Shown: positions 1-64,000 of the stretch, one piece after another | Layout of the letters: each line of letters begins with the position of its first letter | Numbering within the stretch: the stretch's first letter is position 1 | Made by a program: the position numbers and the translations under genes | DNA from: Gemella sanguinis ATCC 700632 | GTDB taxonomy: Bacteria > Bacillota > Bacilli > Staphylococcales > Gemellaceae | Length of the DNA stretch: 64,000 nucleotides | Direction of reading: 5' to 3' | NCBI RefSeq assembly: GCF_000701685.1 | Contig: NZ_JNJO01000002.1 | Coordinates: forward strand, 1-64,000 | The notes under the pieces: generated by a model | The model's input: the letters and a program-made list of their open reading frames with translations, nothing else | Databases searched by the model: none | Told to the model about the DNA's origin: nothing

Positions 1-42
1 TGTTGCTAACGCCAATATCACTAGTATAATTTTTTTTATCAT
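1..42 (-). CDS. N-terminal fragment of a secreted or membrane protein (runs off the left edge)
   Basis: Only the first 14 codons are inside the window. They read M-I-K-K followed by a hydrophobic stretch (IILVILALAT), the usual beginning of a signal peptide or lipoprotein leader. A Shine-Dalgarno sequence (AAGAAAGGA) lies about nine bases before the ATG at 42. An ATG three codons upstream is too close to that Shine-Dalgarno to be used. The family cannot be named from so few residues. Confidence 0.5.
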   Translation of the reverse strand, partial: MIKKIILVILALAT

Positions 43-59
43 TTTGCTCATTTCCTTTC

Positions 60-224
60 TTAAAACCATTTTTTTATCCAGTTTTTTGCTTTATTATATT
101 TACCTGATATCCAATTACTTGCTGGTTTAATAACTTTATTATAAATAGGCTCTACAAAAGGTTTGACTACTTTATTATATACTGGTTTGATTATATTATT
201 ATAAATTAGTCTTACTACATTCGA
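60..224 (-). pseudogene. C-terminal gene remnant with repeated YNKxxKP motifs
   Basis: An open frame of 54 codons ends at the stop at 60-62, 17 bases before the partial gene at 1-42. It encodes a repetitive, basic, aromatic-rich peptide in which Y-N-K/N-x-x-K-P recurs three times, ending in tryptophan-rich text (KNWIKKWF). Two stop codons precede it and no ATG, GTG or TTG start is available, so I read it as the surviving 3' end of a decayed gene. A mis-sequenced or frameshifted gene would look the same. No family recognised. Confidence 0.35.
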
Positions 225-384
225 TTACTAAACTTTTAAACGATTAAAATTTTCTATGAAGAATACTCAAATCACATACTGTACCCAAAATATTTCTACC
301 TGCTCTTTTCAACAACTAATTCTATTCAAATCCCTTAATATAAAGCTTTTTACAATGTTTAATTGTATTCTATTTTACGTTGTT

Positions 385-545
385 ATTTCTGTAACTATTA
401 ATTTATACATATAAAGTATCCTTCCATATATCTAATTATACAAGAGTATTTAATTATTTCTTGACTATACATTCTCAATATTATATCCAAATTTTAATTA
501 TTATTCCATATAAAAAAAACTAACCTAAAGCATTCTATTTTATAT
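385..545. repeat. Direct repeat, copy A (partner at 3334-3493)
   Basis: About 160 bases match 3334-3493 in the same orientation with only scattered substitutions and one single-base length difference in an A-run. Weaker similarity appears to continue leftwards to about 235. Read on the minus strand, both copies carry TATAAT followed eight bases later by an ATG opening a nine-codon frame (M-E-G-[YC]-F-I-[CY]-I-N). Copy A keeps one arm of the terminator hairpin that is complete in copy B. The rest of 230-1020 holds only the short items listed separately. Confidence 0.8.
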
Positions 546-634
546 TTACGTTTATGATATTAGGTATTTCTCAATATTATGTGATTGATTTATATAATAA
601 AATCAACTAAAAAAAAGCGAGTGTAATTGAATAC

Positions 635-772
635 TTGGTAGAAGTAGTAGTGTTACTAGTATTTATCTATTTACAATTTGTAGATAATCTAGTTAAGTTT
701 GCATTTCTATTCATGTTAGTTTCATTTCTATTCATAATAAGATATTTATACTTTTATAAAAAATTTGCATAA
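635..772 (+). CDS. Possible 45-residue hydrophobic peptide or membrane-gene remnant
   Basis: A frame starting at TTG (635) encodes about 45 residues with two strongly hydrophobic stretches separated by Q-F-V-D-N, ending Y-F-Y-K-K-F-A. The frame extends upstream to a stop at about 608 without an ATG, and there is no convincing Shine-Dalgarno. It may be a small membrane peptide, or more likely the remains of a larger membrane-protein gene. AT-rich DNA easily yields hydrophobic frames, so confidence is low. Confidence 0.2.
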   Translation: MVEVVVLLVFIYLQFVDNLVKFAFLFMLVSFLFIIRYLYFYKKFA

Positions 773-912
773 GTTTATACTTTTGGGTAATTACTGGAGG
801 AAAACACTGTTCAAAGTCTAGAAATTTTCACTTTAAAATTTTAATTTAGAATGTAAGTATTCAATATAATTGTTGTACTGCTGTTGCCGGATTACATAGG
901 GAAAAATAAAAA

Positions 913-947
913 GATAGCGTAGCAGTCATTACAACTACTACGCTATC
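913..947. terminator. GC-rich hairpin without a clear gene partner
   Basis: GATAGCGTAGCAGT and ACTACTACGCTATC form a 14 bp stem with one mismatch around a seven-base loop. The same core (TAGCGTA...TACGCTA) recurs in the terminator at 48597-48634. No intact plus-strand gene precedes it, so it may be an orphan terminator or an element end. Confidence 0.45.
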
Positions 948-949
948 CT

Positions 950-1015
950 AAGTCTAACTTTTTGGCGTCAGATCATTTTTCCCATGCCCCGAATTTATTA
1001 TACAGCCCTTTCTTT
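950..1015. mobile_element. Possible decayed IS3-family end
   Basis: The string GTCTAACTTTTTGGCGTCA resembles the terminal repeats of IS3-group insertion sequences, which commonly read TGTCTAACTTTTTGGGG. The following GCCCC...GGGGT segment is relatively GC-rich for this region. No transposase frame remains on either strand. The assignment rests on remembered family ends and is tentative. Confidence 0.25.
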
Positions 1016-1023
1016 GGGGTATA

Positions 1024-1057
1024 AAAAATAGCCTAGATGTTAATCTAAGCTGATTTT
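1024..1057 (-). terminator. Terminator of the Abi_2 gene
   Basis: AGC-TAGA and TCTA-GCT pair around a short loop just past the Abi_2 stop codon. A flanking A/T run gives a U-rich tail on the minus strand. Confidence 0.6.
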
Positions 1058-1060
1058 ATT

Positions 1061-2014
1061 CTATTTTAATTTTTGTAATTCTAATTCATCTATTCCCATT
1101 ATATCTAATATATTTTCAAAAGTTACTGTCGCAAACTCTTTTCTATATTTTTTAAATATTTTTTCTAATTCTAAAATGAAATTTTGAGAATAATTTTTAT
1201 TTAATAAAATCTTTAAATATAATATAGCAACCATAATTCTGTTGTTATTATAATTTTCTATATTATAATACCTAGCTATTCTACTCAATCTTATATTTCC
1301 AAAATTCATATTATATAGTCTTTCATCATGAGCACATGAATTTCTAACCAAATTTATAATTTTTAATGCTGATTTTAAATCATCACTAGCTATCCTAATA
1401 TTATTAGCTGGTTTATGTTGCTTATTATACTTCTGAGAATAATACTTTGCTATAACATCTCTATCATTATCTTTATAAATATCATATAAGTACGATAAAT
1501 TTCCAATAGTTAAATAGTTAACTAATACCCATAATGGCACAGATTTATGTTCCTCTATATAGTGTTTAACTGCTCCATTTTTATCAACTTTGTCATGAAT
1601 AGTTTTGGTTAAAATAGATATTTGTTGTAATACCTTTTTAGGATTATTACTCACATAGTTTTGAATATCCAAATAAGAATTTTCCTCTGGATATCTTCTT
1701 GAAAATTCATGTGATAACACAGTTTTAAAAGAATTTTCAAAAATTAATATATATTTTAAAAATAAACTTCTTAACTCTCTATCAAATAGAAACAATGATT
1801 TTAGTTCATTAAAATGAGTTCCGTCTAAATACTGTTCTGGATCTATTGGATTACCTAAACTATTTTGTTTTAGAAATAAATCTTTATATCCATTGATTAC
1901 ATTATAATAATTTTCTTGTTCTAAAAATCTCTTAGGACTTCCATCAGTTGGAACATCAAGACCTCGTTTTCTTAGAATTTTTAATTGTTGATTAAATGTC
2001 TTATAGTCCTTCAT
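1061..2014 (-). CDS. Abi_2 (AbiD/AbiF-type) abortive-infection HEPN protein
   Basis: A 317-residue protein of the Abi_2 family, whose members are HEPN-fold RNases implicated in abortive phage infection. Seen in sequence: the family's F-D-R-x-L-R segment near residues 77-82, a P-L-W-V-L-V / L-T-I-G-N-L segment at 160-173, and an R224-N-S-C-A-H229 motif, which is the catalytic R-x4-H signature of HEPN nucleases. The ATG at 2014 is preferred over an upstream in-frame GTG because GGAG lies about eight bases before it and overlaps the GTG. It is transcribed alone from a promoter at 2078-2106, with a small hairpin RNA in its leader. Phage defence is inferred from the family; AbiF-like versus AbiD-like subtype cannot be settled by eye. 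Confidence 0.88.
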   Translation of the reverse strand: MKDYKTFNQQLKILRKRGLDVPTDGSPKRFLEQENYYNVINGYKDLFLKQNSLGNPIDPEQYLDGTHFNELKSLFLFDRELRSLFLKYILIFENSFKTVLSHEFSRRYPEENSYLDIQNYVSNNPKKVLQQISILTKTIHDKVDKNGAVKHYIEEHKSVPLWVLVNYLTIGNLSYLYDIYKDNDRDVIAKYYSQKYNKQHKPANNIRIASDDLKSALKIINLVRNSCAHDERLYNMNFGNIRLSRIARYYNIENYNNNRIMVAILYLKILLNKNYSQNFILELEKIFKKYRKEFATVTFENILDIMGIDELELQKLK

Positions 2015-2028
2015 AATTATCACTCCAT

Positions 2029-2072
2029 AAAAAATGGTCAGCGCACCTGATGCTTACTGACCTAATCCTATA
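2029..2072 (-). ncRNA. Candidate leader RNA ending in a terminator, upstream of the Abi_2 gene
   Basis: Transcription from the promoter at 2078-2106 would begin near 2071. It immediately meets GGTCAG ... CTGACC (2062-2057 with 2041-2036), with an inner GCA/TGC pairing, followed by six T residues. That is a complete intrinsic terminator before the gene's Shine-Dalgarno. Most transcripts would therefore be a ~40 nt structured RNA, with read-through supplying the Abi_2 mRNA. Structured RNAs upstream of abiF genes, and RNA antitoxins for AbiF-type HEPN proteins, have been reported. Whether this RNA belongs to that class is inference. Confidence 0.5.
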
Positions 2073-2077
2073 CACTA

Positions 2078-2106
2078 AGTATATACTAATTATACTCTTT
2101 TGTAAA
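2078..2106 (-). promoter_or_regulatory. Promoter of the leader RNA / Abi_2 gene
   Basis: On the minus strand TTTACA (2106-2101), a 17-base spacer and TATACT (2083-2078) make a good SigA-type promoter about 64 bases before the start codon. Confidence 0.7.
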
Positions 2107-2128
2107 GTAAAATATTAAAAAAGTTCCT

Positions 2129-2150
2129 AAAAAATTCAAAGAGATTTGAA
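2129..2150 (-). terminator. Terminator separating the upstream unit from the Abi_2 promoter
   Basis: On the minus strand TTCAAA-tctc-TTTGAA is followed by TTTTTT. It would end transcripts from 2273-2971 before the Abi_2 promoter. Confidence 0.6.
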
Positions 2151-2185
2151 TCGCTTCAAAAACTTCTAAAGGGTTTCTAAAAGTA

Positions 2186-2267
2186 TTAAAAACTATCATA
2201 GTCTTCTTGAGTAGCGATTGCTTTATAACGTTTTTTCTACACACCCTGATTTAATTTTTTCTAACAT
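2186..2267 (-). pseudogene. Tiny frame split by a frameshift at an A6 run
   Basis: An ATG at 2267, five bases after the stop of the 2273-2971 gene, opens M-L-E-K-I-K-S-G-C-V-E-K-T-L and then stops. The adjacent frame continues from the A6 run as R-Y-K-A-I-A-T-Q-E-D-Y-D-S-F and stops at 2186. Joined, the two halves give a plausible peptide of about 27 residues. It may be a gene fragment with a single-base slip, or a very small frameshifted gene. No family recognised. Confidence 0.3.
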
Positions 2268-2272
2268 ATCTT

Positions 2273-2971
2273 TTATTTTAAATGGCTTTTTATGAGGTCT
2301 AAATCTTTTTTTATTTCTTTTAAATGCGTTGATAAATAAATATCCTCATTTTTAATATTCGGGTCATTTGGAATCATAGAATTAAGTTCACTCTCAGAAA
2401 CAATTCTATATTCTCCTTCATGATTCCTACCATTAACTAACATCAAAAATATATTTAAATCTTCCACTCCACTATTTTGAAAAACTATATATGTTCTTCT
2501 TATATTGTCTTGTCCTTTATCACTAAAATAAAAAGATAATTTCATTTCAAACTCAGAAGGACTAACGCTTACAATCCTTGATATTAAATTTCCACCCTTT
2601 ACTAACATTTCTGTTTTATCTAATTCTTCCCCCTCTTTATATGAATTAAAATAATATGCTTTTTTTACTTGTCCATAGCCTTTTAATGATAAACTATATG
2701 TTTTTGAAAAAAAATTATTACTTATATCATTATCATCCTCCCCAACTCTTAACACTTTCACTCTAGTTGGATTTTCCGGAGATAACACCATATTATCTGT
2801 CTTTTCTTCTATTCTCACTGTTTCTATTTTTAAATTATTATTAATAGTGCTATTATAAATACTAATTCCTATAAAAGTCATAACTACTGTAGGTATTGTC
2901 CACCCCAATAGTTTTATACATCCATTTTTAAATTCTTTTTTTATTTCTCTACTTAAATCTCCAAAGTTCAT
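2273..2971 (-). CDS. Membrane-anchored protein of unknown function
   Basis: 232 residues. A short charged N-terminus (residues 1-20) is followed by one transmembrane segment at about 21-40. The rest is a soluble domain of about 190 residues rich in beta-prone text, with no cysteine pair, catalytic motif or anchor signal that I recognise. The positive residues before the membrane segment suggest the long domain faces outwards. Start choice is firm: AGGAG lies ten bases before the ATG. The gene stands alone in the accessory island between the two long direct-repeat copies, and its transcript would end at 2129-2150. No function is proposed. Confidence 0.75.
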   Translation of the reverse strand: MNFGDLSREIKKEFKNGCIKLLGWTIPTVVMTFIGISIYNSTINNNLKIETVRIEEKTDNMVLSPENPTRVKVLRVGEDDNDISNNFFSKTYSLSLKGYGQVKKAYYFNSYKEGEELDKTEMLVKGGNLISRIVSVSPSEFEMKLSFYFSDKGQDNIRRTYIVFQNSGVEDLNIFLMLVNGRNHEGEYRIVSESELNSMIPNDPNIKNEDIYLSTHLKEIKKDLDLIKSHLK

Positions 2972-3333
2972 AATATCTAATCTCCTATATTTTTAATTAT
3001 TATCTTATACGTATAAATATCCGTCAATTATAAACTATTTTATTTTCATCTGTATATTTCTATATAAATTAAATAAAACATGACTAAAAATTACGTTTTG
3101 TATTTTCTATTTTTTAAAGATATAAATTTAATATATTTTCTAATTCATCTCATACACAAAATATTAGTATTCTATTAGTCCTAAAACTATATAACGATTA
3201 CCAACTTTTTAACATTTTTACCTTCTCTCACTCCATATCTAACCACATTATTACACTAAAACTTCTACTATATCTCTCAATCCCTTTATTTCAAGCTATT
3301 TGGGTCTTTTATTGTATTATCTTGTTAATCCTC
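2972..3333. other. AT-rich intergenic stretch without a supported gene
   Basis: 362 bases of very AT-rich DNA upstream of the 2273-2971 gene. Nothing coding is supported on either strand. The right part (from about 3193) shows faint similarity to 235-384, an older extension of the direct repeat. Confidence 0.6.
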
Positions 3334-3493
3334 ATTTCTGTAACTATTAATTTATATATATAAAGCATCCTTCCATATATCTAATTATACACGAGTATTT
3401 AATTATTTCTTGACTATACATTCTCAATATTATATCAAAACTTTAATTATTATTCCATATAAAAAAACTAACCCAAAGTATTCTATTTTATAT
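3334..3493. repeat. Direct repeat, copy B (partner at 385-545)
   Basis: Matches 385-545 almost base for base, in the same orientation. Copy B overlaps the terminator of the 3531-3857 gene. It is therefore probably the donor context, with copy A the displaced duplicate. Confidence 0.8.
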
Positions 3494-3513
3494 AGAATCT
3501 TTAAGTTAGTTTT
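3464..3513 (-). terminator. Terminator of the 108-residue membrane protein gene
   Basis: AAAACTAAC (3464-3472) pairs with GTTAGTTTT (3505-3513), and inside it ATTCTAT pairs with ATAGAAT (3480-3486 with 3492-3498). On the minus strand the stem is followed by a run of T residues. Confidence 0.75.
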
Positions 3514-3530
3514 ACACATATTTAATATAA

Positions 3531-3857
3531 TTATCCCAGTATCTCGTAAATTAGATATATTAAGAAAAAAATACTTAAAAAGATTACAATCCCTATTGCT
3601 TGGGCAATTTTTTCATGTTTTTTTAATTTATCTGGGTCTTTCCTTATTTCTATTGCTTCTTCCTCTGTCATTCCAGCTAAAAGATTTATGCTCTTTTTAA
3701 CTATCAATAGATAAGAAGTATGAAGAAGTATAAAAATCGTTATAATTATACCAGCAATATGCCATAGTTTATTATTAAATACTGATTCTAGAATAAATGT
3801 CACTGTAATTAATAAAGTTTCTATTACCGTTAATATTAGAAAATTTTTTCTACTCAT
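3531..3857 (-). CDS. Small three-helix membrane protein, unknown function
   Basis: 108 residues with hydrophobic segments near 5-24, 31-53 and 86-107. The polar loop between the second and third segments carries a charged helix (M-T-E-E-E-A-I-E-I-R-K-D-P-D-K-L-K-K-H-E-K). The layout suggests an integral membrane protein with a cytoplasmic loop. An AGG-type Shine-Dalgarno lies about ten bases before the ATG. It forms a single-gene unit with its own terminator, and half of its downstream region has been duplicated to 385-545. I do not recognise the family. Confidence 0.7.
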   Translation of the reverse strand: MSRKNFLILTVIETLLITVTFILESVFNNKLWHIAGIIITIFILLHTSYLLIVKKSINLLAGMTEEEAIEIRKDPDKLKKHEKIAQAIGIVIFLSIFFLIYLIYEILG

Positions 3858-3939
3858 ATCTTTATCCCTACCTTTTCATATTTTATTTACTTTTATTTAA
3901 ACTGCTACCCTTTTACACTCTCTTCTTTACTATATTATA

Positions 3940-4032
3940 TCATGTCTTCTTACTGTTATTCCAATAATACCAGAAAGCTACAATAGTTATTATTGTTATC
4001 ACCAAGCTATTTTTAAACTCTCTAATTTGCAT
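3940..4032 (-). CDS. Possible 30-residue single-pass membrane peptide downstream of radC
   Basis: Starting at an ATG 10 bases after the radC stop, a 30-codon frame encodes a basic N-terminus (M-Q-I-R-E-F-K-N), one hydrophobic segment (SLVITIITIVAFWYYW) and a basic tail (NNSKKT). That is the typical pattern of a small membrane peptide. There is no Shine-Dalgarno, so translation would depend on coupling to radC. It could be chance. Confidence 0.3.
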   Translation of the reverse strand: MQIREFKNSLVITIITIVAFWYYWNNSKKT

Positions 4033-4042
4033 TTTTAGTATT

Positions 4043-4819
4043 TTAAAAACTATTTTTCACCTTATACTTTTTCAGAATATAACGAAGCTGTTCACTTCTG
4101 ATTTCTTCATTTCTATAGTCTATATTTTCACTAGCTAAATAGTTTAAAAAGCGTCTAATACTCACATATCCTTCTTTAGCAATAATTAAGTGATCTAGCA
4201 TCTCAATCCCTATTATATCGCCTACTTCCATTAAGTTAATCGTTGTTCTTATATCTTCAACTGAAGGTGTTGCATCTCCACTAGGATGATTATGAACGCA
4301 CACTATACTTGCTGCACTATTTTTAATAGCCATTTTAAATACTTCTCGTGAATGAACGATAGATGTAGATAAACTTCCTTTAAATACTTCACGCTGTTGA
4401 ATAATCTTGCCTTTAGTGTTTATATCCAAAACTATAAATACTTCTTGTGTTAGATTTTCCACAGATGATTTTAAATATCTAGCGATCGATTCTGGACTAG
4501 AACATTTTACATCCAACACATTAGTAGCGTATATTCTTCGCGCAAATTCAATATTCGCTAGGATATGAATTGCTTTTTCTGTTCCTATTCCTTTATGTTT
4601 ATTTAGCTCATCAAAAGTTACATCTCTAAGCTTAGTTATCCCCCCTACATCTTTTAAAATACTATCTGCCAATTCAATTACATTTTGATTTTTAATTCCT
4701 GTTCTAAGCAAAATAGCTAGAATTTCTTTATCACTAAGAGCTGTTGCCCCGAATTTTCTAAATTTTTCTCGAGGACGATCATCTTCACAAAACTCCTTTA
4801 TTGTATAACCACTTACCAT
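4043..4819 (-). CDS. radC: RadC family JAB/MPN+ protein
   Basis: 258 residues. The N-terminal part (about 25-95) is a helix-hairpin-helix region of the UPF0758 type. The C-terminal MPN+ domain (about 105-230) carries the metal-binding H176-N-H178-P-S-G-D182 motif, with R-E-V-F-K-G-S-L at 143-150 supplying the upstream glutamate. The family is historically called a DNA-repair protein, but its real role is unsettled. The C-terminus extends about 25 charged residues beyond the usual end. GGGAGG lies about eight bases before the ATG. The start overlaps the end of the prepilin peptidase gene by seven bases, so the two are co-transcribed and probably translationally coupled, an order also seen in other Firmicutes. 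Confidence 0.93.
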   Translation of the reverse strand: MVSGYTIKEFCEDDRPREKFRKFGATALSDKEILAILLRTGIKNQNVIELADSILKDVGGITKLRDVTFDELNKHKGIGTEKAIHILANIEFARRIYATNVLDVKCSSPESIARYLKSSVENLTQEVFIVLDINTKGKIIQQREVFKGSLSTSIVHSREVFKMAIKNSAASIVCVHNHPSGDATPSVEDIRTTINLMEVGDIIGIEMLDHLIIAKEGYVSIRRFLNYLASENIDYRNEEIRSEQLRYILKKYKVKNSF

Positions 4820-5541
4820 AACAATCCCTCCCTTATTAATATAATTGTTAAATAACTAAGTGTAATAAATGGTACTAACGGTATTTTAGTTCCCTTTTTA
4901 ACTTTTTTTAAAGCTAATAATGAAAGTGCAAAAAATCCAGCATAAACAAATGTAAATGCTAATAAGTATATTCCTTCAAAAATATTTAAGTTTATGGCCA
5001 AAACACAATATACTTTTATATCGCCATAACCTAAACCACCCTTTGATAGATAATATAGTATATGAAAAAGTAAAATAAGAAATAAAAAATTAAAAATATC
5101 GAAAAAGTAAAAGTTGTTAATTAGGAGAATAATATTCATTAATAATAGAAGAAAGAATAGTTCATCTAGTATTTGTAAATATTTTATATCTTCTATAGAA
5201 ATATAAATTAATAAAATTAAGATATACGCATGAAGTAATGTTACAAAGACAAAATTATCTTCAAAAACAAAATATAAAATAATTATACTAGCTGTAAAAA
5301 ATTCGTATAAAAATATATCAAATGGAATTCTAGAACCGCAATAATTGCAGCGTCCTCGTTTAAATAAAAAACTAAAAATAGGTATTAAATCAAAAGGTTT
5401 TAGCTGTCTTTTACAACTCGCACAGCTACTACGCTTAAATAAATAGTCAAGTTTATTTTCAGTATCAACTAAACACTTAATTGAGCTTGATAAAATTAAA
5501 CTTACTATAAGTATAAAAGGTTTAAAAATATAACTTTCCAT
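4813..5541 (-). CDS. comC: Prepilin peptidase (type IV A24 leader peptidase)
   Basis: 242-residue polytopic membrane aspartyl protease that cleaves, and in this family usually N-methylates, type IV-like prepilins, here probably the competence pseudopilins. The two cysteine pairs of the bifunctional enzymes are present (C40-x2-C43 and C65-x2-C68). The catalytic aspartates are D118 in S-I-E-D-I-K and D174 in G-Y-G-D-I-K. About seven hydrophobic segments follow the cysteine-rich cytoplasmic loop. It is the first gene of a two-gene unit with radC. The comG substrates are not in this window, so the substrate is inferred. Confidence 0.92.
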   Translation of the reverse strand: MESYIFKPFILIVSLILSSSIKCLVDTENKLDYLFKRSSCASCKRQLKPFDLIPIFSFLFKRGRCNYCGSRIPFDIFLYEFFTASIIILYFVFEDNFVFVTLLHAYILILLIYISIEDIKYLQILDELFFLLLLMNIILLINNFYFFDIFNFLFLILLFHILYYLSKGGLGYGDIKVYCVLAINLNIFEGIYLLAFTFVYAGFFALSLLALKKVKKGTKIPLVPFITLSYLTIILIREGLLW

Positions 5542-5593
5542 AATAATTCTCCCTAATTAATTTCCCTTATATTATTTTACCATATTTTTTCAC

Positions 5594-5638
5594 ATAAAAA
5601 AACAACCCAAATAATTAATATTTGAGTTGTTTCTTTTT
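5594..5638 (-). terminator. Terminator of metQ
   Basis: AAACAAC/GTTGTTT outer stem (5600-5606 with 5626-5632) and CAAATA/TATTTG inner stem, with A-run and T-run flanks. It could work in both directions. Confidence 0.75.
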
Positions 5639-5658
5639 AATTTTAAGTTGTGATTATA

Positions 5659-6516
5659 CTATTTTATAGGTAATACTGCTCCGTTCCATTTTTCTTGCAT
5701 GAATTTCTTAGTATCATCTGATCTTAGTGCTTCTAGAATTTTCTTAACAACAACTTTATCTTTATCCCCTTCACGAACAGCAAGGATGTTTCCGTATGGG
5801 TTATCTGAAGTTGCAGCTTCTACTAAGATTGGATCTTTAGCAGCGTTTAATCCATTATCAACAGCGAAGTTAGCGTTGATAGAAATTAAATCAGCTTCAT
5901 CATTTTCATAGTATTTAGTCATTAAAGCTGGATCATTTTCATAGCTGAATTGTAAGTGTTTAGGGTTTTCAGCGATATCATCAAAAGTAGCAGTTACTGG
6001 ATCAACACCATCTTTAACTTTTACTAAACCTTTAGATGCTAATAATTTGATTACACGTCCCCATTCAGCTTTGTTGTTACTTACGTAAACTTTAGCTCCG
6101 TCTTTAAGGTCAGCTACATCTTTAACACGTTTAGAGTATAAACCGATTGGTTCTAAGTGAACAGCACCAGCGTCTTCAATTTTGTATCCATTTTCTTTAA
6201 TTGCATTTTTTAGGAATGGTACGTGTTGGAAGTAGTTGATGTCGATTTCTTTTTCATTTAACGTTTTGTTAGGAATGTAGTAATCTTGATAAGTAACGAT
6301 ATCTAATTTAATACCTTCTTTTTCTAGTTGTGGTGCCACGTGCTCTAATAATACTGCGTGAGGTACGTTAGTTGCACCAATTTTTACTGTTACAGGATTG
6401 TTTGGATCTAATTTTTCTACATCAATCCCTTTCTTTTCGTCTTTAGATGATGATGAACATCCAATTAAAACAAATCCAAGTACGAAACTTGTTACTAATA
6501 GTAGTAGTTTTTTCAT
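5659..6516 (-). CDS. metQ: Methionine ABC transporter substrate-binding lipoprotein
   Basis: 285-residue NlpA/MetQ lipoprotein. The signal peptide ends in the lipobox L-I-G-C with the lipidated cysteine at 20, and a serine-rich linker precedes the binding domain. Typical family text is visible: V-K-I-G-A-T near 46 and D-I-N-Y-F-Q-H-V-P-F-L near 92. It captures methionine outside the membrane for the MetNP importer. It stands alone: no metN or metP is present in the window, so the ATPase and permease must be elsewhere or shared. It is controlled by a methionine T-box whose terminator ends about 65 bases before the start codon. That leader ties it to methionine starvation and supports methionine rather than another NlpA ligand. 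Confidence 0.93.
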   Translation of the reverse strand: MKKLLLLVTSFVLGFVLIGCSSSSKDEKKGIDVEKLDPNNPVTVKIGATNVPHAVLLEHVAPQLEKEGIKLDIVTYQDYYIPNKTLNEKEIDINYFQHVPFLKNAIKENGYKIEDAGAVHLEPIGLYSKRVKDVADLKDGAKVYVSNNKAEWGRVIKLLASKGLVKVKDGVDPVTATFDDIAENPKHLQFSYENDPALMTKYYENDEADLISINANFAVDNGLNAAKDPILVEAATSDNPYGNILAVREGDKDKVVVKKILEALRSDDTKKFMQEKWNGAVLPIK

Positions 6517-6579
6517 TTGAGTTTTCTCCTTTTAAATTATTTTATTTTTTTGTTATATTTAGTAAGTTTTGGAAATAAA

Positions 6580-6876
6580 AAACACCCCTACTCTCCTAAG
6601 AGAATAAGGGCGAAATCAATTTCACGGTACCACCTTACTTTTCGTAAATATACGAACTCAATCACTACTTTAAAGATACGGGTCTAGAATATATCTTAAA
6701 ATAATGTGCGTTTGTAACGTAACGCTTACGAAAAAAGCTCGGATTAAATTAAAACTCACTTTTTTTACCATTCAAACCATTTTCACATATAATCTGCAAT
6801 GTGTGCTTTCACCTATTCACACTCTCTGTAAAAGTTTTTATATGTTACTTATTCAAATATTGGTAACTATTAACTT
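6580..6876 (-). promoter_or_regulatory. Methionine T-box leader of metQ
   Basis: The conserved T-box reads AGGTGGTACCGTG on the minus strand (6635-6623). It is followed by the competing terminator stem CCCTTATTCTC / GAGAGTAGGG and TTTTTT (about 6612-6577). Stem I begins with AGAGAGTGTGAATAGG near 6828. The candidate specifier is AUG in TGAAAATGGT, a string repeated in the metA leader. Uncharged tRNA-Met would stabilise the antiterminator. Confidence 0.9.
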
Positions 6877-6882
6877 GAGTAA

Positions 6883-6911
6883 ATGATATCATTTATCTTT
6901 TATTGTGTCAA
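6883..6911 (-). promoter_or_regulatory. Promoter of the metQ T-box leader
   Basis: TTGACA, a 17-base spacer and TATCAT on the minus strand, placed just before stem I. Confidence 0.75.
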
Positions 6912-7051
6912 TACTTTTTTTGAAAAATTTCCCAACCAAGAAAACAAGAAAACGGTTCCTTATGTACAGTTGTTCATTTTATAGCTACAAAATATTTTTT
7001 TTGAAAATATTCTATTTTTTATTATTTCTAAACATTAATAATAACCAATTA

Positions 7052-7816
7052 TTATTTTAAGTTATTTTCTTCTAACCACTTGTTAATTACACTTACTGTA
7101 ACATCTCTAAATTTTGGTGCTTCATACATATGGTCTGAACCTTGTATTATTTCTAATTTAGAATTTTTATATTTTTTAGCAGTTGCTTTTGCGATATTAG
7201 GATTTACCATTTTATCATCTGTTCCTGTTATAACTAACACTGGTTCTTTAATTTTATCAAAATCAACATATGCACCTTTTTGTTTATCTAAGAATGGTAG
7301 TGCCATTTGAAAATATGTAAATCCTGATTCAGGTACAAGTTTAGCAAATTCTCTTTCTTTATCCTCTGGATCTTGATTATTCATACAATAATCACAGAAT
7401 GCATGTTTATATGGTGGCATTGATTTTTTCCAAAATCCCCATCTTAAGAAGTGTTTATAGAAACATACAATCATACTAGGATAAAATGCAAAAATACCTG
7501 CAGCTGGAGCAGTTCCCATTAAAATAAGACCTTCTACTTTTGTTTTTACACCAACTAGCTGAGCTATTAATCCCCCTAATGAATGCCCTAGTACGATAGG
7601 CGGTTCATCTAAGCTCTCTACTAACTCAACTATATCTTCAACATAATCATTTAAACTAACTTTTGCTACTTTTTCTTCTACTTCTTTATAAGGTAAATCG
7701 TGATAACGCAAGCTAGGAGTATGCACTCTTAAACCTAATTTCTCTAATTCTGTAGCAAACTCTCCCCATACACTTCCATCACACCATGTTCCATGAATTA
7801 AAATTATATCTTTCAT
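7052..7816 (-). CDS. Alpha/beta hydrolase
   Basis: 254-residue soluble alpha/beta-fold hydrolase. The oxyanion region is I-L-I-H-G-T-W near the N-terminus. The nucleophile elbow is G-H-S79-L-G-G. The acid is probably in G-T-D-D-K-M-V-N-P near 200, and the histidine is in G-S-D-H-M-Y near 227. The lid region (about 105-170) is rich in aromatic and cysteine residues. Substrate unknown; small esters or lactones are typical for the family. GGAGGT precedes the ATG. It is a single gene between the metQ leader and the thiamin operon, with no evident regulator. Confidence 0.85.
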   Translation of the reverse strand: MKDIILIHGTWCDGSVWGEFATELEKLGLRVHTPSLRYHDLPYKEVEEKVAKVSLNDYVEDIVELVESLDEPPIVLGHSLGGLIAQLVGVKTKVEGLILMGTAPAAGIFAFYPSMIVCFYKHFLRWGFWKKSMPPYKHAFCDYCMNNQDPEDKEREFAKLVPESGFTYFQMALPFLDKQKGAYVDFDKIKEPVLVITGTDDKMVNPNIAKATAKKYKNSKLEIIQGSDHMYEAPKFRDVTVSVINKWLEENNLK

Positions 7817-7894
7817 TTACTTACCTCCAACTTAATAAGTTATATATTTATTATACTCTAAATTGCACTAAATTAAAAAAATTTATATGTTTAA

Positions 7895-7929
7895 CAAAAA
7901 AAGAATATACTTGATGTATATCCTTTTTT
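7895..7929 (-). terminator. Terminator of the thiDME operon
   Basis: AAAAAAGAATATAC / GTATATCCTTTTTT stem with a five-base loop just after thiE. The A/T flanks would allow termination in both directions. Confidence 0.7.
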
Positions 7930-7941
7930 GATTTTGGAGGC

Positions 7942-8577
7942 TTAATTAAATTGTTTTAACATTAAGGATACTTCTTTTTCAATATCATCAGCATATGAAA
8001 TTGCCGAAATAATAGAAACTCCATCTACTCCTGTATCCATAATAGGTTTTATTTTATCTCTACTTATTCCACCTATTGCCACTATAGGTAAACTTTTATC
8101 TAATTCTCTAATTTGTTTTAAGCCAGTATAACCTATAGCTTTTCCTGCATCATCTTTTGAAATAGTAGAAAATATTGGTCCTACGCCAATGTAATCTATT
8201 ACACTTAAATTAGAAGATTTATACTCTAGTTCATCTCCTATTGATAATCCTAATATAGCATCTGGCATTTTTTCTCTTATTAATTCAACATCGCTATCTT
8301 CTTGTCCTACATGAACTCCATCAGCATTTAGTTTTAAAGCAAGTTCTACATCATCATTTACAATAAAAGGAACGTTATAATTTTTACATAACTTCTGAAT
8401 CTCACGAGCAAGGTCTTCTTTCTCCTTACCTTCTAATGCACCCTTACCTTTTTCTCTAAATTGAAATAGTGTTATCCCTCCTGCCAATGCTTTTTCAACT
8501 ACTTCTAATAAATTTCTTCCATTACAAGTAGTTGTTCCACAAATAAAATATAGCTTTAAGCTCTCTGGATTAAACAT
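7942..8577 (-). CDS. thiE: Thiamine-phosphate synthase
   Basis: 211-residue TIM-barrel enzyme that joins HMP-pyrophosphate and the thiazole phosphate to give thiamin monophosphate. Family signatures visible: L-F-Q-F-R-E-K near 37, V-N-D-D-V-E-L-A near 77, D-G-V-H-V-G-Q-E-D near 90, Y-I-G-V-G-P-I-F near 134 and A-I-G-G-I near 172. Last gene of the thiD-thiM-thiE operon. Its start overlaps the end of thiM by eight bases, indicating coupled translation. Confidence 0.96.
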
Positions 8578-9361
8578 ATCTTTTCACCTTCTTATGTAAT
8601 GAAATATCTCCATCTGTAACTTCATATAATGAATTTATAAATTCAACTTTATATGTACCTGGTAGATGACCATTAGGTCTTTTTTCTGCAAACTCGCCAG
8701 CTATATTATAAGCTAGTAATGATGTTTCTAATGACTTAAAGACATTATCTTTATCAAGTCCGATAAAACTTGCTACAACAGCTCCTAACAAACATCCTGT
8801 TCCTATAACTTTTGGCATCATAGCACTGCCATTGTGGATAGTGATTACTTCGCCATCTACTGCAATGGCATCAACCTCTCCAGTTACTACAATAGGTATA
8901 TTATATTTCTTATTGGCTAATAAAGCTAATTCGCCAATATTGTCAACATTAGCGCTATCTACACCTTTAGAAGCTATATCCATACCCACCAATGAACCTA
9001 TTTCACCTGCATTACCACGAAGAGCTGATATTTTATAGTTTTCTAATAAGTCATCTACTACTCTTCTTCTATATGCACTTGCTCCACACGCTACTGGGTC
9101 TAGTACCGCTGGTACATTATATTTTTCTGCAATAATTAACGCATCACGGTACAATTGCCAATTATCATCTGTCAGTGTTCCAATATTAATTAATAGTCCA
9201 CCTGCATATTTTAATAAATCTTCTAAGTCATCTTTAAACTCACTCATTGCTGGTGAGGCACCTAATGCGACTAAGCCATTAGCTGTAAAATTTTTTACAA
9301 CATCATTAGTTATACAAATAACCAATGGTGCTTTTTCTTTTAATAGTTTTAAACTGCTCAT
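8570..9361 (-). CDS. thiM: Hydroxyethylthiazole kinase
   Basis: 263-residue ribokinase-like enzyme that phosphorylates the salvaged thiazole alcohol. Family text: [12 protein letters not shown] near 17, A-L-G-A-S-P-A-M near 32, D-P-V-A-C-G-A near 117, R-G-N-A-G-E near 136 and the anion-hole G-T-G-C near 192. It lies between thiD and thiE. thiD, thiM and thiE together supply thiamin phosphate from imported or recycled precursors; no de novo thiazole or HMP synthesis genes are present here, so this is a salvage operon. Confidence 0.96.
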
Positions 9362-9366
9362 ATTTT

Positions 9367-10158
9367 TTACTCCTTATACGCTATATGATTAACTGGACCA
9401 CTTCCATGACCTATTTCTGGTGAATTTTTTATTGCTGCTGTTATAAATTTTTTAGCAATATCTACTGAAGTAACTAAGTCATTACCTTTTGCTAATTCCG
9501 CAGTAATTACTGCGGAAAAAGTACATCCCGTTCCATGTGTATGTTTTGTATTTATTCTTTCACTTTCCCATACATGAGGCGAATCGTTTCTAGTAAACAA
9601 ATAATCTTTAGCCTTACCTTCTAAATGTCCACCTTTTATAATTACAGATTTACATCCTACTTCTGTTAAAATAAATTTTCCTGCTTTGTTAATATCATCT
9701 TCTGTTACAATTTTGAATCCTACTATTTCTTCAGCTTCAGGAACATTTGGTGTGATTATGGTAGCCAACGGTAATATTTCATTTTTCAAATGGTTTCTCG
9801 CATTACTATCAATCAGTTTATCACCACTTGTCGCTACCATAACTGGATCAACTACATAGGCAATATCTTTAGATAAATACTTTTTCACGACTTCCATTAT
9901 TTCTACATTTGCCAACATTCCAGTTTTTATCGCATTTGGTGTAATATCAGAAAAAACACTGTTAAGCTGAGCATCTAAAATATCTAAAGGAATATTGTGT
10001 ATTTTTTGTACTCCTAGAGTATTTTGTGCGACAACACTAGTTACAACAGCCATTCCATAAACACCTCTGGCTTGAAAACTTTTTAAATCAGCCATTATTC
10101 CTGCTCCTCCTGTAGGATCAGTTCCAGCTATAGTTAATGCAATATCTAATTTACTCAT
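9367..10158 (-). CDS. thiD: Hydroxymethylpyrimidine (phosphate) kinase
   Basis: 263-residue ribokinase-fold kinase that phosphorylates HMP and HMP-phosphate. The N-terminal [15 protein letters not shown] signature, D-P-V-M-V-A-T-S-G near 106, T-P-N-V-P-E-A near 138 and G-T-G-C-T-F-S near 210 are all present. First gene of the operon, downstream of a TPP riboswitch. It could be a pyridoxal-type kinase by family, but the TPP leader and thiM/thiE neighbours settle the role. Confidence 0.96.
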
Positions 10159-10225
10159 AAATTAGCCTCCCTTAATTAATTTTATTATTAAATTTAAAAC
10201 ATCAAAAATTTATCAAATTAAATAT

Positions 10226-10253
10226 AAAAAAACTTTCTACTAACAGTAGAAAG
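10226..10253 (-). terminator. Riboswitch-controlled terminator before thiD
   Basis: CTTTCTACT / AGTAGAAAG stem with a three-base loop, followed on the minus strand by seven T residues. It lies between the TPP aptamer and thiD, so it is the likely expression platform. Confidence 0.85.
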
Positions 10254-10277
10254 TGTCTATAATTATATTCTAAGATA

Positions 10278-10362
10278 CTATTCACATTTCCTACGCTAGC
10301 ATTATCTAGTTCAGGTCAAAGGGTCTAACAAAGTAATCTCAGCCATTGGCTCCCCCAGTGTT
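10278..10362 (-). promoter_or_regulatory. TPP (THI-box) riboswitch
   Basis: The minus strand shows the conserved THI elements in order: GGGGGAGCC, GGCTGAGA, ACCCTTTGACCTGA, CTAGATAATGCTAGC and GTAGGAA. Binding of thiamin pyrophosphate would favour the downstream terminator and switch off thiDME. Confidence 0.96.
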
Positions 10363-10383
10363 TTATATTTAATTACTAAATTT

Positions 10384-10412
10384 ATCTTAACAGAAATATT
10401 TTTTATTGTCAA
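10384..10412 (-). promoter_or_regulatory. Promoter of the TPP leader
   Basis: TTGACA, 17-base spacer, TAAGAT on the minus strand, ending about 20 bases before the aptamer. Confidence 0.7.
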
Positions 10413-10500
10413 AAATTAGAAATCGTTTTATTTGCTTTTGTTAACATAATTTATAAATGTTTTTTTAAAAAAAGAACATTTAGTTAATGATTATAGAAAT

Positions 10501-10537
10501 AAAAAACTCGAGCATATAATAATGCTCGAGCTTTTTT
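10501..10537 (-). terminator. Terminator of the chaperone operon
   Basis: CTCGAGCAT / ATGCTCGAG perfect nine-base stem with six A residues on one side and six T on the other. The dnaJ stop codon overlaps the edge of the A/T run. Confidence 0.9.
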
Positions 10538-11702
10538 AATCAAATAAATCTTTTGCTTTTCTACTTACTTTATCAATGAAGCTTTCGTCTTCTTCAACTT
10601 TTTCATCTTTAAGTTTTGCTAATTGTAAGTATAGTTCTCTTTCTTTTGATGATAATGATTTAGGGATTTTTATTGATACTACAATATAATGATCACCTTG
10701 TCCATATCCCATTACATTTTTTACACCTTTACCAGCTAAACGGAATTTTCTACCATGTTGCGTACCTGCTGGAACATTTAACTCAATAACACCAGTTAAT
10801 GTTCTAACATCCACTTTGGTACCAAGTGCTGCTTGGGCTGGTGATAATTCTAATTCTGTATAGATATCATCATCTTCACGTTGGAAGTATGAATCACTTG
10901 AAACTGATACTTCAATGAATAAATCTCCTGCTGGACCACCGTTTTCTCCTGCTCCACCTTTACCTTGCAGACGAACTCGTTGTCCTGAGCTTATTCCTGC
11001 TGGAATCTCAACTTCATATTCAACTTCTTTGTTATTATATCCTTTACCGAAACAGTGTGGACATTTATCTTTAATTATTTTTCCACGTCCTTGACATTCA
11101 GAACATGTTCTTTGGCTTTGGATTCTACCAAATGGAGTATCCTGATATACAGCTTCTTGCCCAGAACCATGACATCTATGACACTCAGTTACAGATGAAG
11201 AGTCTTTTGCACCTGTTCCGTGACAGTAATCACATTCCACATCTTTACGAAGTTTGATTGTTTTTTTAGTACCAAAAACAGATTCTTCAAAAGTAATATG
11301 CATTCTATGTAGCAAATCATCACCTTGTCGTGGAGCATTAGGATTTCTTCTTCCTCCGCCTCCACCAAAGAAGCTAGAGAATATATCTCCTAAATCATCA
11401 AAGCCACCAGAGAACCCTCCAGAGAATCCGCCACCGAATCCTCCAAAGCCTCCAAAACCACCTTGGCCACCTGCACCACCATCAAAGGCTGCATGACCAA
11501 ACTGATCATATTGAGCTTTTTTATTTTCATCACTTAATACTTCGTAAGCTTCAGTAATCTCTTTAAATTTTTCCTCTGCACCCTCTTCTTTATTTATATC
11601 CGGGTGGTATTGTTTAGATAACTTACGATAAGCTTTTTTTATTTCTGCTGCACTTGCTCCTTTACTAAGACCAAGCACTTCGTAATAATCTCTTTTAGCC
11701 AT
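10536..11702 (-). CDS. dnaJ: Chaperone protein DnaJ (Hsp40)
   Basis: 388 residues in classic order: J domain with H-P-D (residues 1-70), a glycine/phenylalanine-rich linker (about 75-125), four zinc-binding C-x2-C-x-G-x-G repeats (C-D-Y-C, C-H-R-C, C-S-E-C, C-P-H-C, about 150-215) and the substrate-binding C-terminal domains. It stimulates DnaK ATP hydrolysis and delivers clients. Last gene of hrcA-grpE-dnaK-dnaJ. AGGAG precedes the ATG. A hairpin lies in the gap to dnaK. Confidence 0.98.
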
Positions 11703-11730
11703 TTTCTACCTCTCCTTAAATTTTAAATGA

Positions 11731-11763
11731 GGGAGCAGAACCTAAGTCCAGCTCCCTTTTTTT
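11731..11763. other. Intercistronic hairpin between dnaK and dnaJ
   Basis: GGGAGC (11731-11736) pairs with GCTCCC (11751-11756), with partial pairing inside. The T-run is on the plus strand, so for the minus-strand mRNA this is a stem without a U-tail. It is more likely an mRNA stability or processing element than a terminator. A plus-strand terminator use cannot be excluded, but no plus-strand gene precedes it. Confidence 0.5.
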
Positions 11764-11773
11764 CTAAAATTTA

Positions 11774-13603
<1,830 letters not shown>

Positions 13604-13686
13604 CTATTTTATATTTATTCTAAAGTTTCTAGTTTTTTTGTTAAAACATACTATTCTAACAAAACATTTATATTTTTTTATTTATT

Positions 13687-13913
13687 ATTCTTACTTCTAA
13701 CTTTTTTCTTCACCTTTCAGGTTCGAAAAAACTAAGGATTAGTTGATTCTTTCAAATCATTTCGCTACTTCGTTCCTTATTCTTTGAATAAGTATCTGCG
13801 CAGTGGCTACACCCCAATCATTTCGTTGCTACGCTCCTCATTCTTGGTGTAGCTGTGCGATTCTTACTCCTAACTTTTTCTTCACCTTACAGGTTCGAAA
13901 AAACTAAGGATTA
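13687..13913. repeat. Repeat cassette between grpE and dnaK: two direct repeats around two sister hairpins
   Basis: A 55-base direct repeat (13687-13741 and 13860-13913) flanks two hairpins. The hairpins share a ~28-base loop (TCATTTCG[CT]T[AG]CT and CTCCT/TTCCT variants) but have different stems: TTCAAA/TTTGAA at 13751-13788 and CTACACCCCAA/TTGG-TGTAG at 13807-13852. The second stem is extended by CGCA...GGCTACACC with GGTGTAGCTGTGCG. The right copy abuts the grpE stop codon. It looks like an inserted repetitive extragenic element. Confidence 0.75.
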
Positions 13914-13917
13914 AGAA

Positions 13918-14484
13918 TTAAGAATTAACCTTAACCATTGCTGGTCTGATTACTCTGTCTTTTAATTTGTAGCCTTTTTGGAAAGTGTCTAAAATTGCTC
14001 CACTTTCTTTTTCGCTATCCTCTTCTTGCATTACTGCATGGTGATAATTTGGGTCAAATTGAGCATTTTCTGTTTCGATTAACTCTACTCCTTCTGTTTT
14101 TAATACATTTAAAAGCCCTTCATATACCATCTCAACACCTTTTAGTAATGATTTGATTTCCTCGTTATCACTTTCTACCTGTAATGCTCTTTCTAAATTA
14201 TCTAAGCTAGGTAAGATTTCAGTAATAACTTTTTGACTTTTATAAACATTATTTGTTTCAATTTCTTTGTTTTTACGACGTTTAAAGTTTTCAAACTCTG
14301 CATAAAGTCGTAAATACTTATCCTCTGATTGTTTTAATTCTTCTTCTAGTTTATCAACTTTTTCTTGAAGTAATTCTTCTGCTGTTTTTTCTTCTACAAC
14401 TTCTTCTTCAGTTTCTGTTGTTTCAGTATTTTCAACAGTTTCTTCTACTTCTTCTAAGTTTTCATTTCTTTCTTCAGTAGTCAT
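13918..14484 (-). CDS. grpE: Nucleotide exchange factor GrpE
   Basis: 188 residues. A strongly acidic N-terminal third (Glu/Thr/Val repeats, residues 1-45) leads into the long coiled-coil dimerisation helix (about 45-110). The beta-wing domain ends with the family text G-Y-K-L-K-D-R-V-I-R-P-A-M-V. It releases ADP from DnaK. It follows hrcA by 14 bases in the same operon and is separated from dnaK by a repeat cassette. Confidence 0.97.
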   Translation of the reverse strand: MTTEERNENLEEVEETVENTETTETEEEVVEEKTAEELLQEKVDKLEEELKQSEDKYLRLYAEFENFKRRKNKEIETNNVYKSQKVITEILPSLDNLERALQVESDNEEIKSLLKGVEMVYEGLLNVLKTEGVELIETENAQFDPNYHHAVMQEEDSEKESGAILDTFQKGYKLKDRVIRPAMVKVNS

Positions 14485-14498
14485 CTCTACCTCCTAAA

Positions 14499-15512
14499 TT
14501 ATTTCAAATTGTTATTTAGATTATCTCTGACACATCCTATTAATGTCATTATTTTTGAATAGTCCATTCTCTTAGGTCCAAAAACGGCTATTACACCTTG
14601 ACCTTTTGATGTGTTATATTTACTAGATACTAATGAAAGGTCTGCAATATTTTCAAGCTCTAATTCCTTACCTATTTTTATACAAGTATCTGAATCAGTA
14701 ACCTCTACATTGTGGTCTAGTAACTCAACAATCTTATCATCTTCTAAGAGCGATACTACTTCTTTTAATTTTTCTACATTATCTATATCAGGTTGTTTTA
14801 GTAAATTGTACTTACCTCCTAATGCTACAGTTTTTTTTATTTTATTTTGAAGCAATCTATTTAAGGCAACTACGATCATATCGTAATTATTAACTTTAGT
14901 TTTTAAATACTTCTCAAGTTCTCCATGTATTATTACATGGGCTGTTGCCATATCTACGTCATAAAAGTAAGTTTGTAAGAGTTTATTCACTTCCGCTATA
15001 TCCTCCGCAGTAAAATCTGCATCAAGTTTATAGTTTTGTTGGAATACCTCTCCTATATTAGTTACTAATATAACTAAAATACTTCGACTACTTAAGAGTA
15101 TAACTTCTACTTTATTAATTCGTCTATCAGCTTTTGTAGGCGCTAAGATAACTGCCGTACAATCTGTTAAATCTGATAAAACTATAGCATTTTTTTCTAA
15201 ATAGTTATCCTCTGATACATATTTATCACTCATAAGTTCTTTTAACTTTTTACTCTCGCTACTAGTAAGCTCATAATCTTTTTTTATATAATCTACATAA
15301 TAGCGATATCCTTTTTCAGAAGGAACTCTCCCTGATGAAATATGTGTTTTTTTTATCAACCCTTCTTTTTCTAATTTACTCATATCATTTCTAATAGTTG
15401 CTGAACTAAAATCAATGCTTTGAGCAAGTTGCTTAGATCCAACCGGTTGATTAGTAGTTATAAAATTTTCTACTATAGATTGAAGAATAAGTACTTGTCT
15501 ATCTATTAACAT
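14499..15512 (-). CDS. hrcA: Heat-inducible transcription repressor HrcA
   Basis: 337 residues. An N-terminal winged helix (L-T/I-D-R-Q-V-L-I-L-Q-S-I-V ... S-S-A-T-I-R-N-D-M) binds the CIRCE operator. The GAF-like regulatory domain and dimerisation insertion follow, ending in V-F-G-P-K-R-M-D-Y. The ATG at 15512 is chosen over an in-frame GTG nine bases upstream because AGGTG sits six bases before the ATG and overlaps the GTG. It heads the operon and represses itself through the CIRCE element at 15539-15565. Confidence 0.96.
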   Translation of the reverse strand: MLIDRQVLILQSIVENFITTNQPVGSKQLAQSIDFSSATIRNDMSKLEKEGLIKKTHISSGRVPSEKGYRYYVDYIKKDYELTSSESKKLKELMSDKYVSEDNYLEKNAIVLSDLTDCTAVILAPTKADRRINKVEVILLSSRSILVILVTNIGEVFQQNYKLDADFTAEDIAEVNKLLQTYFYDVDMATAHVIIHGELEKYLKTKVNNYDMIVVALNRLLQNKIKKTVALGGKYNLLKQPDIDNVEKLKEVVSLLEDDKIVELLDHNVEVTDSDTCIKIGKELELENIADLSLVSSKYNTSKGQGVIAVFGPKRMDYSKIMTLIGCVRDNLNNNLK

Positions 15513-15538
15513 GTTTATCACCTATCTTCATTTTGTTT

Positions 15539-15565
15539 TTAGCACTCTAAACATCTAAGTGCTAA
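15539..15565. promoter_or_regulatory. CIRCE operator
   Basis: TTAGCACTC, nine bases, AAGTGCTAA: the CIRCE inverted repeat with a single departure from consensus (A for G in the second arm). It lies between the promoter at 15577-15605 and hrcA. Confidence 0.95.
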
Positions 15566-15576
15566 TCACATTATTT

Positions 15577-15605
15577 ATATTAACATTAAGGTCAAAAAAA
15601 GTCAA
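15577..15605 (-). promoter_or_regulatory. Promoter of the hrcA operon
   Basis: TTGACT, 17 bases, TAATAT on the minus strand. CIRCE covers the transcription start. Confidence 0.8.
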
Positions 15606-15733
15606 TAGTTTTTTTGATATTTTTTTGACTTTTTTTGACTTTTATTTTTCTATCCTTATAAAAGGCTTAAAATAAAGGTTTTTGTTATTTTATTATATGC
15701 TATTAAATTAAAGTTAAAAAAATAAAGGTTGTT

Positions 15734-15762
15734 TTTACTAATTATAATTAGTATGTTATAAT
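15734..15762 (+). promoter_or_regulatory. Promoter with embedded 18 bp palindrome, lipoprotein array
   Basis: TTTACT (15734-15739), 17 bases and TATAAT (15757-15762), with TG two bases before the -10. A perfect palindrome, TACTAATTA-TAATTAGTA (15736-15753), fills the spacer and overlaps the -35. That is the position expected for a dimeric repressor's operator. The regulator is unknown. Confidence 0.65.
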
Positions 15763-15797
15763 AAATACTAATATATAAATACACTAGGAGGAATTAG

Positions 15798-16238
15798 ATG
15801 AAGAAATTACTTACACTATGTACATTACTTTTATCCGCCGTACTTATACTAACCGCTTGTAGTAGTGAAAAGACAAAAGTTTATACAGAAAAAAGTGGTA
15901 AACAAGAACACGTAACTACAATATATTATAAAGATGAAACTGTAAATAAAGTTGTTACTAATTCAACATTAACTACTGACAAAGCAAATTTAGATTCTAC
16001 ATTAGATAATATTAAATCTACTATCTCTCAAAAACCAAATTTTGATGGTTACACACGTTCTGCAGAAATTAAAGATGGAAAAGTCGTTATTACTACTGAA
16101 ATTGACTATAATAAATTAGACTTTGAAAAATATAAAGGAAGAGTCCACCTATCTGGTTCAGATACATTAGAAAATGAAAGAAAGCTAGAAACTGTCGAGT
16201 ATCATCTTAAAGATGCAGGAGCAACAGAAAAAAAATAA
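15798..16238 (+). CDS. YehR-like (DUF1307) lipoprotein 1
   Basis: 146 residues. The signal peptide ends in L-T-A-C with the lipidated cysteine at 21. The mature part has the family's pattern: a short polar linker, T-T-I-Y-Y-K-D-E-T-V-N-K near 40, a middle helix, then I-T-T-E-I-D-Y-N-K-L-D-F and a final helix ending in a basic tail. It resembles E. coli YehR, whose function is unknown. First gene of a rightward five-gene paralogous array directly behind the palindrome-containing promoter. AGGAGG precedes the ATG. Surface-exposed binding protein is the reasonable inference. Confidence 0.8.
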   Translation: MKKLLTLCTLLLSAVLILTACSSEKTKVYTEKSGKQEHVTTIYYKDETVNKVVTNSTLTTDKANLDSTLDNIKSTISQKPNFDGYTRSAEIKDGKVVITTEIDYNKLDFEKYKGRVHLSGSDTLENERKLETVEYHLKDAGATEKK

Positions 16239-16263
16239 CACTATATTATATTGAGGTAAATAA

Positions 16264-16695
16264 ATGAAGAATATACTAAAATTAATCACACCTTTACTAG
16301 CAATACTAGTCTTATTTACTGCTTGTAGTAAAGAAGAAACAAAGGAATTTATAAAAAATTCAGATGATCATGAAATTAAAGCTACGCTCTATTATGAAGA
16401 TGATACTGTTAATAAATTTGTCACTGTTGATACTTTTACTAATAATAAAAATAATATTTCTGTTGAATTTCTTCAAGAGGTTCTTAAAAAAAGTATAGGA
16501 AATATATCAGGTTATTCTTATAATGTTGAAGAAAAAAATGGGAAAATTACTATTACTTATGTAATTGATTATAATAAACTAGATTTTGAGAAAGCTAAAT
16601 CTGTGCATGCAATTCCCGAAAACTCTCTTGAAGAAGCAAGAAAACTTAGTACAATTACAAAAAACATGAAAGAAAAAGGATTTAAAGAAAAATAA
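16264..16695 (+). CDS. YehR-like (DUF1307) lipoprotein 2
   Basis: 143 residues with lipobox F-T-A-C (Cys21). It is alignable end to end with the flanking copies: L-Y-Y-E-D-D-T-V-N-K near 43, G-Y-S-Y-N-V-E-E-K-N-G near 82 and V-I-D-Y-N-K-L-D-F near 98, ending G-F-K-E-K. It lacks the extra loop residues of copy 3. The 25-base gap from the preceding gene contains a GAGGTAA ribosome-binding site, so the array is probably one transcript. Function unknown; the divergence among copies suggests different ligands or antigenic variants rather than recent duplication. Confidence 0.8.
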   Translation: MKNILKLITPLLAILVLFTACSKEETKEFIKNSDDHEIKATLYYEDDTVNKFVTVDTFTNNKNNISVEFLQEVLKKSIGNISGYSYNVEEKNGKITITYVIDYNKLDFEKAKSVHAIPENSLEEARKLSTITKNMKEKGFKEK

Positions 16696-16714
16696 AATAT
16701 AATGAGGTAATCAC

Positions 16715-17167
16715 ATGAAGAAAATACTAAAATTAATTACACCCTTATTAGCAATGCTAGTTTTATTAACTGCTTGTGGCAGTGAAAAGACAAAAGTATA
16801 CACGAAATCAATTGATAATCAAGATCTTCAAGTAACTATTTATTATAAAGGAGATTCAGTAAATAAAGTAGTTTCTGAAAATACATTGACTGTCGATGGT
16901 GATGATATAAACTCAGCAATAGAATCCATTAAAGAATCAATTAAAAATAATAATCGGCATCCAATTGATAATATTGCTGGATATTCTTATAAAGTTGAGG
17001 AAAAAGATGGGAAAATTCATATTACATGGGAAACAGACTTTAATAAATTAGACTTTAATAAATATAAGGCTGCAGTTAATTTTCCAGAAAACTCACTTGA
17101 CGAAGCTAGAAAACTCAGCTCAGTTGAAAAAGCCCTAACTAACAATAGTTTTAAAGAAAAAAAATAA
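16715..17167 (+). CDS. YehR-like (DUF1307) lipoprotein 3
   Basis: 150 residues, lipobox L-T-A-C (Cys21). The leader is nearly identical to copy 2 (M-K-K-I-L-K-L-I-T-P-L-L-A), while the mature domain is more diverged, a pattern pointing to leader conservation or conversion within the array. It shows I-Y-Y-K-G-D-S-V-N-K and G-Y-S-Y-K-V-E-E-K-D-G, then D-F-N-K-L-D-F. Nineteen bases separate it from copy 2. Function unknown, as for the other copies. Confidence 0.8.
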   Translation: MKKILKLITPLLAMLVLLTACGSEKTKVYTKSIDNQDLQVTIYYKGDSVNKVVSENTLTVDGDDINSAIESIKESIKNNNRHPIDNIAGYSYKVEEKDGKIHITWETDFNKLDFNKYKAAVNFPENSLDEARKLSSVEKALTNNSFKEKK

Positions 17168-17185
17168 AGAAAGAGGTATATAATA

Positions 17186-17629
17186 TTGAAAAAATTTTTA
17201 AAAATTATTGCACCATTACTAGCCACTCTACTTTTAGTAACTGCTTGTTCAAGCGAAAAACAAAAGGTATTTATTTCTAATAACAGTGAAGGAGAATCAA
17301 CGGAAGTCACTATATTTTACAGTGGTGATAACGTCAATAAGATGTCGTCAAAAGTTACATATAATATTAAAGATACTTACCCAGATGAAGATTATAATTT
17401 ATTTAAAAATAGCTTTGATGAAAACCTAAAAGATGTAGTTGGTGTTACTTATAGCGTGGAAAAGAAAGATAATAAGATTAATATCAACTATGATGTAGAT
17501 TTCACAAAAATAAATTATGATAAAGACAGAGAAAAACTTGGGTTTAAAAAAACATCACTTGATGAAGAACGTAAATTAAGTAATGTACAACAACAACTTG
17601 AAAACAATGGTTTGAAAGAGAAAAAATAA
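17186..17629 (+). CDS. YehR-like (DUF1307) lipoprotein 4 (TTG start)
   Basis: 147 residues starting at TTG. AAGAGGT lies about eight bases upstream and no closer ATG fits the leader, so TTG is supported. Lipobox V-T-A-C (Cys21). The mature domain has F-Y-S-G-D-N-V-N-K near 45 and V-D-F-T-K-I-N-Y near 108 in the positions held by I-Y-Y-K and D-Y-N-K-L-D-F in its neighbours. The weaker start codon may lower its expression relative to the others. Confidence 0.78.
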   Translation: MKKFLKIIAPLLATLLLVTACSSEKQKVFISNNSEGESTEVTIFYSGDNVNKMSSKVTYNIKDTYPDEDYNLFKNSFDENLKDVVGVTYSVEKKDNKININYDVDFTKINYDKDREKLGFKKTSLDEERKLSNVQQQLENNGLKEKK

Positions 17630-17647
17630 TTGGAGGTAACTTATAGT

Positions 17648-18199
17648 ATGAAAAAAATCCTTAAAACTAGTTTAATACTTTCTTCTATATTATTAATATT
17701 TACGGGTTGTTCAAATAAAGAAGATAAGCAATCTAATAATATAGAAAATCAAACACAAGATAATAATAAACCTAGTGAAAATACAGAAAAAAAAGATACT
17801 GTTCTTGTTAAGAATTATGTTATTTCTGAAGAAGGAAGTATGATTGATGTTGAAGTTGAATATAAAAACAATATAGCACAAAAAATGACTCAACTTTTCG
17901 TTAATAAGCCAATCTCAGAGTTAACGCAAAATGAAAAATTTAAGTTTGATGATGTAATAGAATCAACGCAATCTACAGAAACTAAAGAAAAAATAATTGA
18001 AGAATCTAAAGGTCTTAAATTAATAGCTAAAGAAGAAAATAATAATCTGACTATTAAAGCAATATTAGACTTAAATGAAATTTCTGAAAGTGATGCAAAA
18101 AATGCCCTAGGTAATTTTGATGGTTCACTAGATGATGCAAGAAAAATCGATAATTTTGAAAAAATTCTTGCTAAACTTGGCGTTACAGAGAAAAAATAA
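17648..18199 (+). CDS. YehR-like lipoprotein 5, most diverged copy
   Basis: 183 residues from the ATG at 17648, supported by GGAGGT about ten bases upstream. An in-frame TTG at 17630 would overlap that site. Lipobox F-T-G-C (Cys21) is followed by a long Asn/Gln/Lys/Glu linker (about 22-55) missing from copies 1-4. The folded part keeps the family outline (V-E-Y-K-N-N-I-A-Q-K, then A-I-L-D-L-N-E-I-S-E) and the shared ending L-D-D-A-R-K-x-x-x-F-E-K. The longer linker would hold the domain further from the membrane. It ends the array before a terminator. Confidence 0.72.
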   Translation: MKKILKTSLILSSILLIFTGCSNKEDKQSNNIENQTQDNNKPSENTEKKDTVLVKNYVISEEGSMIDVEVEYKNNIAQKMTQLFVNKPISELTQNEKFKFDDVIESTQSTETKEKIIEESKGLKLIAKEENNNLTIKAILDLNEISESDAKNALGNFDGSLDDARKIDNFEKILAKLGVTEKK

Positions 18200-18208
18200 C
18201 TTAACATA

Positions 18209-18240
18209 GAAGCTAAACAATAGTTTTAGCTTCTTTATTT
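18209..18240 (+). terminator. Terminator of the five-gene lipoprotein array
   Basis: GAAGCTAAA / TTTAGCTTC nine-base stem with a seven-base loop and a T-rich tail. Confidence 0.8.
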
Positions 18241-18313
18241 TTTACCTTAGCTTGTATCTTATAGATAATTTTAGTATAATTAATAAGCAATAGAAGTTAT
18301 AGAGGTGAAAAAT

Positions 18314-19432
18314 TTGGAAATAATAGAGCTTAGAAAAGAACTTGAAGAAATTGAAAAAAGAATAACAGAGTTTAAAACCTCTTTAAAGATAGAAGATAAA
18401 GAACAACGAGTGGCTGAAATTGAAAACATGATGCTTGATGCTGATTTCTGGAATGATAGTGATAATGCAAGTGCTCTCGTTACAGAATCTAAGAGTATAA
18501 AAAAAGAATTAGATGAATTCTCCAATATGATTGACTATCTAGAACACTCTCAGGAAATGGTTGAATTCCTACGTGACGAAGAAGATAAAGAAATTTATGC
18601 TGACTTAGAAGAAACTGTGGCAATCCTTAAAGATAGTGTTGAAGATTTTAGCTTTAGATTGCTATTTTCTGAGGAATATGATAATAATAATGCTATTTTG
18701 GACATCCATGCTGGAGCTGGAGGTACTGATGCTACAGATTGGGCAGAAATCATGTTACGTATGTATGAAAGATTCTTCTCAAAACAAGGATTAAAATACA
18801 GTTATTTAAATTATCAATCAGGTGATATCACCGGAGTAAAATCAGCGACAATAAAGGTTGAAGGAGATTTTGCTTATGGCTTACTAAAAGGTGAAAAAGG
18901 TGTGCATCGTGTTATTCGTATTTCCCCTTTTGATCCTTCTGGAAAACGACATACCTCATTTGCCTCTATTGATGTTATGCCTGAATTTTCAGATGATGAA
19001 ATTAATATAGAAATTAACAATGATGATTTGAAAATTGATACTTATCGTGCCCAAGGTGCTGGTGGGCAACATATTAACACAACAGATTCAGCAGTACGTA
19101 TTACTCACCTTCCTACGGGAATAGTAGTTCAGTCACAAGCTGAAAGAAGTCAAATCAAAAATAAAGATTCAGCAATGAAGAATCTAAAGTCTAAACTATA
19201 TCAATTAGAGTTGGAAGAAAAAGAAAGAGAATTAGCATCTATTCGTGGAGAACAAAAAGATATAGGTTGGGGATCTCAAATTCGTTCATATGTCTTTACT
19301 CCATATACTATGGTTAAGGATCATAGAACAAACTATGAAGTTTCTACCGTTGATAAAGTAATGGATGGCGACATTATTGATTTTATCGATGCTTATCTTC
19401 ACTATAATATGAAAGAAAAAGAAGTGTTGTAA
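18314..19432 (+). CDS. prfB: Peptide chain release factor 2
   Basis: 372 residues in one uninterrupted frame. Family landmarks: acidic N-terminal helices, the S-P-F stop-codon recognition motif in I-S-P-F-D-P-S-G and the catalytic G-G-Q in G-A-G-G-Q-H. It terminates translation at UGA and UAA. TTG at 18314 is preferred: AGAGG lies eight bases before it, and M-E-I-I-E-L-R-K-E-L matches the family's usual N-terminus. A GTG at 18305 overlaps the Shine-Dalgarno. The programmed +1 frameshift with in-frame UGA found near codon 25 in many bacteria is absent. Its stop codon lies inside the downstream terminator stem. Confidence 0.96.
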   Translation: MEIIELRKELEEIEKRITEFKTSLKIEDKEQRVAEIENMMLDADFWNDSDNASALVTESKSIKKELDEFSNMIDYLEHSQEMVEFLRDEEDKEIYADLEETVAILKDSVEDFSFRLLFSEEYDNNNAILDIHAGAGGTDATDWAEIMLRMYERFFSKQGLKYSYLNYQSGDITGVKSATIKVEGDFAYGLLKGEKGVHRVIRISPFDPSGKRHTSFASIDVMPEFSDDEINIEINNDDLKIDTYRAQGAGGQHINTTDSAVRITHLPTGIVVQSQAERSQIKNKDSAMKNLKSKLYQLELEEKERELASIRGEQKDIGWGSQIRSYVFTPYTMVKDHRTNYEVSTVDKVMDGDIIDFIDAYLHYNMKEKEVL

Positions 19433-19452
19433 AAATACAACACTTCTTTTCT
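19419..19452. terminator. Bidirectional terminator between convergent prfB and lipoprotein genes
   Basis: AAGAAGTGTTGT / ACAACACTTCTT twelve-base perfect stem, with an A-rich run upstream and T-run downstream. It can serve prfB rightwards and the 19463 gene leftwards. Confidence 0.88.
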
Positions 19453-19462
19453 ATATATCATT

Positions 19463-19984
19463 CTAGTTTACTTTTACATATCCTTGATCTAATAGATAAT
19501 TTTCAGCTTTTTTAAAACTAACATCTGAAGTAGTAGTATCAACAGAAGTACCTGGGAGACCTATTAATTTATTTTTATCTACCTTAGTATAATCAACTGT
19601 TATCGTCTCATAAGCTGCATCATCTTGAAAATCTAACTTTTGTTCTAGCCCTTCAATACCTTTGTATTTTTCCATTATAGGCTTAGCATATTCTATAAAT
19701 TTCGCTTTAGTAACACCCATTTGTTTGTAGTTCATTATATTGTATGCCGTTTGTTTAAGCACCTCATCTCCCTTATGATAATATGTAACTTCTAATTTTA
19801 CTCCATTTCTTTCAGTATAAAATTTACTAACTTCTACATTTTTAGTTGAATCTTCTTTGTTTTTATTACTTTCTGTAACATTTGAAGTATTCTGCGAATT
19901 ATTAGTAGTACTATTGTCTTTTGATGAACATCCTACTAAAAAAATTAATAAAACCATTGATATTATTGATAAAATTTTTTTCAT
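19463..19984 (-). CDS. YehR family (DUF1307) lipoprotein 6
   Basis: 173 residues. Lipobox L-V-G-C (Cys19), then a long Ser/Asn/Thr/Lys linker (about 20-52) and a DUF1307 domain very close to E. coli YehR text: V-T-Y-Y-H-K-G-D-E-V-L-K-Q-T, K-Y-K-G-I-E-G-L-E-Q-K and T-V-D-Y-T-K-V-D. Last gene of a leftward three-gene array. The lengthened linker parallels copy 5 of the rightward array. Function unknown for the whole family; a cell-surface role follows from lipidation. Confidence 0.85.
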   Translation of the reverse strand: MKKILSIISMVLLIFLVGCSSKDNSTTNNSQNTSNVTESNKNKEDSTKNVEVSKFYTERNGVKLEVTYYHKGDEVLKQTAYNIMNYKQMGVTKAKFIEYAKPIMEKYKGIEGLEQKLDFQDDAAYETITVDYTKVDKNKLIGLPGTSVDTTTSDVSFKKAENYLLDQGYVKVN

Positions 19985-20020
19985 TTTTTATACCCCTTTT
20001 GATGGAAAATTACTTAAATA

Positions 20021-20458
20021 TTATTTTTTAGTAAATCCTTGACTTAATAAATGTTCTTCAGATTTTTTCATACTAATATCTTTACTGTCACCATCTATTG
20101 TAATACCTTGAATATTATTTAATTTACTTTTATCCGCTTTTGTATAATCAATAGTTAAAGTTTCAACTGCTTTGTCATCTTGGAAATCTATTTTTTCCTC
20201 TAACCCATCAATTCCTTGATATTGTTTTGCCAAAGGTTCTAATGCTTTTTTCACTTCATCTTTAGTAGCACCCATTTCTTTATAGTTCATTGTATTATTT
20301 GCAGTTTGTCTTAATACTTTATCACCATCATGATAATATGTTAATTCTATTTTTACTCCATTTTTTTCTAATACATATGTAGAGCTTTGTTCTTTTGCTG
20401 AACAACCAGCCACAAAAATTAATAATATAGCTGAAATTATTGATATGATCTTCTTCAT
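20021..20458 (-). CDS. YehR family (DUF1307) lipoprotein 7
   Basis: 145 residues, lipobox V-A-G-C (Cys19), essentially no linker. It is the clearest DUF1307 member here: L-T-Y-Y-H-D-G-D-K-V-L-R-Q-T-A, then M-G-A-T-K-D-E, Y-Q-G-I-D-G-L-E-E-K and I-D-Y-T-K-A-D. It lies between copies 6 and 8 with 30-40-base gaps, each gene having its own Shine-Dalgarno. The domain is more similar to the canonical YehR than those of the rightward array, so the two arrays are distinct branches. Confidence 0.87.
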   Translation of the reverse strand: MKKIISIISAILLIFVAGCSAKEQSSTYVLEKNGVKIELTYYHDGDKVLRQTANNTMNYKEMGATKDEVKKALEPLAKQYQGIDGLEEKIDFQDDKAVETLTIDYTKADKSKLNNIQGITIDGDSKDISMKKSEEHLLSQGFTKK

Positions 20459-20489
20459 TATTTTTTATTCTCCTTTTAATTTAAAATTA

Positions 20490-20927
20490 CTATTTTTTTG
20501 TAAAACCTTGACTTAATAAAGATTCTTCAGTGTCTTTTAAGCTTACGCTTTCTACATCAGTATCTATATCCATTCCTGGTAAATCTTTTAATTTTTTCAA
20601 ATCTACTTTTGTATAATCAATAGTCAGAGTTTCAACTGCTTTGTCATCATCAAAAACTATTTTTTGTTCTACTCCATCTATTCCTTGATATTTTTCAGAT
20701 ACCGGCATAGCTACGTCTTTTAATTCATCTTTAGTAACTGCCATTTTCTCATAATTCATGGTGTTCACTGTTGTTTGTTTAGTTACTTTGTCACTCTCAT
20801 AATAAACAGTTATTTCAGTTTTAACACCACTTTTTTCCAAAACATATGTCTTACTACCATCTTTTGATGAACATCCAGCTAAAAAGATTAATAGTACTGC
20901 TGATAAAATCGTCAATATTCTCTTCAT
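20490..20927 (-). CDS. YehR family (DUF1307) lipoprotein 8
   Basis: 145 residues, lipobox L-A-G-C (Cys19), aligned with copy 7 over its whole length (T-Y-V-L-E-K-S-G-V-K-T-E-I, Y-Q-G-I-D-G-V-E-Q-K, T-I-D-Y-T-K-V-D), sharing the ending L-L-S-Q-G-F-T-K-K. First gene of the leftward array. AAGGAGA lies about 12 bases before the ATG. The upstream region has a TATAAA-type -10 but no good -35 and lacks the palindrome of the rightward array, so control probably differs. Confidence 0.87.
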   Translation of the reverse strand: MKRILTILSAVLLIFLAGCSSKDGSKTYVLEKSGVKTEITVYYESDKVTKQTTVNTMNYEKMAVTKDELKDVAMPVSEKYQGIDGVEQKIVFDDDKAVETLTIDYTKVDLKKLKDLPGMDIDTDVESVSLKDTEESLLSQGFTKK

Positions 20928-21051
20928 TCGAAATATGTCTCCTTATCAAATTTATTTTTTTATCTTTATAATGTATTAAGTACTATAAAGAACGATAAAA
21001 CTACCCATATTTATTTTATAATATTGTTTTCTCCATTTATCAAGCTAAAAA

Positions 21052-21606
21052 TTATAATCTTTCGTATTCTTCTGGAACATCAAATGGATTATCTTTGTTA
21101 ATATGATCATAGAACATGATTCCATTTAAATGATCTATTTCATGTTGGAAACATATTGCTGGTAAGTCAGTTAATACTAATGTTACTTTCTCATCATTTT
21201 CATCATAACCAATTACTTTGATTTTTGAATATCTTGGAACATAGCCTTTTTTCTCTTCCTCAACTGATAAGCATCCCTCTCCTCCAGCTAAATAGCATTT
21301 AGCCGCTGAGTTAGAAATAATTTTAGGATTGTATAGCGCATAAGATACTGTATATTCAGGATTCTCTTCATCTGGAATGTGTACTGCAATCATACGTTTA
21401 GAAACATTAATTTGAGGCGCAGCAAGACCTATCCCTGGTTTTAATCCTAATTCTTCTGCTTTTTTATCATCTTGAGAAGCTATAACATACTCCAATAAAC
21501 TTCTTAATATCTCTTTATCTTCATCAGATATTGGACTTTTTACTTCCTCTGCTCTTTTTCTTAGAGTTTCATGAGGATCAATAATTATATCTTTTGTTGT
21601 AATCAA
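21052..21606 (-). CDS. def: Peptide deformylase
   Basis: 184-residue metalloenzyme that removes the formyl group from nascent N-terminal methionine. All three family motifs are visible: G-I-G-L-A-A-P-Q, E-G-C-L-S with the metal-binding cysteine, and Q-H-E-I-D-H-L-N-G. The insert between motifs 1 and 2 and the length are typical of the Gram-positive type II enzymes. Single gene with a promoter at 21647-21675. Confidence 0.96.
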   Translation of the reverse strand: MITTKDIIIDPHETLRKRAEEVKSPISDEDKEILRSLLEYVIASQDDKKAEELGLKPGIGLAAPQINVSKRMIAVHIPDEENPEYTVSYALYNPKIISNSAAKCYLAGGEGCLSVEEEKKGYVPRYSKIKVIGYDENDEKVTLVLTDLPAICFQHEIDHLNGIMFYDHINKDNPFDVPEEYERL

Positions 21607-21646
21607 AACTTATCTCCTTTATTTAAATACTAATTTCTTACTATTT

Positions 21647-21675
21647 ATTATTTCACAAATACTTTATATTGTCAA
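21647..21675 (-). promoter_or_regulatory. Promoter of def
   Basis: TTGACA, 17 bases, AATAAT on the minus strand, about 40 bases before the start codon. Confidence 0.65.
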
Positions 21676-21811
21676 AGAAGAGTTACATACAATATAGAAT
21701 TCTTACCGTATTTAGTGCTTATTTAAAATTTATATACACTACAGTTTATCCAAAAGTATTTAAAATATTTATAAAGATACATTCTCTACAATTTATTTTA
21801 TGAATTCGCTT

Positions 21812-21840
21812 TTGTAATTTTACTATTTTCGTGTTATTAT
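21812..21840 (+). promoter_or_regulatory. Promoter of the M3 peptidase gene
   Basis: TTGTAA, 17 bases, TATTAT on the plus strand, about 45 bases upstream of the start codon. Confidence 0.55.
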
Positions 21841-21884
21841 ATAGTTACTGACATTTATTAAATGAAATTTACGGGAGGTTATTT

Positions 21885-23576
21885 ATGACTTTTGAAAATT
21901 ACAAATACACAAGACCTAATTTAGAAGAAACATCTAAAAAACTATTAGACATTGAAAAAAGAGTTTTAGATGCTGCTTCTGCAAAAGATGTGTTAGCTGT
22001 TTTTGATGAATATAATACACTACGCAGAGACTTAGAAACACAAAGTGTTTTAGTTGAAATTAGACATACAATTGATACTACTGATAGTTTCTATGAAGAA
22101 GAACAAAACTTCTGGGATGATTATAAACCAGAATTAACAGCTCTATATAGTAAGGTAGATAAAGCTATATATAATTCAAAATTCAAAGATGAATTAAAAA
22201 AAGAAATTGGAGAACACTACTTCAATTTAACAGAAACAACATTAAAAGTATTTAGTGATGAAATTATTGAAGACTTAAAAGAAGAAAATAAAACTGCTTC
22301 TGAATATACTAAACTTACTGCAAGTGCTCGTATCCCATTTGATGGAGAAGAACGTAACCTTAGTGGTATGGCGAAATATACTCAACATGAAGATAGAGAA
22401 ACTAGACTTGAAGCTTCTAAAGCAGTTGCTAAGTTCTTCAAAGATAATTTAGAACAATTCGATAATCTATTTGATAAATTAATCAAAGTACGTACACGTA
22501 TTGCTAAAAAACTTGGTTTTGAAAACTTTGTTGAAGTAGCTTACCTACGTTTACGCCGTACAGATTATACTTCTAAAGATGTTGCTAACTATAGAAAACA
22601 AGTATTAAATGATGTAGTACCTTTAGTAGAAGAATTTAAAGCTGCACAAGCTAAACGTCTTGGATTAGAAAAATTATCATTCCACGATGAATCTGTAACT
22701 TTCAAATCTGGTAACCCTACTCCTAAAGGAAACCGTGAGCAGCTTGTTGAAAGTGCTAAAACAATGTATAAAGAATTATCTCCTGAAACAGATGTATTCT
22801 TTAAATTTATGACTGATAACAACCTATTAGACTTAGATACAAAACCTGGTAAATCTGGTGGTGGATATTGTACATTTATCCCTAACTATAAAGCACCATT
22901 TATCTTTGCTAACTTTAATGCTACTCCACATGATGTTGAAGTATTAACTCACGAAGCTGGACATGCATTCCAAGTATATCAAAGTAAAGACTTTATCCCA
23001 GAATACGTTTGGCCTACTTTTGAAGCTTGTGAAATCCACTCAATGAGTATGGAATACTTAACTTGGCCTTGGATGAACTTATTCTTCAAAGAAGAAACTG
23101 AGAAATTCAAATACTACCATATTACTGGTTCTGTTAAATTCTTACCATATGGTGTAACTGTAGATGAATTCCAACATGCAGTTTATGAAAACCCAGAATT
23201 AACACCTTATGAACGTCGTATGAAATGGCTAGAAATTGAGAAAAAATATCTTCCATCTCGTGACTACTCAGAGATTGCTGACTTAAATGAAGGATTATTC
23301 TTCTACCGTCAACTTCACATTTTCTTATACCCATTCTACTACATTGATTACACATTAGCTCAAGTATGTGCACTTCAATTCTGGAATAAATCAAGAGAAA
23401 ATAGTAAAGAAGCATGGGAAGAATACTTACACCTTTGCCGTTTAGGTGGTACTAAACCATTTACTGAGTTAATCAAAGCAACTTCTCTTAAAAATCCATT
23501 CGAAGATGGAACTATTGAAACTATAGTGCCAGAAGTTAAAAAATACGTTGATTCTGTTGACACAACTGAATTCTAA
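21885..23576 (+). CDS. M3 family oligoendopeptidase (PepF-like)
   Basis: 563-residue cytoplasmic zinc peptidase. The metal site T-H356-E-A-G-H-A is followed by the family's E-A-C-E-I-H-S-M-S segment about 30 residues later, which supplies the third ligand, and by F-L-P-Y-G-V-T-V-D-E-F-Q-H. These enzymes cut short peptides and finish peptide catabolism. GGGAGG precedes the ATG. The gene shows a stronger codon bias (Ctt/Cgt-type choices) than the accessory genes, consistent with good expression. Single gene with a terminator at 23582-23607. Exact subfamily (PepF1 or related) is not resolved. Confidence 0.93.
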   Translation: MTFENYKYTRPNLEETSKKLLDIEKRVLDAASAKDVLAVFDEYNTLRRDLETQSVLVEIRHTIDTTDSFYEEEQNFWDDYKPELTALYSKVDKAIYNSKFKDELKKEIGEHYFNLTETTLKVFSDEIIEDLKEENKTASEYTKLTASARIPFDGEERNLSGMAKYTQHEDRETRLEASKAVAKFFKDNLEQFDNLFDKLIKVRTRIAKKLGFENFVEVAYLRLRRTDYTSKDVANYRKQVLNDVVPLVEEFKAAQAKRLGLEKLSFHDESVTFKSGNPTPKGNREQLVESAKTMYKELSPETDVFFKFMTDNNLLDLDTKPGKSGGGYCTFIPNYKAPFIFANFNATPHDVEVLTHEAGHAFQVYQSKDFIPEYVWPTFEACEIHSMSMEYLTWPWMNLFFKEETEKFKYYHITGSVKFLPYGVTVDEFQHAVYENPELTPYERRMKWLEIEKKYLPSRDYSEIADLNEGLFFYRQLHIFLYPFYYIDYTLAQVCALQFWNKSRENSKEAWEEYLHLCRLGGTKPFTELIKATSLKNPFEDGTIETIVPEVKKYVDSVDTTEF

Positions 23577-23581
23577 TGATT

Positions 23582-23610
23582 AGAGCGAGGTTACCCTCGC
23601 TCTTTAATTT
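23582..23610 (+). terminator. Terminator of the M3 peptidase gene
   Basis: AGAGCGAGG / CCTCGCTCT nine-base GC-rich stem, three-base loop, T-rich tail. Confidence 0.88.
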
Positions 23611-23707
23611 AATTTTAATTATAGCTTCTATAATTAAAATAATGTCTTTATTTATTAAAAAGCTAATTAAGTAGAATTATAGAATAAATTAGATTGGAGG
23701 AAAAAAT

Positions 23708-24442
23708 ATGAATGATAAAAAAATAGCAGCATTCTTTGACATAGATGGTACTCTACATAGAGATTCACTAATGAATGAACACTTTAAAAAGTTAATAAAA
23801 TATGAAGTTGTTGATGAACGTTTTTGGGTAAATGGTGTTAAAGATTCTTACATAAATTGGGATAAAAGATTTGAAGATTATGATAACTATTTATTTGATG
23901 TTTCTGCAGCATATGTAAAAGCAATTACAGGTTTACACAAAAAATATATTGACTTCGCTACAGAGCAAGTTATGAAATTAAAAGCAGATCGTGTATATAA
24001 ATACACACGTAATATTATTGAAAAACATAAAAAAGAAGGACATCTAATAATATTTATTTCAGGAAGTCCCGACTTTTTAGTAGAAGCAATGGGTAAAAAA
24101 CATCATGCTTTTCTTGCTATAGGTAGTAAATATATAATGAAAAATAATTATTTTACTGGTGAAGTTATTCCGATGTGGGATGCAGAAAGTAAAAATAAAA
24201 CTATAGACAGATTAGTAGAAGAATATAATATAGACTTAGATAAATCATATGCTTATGGTGATACAAATGGTGACTACAATATGCTTCGCCGTGTTGGTAA
24301 TCCTGTTGCAATGAATCCAAGTAAAGAGTTGTTTACTAAAATTAAAGCAAATGAAGAACTAGCAAAAAAAGCTACTATTCTTATTGAACGTAAAGATGTT
24401 ATCTACAAAACAAAAGCAGACATAGACATACTAGAATTATAG
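23708..24442 (+). CDS. HAD-IB family phosphatase
   Basis: 244-residue haloacid-dehalogenase phosphatase of the SerB/IB branch. Motif I is F-F-D10-I-D12-G-T-L, motif II is the serine in F-I-S-G-S-P near 119, motif III the lysine in E-S-K-N-K-T, and motif IV Y-G-D-T-N-G-D-Y near 180. A helical cap lies between motifs I and II. Substrate uncertain; the branch acts on small phosphorylated metabolites, and phosphoserine is only one possibility. GGAGG precedes the ATG. Single gene. Confidence 0.88.
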   Translation: MNDKKIAAFFDIDGTLHRDSLMNEHFKKLIKYEVVDERFWVNGVKDSYINWDKRFEDYDNYLFDVSAAYVKAITGLHKKYIDFATEQVMKLKADRVYKYTRNIIEKHKKEGHLIIFISGSPDFLVEAMGKKHHAFLAIGSKYIMKNNYFTGEVIPMWDAESKNKTIDRLVEEYNIDLDKSYAYGDTNGDYNMLRRVGNPVAMNPSKELFTKIKANEELAKKATILIERKDVIYKTKADIDILEL

Positions 24443-24486
24443 AAAAAACTCAAGGAATGACAATATGTACATTTCTTGAGTTTTTT
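24443..24486 (+). terminator. Terminator of the HAD phosphatase gene
   Basis: AAAAAACTCAAG / CTTGAGTTTTTT stem with further inner pairing (AATG/CATT) and a T-run. Confidence 0.85.
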
Positions 24487-24530
24487 AAAAGAAAAATAAA
24501 AAGAAAGAAAGAGGACTTAACTTAATACTT

Positions 24531-25019
24531 CTAACTTAATGCTAGCTTACTTTTTATATTTACTCCATAAGTATTAGATATCTTTTTCTCATCTTTATAG
24601 GTATTAAAGACGTTTTTTAATAATCTACATCCTTCAAACATATAACTCTCATGAATAGAATAAAATGAAAATTCTTTTTCTTTCCCCTTTTTCACATACT
24701 TAATTATACATTTTCTCGGATAACATTCAATACTTCTTATATCATCATAATAAATTTTCAAACCTGATGGTTTATAAAGATATCTTAGTGAAGTAATTTT
24801 AACATAATCATTTCTAAAATAAATATCACCAAAGAAACTTACAGTAATACAATAATTTACTCTATCTAAAACTGGTAATTCTTTATTTTTAAATAATATG
24901 TTAAAGTTGTTTTTAATATGAGAAAGAGGAGAATTGTACTTTTTATTATAAAAATCATAGTCTTCCTCGATCAATATTCTTTCTACATTAGTTAATGCCT
25001 TTAAATTAATATTTTCCAT
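24531..25019 (-). CDS. Small soluble protein with PH-like beta pattern, unknown
   Basis: 162 residues without signal peptide or membrane segment. From about 55 to 140 it alternates short hydrophobic beta strands with charged turns (V-S-F-F-G-D-I-Y-F, V-K-I-T-S-L-R-Y-L-Y, K-I-Y-Y-D-D-I-R-S-I-E) and closes with a helix, the outline of bacterial PH-like domains. This is a fold impression, not a family match. GGAGG precedes the ATG. An upstream motif (25056-25073) is shared with the WYL operon, suggesting common control. Confidence 0.65.
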   Translation of the reverse strand: MENINLKALTNVERILIEEDYDFYNKKYNSPLSHIKNNFNILFKNKELPVLDRVNYCITVSFFGDIYFRNDYVKITSLRYLYKPSGLKIYYDDIRSIECYPRKCIIKYVKKGKEKEFSFYSIHESYMFEGCRLLKNVFNTYKDEKKISNTYGVNIKSKLALS

Positions 25020-25042
25020 AGCAAATCCTCCTTACTACATTT

Positions 25043-25073
25043 AGTATAATAAATAAGTTGGACAAAATAAGGG
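25043..25073 (-). promoter_or_regulatory. -10 element and shared TTGTCC motif upstream of the 24531-25019 gene
   Basis: TATACT (25048-25043 on the minus strand) has no good -35. Instead CTTATTTTGTCCAA occupies the spacer. Its core, TTTTGTC, also occurs as an inverted pair at 26920-26936 upstream of the WYL operon. Confidence 0.35.
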
Positions 25074-25128
25074 AATTAATGAATTTTTTAATTAATTTTT
25101 TAATTTATTAATTTTCAATCCAATAATA

Positions 25129-25863
25129 TTATTCTTTCTCTATTAATATATAAAACAAACTAAATAAACCAACTAATAAAATTATTACAATATCTTTCCA
25201 ACCCTGATTTAATTCTAAAAATTTTATTAGAATAGCAGGTATACCCATAATAATTATGAGGAATATTAATAATTTTACTAATACACAATGACATACCACA
25301 TAATTCCAACAATTATTTTTATTGTTACTAGGCTCTTTATCACTAATACTTTCTGTATTATCTTTATTTTCTTTATTCATACTTTTCTCCTCTGTATTTT
25401 CTTCAATATTTTTAATTTCTGTATAAAATCCATCACAATAAGTTCTAATTTTCAAAGGAAACAATCTTCTAAAATATGGTTTTCTTGGTAACATATATTC
25501 TCTATTTTCCCATTGTATTTTTAACAAATACATACAGATTAATCTTATTTTTTTCTGGCTTTTTTCAGATAATTTCACTTCAGCTTTTTCTAATATATTT
25601 TCAAGTTCATCAATAATATAATTCATTACTTTAACATATTCGGAATTCTCTTCTTTTTTTGAAAATCTAAGTTTCGCACGTACTATGTATACATCTTCTA
25701 AACTTACTTCAGATTCCCCTGCTATTCGTGATAAATCTTTCCTCCAACCGGTAATAAAATCTAATTCACTGTTTAATTTTTTACTAACAACTATTGTATT
25801 AACTATTGTAGTTATTAAGACTCCAAATAACCCAACTAACGCAACTATAATTTCAACTTTCAT
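25129..25863 (-). CDS. Membrane protein with cytoplasmic helical domain, paired with WYL regulator
   Basis: 244 residues. One N-terminal membrane segment (about 4-25) is followed by a long charged, mostly helical region. That region carries W-R-K-D-L near 41 and R-A-K-L-R near 62, features I associate loosely with uncharacterised phage-exclusion-type membrane proteins. Then come an acidic Asn/Glu/Lys linker (about 158-182), a cysteine-containing stretch and two C-terminal membrane segments (about 188-212 and 222-240). Its ATG lies two bases after the WYL stop codon, with the Shine-Dalgarno inside the end of the WYL gene, so translation is coupled. No enzymatic motif is seen. Function unknown. 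Confidence 0.7.
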   Translation of the reverse strand: MKVEIIVALVGLFGVLITTIVNTIVVSKKLNSELDFITGWRKDLSRIAGESEVSLEDVYIVRAKLRFSKKEENSEYVKVMNYIIDELENILEKAEVKLSEKSQKKIRLICMYLLKIQWENREYMLPRKPYFRRLFPLKIRTYCDGFYTEIKNIEENTEEKSMNKENKDNTESISDKEPSNNKNNCWNYVVCHCVLVKLLIFLIIIMGIPAILIKFLELNQGWKDIVIILLVGLFSLFYILIEKE

Positions 25864-25865
25864 TT

Positions 25866-26795
25866 CTACACCTCCCTTTCTTCTATTATTTTTACATTAT
25901 CTCCTTGGCTATTTAGCCACATTTTTATCCCATCTCCATAACACTCTGCAGTTATAGTATGTGTCTTATCTTGAGTTTTTATTACTTTAGCAGTAGGCAA
26001 CCTATCCAATACAGCCTCTAATGATGGACCACTAAATTCAAAGGTGAATTTCTTTAATTTTCCTGAATACATAAACTGGATTCTTTTTCTAAATTCTCCA
26101 TCTTCAAATCTATCTTTATATGGAATATAGAATCTTTCATCTCTATATTTTATATTTCTTATTCTATCAACTCTAAATACCAACGGCATATCTTCTTCCA
26201 CATTTAAGCCATATGATATAAGATAAAAATAGTATTCTGAGAACATTATTGCCGCAGGTTTGACTTCCTTTTTAGTTTGTTTCTTATCCATACGACTATA
26301 ATCAAATGTTATTAGCTTTTTCTCTCTGATAGCTATTGATAAATCCCACAGAATCTCTAATAATTCTTTTCCGTGTTGTAGTTCAATGTAGTGATGAAGT
26401 TCGTCTAAAATTAAATCATCCACTTCTTTTTTACTTTTATGACTTAACTGATTTTGGAACTTTTTAATTAAAGGAACCATCTCATTTTTTGTCAGAGCCC
26501 TACTCTCAAGTAATATTTTACTAACGGCTAAAATTTCTTTTTGAGTTAGAGTATTATCACTATCCGATACAGCTTTATAGACATAATGTTTATTCTCTAC
26601 TTTAATTTCAAACTCGCCTATTTCATTCCTTTTCTCATAAAGATAATATCTTAATTCTTCAATATCTCTTTGAATAGTTTTTAACGATACACCATATTCA
26701 GTAGCCAAATTTTCTTTTAATAACTTTTCTCCTCTCCTAAACCTATCATATATTTCTAGCGCTCTAAAAGCCTTGTCCTTTTTCAAAACCTCCAC
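25866..26795 (-). CDS. WYL-domain transcriptional regulator
   Basis: 309 residues. An N-terminal DeoR-type helix-turn-helix (about 10-55: L-A-T-E-Y-G-V-S-L-K-T-I-Q-R-D-I-E-E-L) is followed by a WYL domain (about 145-225) with I-T-F-D-Y-S-R and P-A-A-I-M-F-S-E-Y-Y-F-Y-L-I-S-Y. A C-terminal WCX-like extension completes it. Such regulators sense nucleic-acid-like ligands and often control defence or DNA-repair loci. It heads a two-gene operon with the 25129 membrane protein and has a consensus promoter. The divergent efe operon lies on its other side; a regulatory link there is not implied. Confidence 0.9.
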   Translation of the reverse strand: MEVLKKDKAFRALEIYDRFRRGEKLLKENLATEYGVSLKTIQRDIEELRYYLYEKRNEIGEFEIKVENKHYVYKAVSDSDNTLTQKEILAVSKILLESRALTKNEMVPLIKKFQNQLSHKSKKEVDDLILDELHHYIELQHGKELLEILWDLSIAIREKKLITFDYSRMDKKQTKKEVKPAAIMFSEYYFYLISYGLNVEEDMPLVFRVDRIRNIKYRDERFYIPYKDRFEDGEFRKRIQFMYSGKLKKFTFEFSGPSLEAVLDRLPTAKVIKTQDKTHTITAECYGDGIKMWLNSQGDNVKIIEEREV

Positions 26796-26830
26796 CTTCC
26801 TTTACTCTCTATTAGTTGTAAGCACTTTCT

Positions 26831-26859
26831 ATTATAATGTAAATAGTTTTTAATTTCAA
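26831..26859 (-). promoter_or_regulatory. Promoter of the WYL operon
   Basis: TTGAAA, 17 bases, TATAAT on the minus strand, 36 bases before the start codon. Confidence 0.75.
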
Positions 26860-26919
26860 TAATATTTTTACATTATATATATTCGAATCATCTCCTTTAA
26901 ATACAGAATATCAAACTAC

Positions 26920-26940
26920 TTGGACATATTTTGTCTTAAA
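26920..26940. promoter_or_regulatory. Candidate operator shared with the 24531-25019 gene
   Basis: TTGGACATATTTTGTC is an inverted pair of GGACA/TTGTC half-sites, and one half recurs at 25058-25068. It may bind the WYL regulator. Only two occurrences are seen, so this is weak. Confidence 0.3.
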
Positions 26941-27052
26941 TTATTAATTACTATTTTTTAGTCAAATATTTTTCACAATTATTAATTTATCTATAAAAAT
27001 TTTAGTCATACTGTAATTTTTTTTATAATTTTATTATTTTTTCTCATATCGC

Positions 27053-27083
27053 TTTACATTGTAATTGATAATGATTATAATTT
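27053..27083 (+). promoter_or_regulatory. efe promoter with Fur-type operator
   Basis: TTTACA (27053-27058), 17 bases and TATAAT (27076-27081). The spacer and -10 hold a near-palindrome AATTGATAATGATTATAATT that matches the Fur box consensus well. Iron-replete repression is the expected behaviour. Confidence 0.85.
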
Positions 27084-27122
27084 AAAGTAGAAGAATTTAT
27101 AGAAAGCGAGTATTTATTACAT

Positions 27123-28004
27123 ATGAAAAAATCTAAATTATTCCTAGCAATTATGACAGGGGCATTAGTTATTAGCGGTTGCTCTGCCAAAACTGAACAA
27201 AAGAAAGAAGAAAATAAGACTGAACAAGTTGATACTTCTAAAAGCACTAAAGATCAGTTAAAACAGGCTACTGAAGCTTACAAAAAATATGTTGAAGGTC
27301 AAGTAGATAATCTATTAAAAGATACTGAGAAATTTGCTGAGACTTTAAAAGCTGGTAAACTAGACGAAGCTAAAAAACAATATCCACTTATTCGTATGGC
27401 TTATGAACGTTCTGAGCCAATCGCAGAAAGCTTTGGAGAATTAGACGTAAATATCGATTTCCGTCTTGCTGATTACTTAGAAGAAAATAAAACTGAAGAA
27501 GGTTGGAGAGGATTCCACAGAATCGAAAAAATTATGTGGGAACAAAATACAACTAAAGGTACTGAAGAATATGCAGAACAATTAGTTAAAGACGTTAAAG
27601 AATTAAAAGCTAAAGTTGCTACTGTAGAAGTAACACCAGACTTAATGGTTACTGGAGCTGTAGACTTACTAAACGAAGTTGCAACACAAAAAATAACTGG
27701 TGAAGAAGAAGTTTACTCACACACTGACTTATACGACTTCAAAGCTAATATCGAAGGTGCTGAAGAAATCTTCAAAATCTTTAAACCTTTAATTGAGAAA
27801 AAAGATAGTAAATTAGCTAAAGACTTAGAAGAAAAATTTGCTACTATCAACGGTTTATTAGACAAATACAAAACTGATGATAAAAACTACAAACTATACA
27901 CTGACCTATCAAAAGAAAACACTAAAGAACTTTCTGAAGCTGTTACTAAATTAGGTGAGCCATTATCACAAATGGGTGTTATTTTAGACGAAGAGGCTAA
28001 GTAA
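27123..28004 (+). CDS. efeO: EfeO-type iron-binding lipoprotein
   Basis: 293 residues. The signal peptide ends in the lipobox I-S-G-C with the lipidated cysteine at 20; a Lys/Glu linker follows. The helical M75/EfeO domain has the metal-binding G-F-H-R-I-E near 135 and the family's Y-S-H-T-D-L-Y-D-F segment near 200. It delivers iron at the cell surface to the EfeB/EfeU pair. First gene of efeO-efeB-efeU-tatC-tatA under a Fur-type promoter. The gene ends one base before the efeB start. Equivalent to the Fep system of staphylococci. Confidence 0.95.
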   Translation: MKKSKLFLAIMTGALVISGCSAKTEQKKEENKTEQVDTSKSTKDQLKQATEAYKKYVEGQVDNLLKDTEKFAETLKAGKLDEAKKQYPLIRMAYERSEPIAESFGELDVNIDFRLADYLEENKTEEGWRGFHRIEKIMWEQNTTKGTEEYAEQLVKDVKELKAKVATVEVTPDLMVTGAVDLLNEVATQKITGEEEVYSHTDLYDFKANIEGAEEIFKIFKPLIEKKDSKLAKDLEEKFATINGLLDKYKTDDKNYKLYTDLSKENTKELSEAVTKLGEPLSQMGVILDEEAK

Positions 28005-28005
28005 T

Positions 28006-29241
28006 ATGGCTAAAAATGGTAATAATTGGACTGACAAAAAAATAACGCGTCGTGATTTCCTAAAAAAAGCTGGTATGACTAGTGCTGGTGCCGTTGTAGG
28101 GGCATCTGCAATAGGAGGTTTCTTTGCAAACAAAGCAGAAAATCAGCGTGAAATTGCTGATGGTGATGAAAAAATCACTTTTTACGGTGAACACCAAGCT
28201 GGAATCACTACGTTAATGCAAAAAAATATCTATTTTGTTGTATTAGATCTTCATTCAACAAATCGTGAAGATGTTATAAACATGTTTAAAGAATGGACTC
28301 AATATAGCGAAAAACTTGTTAATGGTGAACTTGTTGAGCCTGCTCTTAAAAACCATTACTTACCACCAAAAGACACAGGAGAAACGGTAGGACTTAACCC
28401 CTATCGTTTAACTCTTACCTTTGGAATTAGTCCTAGTTTCTTGAAAAAAATGAAATTAGAGAATAAAGGTCTTGCTGAATTTAAAGACCTACCTCCTTTT
28501 GCTCGAGAACAACTAAAAGAAAGGTATACTGGTGGAGATATTTGTATCCAAGCATGTGCTGATGATGAGCAAGTGGCGTTCCATGCTGTGAGAAACTTAA
28601 TTCGTAAAGCTCGCTCTACTGTGACTATGAAGTGGAGTCAATCTGGCTTCGCTGCTATTGGAAATAGAAAAGAGACACCAAGAAACCTATTTGGTTTTAA
28701 AGATGGTACAGCTAATGCAACAAAAGAAGATCAATTTAATAATATAGTTTGGTGTGACAAAGATAACTGGATGAAAGGTGGAAGCTACATGGCTGTTCGT
28801 CGTATCCAAATGCACCTTGAAACATGGGATAGAACAAACTTAAATGAACAAGAACATACGTTTGGTAGATATAAAGATAGCGGTGCTCCTCTTGGTGAAA
28901 AAGACGAATTCGCTACTGTAGACTTAGAGAAAAAAGGTCCTGATGGAAAACTATATATTCCTGAAGACTCTCATGTACATCTAGCTCATAAAACTGGAGT
29001 TGAATTACTGCGACGTTCTTACTCATACGCTGATGGTATTAATGATACAACTGGTCAATTTGAATCTGGTCTATTATTTATAGCATTCCAAAAGGATCCT
29101 CAGCAATTCATTACAATTCAAAACAGTTTAGGTAATGAAGATAAAATGAATGAATACATCACACATATAGGTAGTGGACTATTCGCATGCTTCGGTGGTG
29201 TAAAGGAAGGTGAATATATTGGTCAAAAATTATTTGAGTAA
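28006..29241 (+). CDS. efeB: Dye-decolourising peroxidase EfeB (Tat substrate)
   Basis: 411-residue haem enzyme of the DyP family. The N-terminus carries a twin-arginine signal, T-R15-R16-D-F-L-K, followed by a hydrophobic stretch, so it is exported folded with its haem. The peroxidase domain has the G-F-K-D-G-T-A-N motif with the catalytic aspartate, and a proximal histidine in the V-H-L-A-H region near 326. In this system it is thought to oxidise ferrous iron, or process haem, for uptake by EfeU. The tatC and tatA genes downstream in the same operon are its probable dedicated exporter. Confidence 0.96.
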   Translation: MAKNGNNWTDKKITRRDFLKKAGMTSAGAVVGASAIGGFFANKAENQREIADGDEKITFYGEHQAGITTLMQKNIYFVVLDLHSTNREDVINMFKEWTQYSEKLVNGELVEPALKNHYLPPKDTGETVGLNPYRLTLTFGISPSFLKKMKLENKGLAEFKDLPPFAREQLKERYTGGDICIQACADDEQVAFHAVRNLIRKARSTVTMKWSQSGFAAIGNRKETPRNLFGFKDGTANATKEDQFNNIVWCDKDNWMKGGSYMAVRRIQMHLETWDRTNLNEQEHTFGRYKDSGAPLGEKDEFATVDLEKKGPDGKLYIPEDSHVHLAHKTGVELLRRSYSYADGINDTTGQFESGLLFIAFQKDPQQFITIQNSLGNEDKMNEYITHIGSGLFACFGGVKEGEYIGQKLFE

Positions 29242-30916
29242 AATTTTAATAACATTTGTTATTATTTTCACTTCTTTTATACCTTTAGCTCATACAGCTA
29301 TTGCTAAAGAATCTTATAGTGATTTATTTATTAAAATTACAGATGCTAATACTGCCCTTAAAAATAATGATAAGGACAAAGCAAAAAAATTAATTGAAGA
29401 ATTCAGAAATGAATTTAATGCTACAAAAAATTCAGATTCAGAGGCGGGTAAAAGAGTTAAGAAAACTGCCCTTTCTGAAAATCTAGATGAGGATCAGTTA
29501 AGAGAATTATCTACTGCTCTTCTTGCTTTTGAAACAGAACAAAATCCTATAGATATTGAGGCAGAAAAAAAAGCTTTTAAAACAAAACTTTATCCTTCTT
29601 TTGATAAGCTTGAAAAAGCTATTGATACTAAAGATGTAGAAACAATGAAAGCTGAGTACGTTAAATATAACGCTGCTTGGGTTCGTAATGAAGGAATCGT
29701 AAGATCTGTTGAACCGGCTTACTATGGAAAAATCGAAACAACAATGTCATTTTTACGTAGTTCTATGGAAGTCGAGCCTTATGATTACCAAACTACAAAA
29801 ATGTATCTATCTGACTTAAAAAAACATCTAGATGATTTCTTAGCTGGAAAAAAACTTGAACAAAATTCAGATGTAAAAACTTTGGATCAAGGGATTAAAT
29901 TATTAGAAGAAAGTTATAATGCTTTTGTTTCTGGTGATAAAGCCCAAGGTTCTCAAAAAATGAAGAAATTTATCGAGGTATGGCCAGTTATTGAAGGTGA
30001 TGTTCGTACTAGAAATGCTTCACTTTATACTAAAGTTGAGAGTGAAACTCCTATAATTATGGTTAAAGGTAACGAACAAAAATACCAAGATCAACTTAAA
30101 GATTTAATAGCTGAATTATCAAAAATCGATACAAAATCAAACTATAATGCTATTGATTCTATGTTAATCCTACTACGTGAGGGTGTTGAAGCATTAGTAA
30201 TCGTGCTATCACTTGCTAGTGCTCTAAGAGCAGCAAAACAACGTAAAGGTCTTGTTTGGGTTTATGCTGGAGCTATCGCTGGTATTTTAGCAAGTATCTT
30301 AGCTGCAGTAGTACTAAAATACTCATTCCCTGCTCTATCTTCTGGTACTAACAGAGAGATAATAGAAGGTGTTGTTGGTATTTTTGCTGTTATAATGATG
30401 ATTGGTATTGGTATTTGGCTGCATAGTAAATCTTCGGTTAAGGCATGGAAAGATTATATGGATAAAAAATTAAATGTTGTCTTATCAACAGGAAGTTTTG
30501 TCTCAATGTTTGCTCTAAGTTTCCTTGCAGTATTCCGTGAAGGTGCTGAAACAATACTTTTCTACGCAGGTATTATGCCATTAATTACTACATCTAACCT
30601 ACTTATTGGAATTGGATTAGCAATAGTTGCACTTGTCATTCTAGGTTTCGCTATGATGAAAGCATCTGGAAAATTACCTATTAGTAAAGTGTTCCTAGTG
30701 TTATCATGGTTAATCTATATTCTTGGATTTAAGATGTTAGGAGTTAGTATCCACGCATTACAAATTACAGATATGTTATCAAATCATATAATTGATCATA
30801 TGCCAACAATTGAATGGCTAGGTATCTATCCAAGCTATGAAGTAGTAATTTCACAAATAGTATACATGATAATAGTTATTCTTAGCATGATATATGAAAA
30901 ATCAAAACATAAATAG
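29219..30916 (+). CDS. efeU: EfeU/FTR1-family iron permease with extracytoplasmic domain
   Basis: 565 residues. A signal peptide is followed by a helical extracytoplasmic domain (about 30-305) and then a seven-segment FTR1 permease. The two iron-channel motifs are R-E-G-V-E (320-324) and R-E-G-A-E (440-444). TTG at 29219 is preferred: AAGGAAGG lies eight bases before it, whereas an in-frame GTG at 29210 overlaps that site. The start overlaps efeB by 23 bases, so translation is coupled. The large N-terminal domain is longer than in E. coli EfeU and matches the staphylococcal FepC type. Confidence 0.94.
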   Translation: MVKNYLSKILITFVIIFTSFIPLAHTAIAKESYSDLFIKITDANTALKNNDKDKAKKLIEEFRNEFNATKNSDSEAGKRVKKTALSENLDEDQLRELSTALLAFETEQNPIDIEAEKKAFKTKLYPSFDKLEKAIDTKDVETMKAEYVKYNAAWVRNEGIVRSVEPAYYGKIETTMSFLRSSMEVEPYDYQTTKMYLSDLKKHLDDFLAGKKLEQNSDVKTLDQGIKLLEESYNAFVSGDKAQGSQKMKKFIEVWPVIEGDVRTRNASLYTKVESETPIIMVKGNEQKYQDQLKDLIAELSKIDTKSNYNAIDSMLILLREGVEALVIVLSLASALRAAKQRKGLVWVYAGAIAGILASILAAVVLKYSFPALSSGTNREIIEGVVGIFAVIMMIGIGIWLHSKSSVKAWKDYMDKKLNVVLSTGSFVSMFALSFLAVFREGAETILFYAGIMPLITTSNLLIGIGLAIVALVILGFAMMKASGKLPISKVFLVLSWLIYILGFKMLGVSIHALQITDMLSNHIIDHMPTIEWLGIYPSYEVVISQIVYMIIVILSMIYEKSKHK

Positions 30917-30926
30917 GTGTTAAAAT

Positions 30927-31637
30927 ATGAAATACGGCGATAAAGTATCTACCGTTGATCATTTAACTGAACTAAGAAGGAGAATGATATATTGTTTAAT
31001 ATTTTTTATCATCTCCTTCGTAGTTAGTTTAATTTGGTCATCTGATATATATAAATTTTTAACAAGTAAATTTAATCATAAGTTGATTGTTTTAGGACCT
31101 AATGATATACTATGGATATATCTTACTTTAGCAGGAATTTGCGCAATAACATTTACTATTCCATTTACCTGCTATCAAATATGGGCATTTATTAAACCTG
31201 GACTAGAAGAAAGAGAAGCACGCGCATTATTAGCATATATTCCTGCAGTATTTATTTGTTTTTCTTTAGGATTAGCATTTGGTTTCTTTCTTGTAACACC
31301 AGCAATTCTAAATGTATTACTTTCTATTGGTGATGATTTATTTAATACTCAATTAACTGCCCAAAATTACTTATCTTTTGTAATTAATACTACGATTCCT
31401 ATTGCAATTTTATTTGAATTTCCAGTAATTATTGCATTTCTAACATCAATCGGTATTATTACACCACTATTTTTAATACGTAATAGACGTTATGCCTACT
31501 TTATTTTAATATTTGTTGCTGTAGTTATTACCCCAGCAGATTTTATTAGTGATATAGTAATGTCTATTCCACTTATTCTTATATATGAATTAAGTGTTTT
31601 AATAAGTAAGTATATTTATAAAAAAAGAGGTGACTAG
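30927..31637 (+). CDS. tatC: Sec-independent translocase TatC
   Basis: 236-residue, six-segment membrane protein that recognises twin-arginine signals. The N-terminal H-L-T-E-L-R-R-R segment and the F-x-K-P-G-L-x-x-x-E motif (I-K-P-G-L-E-E-R-E near 88) are hallmark features. It is encoded directly after efeU and ends one base before tatA. With efeB in the same operon, the Tat system here is probably tuned to iron-uptake demand and may have a single substrate. Confidence 0.97.
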   Translation: MKYGDKVSTVDHLTELRRRMIYCLIFFIISFVVSLIWSSDIYKFLTSKFNHKLIVLGPNDILWIYLTLAGICAITFTIPFTCYQIWAFIKPGLEEREARALLAYIPAVFICFSLGLAFGFFLVTPAILNVLLSIGDDLFNTQLTAQNYLSFVINTTIPIAILFEFPVIIAFLTSIGIITPLFLIRNRRYAYFILIFVAVVITPADFISDIVMSIPLILIYELSVLISKYIYKKRGD

Positions 31638-31638
31638 A

Positions 31639-31839
31639 ATGGGATTCTTACGTGATATAGGAGCTCCTGGAGTTATAGTGTTAGTTCTTGCTGCACTTCT
31701 TATCTTCGGGCCTAAACGACTACCAGAATTAGGTGAATCAATCGGAAAAATGTTTACATCATTTAAAAAATCAATATCTGGATTAACTGATGATGAATCG
31801 TCTTCTGATAAAAATGAAAATGAAAAAGAAAATAAATAA
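31639..31839 (+). CDS. tatA: Twin-arginine translocase subunit TatA
   Basis: 66 residues: one N-terminal membrane helix ending in F-G-P-K-R-L-P-E, then an amphipathic helix and a charged Ser/Asp/Glu/Lys tail, exactly the TatA layout. It forms the pore together with TatC. The ATG at 31639 is used; GAGGTG, which includes the final codons of tatC, is its ribosome-binding site. A GTG nine bases upstream lies inside that site. Confidence 0.96.
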   Translation: MGFLRDIGAPGVIVLVLAALLIFGPKRLPELGESIGKMFTSFKKSISGLTDDESSSDKNENEKENK

Positions 31840-31840
31840 A

Positions 31841-31890
31841 GAAGTAGTTTTTTATTAGTAATATTAACTAATAAAAAACTACTTCTTTTA
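31841..31890. terminator. Terminator of the efe-tat operon
   Basis: A perfect 19-base inverted repeat (31841-31859 with 31867-31885) and a seven-base loop, flanked by A and T runs. It also serves convergent metA. Confidence 0.92.
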
Positions 31891-31902
31891 CTTTTAAGGG
31901 AT

Positions 31903-32820
31903 TTATTTTGCTAATTCTTTTAAATCATAAGGAGTCAATTGATAAACTTGATTTATCCAGTTATGGTAAAACAGGTATGCCACTCCACGCCAAGTATTTT
32001 GAGGTGTTTTTGTATCATCATCATTTGGATAATAGTTATATGGTACTTCTATAGGAAGATTACTATTTTTATCTCTTAAATATTCATTTTGAAGTGTATC
32101 TGCCTCATACTCTATATGTCCTGTTATAAATATTTTTCTTAAGTCTTTTGTTGCTAATAAAAATGTACCCACATCTTCAGATTTTGCCAATACATCTAAT
32201 TCAGGAATAGTTGATAATTTTTCTTCTTCGATTTTCGTATGTCTAGAATGTGGCGCTAAAAAGCTATCCGTAAAACCACGTGTTAATGAATGATTTTCTA
32301 TTAGTACATCGTGTTCGAATACACCAAAAATCTTTCCATCAACCTGCTCTTTTTTTATTCCAAAATGATGATATAAGCTTGCTTGAGCTGCCCAACAAAT
32401 ATTTAAAGTTGAAAATACATGCGTCTTGCTCCACTCAAAAATAGACTGTAATTCTTTCCAATAATTCACTTCTTCAAATTCTAGATGCTCTATTGGCGCT
32501 CCAGTTATTATTAAAGCATCATAGAAATTATCTTTAATTTGATCAAAAGTAGTATAGAATTTTTTCAAATATGAGTTAGCTGTATTTTTAGCTTGATGTG
32601 TCGCTACATGTAAAAACTCTACTTTAATTTGGATAGGAGAGTTTCCTAATAATCTAAGTAATTGTCTTTCTGTTTCTTCTTTTTTAGGCATTAAATTTAA
32701 AATAAGGATTCTTAATGGTCGAATATCTTGGTTTTTCGCTCTATTTTCTTCAATTACTATTACTCCCTCTTCTAATAACGTGTTTTTTACTGGTAAATCA
32801 TTTTGTATACATATTGGCAT
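31903..32820 (-). CDS. metA: Homoserine O-acetyltransferase (MetA family)
   Basis: 305 residues from the ATG at 32820; AGGAGG lies about nine bases before it and M-P-I-C-I matches the family start, so an ATG 27 bases upstream is rejected. MetA activates homoserine for methionine synthesis. The nucleophile is C142 in N-I-C-W-A-A-Q, and the histidine lies in G-H-I-E-Y-E. E111 (in G-A-P-I-E) is the residue known to select acetyl-CoA; succinyl-CoA enzymes have glycine there. Acetyl transfer is therefore inferred despite the common name succinyltransferase. It is controlled by a Met T-box leader. Confidence 0.93.
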   Translation of the reverse strand: MPICIQNDLPVKNTLLEEGVIVIEENRAKNQDIRPLRILILNLMPKKEETERQLLRLLGNSPIQIKVEFLHVATHQAKNTANSYLKKFYTTFDQIKDNFYDALIITGAPIEHLEFEEVNYWKELQSIFEWSKTHVFSTLNICWAAQASLYHHFGIKKEQVDGKIFGVFEHDVLIENHSLTRGFTDSFLAPHSRHTKIEEEKLSTIPELDVLAKSEDVGTFLLATKDLRKIFITGHIEYEADTLQNEYLRDKNSNLPIEVPYNYYPNDDDTKTPQNTWRGVAYLFYHNWINQVYQLTPYDLKELAK

Positions 32821-32852
32821 AATTCTGCTCCTCCTAAAGTCATTCATAATAA

Positions 32853-33126
32853 AAAAACGCCCCTACTATATCCTTGATACAGTAGGGACGACTATAATCG
32901 TGTTACCACCCATTTTTATAAATAATCTCGCAATTATTTACCTTAATTGGTACGTGTTCATACCATTGTGTTATATCGTACACAGACGTAGTTACCTATT
33001 AGATAACTATAACTCCAAGACCATTTTCAAATAAACAATATTTTACTTTCTCACACCAACCGAAAGTTCTCTGTTTTAATATTAAATTAATTTACTTATC
33101 TTTTCTTTGTTCAATTCTATTAAATT
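32853..33126 (-). promoter_or_regulatory. Methionine T-box leader of metA
   Basis: The T-box reads GGGTGGTAACACG on the minus strand (32911-32899), followed by the terminator stem CGTCCCTACT / AGTAGGGGCG and seven T residues. Stem I begins at ACAGAGAACTTTCGG near 33077. AUG in TGAAAATGGT is the likely specifier, the same string as in the metQ leader. Confidence 0.92.
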
Positions 33127-33132
33127 ACTTAT

Positions 33133-33161
33133 AGTATAATTAATTTATTACTTTTTGTCAA
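33133..33161 (-). promoter_or_regulatory. Promoter of the metA leader
   Basis: TTGACA, 17 bases, TATACT on the minus strand. Confidence 0.78.
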
Positions 33162-33203
33162 TAATTTATTACAAAATAATTGTCTAGTTTTAACTTTAAA
33201 TAT

Positions 33204-33235
33204 AAAAAGTATGACTACTTGCTGCAGTCATACTC
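33204..33235 (-). terminator. Terminator after the second histidine phosphatase
   Basis: AGTATGACT / AGTCATACT perfect nine-base stem, eight-base loop, T5 on the minus strand. Confidence 0.8.
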
Positions 33236-33241
33236 TTATTA

Positions 33242-33805
33242 TTATTTATTAAATTCTACTAATGTAAATTTCTCTCCATCATAGTCTAAGACACTTACTG
33301 AAGTATTAATTATTACTCCTCTAGAAACCTCTTTAATTCCTTTTTGTGTTAAAAATGATCTAATTAATCCACCATGACATACTGCTAATATAGTTTTATC
33401 TGGATGCTCGTTATATTTTTCTTTAAAGAACTCCTCTACTCTATCTGCAGCTTCAGTATCTAATTCCATCCCACGAGTTTCTCCAGCTTTAAGACCTGCC
33501 CCGTACTCTGCAAATGAAACTCCTTCATAGCCACCATATGATTTTTCTATTAAACGTTTGTCTTTAATAACAGACAAGTTTTTATTATTTTCACTGTTAG
33601 AATTATCTAACATATATCTTGCTGTATCAAATGCACGCTCTAACGTACTGCTATATGCAACATCAATCTCATGTCCTTCAAGTTTTTTACCTGCTTCCTT
33701 ACCTTGACGAATTCCTTCTTCATTTAATGGTATGTCACTATGACCTTGAACTTTTTTATTTTTATTATAATCTGTCTCTCCGTGACGTGCTAAAATTATG
33801 CGCAT
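33242..33805 (-). CDS. Histidine phosphatase family protein, copy 2
   Basis: 187 residues from the ATG at 33805. AGAGAG lies a few bases before it, and M-R-I-I-L-A-R-H-G-E is the natural family start; a longer reading from 33835 is rejected. The R-H-G-E-T-D motif carries the phospho-accepting histidine at 9. The second histidine is in V-C-H-G-G-L-I-R near 148. The enzyme hydrolyses small phosphate esters or phosphoproteins; substrate unknown. It is clearly paralogous to the gene at 33903, with matching text over the full length, and separated from it by a terminator. Confidence 0.9.
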   Translation of the reverse strand: MRIILARHGETDYNKNKKVQGHSDIPLNEEGIRQGKEAGKKLEGHEIDVAYSSTLERAFDTARYMLDNSNSENNKNLSVIKDKRLIEKSYGGYEGVSFAEYGAGLKAGETRGMELDTEAADRVEEFFKEKYNEHPDKTILAVCHGGLIRSFLTQKGIKEVSRGVIINTSVSVLDYDGEKFTLVEFNK

Positions 33806-33867
33806 ATGTATCTCTCTTTCTATTTTTTTATACACACTATTATAAAATACATATAGAAAAAAATAAA

Positions 33868-33895
33868 GTAGAATATTTCTAAACTACTTTATTTT
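33868..33895 (-). terminator. Terminator between the two histidine phosphatase genes
   Basis: AAAGTAG / CTACTTT stem with T-rich tail on the minus strand. Confidence 0.6.
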
Positions 33896-33902
33896 ATATC
33901 TG

Positions 33903-34466
33903 TTAAATATTAAATTCTTCTAATGTAAATTCCTGACCATCAAAATTTACTATATTTAATGATGTATTATTTATCATTTCATTATGTGGGTATAAGCCTA
34001 AAGTTCGTAAAAATATACGAATCAGCGCCCCATGACATACTACAAAAATTGTTTTTCCTTTGTATTCATCATATTGATTAATAAAAAACTCAGACGCTCT
34101 TTTATATACCCTCTCCTCAAGTTCAACAGTTTCTAATCCTTCTCCTGATTCTAATGCAGAAAAGTATTCTTCAAAAGTACTTCCTTCAAAATCTCCAAAA
34201 TACTTTTCTATTAATCTATCATCAGTAATAATTTCTAATTCTTTATTGCCACTATTTTTAGAGTTATCTAGCATTAATCTAGCCGTTTGTTTTGCTCTTT
34301 TTAAAGGACTGCTAAATGCAGCATCTACATCATACTTAGATATCTTTGATCCTGCATTTATCGCTTGGTTTTCTCCCGTTTCATTTAACGGAATATCAGT
34401 GTGCCCTTGGATTTTTTTATTTTTATTAAAATCTGTTTCACCATGTCTTACTAATAATATTTTCAT
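33903..34466 (-). CDS. Histidine phosphatase family protein, copy 1
   Basis: 187 residues from the ATG at 34466, supported by AGGAAG about nine bases upstream and by the family start M-K-I-L-L-V-R-H-G-E. Catalytic histidine 9; second histidine in V-C-H-G-A-L-I-R near 148. Its start lies 13 bases beyond the nrdF stop and its ribosome site overlaps the end of nrdF, so it is probably co-transcribed with nrdIEF. That raises the possibility of a nucleotide or sugar-phosphate substrate, which is inference only. Confidence 0.9.
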   Translation of the reverse strand: MKILLVRHGETDFNKNKKIQGHTDIPLNETGENQAINAGSKISKYDVDAAFSSPLKRAKQTARLMLDNSKNSGNKELEIITDDRLIEKYFGDFEGSTFEEYFSALESGEGLETVELEERVYKRASEFFINQYDEYKGKTIFVVCHGALIRIFLRTLGLYPHNEMINNTSLNIVNFDGQEFTLEEFNI

Positions 34467-34479
34467 AATATATTTCTTC

Positions 34480-35448
34480 CTATTCGAAGATAAAATCTTC
34501 ATCCTCAATTGATTCAACGTTCATACTTACTACGTATCCATCACCTTTAACACTAAAGAAGTCATGGTTTTTAGTTGATGTATTCATCGCATTTTCAATA
34601 ATTGGGTTAATATCTTTATCTTCAAAGTATCCTGGGTAACCTAAGTTAGCTAATGCACGGTTTGCATTGTATTCAACATAATCTTTAACTTCATCGTATA
34701 ACCCAATTTCTCCATAAATATCTTGAGTATATTTAAGCTCATTTTCATATAAATCTAATAATAATTTATACATTTCTTTTTTAGCTTTTTCTTGTTCTTC
34801 TTTAGTTAATGTTTTGAAGATTTCTTGTGCATCAAACCCTGTAAAACTTCCGTGGATAGTTTCGTCAAGTAAGATTTTACGGATAATCTCACCTGAAGTT
34901 GTTACTTTACCTTGTCCAGCTAAGTATAATGGATAGAAGAATCCACTATAGAAAATGTAACTTTCTAAGAATACTGATGCTACTCTAGCCATGTATAAAT
35001 CGTAAGTTTTTACTTCTGGCTTAAATAGTTTCATGTAGTAACTTTCAATAAGGTTTGCTTTATATTGTAGTTCCGCATTATTTGGAACCCATTCATCTAG
35101 TAAATAGTCTGTTTCTTTACTTGGAATTAATGATGTGAAAATTGTTGAATAACTCTTAGCATGCATTTGTTCCATCATACCCATAAAGCTATATACAGCC
35201 TGTTTTCTCATATCTTCTGTGTGAAGAGATACTAATGGCATACCTTTATCACCTTGTTGAGTATCAAGACCTGTTAACCCTGCTAATACTTTTTTATAAG
35301 CATCACGCTCTTTATCATTTAAATCTTCATTCCAGCTTTTAATATCTTTAGAAACTTTAAATTCTGTATCTACCCAAAACTGAGCAATGTTTTGACGCCA
35401 ATACATAAATGTTAAGTCATCTTGTTTATTCCAGTTTACTGCTTTCAT
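34480..35448 (-). CDS. nrdF: Class Ib ribonucleotide reductase, small subunit
   Basis: 322-residue diiron/dimanganese protein that houses the tyrosyl radical. Family segments: W-R-Q-N-I-A-Q-F-W near 18, D-T-Q-Q-G-D near 57, the metal-ligand region M-E-Q-M-H-A-K-S-Y-S near 91-100 and D-E-T-I-H-G near 190. It works with NrdE to reduce ribonucleoside diphosphates, and NrdI activates its cofactor. Third gene of nrdI-nrdE-nrdF, 24 bases after nrdE. Confidence 0.96.
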   Translation of the reverse strand: MKAVNWNKQDDLTFMYWRQNIAQFWVDTEFKVSKDIKSWNEDLNDKERDAYKKVLAGLTGLDTQQGDKGMPLVSLHTEDMRKQAVYSFMGMMEQMHAKSYSTIFTSLIPSKETDYLLDEWVPNNAELQYKANLIESYYMKLFKPEVKTYDLYMARVASVFLESYIFYSGFFYPLYLAGQGKVTTSGEIIRKILLDETIHGSFTGFDAQEIFKTLTKEEQEKAKKEMYKLLLDLYENELKYTQDIYGEIGLYDEVKDYVEYNANRALANLGYPGYFEDKDINPIIENAMNTSTKNHDFFSVKGDGYVVSMNVESIEDEDFIFE

Positions 35449-35472
35449 TTTTTATAAAATTTCCTCTCTTTT

Positions 35473-37563
35473 CTATATCGCACATGAAGTACATTCTTCT
35501 ACTGAAAGAAGTTTGTTTCTAGTGTAATACAGTGATTTTAATCCTTTGTGGTGTGCGTAGATATAATATCTAGCAAGTTCTCTAGTAGTAATATCTGAAT
35601 TTACATATAATATTACAGAAATACCTTGGTCTACGTGTTCTTGGATTACTGACATTAAGTCAATGAGTTTCATTTGATCCATTGTGAATGCTGATTTGTA
35701 GTACCATTGTGTTTTTGGACTTAAGTATGGCATTGGATAGAATGTTTCAGCATTTCCGTAAGTTCTACGTTCGATTTTATCAACAATCGGTAACACACTT
35801 GATGTTGAGTTTTGAACATAAGAAATACTTTGAGTTGGAGCTATAGCCATTCTGTACGCATGGTATAATCCGTTCTCTTTAATTCTATTTTTTAAACTGT
35901 GCCAATCTTCTTTAGTAGGAATATAAATCCCTTCAAATAATTCTTTTACTTTATCTGATTTTGGTAAGTAATCTTTTTCGATATATTTAGCAAAATAACT
36001 TCCGTTATAGTAATCAGATTTTTCAAAGTCTTTGAAGCTTTGTCCTCTTTGTTTTGCTATTTGCATTGAACGTTCTAAAGTATAGTAGTTCATCATCATA
36101 AAGAAGACATTAGCAAAATCTTTCGCTTCTTCACCATCATATGCTATACAGTTTTTAGCTAAATATCCATTAAGGTTCATCGCCCCAAGACCAACTGAGT
36201 GGAACTCTTCGTTAGCTTTTACTACACCAGGTGCATTTTTAATTTTTGTAGAATCACTTACAAATGTTAAGGCATCCATACCTGAGTAAATAGATTCTTT
36301 AACTTTTTTACTTTCCATTACATTAACAATGTTTAATGATGCTAAGTTACAAGAAATATCACGTTTAATAATATCTCCTTCACCGTAATCTTTAATTACA
36401 GAAGTTTCTTGTAATTGAAAAATCTCTGTACATAAGTTACTCATCTTAACTTGACCAATTTCACGAAGTGCATGGTTTTTATTAGCATTATCTTTAAACA
36501 TTAAGTATGGGTATCCTGATTGTAATTGTGTTTGTGCTATTAAGTTCAGCATATCACGAGCATTATATTTACGTTTCATAATGTTCTCATTAGCAACAAA
36601 TTCGTCATAATATTTCGCTAAATCTATATCATCTAATACTAGACCGTACTCTTCATAGATTGAATGAGGTCCAAACATATAGAAATCTTTATTCTCACGT
36701 GCTAAATCAAAGAATAATGATGGAACGATAATACCAGTAGAAATAGTTGGTAAACGTAATTCTTCATCGGCGTTAACTTTTTTAGTATCTAAAAATTCTA
36801 ATACATCATAGTGGAAGATGTTTAAGTACACAGCTCCAGCCCCAGGACGTTGTCCAAGTTGATCTGCATATGCAAAACCTTGTTCTAAAGATTTAGCTAC
36901 AGGAATAACCCCTTTAGCTACACCTTTAATTCCTTTAATACTTTCTCCACGTGCACGAAGTTTAGATAAGTTTATCGCTACCCCTCCACCAATTTTAGAA
37001 AGTTGTTTTGCTGTAGAATCAATGTAGTTTATAGAATTTAGTGAATCTCCTACTTCTAATAAGAAACAAGATACTAATTCTCCACGACGACTTCTTCCAG
37101 AGTTTAGGAAAGTTGGAGTCGCTGGTTGAACACGTTGCTCTAACATAGAAATCATAAGTTCTTTAGCTAAAGAAACATTTCCATCTGCTAAATACATAGC
37201 TACTATAAAAACGTGTTGATTATAGTTTTCTAAATATTGTTTTTTATCATTTGTTTTTAATGCATAGTCTTTATAGAACTTACTTGCTGCCATATAACTT
37301 TTGAACTCAAATTTATAATTAGCTGCAAGTTCTAAACATTCAACAATCTCATCTTCAATATATTTATCAAAAATATTATAATAGTAGTTTTCTTCTACTA
37401 AGTATCTTAATCTCTTAATTTCAGAACTAAACTTTACTGTTTTATAGTCTACTTCACGAAGAAACTCAGCAATAGCTTCTTGATCTTTTTCTAATCTGAA
37501 AAATCCATTATCTCCACGCTTTGTAACTTCATTATTTAATTCTATATGGTTAAATTTTTCCAT
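35473..37563 (-). CDS. nrdE: Class Ib ribonucleotide reductase, large subunit
   Basis: 696 residues. The barrel contains the active-site text S-C-F-L-L-E-V-G-D-S-L near 165, N-L-C-T-E-I-F near 378 with the radical cysteine/glutamate, and P-T-Q-S-I-S-Y near 577. It ends in E-E-C-T-S-C-A-I, giving the C-terminal redox cysteines re-reduced by an NrdH-type redoxin. No ATP-cone is present at the N-terminus, as expected for class Ib. It overlaps nrdI by 14 bases. nrdH is not in this operon. Confidence 0.97.
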   Translation of the reverse strand: MEKFNHIELNNEVTKRGDNGFFRLEKDQEAIAEFLREVDYKTVKFSSEIKRLRYLVEENYYYNIFDKYIEDEIVECLELAANYKFEFKSYMAASKFYKDYALKTNDKKQYLENYNQHVFIVAMYLADGNVSLAKELMISMLEQRVQPATPTFLNSGRSRRGELVSCFLLEVGDSLNSINYIDSTAKQLSKIGGGVAINLSKLRARGESIKGIKGVAKGVIPVAKSLEQGFAYADQLGQRPGAGAVYLNIFHYDVLEFLDTKKVNADEELRLPTISTGIIVPSLFFDLARENKDFYMFGPHSIYEEYGLVLDDIDLAKYYDEFVANENIMKRKYNARDMLNLIAQTQLQSGYPYLMFKDNANKNHALREIGQVKMSNLCTEIFQLQETSVIKDYGEGDIIKRDISCNLASLNIVNVMESKKVKESIYSGMDALTFVSDSTKIKNAPGVVKANEEFHSVGLGAMNLNGYLAKNCIAYDGEEAKDFANVFFMMMNYYTLERSMQIAKQRGQSFKDFEKSDYYNGSYFAKYIEKDYLPKSDKVKELFEGIYIPTKEDWHSLKNRIKENGLYHAYRMAIAPTQSISYVQNSTSSVLPIVDKIERRTYGNAETFYPMPYLSPKTQWYYKSAFTMDQMKLIDLMSVIQEHVDQGISVILYVNSDITTRELARYYIYAHHKGLKSLYYTRNKLLSVEECTSCAI

Positions 37564-37930
37564 TTTTCACACTCTCCAAATAAATTTTCTTAAATTTTAT
37601 TAAGTCTTTTGTATTTCCATGTAATTCAATTTTCATAAGAAGCGGAACTTCATACTGTTCACTAATAGTATCTGCAGCTTTTGCAAATCTATTACCCCAA
37701 TTTTTATTTCCACTGCCTACTACACCTTTTAAATGTTTATTATTTTTCTCTAAAAATCTTTCAACATCTTCTGGAACTTTTCCAAAACCAATAGTAGGTG
37801 TAATTAGTATATAATCGAAATCAACATCGTAATCTATTTCCCATAAATCTATAACATCTTCTTCTGGTATCTTACACATGTCTATGAATCTTTTACAATT
37901 TCCTGTTAATGAAAATACTATTACTTTCAC
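37550..37930 (-). CDS. nrdI: NrdI flavodoxin-like activator (GTG start)
   Basis: 126-residue flavodoxin-like protein that supplies oxidant for the NrdF Mn(III)2-tyrosyl cofactor. The phosphate loop is S-L-T-G-N-C-K-R-F near 7-15, and V-G-S-G-N-K-N-W-G near 71 is the flavin-binding loop of the family. The start is GTG, placed shortly after GAGGAAA. First gene of the nrd operon; a hairpin in the 5' leader may attenuate it. Confidence 0.94.
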   Translation of the reverse strand: MKVIVFSLTGNCKRFIDMCKIPEEDVIDLWEIDYDVDFDYILITPTIGFGKVPEDVERFLEKNNKHLKGVVGSGNKNWGNRFAKAADTISEQYEVPLLMKIELHGNTKDLIKFKKIYLESVKNGKI

Positions 37931-37947
37931 TTTTCCTCACTCTCCCA

Positions 37948-37979
37948 CAAAAAATATTTCCGGATTATTTCCCGGAAAT
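37948..37979 (-). promoter_or_regulatory. Hairpin in the nrd leader (possible attenuator)
   Basis: ATTTCCGG / CCGGAAAT eight-base perfect stem with an eight-base loop, then ATTTTTT on the minus strand. It lies between the nrd promoter and nrdI, so it would act as an intrinsic terminator within the leader. Confidence 0.6.
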
Positions 37980-37995
37980 TTCTAACTTAGTAATT

Positions 37996-38024
37996 ATTAT
38001 ACACTTAAATATATATTTTTTCAA
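37996..38024 (-). promoter_or_regulatory. Promoter of nrdIEF
   Basis: TTGAAA, 17 bases, TATAAT on the minus strand. No convincing pair of NrdR boxes was found nearby. Confidence 0.78.
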
Positions 38025-38155
38025 CAGGAAACATCGACTTTTTTCCAATCAAAATATTTGTAAAAAGTTCTTACCTTTTTTAACCTTTATAGTAGCGAAT
38101 TCTATTGTTTTTTTATTTTAAAATATAAATAAATTTTGAAAATTATTTTTTAAAG

Positions 38156-38207
38156 TAAAATAAAGGTATAAGAATGTATAAATTTTGTACACTCTTATAC
38201 CTTTATT
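38156..38207. terminator. Terminator after treR
   Basis: AATAAAGGTATAAGA / TCTTATACCTTTATT fifteen-base stem extended by TGTA/TACA, with A and T flanks. Confidence 0.85.
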
Positions 38208-38212
38208 AATTA

Positions 38213-38938
38213 TTAGTTATTTGATTTGTCATTTGTTCTTCTTGCAAACTCTGAAAAATAAAATTTATCAACTCTATGGCGACTTTCATTATAATGAAGG
38301 AAATCTGTTCCTTCTGTATAAATATCACTTCTTAAAACAGCAATATGATTATGTCCATTTAAATCGATATATTTAACATCCTCATCATTTACAGGCTCTA
38401 TTTTAAAATCTTTGTTTCCATAAGAAATTTTAATCCCTAAATCGTTCTCTAAATAATTATATAACGATTCTTTTACTTTTTCTGTAGGAAGTTCTTCTAT
38501 TATATTCTTTTTAATATAATCTTTATCTAAGATTACTGCTTCGCCATCAATTATTCTTTGGCGTACCAAATAAATAACCTTCTCACCTCTTTTTAACAAA
38601 CCTTGTTTGATTAAAAATTCAGGTGCGTCAATTTCTTTATTTTCTATTACCCTAGTCTCTATTTCATTATTTAAAAATTCATGTCGTTCTTTGAAGCTCA
38701 AAATACCAGTTACAGGCATTCTATATCTGTGAACATCTAGGACGATTGAACCCTTGCCTTGAATTTTATGAATATAACCATTCTCTAGTAATAGTAATAA
38801 AGCCTTTCTAATAGTTTCCCTAGATACACCATACTCTCTGGCTAAATCATTTTCACTAGGTAGCAAACTATTAGATCTATATTGTTTGTTTTCAATTTTT
38901 TCTTTTAACTCTAAATAGATCTTAAAAAACTTATTCAT
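38213..38938 (-). CDS. treR: GntR/HutC-type regulator, probable trehalose repressor
   Basis: 241 residues from the ATG at 38938, with GGGGGG about seven bases upstream. An N-terminal winged helix (L-P-S-E-N-D-L-A-R-E-Y-G-V-S-R-E-T-I-R-K-A) is joined to a UTRA effector domain (about 80-235) whose text (I-L-S-F-K-E, the F-x-L/V-x-R-x-R region and H-Y-N-E-S-R-H-R-V-D-K-F) is typical of TreR. It would repress trehalose phosphotransferase and phosphotrehalase genes. None is present in the window, so the assignment rests on sequence resemblance and the gene is an orphan here. A TTGTAATTACAGTAATT element upstream may be its own operator. Confidence 0.8.
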   Translation of the reverse strand: MNKFFKIYLELKEKIENKQYRSNSLLPSENDLAREYGVSRETIRKALLLLLENGYIHKIQGKGSIVLDVHRYRMPVTGILSFKERHEFLNNEIETRVIENKEIDAPEFLIKQGLLKRGEKVIYLVRQRIIDGEAVILDKDYIKKNIIEELPTEKVKESLYNYLENDLGIKISYGNKDFKIEPVNDEDVKYIDLNGHNHIAVLRSDIYTEGTDFLHYNESRHRVDKFYFSEFARRTNDKSNN

Positions 38939-39151
38939 GATTCCCCCCAAATAGTTGATTATACCATTATTTTAACACAAATTACTGTAATTACAACTAC
39001 TTTTTACTCAAATTCTTTATTTTTAGGAAATAATTTGTTAAAAAATGTAAATATGTAAACCAAAATCCTTAAACGTCTTATCTCTTCTATTCTTTTTCTA
39101 ATACTAATTATGCATATTTATGGTATAATATGCATTGGAGGTTACTCTATG

Positions 39152-39805
39152 AAAAAATTTTTTACAACATTTTTAATAATAATTCAATGCTTTTCATTAT
39201 TTATCAGCTCTATTTTAGCTGTGATTTTTTATGTTTGTTTCGACATAAACTTCTATAAAGAATTCTACCAAAAGGAAAACATAGCAAATTACATAGATAC
39301 TTCAAGTGATAACTTAATAAATAATACACAAAACCTATTGAATTACTTAAATAAAAAAGAACAACTAAATACAGACTGGTTTTCCGAGAAAGATATTTTA
39401 CATATGGTAGATGTTCAAAATTTATATACTTTTAGTCATAGCATTATGATTTACTGTTTTATCACATTTATTCTATCTACTATAATAATTATTTTAATTT
39501 TACGAGGAAAATCTTTACTATATATTACTAAAATCTTTAATAAAGTCTTGCTGCTATTTATAGTCCTAGTTGGTGGGCTTTCTGCAGTTATAGCTTATAA
39601 TTTTAATTCTTTTTGGATTAAGTTTCATACTACTCTTTTTTCAAATGATTTATGGTTATTAAGCCCAAATGAGTCTAATTTAATAAAAATGGTACCAGAA
39701 GAATTTTTTATAAGTCTTATTACAAAAATAATAATTTACATCTTAATACTATTTATCTTATTATTTACTAGTAATATTGTTATAAGAAAAAAACTAACAA
39801 AATAA
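39152..39805 (+). CDS. DUF1461 / TIGR01906 integral membrane protein
   Basis: 217 residues from the ATG at 39152, where GGAGGT lies six bases upstream; an earlier ATG at 39110 lacks a ribosome site. Membrane segments at about 5-27, 95-117, 127-150 and 190-212. Family text is distinct: F-D-I-N-F-Y near 30, H-M-V-D-V-Q-N-L-Y near 83 and F-H-T-T-L-F-S-N-D-L-W-L-L-S-P near 155. Function unknown, though widespread in Firmicutes. Single gene. Confidence 0.88.
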   Translation, partial: KKFFTTFLIIIQCFSLFISSILAVIFYVCFDINFYKEFYQKENIANYIDTSSDNLINNTQNLLNYLNKKEQLNTDWFSEKDILHMVDVQNLYTFSHSIMIYCFITFILSTIIIILILRGKSLLYITKIFNKVLLLFIVLVGGLSAVIAYNFNSFWIKFHTTLFSNDLWLLSPNESNLIKMVPEEFFISLITKIIIYILILFILLFTSNIVIRKKLTK

Positions 39806-39888
39806 TAGCTTTAAAAATTTAATTTGTTTTTATGATATGATATAATTGTTTCTATCATAAAGGAAGAAAACATAAGAAAGGAAATACA

Positions 39889-40434
39889 ATGGCAGAAAAT
39901 AAAGATAAAAATGTTATTACCGAAGACAAAGTAACATTTAGACTATGTGATGATTGTTTAGGAGTAAACTTAAAAACATTAATTCCTAAACTTAAGAAAA
40001 AAGCACCAAACGCAGAATTTATTATAGGATGCCAATCTTATTGTGGACCTGGAAGAACACAAACTTTTACCTTAGTAAATAGTAGAATCTGTATTGCTGA
40101 TACTGAAGTAGAATTAATGCCTCTAGTTGATGAAAAACTTCGTGATCGTATGAGTGCTGAAGATGAAGAAAAATATAGAAAACGTCTTGAACGACGCCTA
40201 CAACGTACTTTCTATTTTATCATTCCAGAAAATGTTACTGTTAAAGTTGGAGAAGATGTTGATATTAGTAAAGAAGGAGTTATTGCTAGAAAAGCGGGAC
40301 AATCTTATTTAGAAAATCTTGTTATAGAGACTAACTTTGACAAAAATACTCCAGGTACTTATGAGGCTGTTTACAAAGTAGAGATAGACGGAAAAGAACA
40401 TAAAAGAACTAGAACTATTACAGTTACTGAATAA
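39889..40434 (+). CDS. DUF1450-like cysteine domain fused to a C-terminal Ig-like domain
   Basis: 181 residues without signal peptide or membrane segment. The N-terminal part (about 14-78) has C20-x2-C23 and G-C48-x3-C52-G, with F-T-L-V-N near 60, matching the DUF1450/YuzB pattern. A charged helix (about 80-108) leads to residues 113-181, which look like an Ig-like repeat of the DUF5011 kind: V-K-V-G-E-D-V-D, N-T-P-G-T-Y-E-A-V-Y-K-V and T-R-T-I-T-V-T. Such repeats normally occur in secreted surface proteins, so this fusion in an apparently cytoplasmic protein is unusual. Function unknown; the cysteines may bind metal or be redox active. Confidence 0.75.
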   Translation: MAENKDKNVITEDKVTFRLCDDCLGVNLKTLIPKLKKKAPNAEFIIGCQSYCGPGRTQTFTLVNSRICIADTEVELMPLVDEKLRDRMSAEDEEKYRKRLERRLQRTFYFIIPENVTVKVGEDVDISKEGVIARKAGQSYLENLVIETNFDKNTPGTYEAVYKVEIDGKEHKRTRTITVTE

Positions 40435-40441
40435 CACTTCA

Positions 40442-40484
40442 AAGGAGAGATTAAATAAAAACTCTAAACTCTCCTTATTTTTTT
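40442..40484 (+). terminator. Terminator of the DUF1450-like gene
   Basis: AAGGAGAG / CTCTCCTT eight-base stem, long loop, T-run. The following ~200 bases up to the uspA promoter hold nothing else I can support. Confidence 0.7.
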
Positions 40485-40656
40485 AATTTTCTAAATAAAT
40501 AAAGAATATCTTATTACACTTTATCCTACTCTATCTCATATAACTCATATGTTCAAAAAACTTATATGTCAACCTTATTTTTTTCGTATTTATCTTATTT
40601 TAAAAAATATTGTTTATATTATTCTTGAAAATAACGTTTTACTTTTAAACAAAATG

Positions 40657-40665
40657 TGTTATAAT
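40657..40665 (+). promoter_or_regulatory. Extended -10 promoter of the universal stress gene
   Basis: TGTTATAAT: the -10 hexamer preceded by TG. A weak TTTACT -35 lies 16 bases upstream (40638-40643). Confidence 0.6.
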
Positions 40666-40699
40666 ATAAGTAAATAAAAATAGGGTGGAGGTTTTAATT

Positions 40700-41197
40700 A
40701 TGGAAAATAAATACTCTAAAATACTAGTCGCTGTCGATGGTTCAAAACAAGCTGAATGGGCTTTCAAAAATGCAGTTGCTATCGCAAGAAGAAATGAAGA
40801 TGCTGAATTATACATCGCTTCTGTTATCGATGCAACAATCGCTACATCTGGACTATCAGATCCTTATATCTTTAACTCTTTCTACAAACGTACTAAAGAA
40901 TTAGTTGATAGCTATGTAGAAGCTGCAGAAAAAGATGGACTTACTAAAGTTTTCGGAATCGTAGAACAAGGTATTCCTAAAATCGTTCTAAGTGAAGATA
41001 TCGTTGATGAAAAAGGTATCGACTTAGTAGTTTGTGGTTCTTCTGGATTAACTGGATTCAAACGTATGCTTATGGGATCTGTTTCTGAGGGTATTGTACG
41101 TTATGCTAAATGTGATGTTATCATCATTAAACAACGCTCTATCCCTAAAGATTTTGAAGCAACTATCGCTAAAAAATTCCAAGAAGATCAAGAATAA
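40700..41197 (+). CDS. Universal stress protein (UspA family)
   Basis: 165 residues from the ATG at 40700; GGAGG lies eight bases before it and an in-frame GTG at 40685 overlaps the site. The fold begins with I-L-V-A-V-D-G-S and ends with the ATP-binding signature G-S-S-G-L-T-G-F-K-R-M-L-M-G-S-V-S. These cytoplasmic proteins bind ATP and accumulate under stress. The gene has a strong promoter and expression-favoured codons, suggesting high expression. Single-gene unit. Confidence 0.94.
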   Translation: MENKYSKILVAVDGSKQAEWAFKNAVAIARRNEDAELYIASVIDATIATSGLSDPYIFNSFYKRTKELVDSYVEAAEKDGLTKVFGIVEQGIPKIVLSEDIVDEKGIDLVVCGSSGLTGFKRMLMGSVSEGIVRYAKCDVIIIKQRSIPKDFEATIAKKFQEDQE

Positions 41198-41217
41198 TCT
41201 AGACTAAAATATTTAAA

Positions 41218-41254
41218 AGAATCCTTAGTATAATTTTACTAAGGATTCTCTTTT
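41218..41254. terminator. Terminator between uspA and the lysine operon
   Basis: AGAATCCTTAGTA / TACTAAGGATTCT thirteen-base perfect stem, with A-run and T-run flanks; serves both converging units. Confidence 0.9.
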
Positions 41255-42327
41255 TAATATATTTTTTTTACATTTAAACTACTATAGTTTAATGCAGCAA
41301 GCTGAACCGAATTAGGTCCAAAGTATTTAACATAATCATGTAACTGTTGTATATCATCATACAGAAATACTTTATCCCCTATTTTTTCCTTTTCAGAAAT
41401 CTCAACAACTAAGTGACTCATCATTGTTGCATAGATATCTTTTTCTTCATTATTAATAATACATGTATTTCCTCTAAGTCTATCTCTTAAAATACCATCG
41501 CCATAGCCAATATTTACTACCCCTACTTTTTTATCATTTTGGGCTATATAAGCATTAGAATAACCTATACATTCCCCTTCTTTTAAATCTACTATATTGA
41601 CTATCTCTCCATAAACAGTAATTGGATTTTTTATTACTAGATTTGGTAATGCAACTGGATATTGTTTAACATCATAAGGCAAGGCTCCATATAAAATTAT
41701 ACCTAGTCTTTGATGTGTTGTTTTTTCAAATGCACCATCTCTTAAGAAAGATGCACTATTTTGTAAATGTACTACTTCGAAATCATAAATTTTTAAGGCT
41801 TCATCTAGTATTTTTAATACAAGATCTTTTTCTTTTTCATAAAACCCATCAAATTCATCTGCAAACGAAAAGTGTGACCAAAATCCTTTTAGATTTAAAT
41901 TATTTTCTTTACAAAAATTAATTATTTCTAAAACTTCATCTAGTGTTTTGGCCCCAGCTCTTCTCATACTACCAGCAAATTCTAATTGTAATGTTAAATC
42001 TCGTAATTCATCTATATTTTCTTTTAAATAATCTAAATTAGCTATATTAACTTCTATATTATATTTTCTTACCAATTCAAAATCTCTAGTTGGATTTAAT
42101 AAGAAAATACTAACTTCCTCTCCTAATGTTTCCCTAATGATTTTACACTCTTCTTCTTTTGTAGTGGCAAAGTAATTTATTCCAGCTTCAGAAAAAATTT
42201 TGACACATTCTCTTAAGTCCAAATTATAAGCATTATTTTTTACAACAGCAATAATATCTTTGGCTTCTTTTTTTAAGTTTATAGCGTTTTGTTTAATATT
42301 ATGATAATTTATCTCTATTGTTGCCAT
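41254..42327 (-). CDS. alr: Alanine racemase
   Basis: 357-residue PLP enzyme. The cofactor lysine is K30 in A-V-V-K-N-N-A-Y. The catalytic tyrosine region is I-G-Y-S-N-A-Y, and G-Y-G-D-G-I follows. It supplies D-alanine for peptidoglycan. Last gene of the lysA-dapA-dapB-dapH-deacetylase operon, the same neighbourhood as alr2 in the staphylococcal dap operon. It is therefore probably co-regulated with diaminopimelate/lysine supply by the lysine riboswitch. N-I-G-Y replaces some classical residues, but the fold and motifs are intact. Confidence 0.93.
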   Translation of the reverse strand: MATIEINYHNIKQNAINLKKEAKDIIAVVKNNAYNLDLRECVKIFSEAGINYFATTKEEECKIIRETLGEEVSIFLLNPTRDFELVRKYNIEVNIANLDYLKENIDELRDLTLQLEFAGSMRRAGAKTLDEVLEIINFCKENNLNLKGFWSHFSFADEFDGFYEKEKDLVLKILDEALKIYDFEVVHLQNSASFLRDGAFEKTTHQRLGIILYGALPYDVKQYPVALPNLVIKNPITVYGEIVNIVDLKEGECIGYSNAYIAQNDKKVGVVNIGYGDGILRDRLRGNTCIINNEEKDIYATMMSHLVVEISEKEKIGDKVFLYDDIQQLHDYVKYFGPNSVQLAALNYSSLNVKKIY

Positions 42328-42377
42328 AGCTCTCCTTACTATATAATAAATTGGCTTCCCACCACTCTACAATATTT

Positions 42378-43538
42378 TTATTTTTTATTATAATACTCTA
42401 CTAATCCTAGGTAGTATTTCACACCTGTAGTTAATATTTTTTCGTCAAAATTAAATGTTGGTGTATGCAGTCCAGAAGTAAAATCTTTTTCTTTATTTCT
42501 TAGTCCTAAGAAACTATAATTTATTGGTGATAACCTACTAAAGAATGAGAAATCCTCTCCATATAAGTATGCCTCTTCTAATTCAATATAAGAAATCTCA
42601 TTATTACTAACTACTTCACGCATTATTTCATATGGTTTTGAATCATTAATAACAGCCGGGTATCCTTCAGCAAAATCTACCCTTATTTCAGCTCCAGTAA
42701 GATACTCTAAACCTTTTTTAGTATCTAGAATAGCTTTTTTTATAATCGCTAAATCATGCATACTATATGTACGAATAGTCCCTTCCATATAAGCATTTTC
42801 GGCGACTACATTCATAGCATCTCCACCATACATTTTCCCAATATGAATAATATTAGTGTTACGAGCTTTAGTATGCAGTGCATTTAATTTTAACATTTCT
42901 TGGAAAAACATTGTCGCAACATTTAATGCATCTATACCAGTATTTTTTAACCCTACATGAGCTGCTTTACCTTTTATGTATATTCTATACTCATTTGCAC
43001 TAGCCATTATTTCATTAGGTTTAGAAACAATATGATTTTCAGGATAATCTGGGTTCATGTGTAATGCATAACTTGCTAATATATTATATGGCGTAAAATC
43101 AAAGTCATCGATTAATAAATTCCCACCGCCAAATGTTTCTTCAGCTGGTTGAAAGACAAATATACTATTAACATATGTATCATTGTTTTTATAATAATCT
43201 GCCGCTTCTATCACACTTCCTAATAACATAGTTGTGTGCCCATCATGACCACAAGCATGCATTACACCATCTGTTTGCGATTTAAAATCAACATTATTCT
43301 CCTCTTGAATAGGTAGTGCATCTATATCTGCTCTATAAAGAACAGTATCTTTAGTCTCATTATTAGCATTTAATATAACTACTAATCCTGTTTCTAATGT
43401 TTCTTTATAGTCTATTCCATATTCATCTAAAACAGAAATTAGAAATTCTTTTGTTTTATATTCTTTTAAAGATAGTTCTGGATTTTGATGTAAATGTCTA
43501 CGCCAAGTTTTTAAGTTTTCTTCTGTTATTATTTTCAT
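42378..43538 (-). CDS. N-acetyldiaminopimelate deacetylase (M20 amidohydrolase)
   Basis: 386-residue dinuclear metal amidohydrolase. Metal-binding text H-A-C-G-H-D-G-H lies at about 94-101, with Y-R-A-D-I-D-A-L near 68 and Q-P-A-E-E-T-F-G-G-G near 130. By sequence alone it could be a hippurate hydrolase-like enzyme. Its place directly after dapH makes removal of the acetyl group from N-acetyl-LL-diaminopimelate the likely reaction. GAGAG lies before the ATG; the gap to dapH is 19 bases. Confidence 0.92.
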   Translation of the reverse strand: MKIITEENLKTWRRHLHQNPELSLKEYKTKEFLISVLDEYGIDYKETLETGLVVILNANNETKDTVLYRADIDALPIQEENNVDFKSQTDGVMHACGHDGHTTMLLGSVIEAADYYKNNDTYVNSIFVFQPAEETFGGGNLLIDDFDFTPYNILASYALHMNPDYPENHIVSKPNEIMASANEYRIYIKGKAAHVGLKNTGIDALNVATMFFQEMLKLNALHTKARNTNIIHIGKMYGGDAMNVVAENAYMEGTIRTYSMHDLAIIKKAILDTKKGLEYLTGAEIRVDFAEGYPAVINDSKPYEIMREVVSNNEISYIELEEAYLYGEDFSFFSRLSPINYSFLGLRNKEKDFTSGLHTPTFNFDEKILTTGVKYYLGLVEYYNKK

Positions 43539-43557
43539 TCTCTCATCCCACTTTTAA

Positions 43558-44259
43558 CTATAAGTTTCTAAGTTCAGCTATAATATCTACTTTTTCCCCT
43601 GCTACTTCATCACGTGTTTTAATTACTTTAGCTGGTACCCCAGCAACTACTGTTCCAGGTTCAACATCTTTTGTAACTACACTACCTGCAGCTACTACTG
43701 CATTATCTCCTATTTGAACACCTTCTAAGATTACTGCATTCGCCCCAATAAGAACATTATTCCCTACTCTTACAGGCGTTGCATTAGCTGGTTCAATAAC
43801 TCCAGATAGTACTGATCCTGCACCGATATGTGAGTTTTCTCCAACTTCTGCACGTCCACCTAATATAGCATTCATGTCGATCATTGTGTTTTTACCAATT
43901 TTAGCTCCGATATTAATAACAGCCCCCATCATAATAACCGCATTATCACCAATACTTACGTGTTCACGAATTGAACATCCTGGTTCTATACGAGCATTAA
44001 ACTGAGTTAAATCTATCATTGGTACACCACTATTACGACGATCATTTTCTAAACGATAATTTTTTACCGCTTCTTTATTATTTTCTAAAAATGCTGTCCA
44101 ATCTTCTAAATCAGCAAAGATAACTTTTGAATTACCTTCTCCGAAAACTTCTAATGTTTCTGGAAATTCCACAGCTGTATTAAAGTTCACATATACTTTA
44201 ACAGGTGTTTTCTTTTTTGATGTTGCTATAAATTTAATTATTTCTTCAGTTGATTTCAT
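43558..44259 (-). CDS. dapH: Tetrahydrodipicolinate N-acetyltransferase
   Basis: 233-residue left-handed beta-helix acyltransferase. The N-terminal helical domain (about 1-85) is followed by hexapeptide repeats ([28 protein letters not shown]) and a C-terminal segment with V-V-A-G-V-P-A-K. It acetylates the open form of tetrahydrodipicolinate in the acetyl branch of diaminopimelate synthesis. The deacetylase that follows completes the branch; the intervening aminotransferase is not encoded here. Confidence 0.95.
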
Positions 44260-44303
44260 TACTATCTCCTATTTATATTTATATTTTATTATTCTATCTT
44301 TTT

Positions 44304-45047
44304 TTATTCTATACCTAGTACATCTTTCATAGAATAAAGTTTTGGTTCATCAGTATTATTTAACCAATTAGCTGCAGTTACTGAACCTTTAGCAAACATT
44401 TTTTTACTTAGTGCAGTGTGTTTGATTTCTATAACTTCATCTTCACCTGCAAATATAACTTCATGTTCACCTACTATTGTTCCACCACGAACTGCATGAA
44501 TACCTATTTCTTTTTCACCACGTTTCATATCCCCGTGACGTCCATATACTTTATTGTATTCATCAGCATCTTTAACAGCATTTACTAACATTTTAGCTGT
44601 TCCACTTGGAGCATCTACCTTTTTATTATGATGTTTTTCTATTACTTCTATATCATAACCTAGTAGTAATTCACTAGCTTTTTTTACTAATTCTACTAAG
44701 ACATTAACACCTAAACTATAGTTACCAGCATATACTACTCCCACTTTAGTTGCTAGCTCATCTATTAAAACTAATTCTTCTGGTGTATGTCCGGTTGTAG
44801 CTACTACTACTTTTGTTAGTGTTCTAGAAGCATACTCTACTAAATCAGCAGTTCCTGCATGATGTGAAAAGTCTATAATCACATCAGCAATTTTTTCTAA
44901 ATCTGTATAACTTGTATAAGTTGGAAAAGCTTCTTCTAAAGCATGTTGTCCGACACCCGCAACTATTTCTATATCAGTACTTTCTTGGATATAATTTTTT
45001 AATACTTGACCCATTGTTCCATTATATCCACTTAATATTACGCGCAT
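44304..45047 (-). CDS. dapB: 4-Hydroxy-tetrahydrodipicolinate reductase
   Basis: 247 residues. A Rossmann start G-Y-N-G-T-M-G, the dinucleotide region I-D-F-S-H-H, and the substrate motif E-K-H-H-N-K-K-V-D-A-P-S-G-T-A near 147 are visible. It reduces the DapA product with NAD(P)H. The gene starts two bases after the dapA stop, giving coupled translation. Confidence 0.96.
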   Translation of the reverse strand: MRVILSGYNGTMGQVLKNYIQESTDIEIVAGVGQHALEEAFPTYTSYTDLEKIADVIIDFSHHAGTADLVEYASRTLTKVVVATTGHTPEELVLIDELATKVGVVYAGNYSLGVNVLVELVKKASELLLGYDIEVIEKHHNKKVDAPSGTAKMLVNAVKDADEYNKVYGRHGDMKRGEKEIGIHAVRGGTIVGEHEVIFAGEDEVIEIKHTALSKKMFAKGSVTAANWLNNTDEPKLYSMKDVLGIE

Positions 45048-45049
45048 AT

Positions 45050-45940
45050 TTATTCTCCTTGTAATGTATTAAGTCTTGCAATCTCTTGTTCAAGTTTTGT
45101 AGCTAACGTTGGGGCTACATGTGTCATTGGTAGACGATAGTGACAAGCTGATTTACCAATTAACTCTACACATTTTTTAACTGGCATTGGATTAGGCTCA
45201 GCAAATAACATGTGGATAAAGTCTAAATATTTTAGTTGTAATGCAAATGCTTTGTCTACTTGTCTTTCTAAAGCATATTTACACATTTCATGTGTCGCTT
45301 TTGGATAAACATTTGCTAAAACAGAAATAGTTCCTTTACCTCCAGCTAGAATAATAGGTACGTTAATATCATCATTACCAGAGTAGATATCTATTTTATC
45401 TCCTACTAAATTTCTAACAGCTAAAGTATGAGCGATATCTCCTACTGCATCTTTATAAGCTACGATATTTTTATGTTGAGATAAATGTAAGATTGTCTCT
45501 GGTGCCATTACCTGACCAGTTCTTCCTGGTACATTATATAATACAATCGGTAAGTCGACACTATTAGCTATTGCTTCAAAGTGTTCAATTAAACCTTGTT
45601 GGCTAGTTTTAATATAGTAAGGTGTTACTACTAATAGTGCATCTGGTCCTAATTTTTCTATTTCTTTACTTAATCTTATTGAGTGTGCTGTATCATTAAC
45701 CCCACTACCAGCAATTACTGGTATACGTCCTGCTACTTTTTTAATAGCGAAATCAATAACTGCTACTTGTTCATCATCTGGCATTGTTGAGCTTTCTCCA
45801 GTTGTTCCAGCTACGATAATCGCATCAGTTCCTTCTGCAATTTGGAATTCTATTAGTTCTCCAAACGTATCATAATCTACACTTCCATCTTCAAAAAATG
45901 GTGTTACTATTGCTACTCCGCTTCCTGTATAAATTGTCAT
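45050..45940 (-). CDS. dapA: 4-Hydroxy-tetrahydrodipicolinate synthase
   Basis: 296-residue TIM-barrel aldolase. G-T-T-G-E-S-S near 45, Y-N-V-P-G-R-T near 135 with the catalytic tyrosine, and A-Y-K-D-A-V-G with the Schiff-base lysine near 162 identify it. It condenses pyruvate with aspartate semialdehyde, the committed step to diaminopimelate and lysine. It follows lysA by 30 bases. The asd and aspartokinase genes that feed it are not in the window. Confidence 0.96.
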   Translation of the reverse strand: MTIYTGSGVAIVTPFFEDGSVDYDTFGELIEFQIAEGTDAIIVAGTTGESSTMPDDEQVAVIDFAIKKVAGRIPVIAGSGVNDTAHSIRLSKEIEKLGPDALLVVTPYYIKTSQQGLIEHFEAIANSVDLPIVLYNVPGRTGQVMAPETILHLSQHKNIVAYKDAVGDIAHTLAVRNLVGDKIDIYSGNDDINVPIILAGGKGTISVLANVYPKATHEMCKYALERQVDKAFALQLKYLDFIHMLFAEPNPMPVKKCVELIGKSACHYRLPMTHVAPTLATKLEQEIARLNTLQGE

Positions 45941-45970
45941 AATCTTATCTCCTTGTTATTTGTATTTTTA

Positions 45971-47263
45971 TTAAATGTCTTGTCTTATTAAATCTTCTAA
46001 AGTTTCGCCTTTAATTACCAGTCTACTAGTTCCATCTTTAATAAAAACTACTGGTAACTTTGGTAATCTATTATAATTACTACTCATACTGTAGTTATAT
46101 GCACCTGTAGATGGTACTATTAATAAATCATCTTGTTCTGCTTTTGGTAATTTAATATCCATTACTAACATATCTCCTGATTCGCAACATTTCCCAGCAA
46201 CTGTATAAACAGTATTTGCATCAGCATTCATCTTATTAGCAAGTGCTGCTTCATATTTTGCTTTATATAATGCATATCTTGGGTTATCTGCCATACCTCC
46301 ATCTACAAAGATATACTCACGTCCAGCGAAAGTTTTCTTAACCCCACCAACTGTATATAATGTGCTACCAGCATTACATGTTAAGCTTCGACCTGGTTCG
46401 ATAACTACTTTTTCTAATTCTAAACCAAAATTTTCACTTTCAGTTTCTATAACTTTAATATATTCTTGTAAAAATTCTCCAAGTTCAAATGGTTTATCCT
46501 CTTCAGTATAGTAAACTCCAAAACCACCACCAAGGTTTAATACTTTAATAGTAAGTTTTAACTCTTCTTCTACTCTTCTACTAAACTCCATTACTACTTT
46601 TGCAGCTTCATAAAATGATGATTTCTCAAATATTTGAGATCCAATATGAGAGTGGAACCCTAAAAAGTTTAAATTACTTTGGCCATTAATATCAGCTATT
46701 AAATCAAAGATAGTTTCATCATAAACTGAATATCCAAACTTAGAGTCATCTTTAGCTGTTTTAATATACTCATGTGTATGTGCATCTATTCCTGTATTGA
46801 TTCTTAGTAATACATCAACTATCTTTTTGCTTTCTTTAACTAAATCATTTATCATTTCATATTCGTAGTCATTGTCAATTACAATAGTTCCTACACCAAC
46901 TTCAATAGCATATTTTAACTCTTCACGAGTTTTATTATTTCCATGAAAATATGCTTTTGACATATCATATCCTGCTTTATAAGCCGTATGTATTTCACCT
47001 AAAGATACAACATCTACTCCTAATCCTTCACGATTAGCTATTCTTAAGACTTCTAAACAGCTAAATGCTTTTGATGCGTATAGAACTTCTGTTTTAAACT
47101 TTTCACTTTTAAAATTAGAGATAAATGTATCACATTGATTTTCTAACATATTTTCATCATAAACATAAAGTGGTGTCCCATACTTTCGCCTTAGTTCACT
47201 TACCGTGACACCCGATATTGCAAGCTCATTATTTTCTACTGTCATTCCATTAAAAAGTTTCAT
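45971..47263 (-). CDS. lysA: Diaminopimelate decarboxylase
   Basis: 430-residue fold-type III PLP enzyme that makes lysine from meso-diaminopimelate. The PLP lysine is in Y-A-S-K-A-F-S near 65. The G-G-G-F-G phosphate loop lies near 246, E-P-G-R-S near 288, and C-C-E-S-G-D near 355 supplies the active-site cysteine from the partner subunit. First gene of the operon, directly behind the lysine riboswitch, so the last step of lysine synthesis is encoded ahead of the earlier ones. Confidence 0.96.
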   Translation of the reverse strand: MKLFNGMTVENNELAISGVTVSELRRKYGTPLYVYDENMLENQCDTFISNFKSEKFKTEVLYASKAFSCLEVLRIANREGLGVDVVSLGEIHTAYKAGYDMSKAYFHGNNKTREELKYAIEVGVGTIVIDNDYEYEMINDLVKESKKIVDVLLRINTGIDAHTHEYIKTAKDDSKFGYSVYDETIFDLIADINGQSNLNFLGFHSHIGSQIFEKSSFYEAAKVVMEFSRRVEEELKLTIKVLNLGGGFGVYYTEEDKPFELGEFLQEYIKVIETESENFGLELEKVVIEPGRSLTCNAGSTLYTVGGVKKTFAGREYIFVDGGMADNPRYALYKAKYEAALANKMNADANTVYTVAGKCCESGDMLVMDIKLPKAEQDDLLIVPSTGAYNYSMSSNYNRLPKLPVVFIKDGTSRLVIKGETLEDLIRQDI

Positions 47264-47288
47264 TTGATTATCTCCTGTATTTTATATA

Positions 47289-47326
47289 AAAAATAGACCA
47301 CAAGAACAAAAGGTTCTTGCAGTCTA
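47289..47326 (-). terminator. Riboswitch-controlled terminator before lysA
   Basis: TAGAC-CAAGAAC / GTTCTTG-GTCTA stem with a T-run on the minus strand, placed between aptamer and gene as the expression platform. Confidence 0.85.
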
Positions 47327-47357
47327 GTTTATAATTCTATACTCATCCTCTTGCCCT

Positions 47358-47496
47358 TATTATAAAAAGCTCACCATGAAGAAAATGGGCATTTTCTAAT
47401 GACAGTGCTATGCCTATTCGACATAACCCCAGTGACACAAAATCACTTCGGCGACGCTACCTTTTAAATTAGTCATCGCGGCCTCTTTTTATAATA
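47358..47496 (-). promoter_or_regulatory. Lysine riboswitch (L-box) aptamer
   Basis: The closing helix pairs TATTATAAAAAG with CTTTTTATAATA. Inside it the minus strand has AGAGGCCGCGATGAC, GGTAGCGTCGCCGAAG with its partner CACTGGGG, GAATAGGCATAG and CTGTCATTAGAAAATG. These follow the conserved order of lysC-type lysine riboswitches. Lysine binding should favour the downstream terminator. Confidence 0.93.
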
Positions 47497-47518
47497 CTTA
47501 TCTATTTACGTTATCAAA

Positions 47519-47547
47519 ATCATATCACACATAAAAATCAATGTCAA
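47519..47547 (-). promoter_or_regulatory. Promoter of the lysine operon
   Basis: TTGACA, 17 bases, TATGAT on the minus strand. Confidence 0.78.
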
Positions 47548-47599
47548 GAGTTTTCTGAAAATTTATCGGAATTAAGGAAAAACGACCTATATGTTTGCT

Positions 47600-48064
47600 T
47601 CAAAAGTTATTAATAATATTTTTTATATTTTCTTTATCCTCTATTTTTTTCCATACCATAAAATACTCTTTTTCCTTCGTTATTTCATCAATGCTAGTAC
47701 TTTCAATTTTAAATCCTTCTTTTTTATAAAAACTTATAGCTCTAGTATTTTTTTGATATACATTTAGATGTAATCTTTCTTTTTTCTCCTTTACAAAGTC
47801 TAGTAATGGTTTTCCTAGGCCTCGTGATTGAACCTCTCTTGTTATAAATATGCCTTCAATATGTTCTTCATTAATACCTATAAAACCATAAACTTCATTA
47901 TTTTCAACATAAACATATACTTCTGCTTCCAATAGCATTCCTTTTACTAATTCATAATTTTTCTTCCAATATTGTTCATCTATAAACCAATGTGCCTGTA
48001 AATTAGTATTTAACCATATATTAGCAACACTATCTATATCATCCTTATGTAATTTCCTAATCAC
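47600..48064 (-). CDS. GNAT family N-acetyltransferase
   Basis: 154 residues with the GNAT outline: I-R-K-L-H-K-D-D-I at the start, the acetyl-CoA loop Q-S-R-G-L-G-K near 85 in V-Q-S-R-G-L-G, and the C-terminal N-V-Y-Q-K-N-T-R-A-I-S-F-Y-K-K-E-G-F signature near 105-122. Substrate unknown. GAGGGG precedes the ATG. It is a single gene lying beyond the lysine operon's promoter, on the same strand but separately expressed. Confidence 0.9.
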   Translation of the reverse strand: MIRKLHKDDIDSVANIWLNTNLQAHWFIDEQYWKKNYELVKGMLLEAEVYVYVENNEVYGFIGINEEHIEGIFITREVQSRGLGKPLLDFVKEKKERLHLNVYQKNTRAISFYKKEGFKIESTSIDEITKEKEYFMVWKKIEDKENIKNIINNF

Positions 48065-48266
48065 AGTTTTCCCCTCTCAAATTCACTATAATATTCTTCT
48101 TAGTTGATTATAACACATATACTCTAGTGTACTCCATTTAAAAAAGAATCTACTAGCTTAGATACTAGTGTATTATTTAGAATAGTTGACTATCAACTAA
48201 AAAGAAGATAATATATTAATAATAAGAAAATAAGAACTAATCACTTAAATCAAAGGAAGATAAAAT

Positions 48267-48587
48267 ATGATTGACTTTTCAAACAAAGATGACTTAAATA
48301 AAATTATTAGCGAAAATACTATTACAATTATTCAATACGGTGCTGCAACATGTATGCCATGCCACTCTATAAAAAATAAAATAACTACATGGCAACAAGA
48401 TCATAAAGACGTAGTTGCATACTATATCTCATTAGAAGAAAATATGGAAATCGCTGCTCAACGAGGTATTCTTTCGGCACCAACCGTAGAAGTATATATT
48501 GAAGGAAGACTTTCTATTCAAAAAAGTGGATACTTTAGTCTTGATGAAATACTAGATAAAGTTAGTAGTATTAGTGAACAGATATAA
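48267..48587 (+). CDS. Thioredoxin-like protein
   Basis: 106 residues with the thioredoxin fold and a C29-M-P-C32 active site in A-A-T-C-M-P-C-H-S. The cis-proline is in S-A-P-T-V-E-V near 75. The C-M-P-C dipeptide differs from the C-G-P-C of the main thioredoxin, suggesting a specialised disulphide exchanger in the cytoplasm, since no signal peptide is present. Single gene with its own terminator. Partner unknown. Confidence 0.9.
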   Translation: MIDFSNKDDLNKIISENTITIIQYGAATCMPCHSIKNKITTWQQDHKDVVAYYISLEENMEIAAQRGILSAPTVEVYIEGRLSIQKSGYFSLDEILDKVSSISEQI

Positions 48588-48596
48588 TAGAATTAG

Positions 48597-48637
48597 AAAA
48601 TAGCGTAACAGCCTTATTGCTGCTACGCTATTTTACT
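48597..48637 (+). terminator. Terminator of the thioredoxin-like gene
   Basis: AAAATAGCGTA / TACGCTATTTT eleven-base stem with inner CAGC/GCTG. The core resembles the hairpin at 913-947. Confidence 0.88.
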
Positions 48638-48820
48638 ATTAGATTCCTACGAATACTTTAACTATTTCTTTTACTATTTAAAAATTATATTATATTTAGT
48701 AATATATAGCACTTGTAAATGTAAGTAATTTTCATTTATTTTCCACATATTTTCACTAAGTTTTCATTTTATAGTTTCTCTCAATTTTCTTAAATTTATA
48801 CTATATATTTTTATTATTTA

Positions 48821-48829
48821 TGATATAAT
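48821..48829 (+). promoter_or_regulatory. Extended -10 promoter of the nucleotidase gene
   Basis: TGATATAAT gives a TG-extended -10 with no recognisable -35. A small TGCG/CGCA-type hairpin follows in the leader. The rest of 48640-48880 is AT-rich and shows nothing else. Confidence 0.55.
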
Positions 48830-48879
48830 TTAAGTATGCGTTTTTTAATGCGAATATATAAATTTCGGAGGATATTATA

Positions 48880-50868
48880 ATGAGAATGAGATCATCAAAA
48901 GTAGTAGTATTTCTACTTACGTTCTTTATTCTATTATCACAAGTATTTACTTCTTCGTTTGCACTTGCTGATAATAAAGTTCCTTTTACTATTTTCCATA
49001 CTAACGACATGCATGGTCGTCTTGGTTATGAAGAATATAAAGGAAAACCAACTTCTTTCGGTTCTGCTCGTGAGAAAGCTCTTATCGATAAAGAAAAGAA
49101 AGAAAATCCAAATAGAACTGTTATTGCCTTAGATGCCGGGGATGCATTACAAGGTTTACCAGTTTCTAACCAATCTAAAGGTCAAGATATGGCAAAAGCT
49201 ATGAATGAAATTGGTTATAAAGCTATGGCTGCTGGTAACCATGAGTTCGATTTTGGATTAGATACTGTAGAAAAATACAAAAATAACCCTCAAAATGGTG
49301 GGTGGTTAAACTTCCCTATTCTTTCTACAAACGTTTATAAAGATGGAAAACGTCTTTTTGAACCTTCTACTATTATAAACGAAAATGGTGTTAAAATTGG
49401 TATTGTCGGAGTTACTACTCCTGAAACAGCAACAAAAACTAACCCAACTGGAATTAAAGGTGTAACATTTAAAAAACCTATTCCAGAGGTTACAAATGAA
49501 ATCACTAGAATTAAAGATAAAGTAGATTTCATAGCTGTTCTTGCCCACTTAGGAGATGATACTACTACATTAGAAGATGAAAAAGGTTCTGCACTAGCAG
49601 CTGCTTTAAAAGCAAATCCTTTATTTGCTGGAACTTCTATTTTTGTAATAGATGGACACTCACACCAACTTATTCAAGATGAGGCAAGCTCTCCTGTACA
49701 CCACGTGCAAGCTAAATCATACTTAGAATACGTTGGAAAAATGACTTTCGATTATAACAAAGATACTAAAAAAATCGAAAACTTTAAATCTGTGATGTTA
49801 TCTGCTAAAGATAATGCTAAAGATTTAACTCCAGATGCTAATGTTGAAAAAATCGTTAAAGCTGCACAAGATGAATTTGCTGCTAAAGGAAATGTTGTTG
49901 TAATTGACAAATCTCCTTATACTTTAGAAGGAACTAGTGAAAATGTTCGTACTAAAGAAACTAACTTAGGTAACTTAATCGCTGATGCACTTTACAACTC
50001 AACTAAGTTTGATCACGAAAGTGACTTCGCTGTTACAAACGGTGGTGGTATTCGTACAACTCTTAACAAAGACTTACCTGTTACTGTAGGAGACATTATC
50101 AAAGTTATGCCATTCGGTAACCAACTTACTCAAATCCAAGTTAAAGGTTCTGATGTTAAGAAAATGTATGAGCACTCATTAAGAGCTCTTATAAATGAAA
50201 AAGATGGTAAAGAAGAACTTGACGCTCAAGGAAAACCACAATTAGGAAGTAACGGTGGATTCTTACAATCATCTAGCTCAATTAAAGTTGTTTTTGATCC
50301 ACATAGAAAAGCTGGAGATAGAGTTCTTTCTATCCATGTTTTAAACAAAAAAACTGGTGAATTTGAACCTCTTGATCCTAATAGAACATACTATGTTGCA
50401 ACAAATGACTTCTTAGCTGTTGGTGGTGATGGTTATACAATGTTAGGTGGAGCTCGTAACGAAGGTGGTGCTACAATGGATGATGTTGTTGTTAACTATA
50501 TTAAACAACTATCTCCTGAACAATTCCTTGCTTACCAAGATCCATTCCCATACTCTCGTATTATTCCTGGTATTAAACCATTTGTTCCAGAAACAAAACC
50601 AGCTAAACCAGTTAATGATGGTAAAGTAATTACTGATAACAATGGTGTTAGTCACCAAACAGGTCAAGCAGCTGTTCAAGATGCTCTTCCTGAATTACAA
50701 GTAGCTAATGCTAATAAAGAAGTTAAACACTTCAGAACAGCTAGTGCTATTAAAGGAAATGTTAAAACATTACCAAATACAGGTACTACTACTGATGCTT
50801 CAATGGTTGGTCTAGGACTATTAGCTGCAACATCTCTAGTTATTTCTAGAAGAAAAGCTAACAAATAA
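48880..50868 (+). CDS. LPxTG-anchored 5'-nucleotidase / metallophosphatase
   Basis: 662 residues. A signal peptide (about 1-30) is followed by a metallophosphatase domain with I-F-H-T-N-D-M-H-G-R-L at 38-48 and G-N-H-E-F-D near 116. The C-terminal 5'-nucleotidase domain (about 345-530, T-N-G-G-G-I-R near 387) and a proline/lysine-rich stretch follow. The sorting signal L-P-N-T-G (631-635), a hydrophobic helix and a basic tail (R-R-K-A-N-K) end the protein. Sortase would fix it to peptidoglycan. Family members hydrolyse extracellular nucleotides, and anchored relatives such as staphylococcal AdsA make adenosine; that role here is inferred. GGAGG precedes the ATG. Confidence 0.94.
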   Translation: MRMRSSKVVVFLLTFFILLSQVFTSSFALADNKVPFTIFHTNDMHGRLGYEEYKGKPTSFGSAREKALIDKEKKENPNRTVIALDAGDALQGLPVSNQSKGQDMAKAMNEIGYKAMAAGNHEFDFGLDTVEKYKNNPQNGGWLNFPILSTNVYKDGKRLFEPSTIINENGVKIGIVGVTTPETATKTNPTGIKGVTFKKPIPEVTNEITRIKDKVDFIAVLAHLGDDTTTLEDEKGSALAAALKANPLFAGTSIFVIDGHSHQLIQDEASSPVHHVQAKSYLEYVGKMTFDYNKDTKKIENFKSVMLSAKDNAKDLTPDANVEKIVKAAQDEFAAKGNVVVIDKSPYTLEGTSENVRTKETNLGNLIADALYNSTKFDHESDFAVTNGGGIRTTLNKDLPVTVGDIIKVMPFGNQLTQIQVKGSDVKKMYEHSLRALINEKDGKEELDAQGKPQLGSNGGFLQSSSSIKVVFDPHRKAGDRVLSIHVLNKKTGEFEPLDPNRTYYVATNDFLAVGGDGYTMLGGARNEGGATMDDVVVNYIKQLSPEQFLAYQDPFPYSRIIPGIKPFVPETKPAKPVNDGKVITDNNGVSHQTGQAAVQDALPELQVANANKEVKHFRTASAIKGNVKTLPNTGTTTDASMVGLGLLAATSLVISRRKANK

Positions 50869-50881
50869 TATTAAACTTTTA

Positions 50882-50918
50882 AAAGTAGTTTATACATACG
50901 TATAAGCTACTTTTTTTA
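50882..50918 (+). terminator. Terminator of the nucleotidase gene
   Basis: AAAGTAG-TTATAC / GTATAA-CTACTTT stem with a T7 tail. Confidence 0.88.
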
Positions 50919-51032
50919 TGTTTAACTTAATATATTGATTTTCAGAAAAACATTGTGTAAAATTAGGTTTGTATATACGAGAAAATTATCTATTCTTCGT
51001 TTTATAATAAAATTTTAACAAGGAGGTTTTTG

Positions 51033-53165
51033 ATGGAAATACTTATTACAATATCTGTTTTTATTACACTAGTTATAATAGGTTCTTTTTTAAACAAATA
51101 TATACCTAGAATTCCAGCAGCACTTTTCCAAATTATATTAGGATTCTTGGTATCTTATTTAGCTATTCCGCTTCATTTTGAATTCGAATCCGAAGCTTTT
51201 ATGGCTATGATTATCGCACCTCTATTATTTACAGATGCGTACAAAGCATCACGTAGTGAGCTTTGGCTCTATAAAAAGCCTATTGTTTACATGGCTGTAG
51301 GTTTAGTAATTACAACGGTAGTGGTCGTTGGTTATTTTATTAATTATATTATTCCATCTATATCTTTAGGTGCTGCATTTGCACTAGCCGCTATCCTATC
51401 ACCTACCGATGCAGTAGCGGTAAAATCTATTACAAAAGGTATGAAGTTGCCAAAAGGACTAATGTCCATTTTAGAAGGAGAATCACTCCTTAATGATGCT
51501 GCAGGTATCGTATCTTTTAAAATAGCTTTAGCATCTATTATTACTGGAACTTTCTCACTTTCTAGATCTTCTAGAGAATTTTTTATTACTGCGATTGGAG
51601 GAATGATTTTAGGTGTTTTAATTGGTTTAATAATTGTTTCTATAAAACTTGTTAATAGGAAATACTTAAATACTGAACCTAGTATACTGGTAATTATCCA
51701 AGTAATATTACCGGTAGCAACTTACTTTATTGCAGAAGAATTCCATCTTTCAGGAATTATTGCAGTAGTTTTTGCCGGAATATTACTTAATTTCGAAAGA
51801 TATCTTAGACAAGGTGATTCATTAGATAACCAAGCAGTAGTATCAATTAGTTATAATCAGGATACAATTTCTTATGTACTTAACGGTTTTGTGTTTGTAT
51901 TATTAGGATATTTATTACCTGGTATATTTAGAAATATGATTACTTATCCTGACCTTGACGTTCAAACTGCTATGTTCTATGTTATTTTAATCACTATTGC
52001 ATTAATTATAACTAGATTTACTTTTGTTTATATTTTTTATGTATCATTTCAACAGCATACTTTTAAAACTTCACATAATATTGTCGAATTTTTAAAAACT
52101 AGACAGCTTGATGTTGGTAACTATAGTAGATTTGAATATGCGTTAGTTACTTCATTATGTGGTATTCACGGAACAGTAACTTTAGCAACTGCCCTTATGA
52201 TTCCATTAACTATTGGAACTGCAGGCGAGCCCTTCCCTCTTCGTAATGCTATATTATTTATAGGGAGTGGAGTTGTCTTACTAAGTATGATAATAGGAAC
52301 TATATTCCTACCACTTATTATCAAAACAGAAGATGAGGAAATAGAGCATAAAAATAATGCACGCAGTAAAGTATTAAATGAGGTAATTAATGAGTTACAA
52401 GAAAAATACTACAATAAACTTAATACCAATTCTGAAAGAATGGGTTATGCAATAGCTATAAAAAAATTACAAGAACAACAAATATACTTTTGTAATAATA
52501 GAAAAGAATTAATTAAGTATATTAAGGATCTTTCTAAACTAGTTAGAAAAGCTGAACAAGAAAAAGTTAATGAACTCCTAGCTAAATATGATAATAATAG
52601 GTTTTTAAAAAGAGTATTTGAAGTAAGGGATTGGCGTATAAGAAAACTAGTTACTTACTCAGTTTATAAGCAATTATTTATAACATTACGGCTGAGTTCT
52701 TTAGAAAGAACATTTAAGAGACTTTTAGTTGTTCTTAATTTAATTAGAGAAGCTGAGTCTGATAAAAATTCGAACTTGTACGGAAAAAGACTTCAAAAAA
52801 GATTAAAAGAAAATGAAAAGATTAGAGTTCAAGTTCAATCTTTTAGTAAAGATATGGCAGAAATAATAGATACTCTTACTTATAACGCAATGGATATCCT
52901 AGAAGAGCAACGAACAAAAGAAAATAGTCTTTCTGTTGATTTTCTTAAAAATATTTATGATAATTTTGATTATACTCTTTATAATGTTCCTTCAGATAGT
53001 TATATTGAAGAATCAAGAGAATTTGAAACTGAAGCAATTCAAATGCAAAAAGATAGATTTAAAGCATTAAAACTAGAACAAAAAATCGAACATAGTGAAG
53101 CTGATAAGATTTTACGTGATCTTAACTATAATGAGGCACTATTATATTCAAATATTGAAGAATAA
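51033..53165 (+). CDS. CPA1-family Na+/H+ antiporter with long cytoplasmic tail
   Basis: 710 residues. About twelve membrane segments fill residues 1-435. The ion-binding motifs are L-S-P-T-D-A-V-A near 125 and E-S-L-L-N-D-A-A-G near 152. The remaining ~275 residues form a charged, helix-rich cytoplasmic domain with coiled-coil-like text, probably regulatory. It exchanges sodium or potassium for protons in pH and salt homeostasis. The ATG at 51033 has AGGAGG eight bases upstream; a TTG directly before it is not needed. Single gene. Confidence 0.93.
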   Translation: MEILITISVFITLVIIGSFLNKYIPRIPAALFQIILGFLVSYLAIPLHFEFESEAFMAMIIAPLLFTDAYKASRSELWLYKKPIVYMAVGLVITTVVVVGYFINYIIPSISLGAAFALAAILSPTDAVAVKSITKGMKLPKGLMSILEGESLLNDAAGIVSFKIALASIITGTFSLSRSSREFFITAIGGMILGVLIGLIIVSIKLVNRKYLNTEPSILVIIQVILPVATYFIAEEFHLSGIIAVVFAGILLNFERYLRQGDSLDNQAVVSISYNQDTISYVLNGFVFVLLGYLLPGIFRNMITYPDLDVQTAMFYVILITIALIITRFTFVYIFYVSFQQHTFKTSHNIVEFLKTRQLDVGNYSRFEYALVTSLCGIHGTVTLATALMIPLTIGTAGEPFPLRNAILFIGSGVVLLSMIIGTIFLPLIIKTEDEEIEHKNNARSKVLNEVINELQEKYYNKLNTNSERMGYAIAIKKLQEQQIYFCNNRKELIKYIKDLSKLVRKAEQEKVNELLAKYDNNRFLKRVFEVRDWRIRKLVTYSVYKQLFITLRLSSLERTFKRLLVVLNLIREAESDKNSNLYGKRLQKRLKENEKIRVQVQSFSKDMAEIIDTLTYNAMDILEEQRTKENSLSVDFLKNIYDNFDYTLYNVPSDSYIEESREFETEAIQMQKDRFKALKLEQKIEHSEADKILRDLNYNEALLYSNIEE

Positions 53166-53169
53166 TAAA

Positions 53170-53228
53170 AAATACGAGTTAAAATTCAAATCTTTAAGTT
53201 GATTAGATATTTTATACTCGTATTTATT
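53170..53228. terminator. Terminator between the antiporter and DUF956 genes
   Basis: AAATACGAGT / ACTCGTATTT ten-base stem with a long, partly paired loop and T/A runs on both sides; works for both converging genes. Confidence 0.7.
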
Positions 53229-53591
53229 TTATTTTTTAAATAATTTTTTAAGTGAAAATAAAGGTTTATTTCTTACGATTTTTTCATTTCCAAGAAACTC
53301 TCTCATTTCTTTTAGACACTTACCTGCATTTTTTACCACAAAGTTAAAACTACCTGCACTTTTTGTATCTATAAAAAATCCTCTAATATATTTATCGCGG
53401 AAGAACATTTGAGCGCGAACTCGCTCTATTTCTCCCCACGGTATTTGGATATAATCTTCTGGATTTCTTTGATTATAAAATTCAAAAGATTTATCTCCTA
53501 CTAATACATCACCGTGTTTATTACCAAGAGAACCAGTTAAACAGTTTGCCTTAGTCGTATAAATGACTTTCTTACTCATCGATACTACCAT
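53229..53591 (-). CDS. DUF956 protein associated with the mannose PTS
   Basis: 120-residue cytoplasmic protein of the DUF956 (ManO-like) family, which almost always sits beside mannose-type phosphotransferase genes. Text such as G-D-V-L-V-G-D-K, Y-I-Q-I-P-W-G-E-I-E-R-V-R-A and I-R-G-F-F-I-D-T matches the family. Its exact role is not known; PTS regulation is presumed. GGAGGT supports the first ATG. It follows the PTS operon but lies beyond a strong hairpin (53683-53716), so its expression depends on read-through or its own promoter. Confidence 0.87.
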   Translation of the reverse strand: MVVSMSKKVIYTTKANCLTGSLGNKHGDVLVGDKSFEFYNQRNPEDYIQIPWGEIERVRAQMFFRDKYIRGFFIDTKSAGSFNFVVKNAGKCLKEMREFLGNEKIVRNKPLFSLKKLFKK

Positions 53592-53682
53592 TACAATACC
53601 TCCAATTTACGTAAATTTTCTTTAAAATAAATACACTATTTTATTTATATCAAGATAATTATACTATATTATAATAAAGAAA

Positions 53683-53720
53683 AAAAGGGTTGAAACTTAA
53701 TTGTTCCAACCCTTTTAATA
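53683..53720 (-). terminator. Terminator of the mannose PTS operon
   Basis: AAAAGGGTTG / CAACCCTTTT ten-base stem, continued by GAAC/GTTC-type inner pairing, between the IID and DUF956 genes. Confidence 0.8.
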
Positions 53721-53724
53721 AATA

Positions 53725-54648
53725 TTACATTAATTTTGCTAAGTGAGCTAAAATACCTAATGCGAATAATCCAAAGATAATAGCTACTGGGCTTACTTTA
53801 CGTTTTAATAACCACATACATGCGAATGTTAATAATAACGCTGCAAATCCAGGAACAAGTTGATTTAAGTTATCTTGTAACGTAGTAACTTTTTCTGGAG
53901 TTAATGAGAAGTCTCCACTTGTTGCTTTTGTTACGATATCTTGTAATACTCCACCTGTTACGTGTTCTTTTTCTCCTGGGAAGTGAATATACGCCTTATC
54001 AGCTAATTGAACTTTAGAAACTACTAATGGGAATTTAATATTAGTCCAACGCATTACTAATACCCCCATTACAAACATACCTAGGATAGATGCTCCTTTA
54101 GTAATAGTTTGTAAGAATCCACCTGAAAGGTCGCTTGTAATCTCTGAACCTTTTTTGTACCCAAGTTCTTGAGTATACCATAAGAATCCTATACGGATTG
54201 CGTTCCATGCGATAAAGAAGAATAATGGAGCGATAATTGAACCACCTGTTGCAAGTGATGCTGCGATAGCTCCAAGGATAGGACGTACAGTGAACCAGAA
54301 TACTGGATCCCCAATACCTGCTAATGGTCCCATCATACCTACTTTAACACCTTGAATTGCTGAATCTTCGATTTCAGCTCCATTTGCTTTATCTTCTTCA
54401 AGAGCAAGTGTTACCCCTAAGATAGGTGCCGCAATATATGGGTGAGTGTTAAAGAACTCTAAGTGACGTTTTAATGCTGCAGAAGCATCTTCTTTATTTG
54501 GATATAATTTTCTAAGAGCTGGGATTAATGAGAATGCCCAACCACCATTTTGCATACGCTCATAGTTCCATGAACCTTGAAGGAACTGAGAACGTAGCAT
54601 TACACTACGACGATCTTTTTTACTTAACGTAATTCTTTTCTCTGTCAT
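53725..54648 (-). CDS. manZ: Mannose-family PTS component IID
   Basis: 307 residues. The N-terminal cytoplasmic part has the family's S-Q-F-L-Q-G-S-W-N-Y-E-R-M-Q-N near 19-33. Hydrophobic segments and G-M-M-G-P-L-A-G-I-G-D-P-V-F-W near 108 follow, and the C-terminus is membrane-embedded. With IIC it forms the sugar channel, a known receptor for class IIa bacteriocins in related bacteria. Third gene of IIAB-IIC-IID. The gene uses strongly preferred codons, consistent with high expression. Confidence 0.95.
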   Translation of the reverse strand: MTEKRITLSKKDRRSVMLRSQFLQGSWNYERMQNGGWAFSLIPALRKLYPNKEDASAALKRHLEFFNTHPYIAAPILGVTLALEEDKANGAEIEDSAIQGVKVGMMGPLAGIGDPVFWFTVRPILGAIAASLATGGSIIAPLFFFIAWNAIRIGFLWYTQELGYKKGSEITSDLSGGFLQTITKGASILGMFVMGVLVMRWTNIKFPLVVSKVQLADKAYIHFPGEKEHVTGGVLQDIVTKATSGDFSLTPEKVTTLQDNLNQLVPGFAALLLTFACMWLLKRKVSPVAIIFGLFALGILAHLAKLM

Positions 54649-54664
54649 TTTTAGTTCCTCCTTA

Positions 54665-55474
54665 TTAATAGTCGTTTAAGATATCACCTAGTGGATCACC
54701 TGATGAAGAATTTCCTCCACCACCGCCACCTTTGTTTTTAGAAAGGTTTAGGTAAACTATAGCGATACATAATCCAATGATACCAATTGCGATAAGTGTT
54801 AATTGGCTAATAGGTGCTAATGCAAATCCTAAGAAGAAGAATGGCCATACTTCTTTAGTTGCCATTAGGTTAATAACCATTGCAAACCCTACTGCTACTA
54901 CCATTCCCCCACCAATTGTCATACCTTCTGTAAACCAAGCTGGTAATGACTCAAGCGCTTTTTGAACAGATGAAGATGGGATGAACATAAGTAATCCTGC
55001 TGGGATAGCTACACGTAATCCTTGACATGCAAGTGCTACATAGTGCCAAAACTCTACTCCGCGGAAGTTTCCATTTGCAGCTGCGTGGTCTGCTCTGTGC
55101 ACGATAACAACTGATAATGTACGAACAAACATAGTTAAAACTAATCCTACTGTACCTAGTGTAACAGCTGTTGCAATCGCAATTTGACGACCAGTGTCAG
55201 AGAAGTCACCTGCTTTAATGAAAATAATTGCTGATGCTACTGATGCTAATGCTGCGTCAGGAGCAACTGCAGCCCCAATATTAGCCCATCCAAGTGCTAA
55301 TAATTGTAGGGCACCACCTAAAATAATACCTTCTGATAAATGTCCTGTTGCTAAACCGATTAATGAACAAGCAATAATTGGTTGGTGAAATTGGAATTGG
55401 TCCAAAATACTTTCCATACCTGCTAAAAATGCAACAACAAGGACTAAAATAATTGCTAGAATACTAAATTCCAT
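54665..55474 (-). CDS. manY: Mannose-family PTS component IIC
   Basis: 269 residues, polytopic: seven or more hydrophobic segments with family text D-Q-F-Q-F-H-Q-P-I-I near 25-34 and G-L-A-T-G-H-L near 40. The C-terminal tail carries six consecutive glycines and a serine/glycine stretch before G-D-P-L-G-D-I. That tail is longer and more glycine-rich than I expect for the family. Together with IID it imports mannose, glucose and related sugars. It lies 16 bases before IID. Confidence 0.95.
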   Translation of the reverse strand: MEFSILAIILVLVVAFLAGMESILDQFQFHQPIIACSLIGLATGHLSEGIILGGALQLLALGWANIGAAVAPDAALASVASAIIFIKAGDFSDTGRQIAIATAVTLGTVGLVLTMFVRTLSVVIVHRADHAAANGNFRGVEFWHYVALACQGLRVAIPAGLLMFIPSSSVQKALESLPAWFTEGMTIGGGMVVAVGFAMVINLMATKEVWPFFFLGFALAPISQLTLIAIGIIGLCIAIVYLNLSKNKGGGGGGNSSSGDPLGDILNDY

Positions 55475-55503
55475 AGTGTCCTCCTAATATAAATACTATT
55501 TAA

Positions 55504-56490
55504 TTATAATTTTAAACCTTCACTAGCTTTTGCTTCAATAAGTTTAAATAAGTCTGAACGTGAGTCATTAGATACTTTACGAACATCAAATTTAACACCT
55601 AATTCATTAAGCTTTTTGAAAGTATCAACATCGTTTTGATCTACAGATAATACATTGTTAATTTGAACTTTACCTGCAGAGTGCGCCATAGAACCTACGT
55701 TAAGTTCTGGAATTTCTACACCTTTTTCAATAACTGAAAGTACCTCTTGAGGTGTTTCAAATAATAATAATGCTTTTGTATCACCAAAACGTGGATCATT
55801 ATACACTTGAACAAGTTTATCAAGCGGAATTACATGAGCACGAACTCCTGGAGGAGCAGCTTGCTCAATAAGTTTTTTACGTAGTTCATCTTTTGCTACA
55901 TTATCTGAAACTACGATAATTCTGTTTGGTTGAGTTGCTTTTGTCCAGTTAGTCGCAACTTGACCATGTAATAGACGTGAGTCTAAACGTGCTAAAACAA
56001 ATTTAATTTTTCCATCTCCAATTACAGTACCTTCAGGGATTTCACCTTGAGGAGCTGCATTTGCAGCTGTTTCTGCTACTTCTGCTTTCGGTTGTAGTTC
56101 TTCAGGACGAACTTTACATCCATCAATAGCAGTTGGAGTAATTGCTTTTGCAATTTCATGTGCCGTAGTCATTGTGAAACGACTAGCATATGCTTCGATT
56201 AACATTGGTAAGTTAAGTCCAGCTACGATAGCTCTTTTTTCAGGAGCTTCTTCAAATAATTTGTTAGCTTGGTTAAATGGACTTCCACCCCAAAGATCGA
56301 CAAGGAAAAGAATTTCTTCAGAGTCTACTTTAGCTATAGCTTCTTGAAGTTTTCTTTGCAAGTCATCTGGACCTTCACTAGGCATAAATACTACTGATTC
56401 TACTTTTTCCTGTTCACCGAAAATCATAGTACCAGATTGTTTAATACCAGCAGCAAATTCACCGTGACTTGCGATGATAATTCCTACCAT
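55504..56490 (-). CDS. manX: Mannose-family PTS component IIAB
   Basis: 328 residues in two domains. The IIA domain (about 1-130) has the phospho-histidine H9 in I-I-A-S-H-G-E-F. A linker rich in alanine, glutamate and proline (about 130-160) leads to the IIB domain with its phospho-histidine in S-R-L-L-H-G-Q-V near 175. It passes phosphate from HPr to the incoming sugar. First gene of the operon, with a promoter at 56553-56581 and a cre site upstream. AGGAGGT precedes the ATG. Confidence 0.95.
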
Positions 56491-56552
56491 CTTAGTACCT
56501 CCTTATTTTTAAAATATTTTAATATGACGTGTATACGCTAGCATACTGTAAG

Positions 56553-56581
56553 ATTATATCATTTAAACATAAGTTTGTAAA
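56553..56581 (-). promoter_or_regulatory. Promoter of the mannose PTS operon
   Basis: TTTACA, 17 bases, TATAAT on the minus strand. An imperfect palindrome around GCTAGC (56531-56546) lies at the start of the transcript. Confidence 0.8.
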
Positions 56582-56608
56582 TTGTTTGATTCCCTCCTAA
56601 CCCAAACA

Positions 56609-56624
56609 TTGTATCCGCTTTTCT
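56609..56624. promoter_or_regulatory. cre (CcpA-binding) site
   Basis: On the minus strand AGAAAAGCGGATACAA agrees with 14 of 16 positions of the cre consensus WTGNAARCGNWWWCAW. It lies upstream of the -35, a position associated with CcpA activation rather than roadblock repression. Confidence 0.7.
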
Positions 56625-56810
56625 TTGTTCACATTTTTATTTTCAATTTACATAATCTTATAAAACATTGTTAAAATAATATATTTTGCAACTTTTTTTT
56701 ATTTCGCTTTGTTTCTAATCATAAAAACTATCAAAAATTTAACTTTAAAGAAAATTAAAATTTCTATTTTCATAAATTTTCATTATTTTTTCATCGTAAA
56801 AAAGCATTAA

Positions 56811-56838
56811 GTAACTTTATGCTACCTAATGCTCTTTT
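56811..56838 (-). terminator. Terminator of the YitT-family gene
   Basis: AGCATTA-GTA / TAC-TAATGCT imperfect stem with A-run and T-run flanks. The stretch 56640-56800 beyond it is AT-rich and shows nothing. Confidence 0.75.
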
Positions 56839-56845
56839 TTATTCT

Positions 56846-57724
56846 TTATAATCTATATGAATGTTCTTTGAAATTACCTACAATTGTGTTTACTGCAGTT
56901 ACTGTAATAAATGCCTCTGGACAATTTTTAGCAACTAGTTTTTTCAATAAGTACATTTCATTTTGTTGGATAACCACAATAATCATACGTTTCTTCTCAT
57001 GAGAGTATCCTCCCTCTACATCCATTACTGTTGAGCCTCTGTGTAAAGTATTATTTATTACTTCCACCATATTTTCAGGATCATTACAAATAATTGTACA
57101 TTGAATATATGCTGAGAATAGTTTTTGTACACCTTTCATTGTTTGATTACGTACAAAACTCATTACTAATGCATACATAACATATTTTATGTCGAAGAAA
57201 ATCCAGACGATAATGTATATAATTATGTCTTGAATTAAAAATACTGTTGGTAAACTAAATTTAAATCTATACGAGATAAATTTACCTGTAATATCTGTTC
57301 CCCCTGTAGAAGCCCCTCCTACCAATAAACAACACATTGCAAGTCCTGAAATAATCCCACAAAATATTGCCGCAACTAGAGAATCTCCTAAATGAACAGG
57401 CGTAATTAATTTTGGTAAGTTATTAATAAGTAATGATGATGTGCTTATTACAAATACCGTTAATATTACAAATTTCTTACTTACATATTTGTATCCAATA
57501 TAAAATAGTGGCACATTAAGTAAAAATTGTGCTGTCCCTATTTTTATACCAAATATTTTATTTAATACTAAACTTAAACCTAACGCGCCACCCGCACCTA
57601 TATTATTTACAGGTATTAATAATCCTGCATATATAGAGAAAAGCACCGTCCCTAGTATAAGTAGTATTATATTTTTTGCTTCTTTATGTCTTTCTGTCGT
57701 AAATATAGTATCCGATAAATGCAT
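56846..57724 (-). CDS. YitT family membrane protein (DUF161 + DUF2179)
   Basis: 292 residues. Five or six membrane segments (about 18-205) contain the family's G-A-G-G-A-L-G-L-S near 43 and G-G-A-S-T-G-G-T-D near 143. The C-terminal DUF2179 domain (about 215-285) shows R-G-S-T-V-M-D-V-E-G-G-Y-S and a V-x-x-I-D/N-P-E-A-F-I-T-V ending. The transport role is not established for the family. Single gene between the PTS and cysS regions. Confidence 0.9.
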   Translation of the reverse strand: MHLSDTIFTTERHKEAKNIILLILGTVLFSIYAGLLIPVNNIGAGGALGLSLVLNKIFGIKIGTAQFLLNVPLFYIGYKYVSKKFVILTVFVISTSSLLINNLPKLITPVHLGDSLVAAIFCGIISGLAMCCLLVGGASTGGTDITGKFISYRFKFSLPTVFLIQDIIIYIIVWIFFDIKYVMYALVMSFVRNQTMKGVQKLFSAYIQCTIICNDPENMVEVINNTLHRGSTVMDVEGGYSHEKKRMIIVVIQQNEMYLLKKLVAKNCPEAFITVTAVNTIVGNFKEHSYRL

Positions 57725-57943
57725 TTCCCAATATTCCTTTTTGTATACTTATTTATATTGTAATATAAATAAAAAATAAATCAAGAGATATGAAAATATA
57801 AATTAACAATTCATTTTATAAGCTTTTTATGTTAAAATTTAAGTAATGAATTTTTTATTTAGTACTTATATTTAATTAACCTTGAAAATTTTATTTCAGT
57901 AAAAGAAGAAATGAAATTTTTAAAATTTGTAAAGGAGAAAAAT

Positions 57944-59341
57944 ATGATTAAACTTTATAATACATTAACAAAACAAAAAGAGATACTTAAGACTATAGAA
58001 GAAAATAAAGTAAAAATGTATGTGTGTGGACCTACTGTTTACAACTATATTCATATTGGTAACGCACGTCCTATTATTGTTTTTGACGTTGTACGCAAAT
58101 ATTTAGAACACAGTGGGTACGAAGTAGATTTCATTTCTAACTTTACTGACGTAGACGATAAAATAATCAAAGCTAGTAATGAAGAAGGAATTTCAACAAC
58201 TGAACTTACTAATAAATATATAGAAGCTTTCTTTAAAGACTATGATGCGCTAGGATGTGCTCGTGCTACAAAAAACCCTCGTGTAACAGAATATATGCAA
58301 GAAATTATTGATTTTATCGCTGATCTTGTTAAAGAAGGTTTTGCTTATGAATCAAATGGAGATGTATACTTTAGAACTCGTAAAAAAGAAGACTATGGTA
58401 AGCTAAGTAAACAATCTATCGACGATTTAATTAGTGGAGCTCGTATTGAGGTTGGAGAACATAAAGAAGATCCCCTTGATTTTGCTCTTTGGAAGAAAGC
58501 TAAACCTGGAGAAGTAAAATGGGATAGTCCATTTGGTGAAGGTCGCCCTGGTTGGCATATAGAATGTTCAGTTATGGCAAAAGAAACATTAGGTGAAACT
58601 ATAGATATCCACGCTGGTGGACAAGATTTAACATTCCCTCACCACGAAAATGAAATTGCTCAATCTGAGTGTCATAATCATGCACCATTTAGTAATTATT
58701 GGATGCATAATGCATTTATTAATATTGATAATGTTAAAATGAGTAAGAGTCTTGGTAACTTCCGTTTAGTTAAAGATATTATAGCTGAAATAGACCCTAT
58801 GGTTCTACGTTTATTTATGCTTACAGTTCACTATAGAACTCCTATTAACTACACATTAGAAAATATTGAACTAGCTACTACTAACTATGAAAAATTAAAA
58901 ACTGCTTATCAAAATCTACAATTTAGATTAGATAATGAAACAACTGAAGAAGTATTGGATAAAGAAGTTGTTAATGCAGTAACTCAAGAATTAGAAAAAT
59001 TTGAAGAATATATGCAAGATGATTTCAATACTGCTAATGCTCTTTCTTCTTGGTATGAACTTGTTAGAATTTCTAACTCTTATACTTCAAAAGAAACAGT
59101 AAATAAAGAAACTCTAGAGCTTCTTAATGCTGCATTTGAAACATATAGTTCTATACTTGGAATTAATGTTAAAGAGGATAATAAGCTTGATGATTCATAT
59201 ATTGAAAATCTAATCGCAGAACGTGAACAAGCACGTAAAGATCGTAACTTTGCCCTAGCGGATAAGATTCGTGATGATTTAAAAGAACAAGGTATCGTTT
59301 TAGAAGATACTAAACAAGGTGTACGATGGAAAAAACAATAG
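57944..59341 (+). CDS. cysS: Cysteinyl-tRNA synthetase
   Basis: 465 residues from the ATG at 57944, with AAGGAG six bases upstream; an ATG 33 bases earlier is rejected. Class I synthetase: Y-I-H-I-G-N-A-R-P is the HIGH motif near 32 and K-M-S-K-S-L-G the KMSKS loop near 266. Zinc ligands are C in M-Y-V-C-G-P and in the H-I-E-C and H-H-E-N-E-I segments. It charges tRNA-Cys. First gene of a six-gene operon; its last 16 bases overlap mrnC. No T-box precedes it. Confidence 0.96.
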
Positions 59342-59757
59342 CTTTTAAATTTACTGAAAAAAACTTTTCTAATCCTAATCAAATGCAAGCTTTAACACTT
59401 GCTTATATCGGAGATAGTATCTATGATATTATGAGTAGAGAATATGTTATGAAAAATCACCTTGGAAAAATAAATGAGCTTCATAAAAAAGTATCTACTA
59501 TAGTATCAGCTCGTGCACAAGCTAGTTTTATGGAAAATATGTTAGAAAACAACATTCTAACTGAAGATGAAGAAAAAATTTATAATCGTGCAAAAAATCA
59601 GAAAAACAATTCAAAAGCAAAAAATGCAAGTATTATGGAATATAAGCTTGCTACTGGTTTAGAAGCTGTTTTTGGTTATTTATACTTAGAGAAAAACTTT
59701 GAAAGATTGGAGGAAATGTTTAACTACATCATTAAATTATATGAAGAAAAACAATAA
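59326..59757 (+). CDS. mrnC: Mini-ribonuclease III
   Basis: 143 residues, an RNase III catalytic domain without a double-stranded RNA-binding domain. [10 protein letters not shown] near 27 and [10 protein letters not shown]-type text ([12 protein letters not shown]) near 112 hold the catalytic acids. In Bacillus it matures 23S rRNA ends. Its position between cysS and rlmB is conserved in Firmicutes. The start overlaps cysS by 16 bases, indicating coupling. Confidence 0.95.
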
Positions 59758-60556
59758 TTACTACAAAGAATTACGTAAAAAAAATAAAGAACAAAAAGCT
59801 CCTGTTCAAAATACTGAAGTAGATCCTGATAAAGAAGTTATTGCAGGACGTAATGCTATTTTAGAAGCTATAAAATCTGGACGTGAAATTAATAAAATTT
59901 TATTCCAAGAAGGTATAGAAAAAGGTCGTTTGAAATCTATCTTTGCTATTGCTAATGAGAAAAAAATAGTATGCCAAGAAGTACCTAAACGTAAACTTGA
60001 TAATACTACAACTGAACGTCACCAAGGTGTTATTGCTTTCGTAGCTCCTTATAATTATTTTGAGCTTGATGAAGTATTAAATAAACTTGATATTAATAAG
60101 AATACTACTCTTTTAATACTAGACCACATAGAAGATCCTCATAACTTAGGGGCAATTATTAGAACTGCTGAAGCTAGTGGTGTAAAAGGAATTATTATTC
60201 CTAAACGACGTGCTGCTGTCGTTAGTCAAACTGCTGTTAAAGCTTCTGCTGGAGCAATCGAACATATGCCTGTTATTCGTGTATCTAGTCTTACTGATGC
60301 GATTAAAAAACTAAAAGAAAAAGGATTCTGGATTGCTGGAACTACCTTAGCTGAGCGTTCAGAAGAATATACTAAAATCGCAAAAGATGTTCCTTTAGCT
60401 ATAGTTATTGGTAATGAGGGCGAAGGAATGAGTAAAGTCGTTACAAAAGAGTGTGATTTCTTATATCACCTTCCTATGTTAGGAAAAATCCAAAGTCTGA
60501 ATGCATCTGTTGCTGCAGGTATTATAATGTACGAAAGAATAAAAGATAATGATTAG
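59741..60556 (+). CDS. rlmB: 23S rRNA (guanosine-2'-O-)-methyltransferase RlmB
   Basis: 271 residues from the ATG at 59741. The frame is open to a TTG at 59699, but the extra text does not look like the family and the ATG overlaps the end of mrnC, which fits coupling. Neither start has a good Shine-Dalgarno. A lysine-rich tail precedes an L30e-like substrate domain (about 25-100). The SPOUT domain follows, with D-H-I-E-D-P-H-N-L-G near 128, N-E-G-E-G-M-S near 224 and L-N-A-S-V-A near 248. It methylates G2251 (E. coli numbering) in the peptidyl-transferase loop. Confidence 0.92.
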   Translation: MKKNNNYYKELRKKNKEQKAPVQNTEVDPDKEVIAGRNAILEAIKSGREINKILFQEGIEKGRLKSIFAIANEKKIVCQEVPKRKLDNTTTERHQGVIAFVAPYNYFELDEVLNKLDINKNTTLLILDHIEDPHNLGAIIRTAEASGVKGIIIPKRRAAVVSQTAVKASAGAIEHMPVIRVSSLTDAIKKLKEKGFWIAGTTLAERSEEYTKIAKDVPLAIVIGNEGEGMSKVVTKECDFLYHLPMLGKIQSLNASVAAGIIMYERIKDND

Positions 60557-60992
60557 AATACTTGAATCAGAAAAAGATCGTTTATTAGGTTTTAAGTTAC
60601 GTACAGAAGTATTTGTAAACGAACAAAATGTTCCTATAGAACTTGAACTTGACGAGAAAGATAATAGTGAACATACAATACATATCGGTTACTTTAATGG
60701 TGATGAGCTTATAGGTGTTGCACGACTAATTGATATGGATAAAGAAGTAATCCATATTGGTCGTGTTGCCATTGATAAAAATCACCGTGGTGAAGGTATT
60801 GGTTATAAACTAATTCTTGGTTGTGAAGATATTGCAAAAAAAGTGTTAAATAGAGACTTCAATATTGAGCTGGGTGCCCAAGTATATGCTGAAACTTTCT
60901 ATAAAAAACTTGGTTACAACCGTATTAACAACAATATCTATATTGATGCTGGAATTGAGCATATAGATATGAAAAAAACAATAAAGAAATAA
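60549..60992 (+). CDS. GNAT acetyltransferase (ElaA-like)
   Basis: 147 residues. The beginning R-T-E-V-F-V-N-E-Q-N-V-P near 18-29 and D-E-K-D are characteristic of the ElaA/YjcF-type GNAT branch. The acetyl-CoA loop is H-R-G-E-G-I-G-Y near 79, and the ending has A-E-T-F-Y-K-K-L-G-Y near 117. Substrate unknown. It overlaps rlmB by eight bases, so it belongs to the operon. This gene is not in the Bacillus version of the cluster, where rae1 follows rlmB directly. Confidence 0.9.
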   Translation: MIRILESEKDRLLGFKLRTEVFVNEQNVPIELELDEKDNSEHTIHIGYFNGDELIGVARLIDMDKEVIHIGRVAIDKNHRGEGIGYKLILGCEDIAKKVLNRDFNIELGAQVYAETFYKKLGYNRINNNIYIDAGIEHIDMKKTIKK

Positions 60993-61014
60993 AAATTATA
61001 AACTGGAGAAAATT

Positions 61015-61887
61015 ATGGGAAACGAAATTAACTTAATTCAAGTTGAACAATTTATCAAAAATTTTAAAAGTGAGAACTCAAAAGAAGTAATTACAATAAC
61101 TACTTATCCCAATAAACCGGTAGATATTACAAGTAGTAAATTTGGTGGGATTTTTTACTTACCAAAAAATACTCAAATCCCTACAAATAATGAAGATGAA
61201 CAACTAACATTCCTTGCACAAATTAATTGTAAGGAATTACCTGAAAATAATATCTATCCAAAAGAAGGAATAGTTCAATTTTGGATTTATGGTGGAAGTC
61301 CACAACTAGGTGCTGATTTCATGGACTTTGATAACATAAATAATAATAAAAATAAGAGCGTTATATATTACTCAACTATTGAAGAACATTATTCAGAAGA
61401 AGAAATCAATTCACTGTATCAACCTAAAGAATTTAATGGTAAAGTATTAACTCCTCTTCTAAATGGAGCTACTTTTGCTCTATCATTTAAATTAGAAAAA
61501 CAACCTATAACAGTTATGGAGTATAGTTTTAATTCTTTATTTAATAGTGCTTGGAACGAAAAGTTCCCTAGTCTTAAAATTGAAGAAGAATGGCCTGAGC
61601 TGGAAGATTTAAATATTGATGTATTCAATATCTTAGAAAAAGAACTTACTACATTAACTAGTGGAACACAAATTGGTGGATATGGACACTTTACTCAATG
61701 GGATCCACGTTCTGATGAATACTTAAATGACTATAACATTTTACTTTTACAAATTGACACTGATTATGGTGCTAATGAACCTTCAATAATGTGGGGTGAC
61801 GAAGGAATCGGAAACTTCTTTATCCAAGAAGATAAATTGAAACAATTAGATTTTTCTAGTGTCTTATATAGCTGGGATTGTTTCTAA
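61015..61887 (+). CDS. DUF1963 (YwqG-like) protein
   Basis: 290 residues, no signal peptide. Family text is visible: P-N-K-P-V-D-I-T-S-S-K-F-G-G near 37, L-T-F-L-A-Q-I-N near 63 and the ending L-L-L-Q-I-D-T-D-Y-G, M-W-G-D-E-G-I-G-N-F-F-I, Y-S-W-D-C. The family is widespread and uncharacterised. GGAG lies before the ATG; 22 bases separate it from the preceding gene. It is a second addition to the cysS operon relative to Bacillus. Confidence 0.88.
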   Translation: MGNEINLIQVEQFIKNFKSENSKEVITITTYPNKPVDITSSKFGGIFYLPKNTQIPTNNEDEQLTFLAQINCKELPENNIYPKEGIVQFWIYGGSPQLGADFMDFDNINNNKNKSVIYYSTIEEHYSEEEINSLYQPKEFNGKVLTPLLNGATFALSFKLEKQPITVMEYSFNSLFNSAWNEKFPSLKIEEEWPELEDLNIDVFNILEKELTTLTSGTQIGGYGHFTQWDPRSDEYLNDYNILLLQIDTDYGANEPSIMWGDEGIGNFFIQEDKLKQLDFSSVLYSWDCF

Positions 61888-61920
61888 TAATTATTACAAT
61901 ATTTAGAAAGGAGATGCAAT

Positions 61921-62445
61921 ATGAAAAAGCAATATTTATTTATCGATGGATATAATCTACTTTTTCGCATGAAAGAATATGAACTAATCAAAAGTTCTAC
62001 TTTCCCTGCAGAAAGAGATGTCCTTATCGATATTCTAAAAGAATATGCCGGTGGTAATAATTACATTGTCTATTGCATCTTCGATGCATACTTAACGCGT
62101 TCAAAAGAATATATCAAAGAAGAAGATCCTATAACTATTGTTTATACAAAAACAGGTGAAAAAGCCGATCAATGGATTGAAAGAAAAACTCGAGAACTAA
62201 GAATAGATCATTTTGTTGATATAATCGTTGTTAGTGATGACCACGATGAACGTGATGCAACACTTGGTTACGGAGCAATTTTGAGGGACTGTCATATGTT
62301 TATAAAAGAATTAAAAGACAGAAAACAAGTTGTTTCAAAAATAGCAAAAAATCAAAATTCTAGAGAGCTAAAAAACAGACATATTCGTATGAGCGATAGC
62401 GATAGAAAAAAACTAGAGAATTTTCTTAAAACTGGTAAATTTTAA
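61921..62445 (+). CDS. rae1: Ribosome-associated endoribonuclease Rae1 (NYN domain, YacP)
   Basis: 174 residues. The N-terminal F-I-D-G-Y-N-L-L motif and acidic residues in C-I-F-D-A-Y and D-H-D-E-R-D form the NYN/PIN-like active site. A basic C-terminal tail follows. In Bacillus the orthologue enters the ribosomal A site and cuts mRNA. The neighbours cysS, mrnC and rlmB support the assignment. AAAGGAGA precedes the ATG. Last gene of the operon. Confidence 0.93.
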   Translation: MKKQYLFIDGYNLLFRMKEYELIKSSTFPAERDVLIDILKEYAGGNNYIVYCIFDAYLTRSKEYIKEEDPITIVYTKTGEKADQWIERKTRELRIDHFVDIIVVSDDHDERDATLGYGAILRDCHMFIKELKDRKQVVSKIAKNQNSRELKNRHIRMSDSDRKKLENFLKTGKF

Positions 62446-62449
62446 TCAA

Positions 62450-62488
62450 AAAAACAAGAGATGGATTTTTTATCCATCTCTTACTTTT
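62450..62488. terminator. Terminator between rae1 and the DUF4097-like gene
   Basis: AAGAGATGGAT / ATCCATCTCTT eleven-base perfect stem, five-base loop, A and T flanks; serves both converging units. Confidence 0.9.
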
Positions 62489-63231
62489 TACATAAATTTA
62501 ACTTCTACTTGTCCTGTATTTGATATTGCTGTTATTTGTTTTTCTTGAGTTTTAGCTTTATTCTCTCCATAATTGACTTGATAGTCGTTTTTATCTCCAT
62601 TTATTCTAGCATAAATATTTCCATTATCTGTTGTCATATGCATTGAAGTCACCTTAGTTTCATCAACTATAATGTTAGTATTATTCTTAGTTTCTATTAC
62701 TGCATTGTCTATATTATCTTTAGTTATTACTACTTTTTTGTCTTCAGTATATAAATTAAGATTAACTACTTCCACACTATCAACTACAATCTCATCATTA
62801 CTATTAATAATCAAATTTTCTACTTCGACATTAAATACCTTTGTAGATGCACCTTTATTTTCAACTAAGATACTTTTGTATTCTTTTCTTGGAAGATATA
62901 CTGTAATCCAATAATCATTAGCTTCTTCTACTTTTGATGTAATATCTAATATATTATTTTCTGTGTTAAATTGATATTTGTCTTTTAAATCTCCCTTTAT
63001 TAAAATTTTATCATCATTATGATAATAGATTTTCACATTGCTTCTTATATTATTAAGTTTAATACTATCTATATCTTTAGCTGAAATCCATTTTTTTGAT
63101 ATATCCTGAGAATTATCTTCCATAATATTATTCTCTACTTCTTTTTTTGTATCTTTATATTTATCAACACATCCTGTAGATAATGATACTGCGAATATTC
63201 CTATAAATAATATTTTTAGAATTTTTTTCAT
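62488..63231 (-). CDS. Lipoprotein with DUF4097-like beta-repeat domain
   Basis: 247 residues. The signal peptide ends in S-T-G-C with the lipidated cysteine at about 21. A charged linker is followed by many short repeated beta strands with Asn/Asp turns (V-K-I-Y-Y-H-N-D-D, V-E-V-E-N-L-I-I-N-S, A-V-I-E-T-K-N-N-T, M-T-T-D-N-G-N-I-Y), the outline of DUF4097 right-handed helical domains. The family is uncharacterised and often lies near envelope-stress genes. GGGAGG precedes the ATG. Single gene. Confidence 0.75.
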   Translation of the reverse strand: MKKILKILFIGIFAVSLSTGCVDKYKDTKKEVENNIMEDNSQDISKKWISAKDIDSIKLNNIRSNVKIYYHNDDKILIKGDLKDKYQFNTENNILDITSKVEEANDYWITVYLPRKEYKSILVENKGASTKVFNVEVENLIINSNDEIVVDSVEVVNLNLYTEDKKVVITKDNIDNAVIETKNNTNIIVDETKVTSMHMTTDNGNIYARINGDKNDYQVNYGENKAKTQEKQITAISNTGQVEVKFM

Positions 63232-63287
63232 AGATATCCCCTCCCTACTTATATTATACCTTTACAAAAATTTATTATCAAATAAAA

Positions 63288-63334
63288 TAAAAAAGTATGC
63301 TTAGTTTATTTTCTAACTAAACATACTTTTAATA
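63288..63334 (-). terminator. Terminator of gor
   Basis: AAAAGTATG-TTAGT / ACTAA-CATACTTTT stem just beyond the gor stop, with A/T flanks. Confidence 0.8.
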
Positions 63335-63335
63335 A

Positions 63336-64000
63336 TTATCTCATTGTTACGAATTCTTCAGACCCTGTAGGGTGGATAGCTACTGTATTGTCAAAGTCAC
63401 GTTTTGTTGCTCCCATTTTTATAGCAACCGCAAATCCTTGAATCATTTCATCGACACCAAATCCAATACCATGTAATCCTATTACTTTTTCTTCTTCACC
63501 TAATACTACTAATTTCATAACACTAGGTTGTCTATTGCTTGTTACAGCTGAATACATTGGTGTAAATGATGATTTATATACTTTGATATTTTCTTCACCA
63601 AACTCTTTAATAGCCTGTTCTTCTGTATAACCAATAGATCCAATAGGTGGGTGTGCAAACACAACAGTTGCAACATTAGTATAATCTAGGTGCTCATCAG
63701 TTTTCCCATTGAATAATCTTTCAGATAAACGACGTCCTGCCGCAACAGCTACAGGTGTTAGAGCTAATCTACCAGTTACATCACCTACTGCATAAATACC
63801 TTCCACATTAGTATTTTGATATTTATCAGTTGAGATGTATCCACGTTCATCTAATTCTACTCCTGTAACTTCTAAGTTAAGATTTTCTGTTAATGGTTTT
63901 CTACCAATTGCCCAAACTAATAAATCTACAGTTTCTTCACGACCATCTTCTAATACTAGTGTTAAACTTTCATCAGCATTTTTAACTACTTTTTTAGGAA
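63336..64000 (-). CDS. gor: Glutathione-disulfide reductase, C-terminal part (runs off the right edge)
   Basis: The frame is open from 63998 to the stop, about 221 codons, so the gene begins beyond the window. An internal GTG near 63806 is not the real start. Visible: [18 protein letters not shown], then the FAD-contact [10 protein letters not shown] and the dimerisation domain. It ends with the catalytic [12 protein letters not shown], the signature of glutathione reductases as opposed to dihydrolipoamide dehydrogenases. It keeps the thiol pool reduced with NADPH. No other thiol gene lies beside it. Confidence 0.92.

Follow-up and report, generated by a model that had tools for sequence, protein, structure and literature searches.

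A compact conserved RNA hairpin ahead of an AbiF-like HEPN gene in Gemella sanguinis, with gene-less copies in streptococcal prophages

An Abi_2 gene and its leader

The window, i.e., the whole stretch of DNA analyzed here, covers 64,000 nucleotides of Gemella sanguinis ATCC 700632. On its minus strand, a promoter is followed by a 43-nt structured RNA, a ribosome-binding site, and an intact Abi_2 gene of 317 aa whose ATG is at position 2014. The features are as follows.

2101..2106, minus strand: -35 hexamer TTTACA
2078..2083, minus strand: -10 hexamer TATACT, 6 nt upstream of the RNA
2029..2071, minus strand: structured RNA of 43 nt (5' tail AUAGGAUUA, hairpin, U-tract), supported by covariance model R1 (62.7 bits) and alignment A3
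2036..2062, minus strand: hairpin GGUCAGU-AA-GCAU-CAG-GUGC-GCUGACC (7 bp, AA bulge, 4 bp, 3-nt loop)
2029..2034, minus strand: U-tract that completes an intrinsic-terminator-like element (read from the sequence; Abi_2-linked relatives have 5 U or more)
2023..2026, minus strand: Shine-Dalgarno GGAG of the Abi_2 gene (sequence)
1061..2014, minus strand: Abi_2/AbiF-like HEPN gene, 317 aa, R224-NSCA-H229 (Pfam PF07751, PADLOC, AlphaFold, Foldseek)

The protein is matched by Pfam PF07751 (Abi_2) with an E-value of 1e-40 and 140.5 bits, the curated cut-off being 25.6, and by PADLOC as AbiD (E 1e-50). It carries the HEPN R-x4-H motif as RNSCAH, whose R and H are invariant in 23 aligned sequences. In a Foldseek search, the AlphaFold model (pLDDT 92) matched 8vz6 with TM 0.76/0.80 and E 2.7e-10, with no other match below 0.001, and a sequence profile of the protein also reaches 8vz6 (E 2.6e-9); this entry is PbAbiF solved with its antitoxin ncRNA bound. 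As modeled, the protein has the AbiF fold and is a member of the AbiF/Abi_2 HEPN family. It is the only Abi_2 found in its own genome. A near-identical direct repeat (window 405-490 and 3350-3440) flanks the Abi_2 gene together with a neighboring hypothetical gene (2273-2971) and might mark a mobile insertion.

The promoter, TTTACA-17-TATACT, is of the sigma-A type and agrees with the consensus at 10 of 12 positions; in relatives, the hexamers are TTGACA and TATAAT, also 17 nt apart and at an equal distance from the RNA. Please note that another 10/12 promoter-like site lies at 2118-2089 and that this AT-rich stretch has many sites of the kind (50 observed, 38 expected from shuffles), so the promoter by itself is weak evidence; the call gains support because the 6-nt gap from the -10 box to the RNA is kept in more than 20 relatives.

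Downstream, the RNA reads from 5' to 3' as a 9-nt tail, a 7-bp outer stem (GGTCAGT/GCTGACC, with U-G as the last pair), the AA bulge, a 4-bp inner stem (GCAT/GTGC), the 3-nt loop, and AUUUUUU. Its folding energy (2071-2029) is -13.8 kcal/mol vs a shuffle mean of -6.2 (z -3.5), and the RNA pattern has no match in shuffled windows. The hairpin is absent from the output of a generic terminator scan, probably owing to its AA bulge. The initial annotation had claimed an Abi_2/HEPN gene with an R-x4-H motif, preceded by a good promoter, a stem, a U-tract, and a Shine-Dalgarno sequence, and all of these elements are present on the minus strand; its promoter carries weight through the conserved spacing rather than on its own, its double stem of 6 + 3 bp (GGTCAG/CTGACC and GCA/TGC) measures 7 + 4 bp, and its RNA of about 40 nt is corrected to 43 nt.

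Conservation of the 43-nt RNA and its relation to known systems

Relatives of the Abi_2 protein with 60-73% identity were found by protein alone, so their leaders are unbiased toward the RNA. They comprise two Streptococcus prophages, 20 of the 22 loci of the protein search, and a broken copy in a relative within the genus Gemella. When genome and viral collections were scanned with a single protein, nothing came up; a three-protein alignment used as the query overcame this. The hosts of the 20 loci belong to Erysipelotrichaceae, Lachnospiraceae, Anaerococcus, Streptococcus, and others, a spread over several bacterial classes, and the two remaining loci hold more distant relatives, L059 (42% identity) and L062 (36%). 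The RNA precedes every Abi_2 gene of more than 60% identity with a readable leader, at a constant 6 nt after the -10 box; the leader of L051 sat on another contig and was recovered across the contig break. Between divergent pairs, identity is 0.89 in the RNA, 0.67 in the gene, 0.47 at third codon positions, and 0.34 in the promoter spacer. On the source genome, model R1 finds a single copy (62.7 bits, E 1.9e-9); this RNA was itself a row of the model, and the more than 20 independent relatives with the RNA came from the protein search.

Alignment A3 contains 19 distinct sequences, L059 being left out because MAFFT misplaced its one-base-longer loop. Standard pairs fill 99.5% of its pair cells, a value that falls to about 42% if the partner is slid by one column, and none of 500 shuffles matches the observed pairing or covariation score. 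The covariation is limited, since five of the 11 pairs never vary and two-sided changes occur in only two. RNAalifold on its own returns the identical structure. The RNA of L059, AUAAGAUCA-GGUCUGG-AA-UGCU-CGAG-GGCG-CCGGGCC, keeps the architecture with changed pairs; the leader of L062 is different from this RNA. Judged by these comparisons, the 43-nt element is a real conserved structured RNA, conserved far beyond chance. The unpaired tail, the AA bulge, and several stem pairs show hardly any variation, and because termination does not need them, a role beyond that of a bare terminator is favored. Plasmid records were also searched and gave no close copy of the RNA. At five loci (L006, L042, L060, L061, and L063), the RNA is intact and the Abi_2 gene is broken by stops or frameshifts.

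Searched against Rfam, the leader gave chance matches only, and the abiF model (RF03085), at its gathering score, had no match in the leader, its relatives, or the source genome, whereas the Clostridioides difficile phage control, phiC2, scored 37.6 bits. The Rfam abiF consensus, CCCGCC-A-AGC...GCU-CAAAUC-GGCGGG, shares with our RNA an outer stem of 6-7 bp, a short inner stem, AAGC in the 5' strand, and the site before Abi_2; it differs in placing a 6-nt internal loop on the opposite, 3' side, and the U-tract is fused to the hairpin only in the RNA described here. We do not file this RNA as an abiF RNA because it lacks that loop and instead shows the AA bulge, on the 5' side, together with a single-stranded tail that is conserved. 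From the sequence comparison, it is a new variant within the known AbiF protein-RNA system, distinct from the Rfam abiF model. The layout, in contrast, appears general to many Abi_2 clades, as a hairpin-plus-U-run leader is present in 50 of 61 streptococcal Abi_2 loci (a simple script with lenient terminator calls) and visible, as a short element, in most Staphylococcales Abi_2 loci, and several of these leader RNAs, too, are single short hairpins; what is particular here is the sequence class. Of what the initial annotation had put forward or proposed to check, the covarying stem in leaders of homologous Abi_2 genes is borne out by A3, and a minimal AbiF system is the best-fitting reading (fold, covarying short RNA, apparently self-terminating), but membership in Rfam abiF and the implied peculiarity of the layout to this locus are not. 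Another single-hairpin leader, AAUAGGACCGCCCACC...GACAAGGCGGACAUUUUUUU (L136-L145), is conserved in a different streptococcal Abi_2 clade, and its 3'-side loop resembles the abiF layout.

The closest characterized parallel is RCd22-AbiFCd of the C. difficile prophage phi027, in which RCd22 and abiFCd are transcribed together, with most transcripts ending early, and RCd22 neutralizes AbiFCd in cis and in trans in a stem-dependent manner (PMC12373285). Shared are the Abi_2/HEPN gene, the upstream ncRNA, the sigma-A promoter, and a terminator ahead of the gene with read-through for the mRNA. However, RCd22 is 98-132 nt long and has two abiF motifs plus a terminator apart from them, whereas in the 43-nt RNA a single hairpin apparently doubles as conserved element and terminator. 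PbAbiF-AbiFr (8vz6; Zilberzwige-Tal et al., Cell 2025) shares the protein fold and the HEPN motif. AbiFr reportedly inhibits PbAbiF via nucleotides of a single-stranded bulge (PMC12737573, PMC12373285), and the abiF-consensus 3'-side loop, which our RNA lacks and in place of which it has the 5'-side AA bulge and the conserved 5' tail, may correspond to this bulge; an inhibitory contact here would then have to differ. A tandem-repeat antitoxin as in ToxIN was looked for in the leader, and a single hairpin with one model match was found. PbAbiF binds one RNA per monomer (PMC12737573), so AbiF systems can do without repeats. The arrangement is nevertheless that of a type III toxin-antitoxin locus by sequence, i.e., a conserved structured RNA directly upstream, a shared promoter, and a terminator between RNA and gene.

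Copies of the RNA without an Abi_2 gene

Model R1 was run over genomes, including 284 of Streptococcus. At E 0.01, twenty streptococcal genomes match; one of the matches (L110) looks like a plain terminator, leaving 19 genomes. In nine of these, the RNA is linked to a cognate Abi_2 gene, which is broken in one case; in the other ten, it has no such link. In a search of the ten orphan genomes with the Abi_2 family, no cognate gene was found; six have no Abi_2 at E 1e-8, and the other four have only much weaker-scoring members located elsewhere. Further orphans are a second copy in Anaerococcus and a decayed copy in a related genus (L126:2085-2127, G015:C4), which lies directly behind the guaA stop codon. 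Weak R1 matches (about 35 bits or less, no Abi_2) were rejected as copies and taken as ordinary terminators. Two viral pattern matches were put down to chance; neither is near an Abi_2 gene, and one of them (L082, the other being L083) is inside a long ORF.

The orphans fall into three classes by context. In class a (L115, L116, L117, and L118), promoter and terminator are kept and the gene is gone: L116 and L117 are flanked by a methylase gene on one side and a large gene of restriction or helicase type on the other, L118 neighbors an S24 repressor and the integrase of a prophage, and KilA-N genes lie near L115. This context fits the earlier description of Abi2-family HEPN genes embedded in restriction operons (PMC3710099). 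Copies of class b (L119, L120, and L122) follow a DUF4325 gene and have restriction or helicase genes as neighbors. Those of class c (L121, L123, L124, and L125) lie in a late operon, between genes for an ArpU-like activator and terminase; the contigs of L121 and L125, judged by length and match, are also listed as viral in IMG/VR. L123, L124, and L125 have lost the U-tract, and 3 nt separate the end of the hairpin from a tRNA gene (for Glu, Tyr, and Arg, respectively). L124 is probably phage Javan291 in its host. The hairpins without a U-tract include the following.

L084:3501-3543: 3 nt before tRNA-Tyr, late operon of phage Javan291 (MK448727.1)
L123:6973-7015: before tRNA-Glu, late operon, no cognate Abi_2
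L125:6970-7008: before tRNA-Arg, late operon, no cognate Abi_2

Alignment A6, whose 13 distinct rows are mostly orphans, has two-sided changes in five pairs, and none of 500 shuffles reaches its covariation score. Compensatory changes are seen in the orphans themselves, e.g., GGCUAGG/CCUAGCC in L122 and GGUCGG/CCGGC in L121. All orphans checked have the AA bulge and keep 9-11 of the 11 pairs, one being lost in L118 and two in L126. Apparently, then, the structure is maintained in the absence of the gene and, in three prophages, of terminator function, suggesting a role for the hairpin besides ending transcription.

Proposed function and alternatives

The conserved order of promoter, RNA, terminator, and gene, the covarying structure, the protein fold, and the catalytic motif emerge from sequence comparison, and we consider it likely that the locus is a minimal AbiF-type protein-RNA (type III-like) toxin-antitoxin or abortive-infection unit. 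By analogy with the characterized relatives, transcription from the single promoter would yield the 43-nt RNA, ending at its own hairpin and U-tract in vivo, and the HEPN nuclease would be translated from occasional read-through transcripts. The short RNA, made in abundance, would be recognized by the sequence of its stem, its AA bulge, and its 5' tail and would act as the antitoxin, binding the Abi_2 dimer and holding it in an inactive state; the trigger would be a phage attack in which the RNA is lost, setting the toxic RNase free. The hairpin could instead be a mere attenuator that limits expression of a toxic gene, the short RNA having no antitoxin role. Its intrinsic-terminator shape, its site just before the gene, and the U-tract kept in Abi_2-linked copies agree with this, but an attenuator does not call for sequence-level conservation of an unpaired tail and a bulge, for compensatory changes in gene-less copies, or for a hairpin that persists in four tRNA-fused records without the U-tract, and we regard it as improbable. 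Very doubtful, too, is an autoregulatory leader, with the Abi_2 protein binding the hairpin as an operator, rather than as an antitoxin, to tune its own transcription; sequence-specific conservation beside the gene would be expected then, and cis effects are also described for RCd22 (PMC12373285), yet the gene-less copies would be left unexplained.

What the orphans do is a matter more evenly balanced. They could be relics, or terminators re-used after gene loss, with no counter-defense function, which we rate just short of an even chance: the class a copies hold promoter and terminator as if the gene alone had been lost, the guaA copy has lost pairs, and the three copies behind a DUF4325 gene are where a terminator would be useful. 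This may explain classes a and b. Standing against it are the compensatory changes of L122 and L121, the AA bulge in all orphans checked, and the hairpin kept, with its U-tract lost, before three different tRNA genes. For the phage-borne copies, it is plausible by analogy that they are antitoxin decoys against AbiF. Phage phiTE carries pseudo-ToxI, a copy of a type III antitoxin, and escapes abortive infection (PMC3475682); pseudo-ToxI and the RNA anti-CRISPRs (PMC10651486) are likewise phage-borne copies of an RNA used by a defense nuclease, although the toxin and effector families are others. As a decoy would be, the RNA is present (54.4 bits, Tyr version) in the Javan291 record (L084), with no Abi_2 toxin gene in the whole record. 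We only tentatively extend this to streptococcal temperate phages at large, whose solo RNAs in the late operon would be antitoxin mimics disarming AbiF-type abortive infection, with RNase P, rather than a terminator, maturing some of them from a hairpin-tRNA fusion whose tRNA might stand in for a cleaved one, and the hairpins of Javan1 and Javan173 (below) serving as decoys for other Abi_2 clades.

The 43-nt RNA defines a compact class that Rfam does not contain; its partner is a HEPN nuclease from the lineage in which the Cas13 ancestor has been proposed to lie, and one hairpin apparently serves as recognition element and terminator at once. With so few parts, it lends itself to the question of which RNA features an AbiF nuclease must see. 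The prophage orphans fused to three tRNA genes offer a testable candidate for RNA-based evasion of AbiF defense, comparable to pseudo-ToxI and RNA anti-CRISPRs.

At the position of the Javan291 RNA, between the late promoter and a tRNA, sister phages have unrelated hairpins, which counts against the decoy reading.

L130 (Javan1): unrelated hairpin just before tRNA-Ser at 733
L131 (Javan173): unrelated hairpin just before tRNA-Tyr at 912

The idea that they match leaders of other Abi_2 clades was tested and is unsupported: neither hairpin turned up in an Abi_2 leader. Given these two phages, a hairpin before a late tRNA could be a general phage feature into which an Abi-type RNA was recruited.
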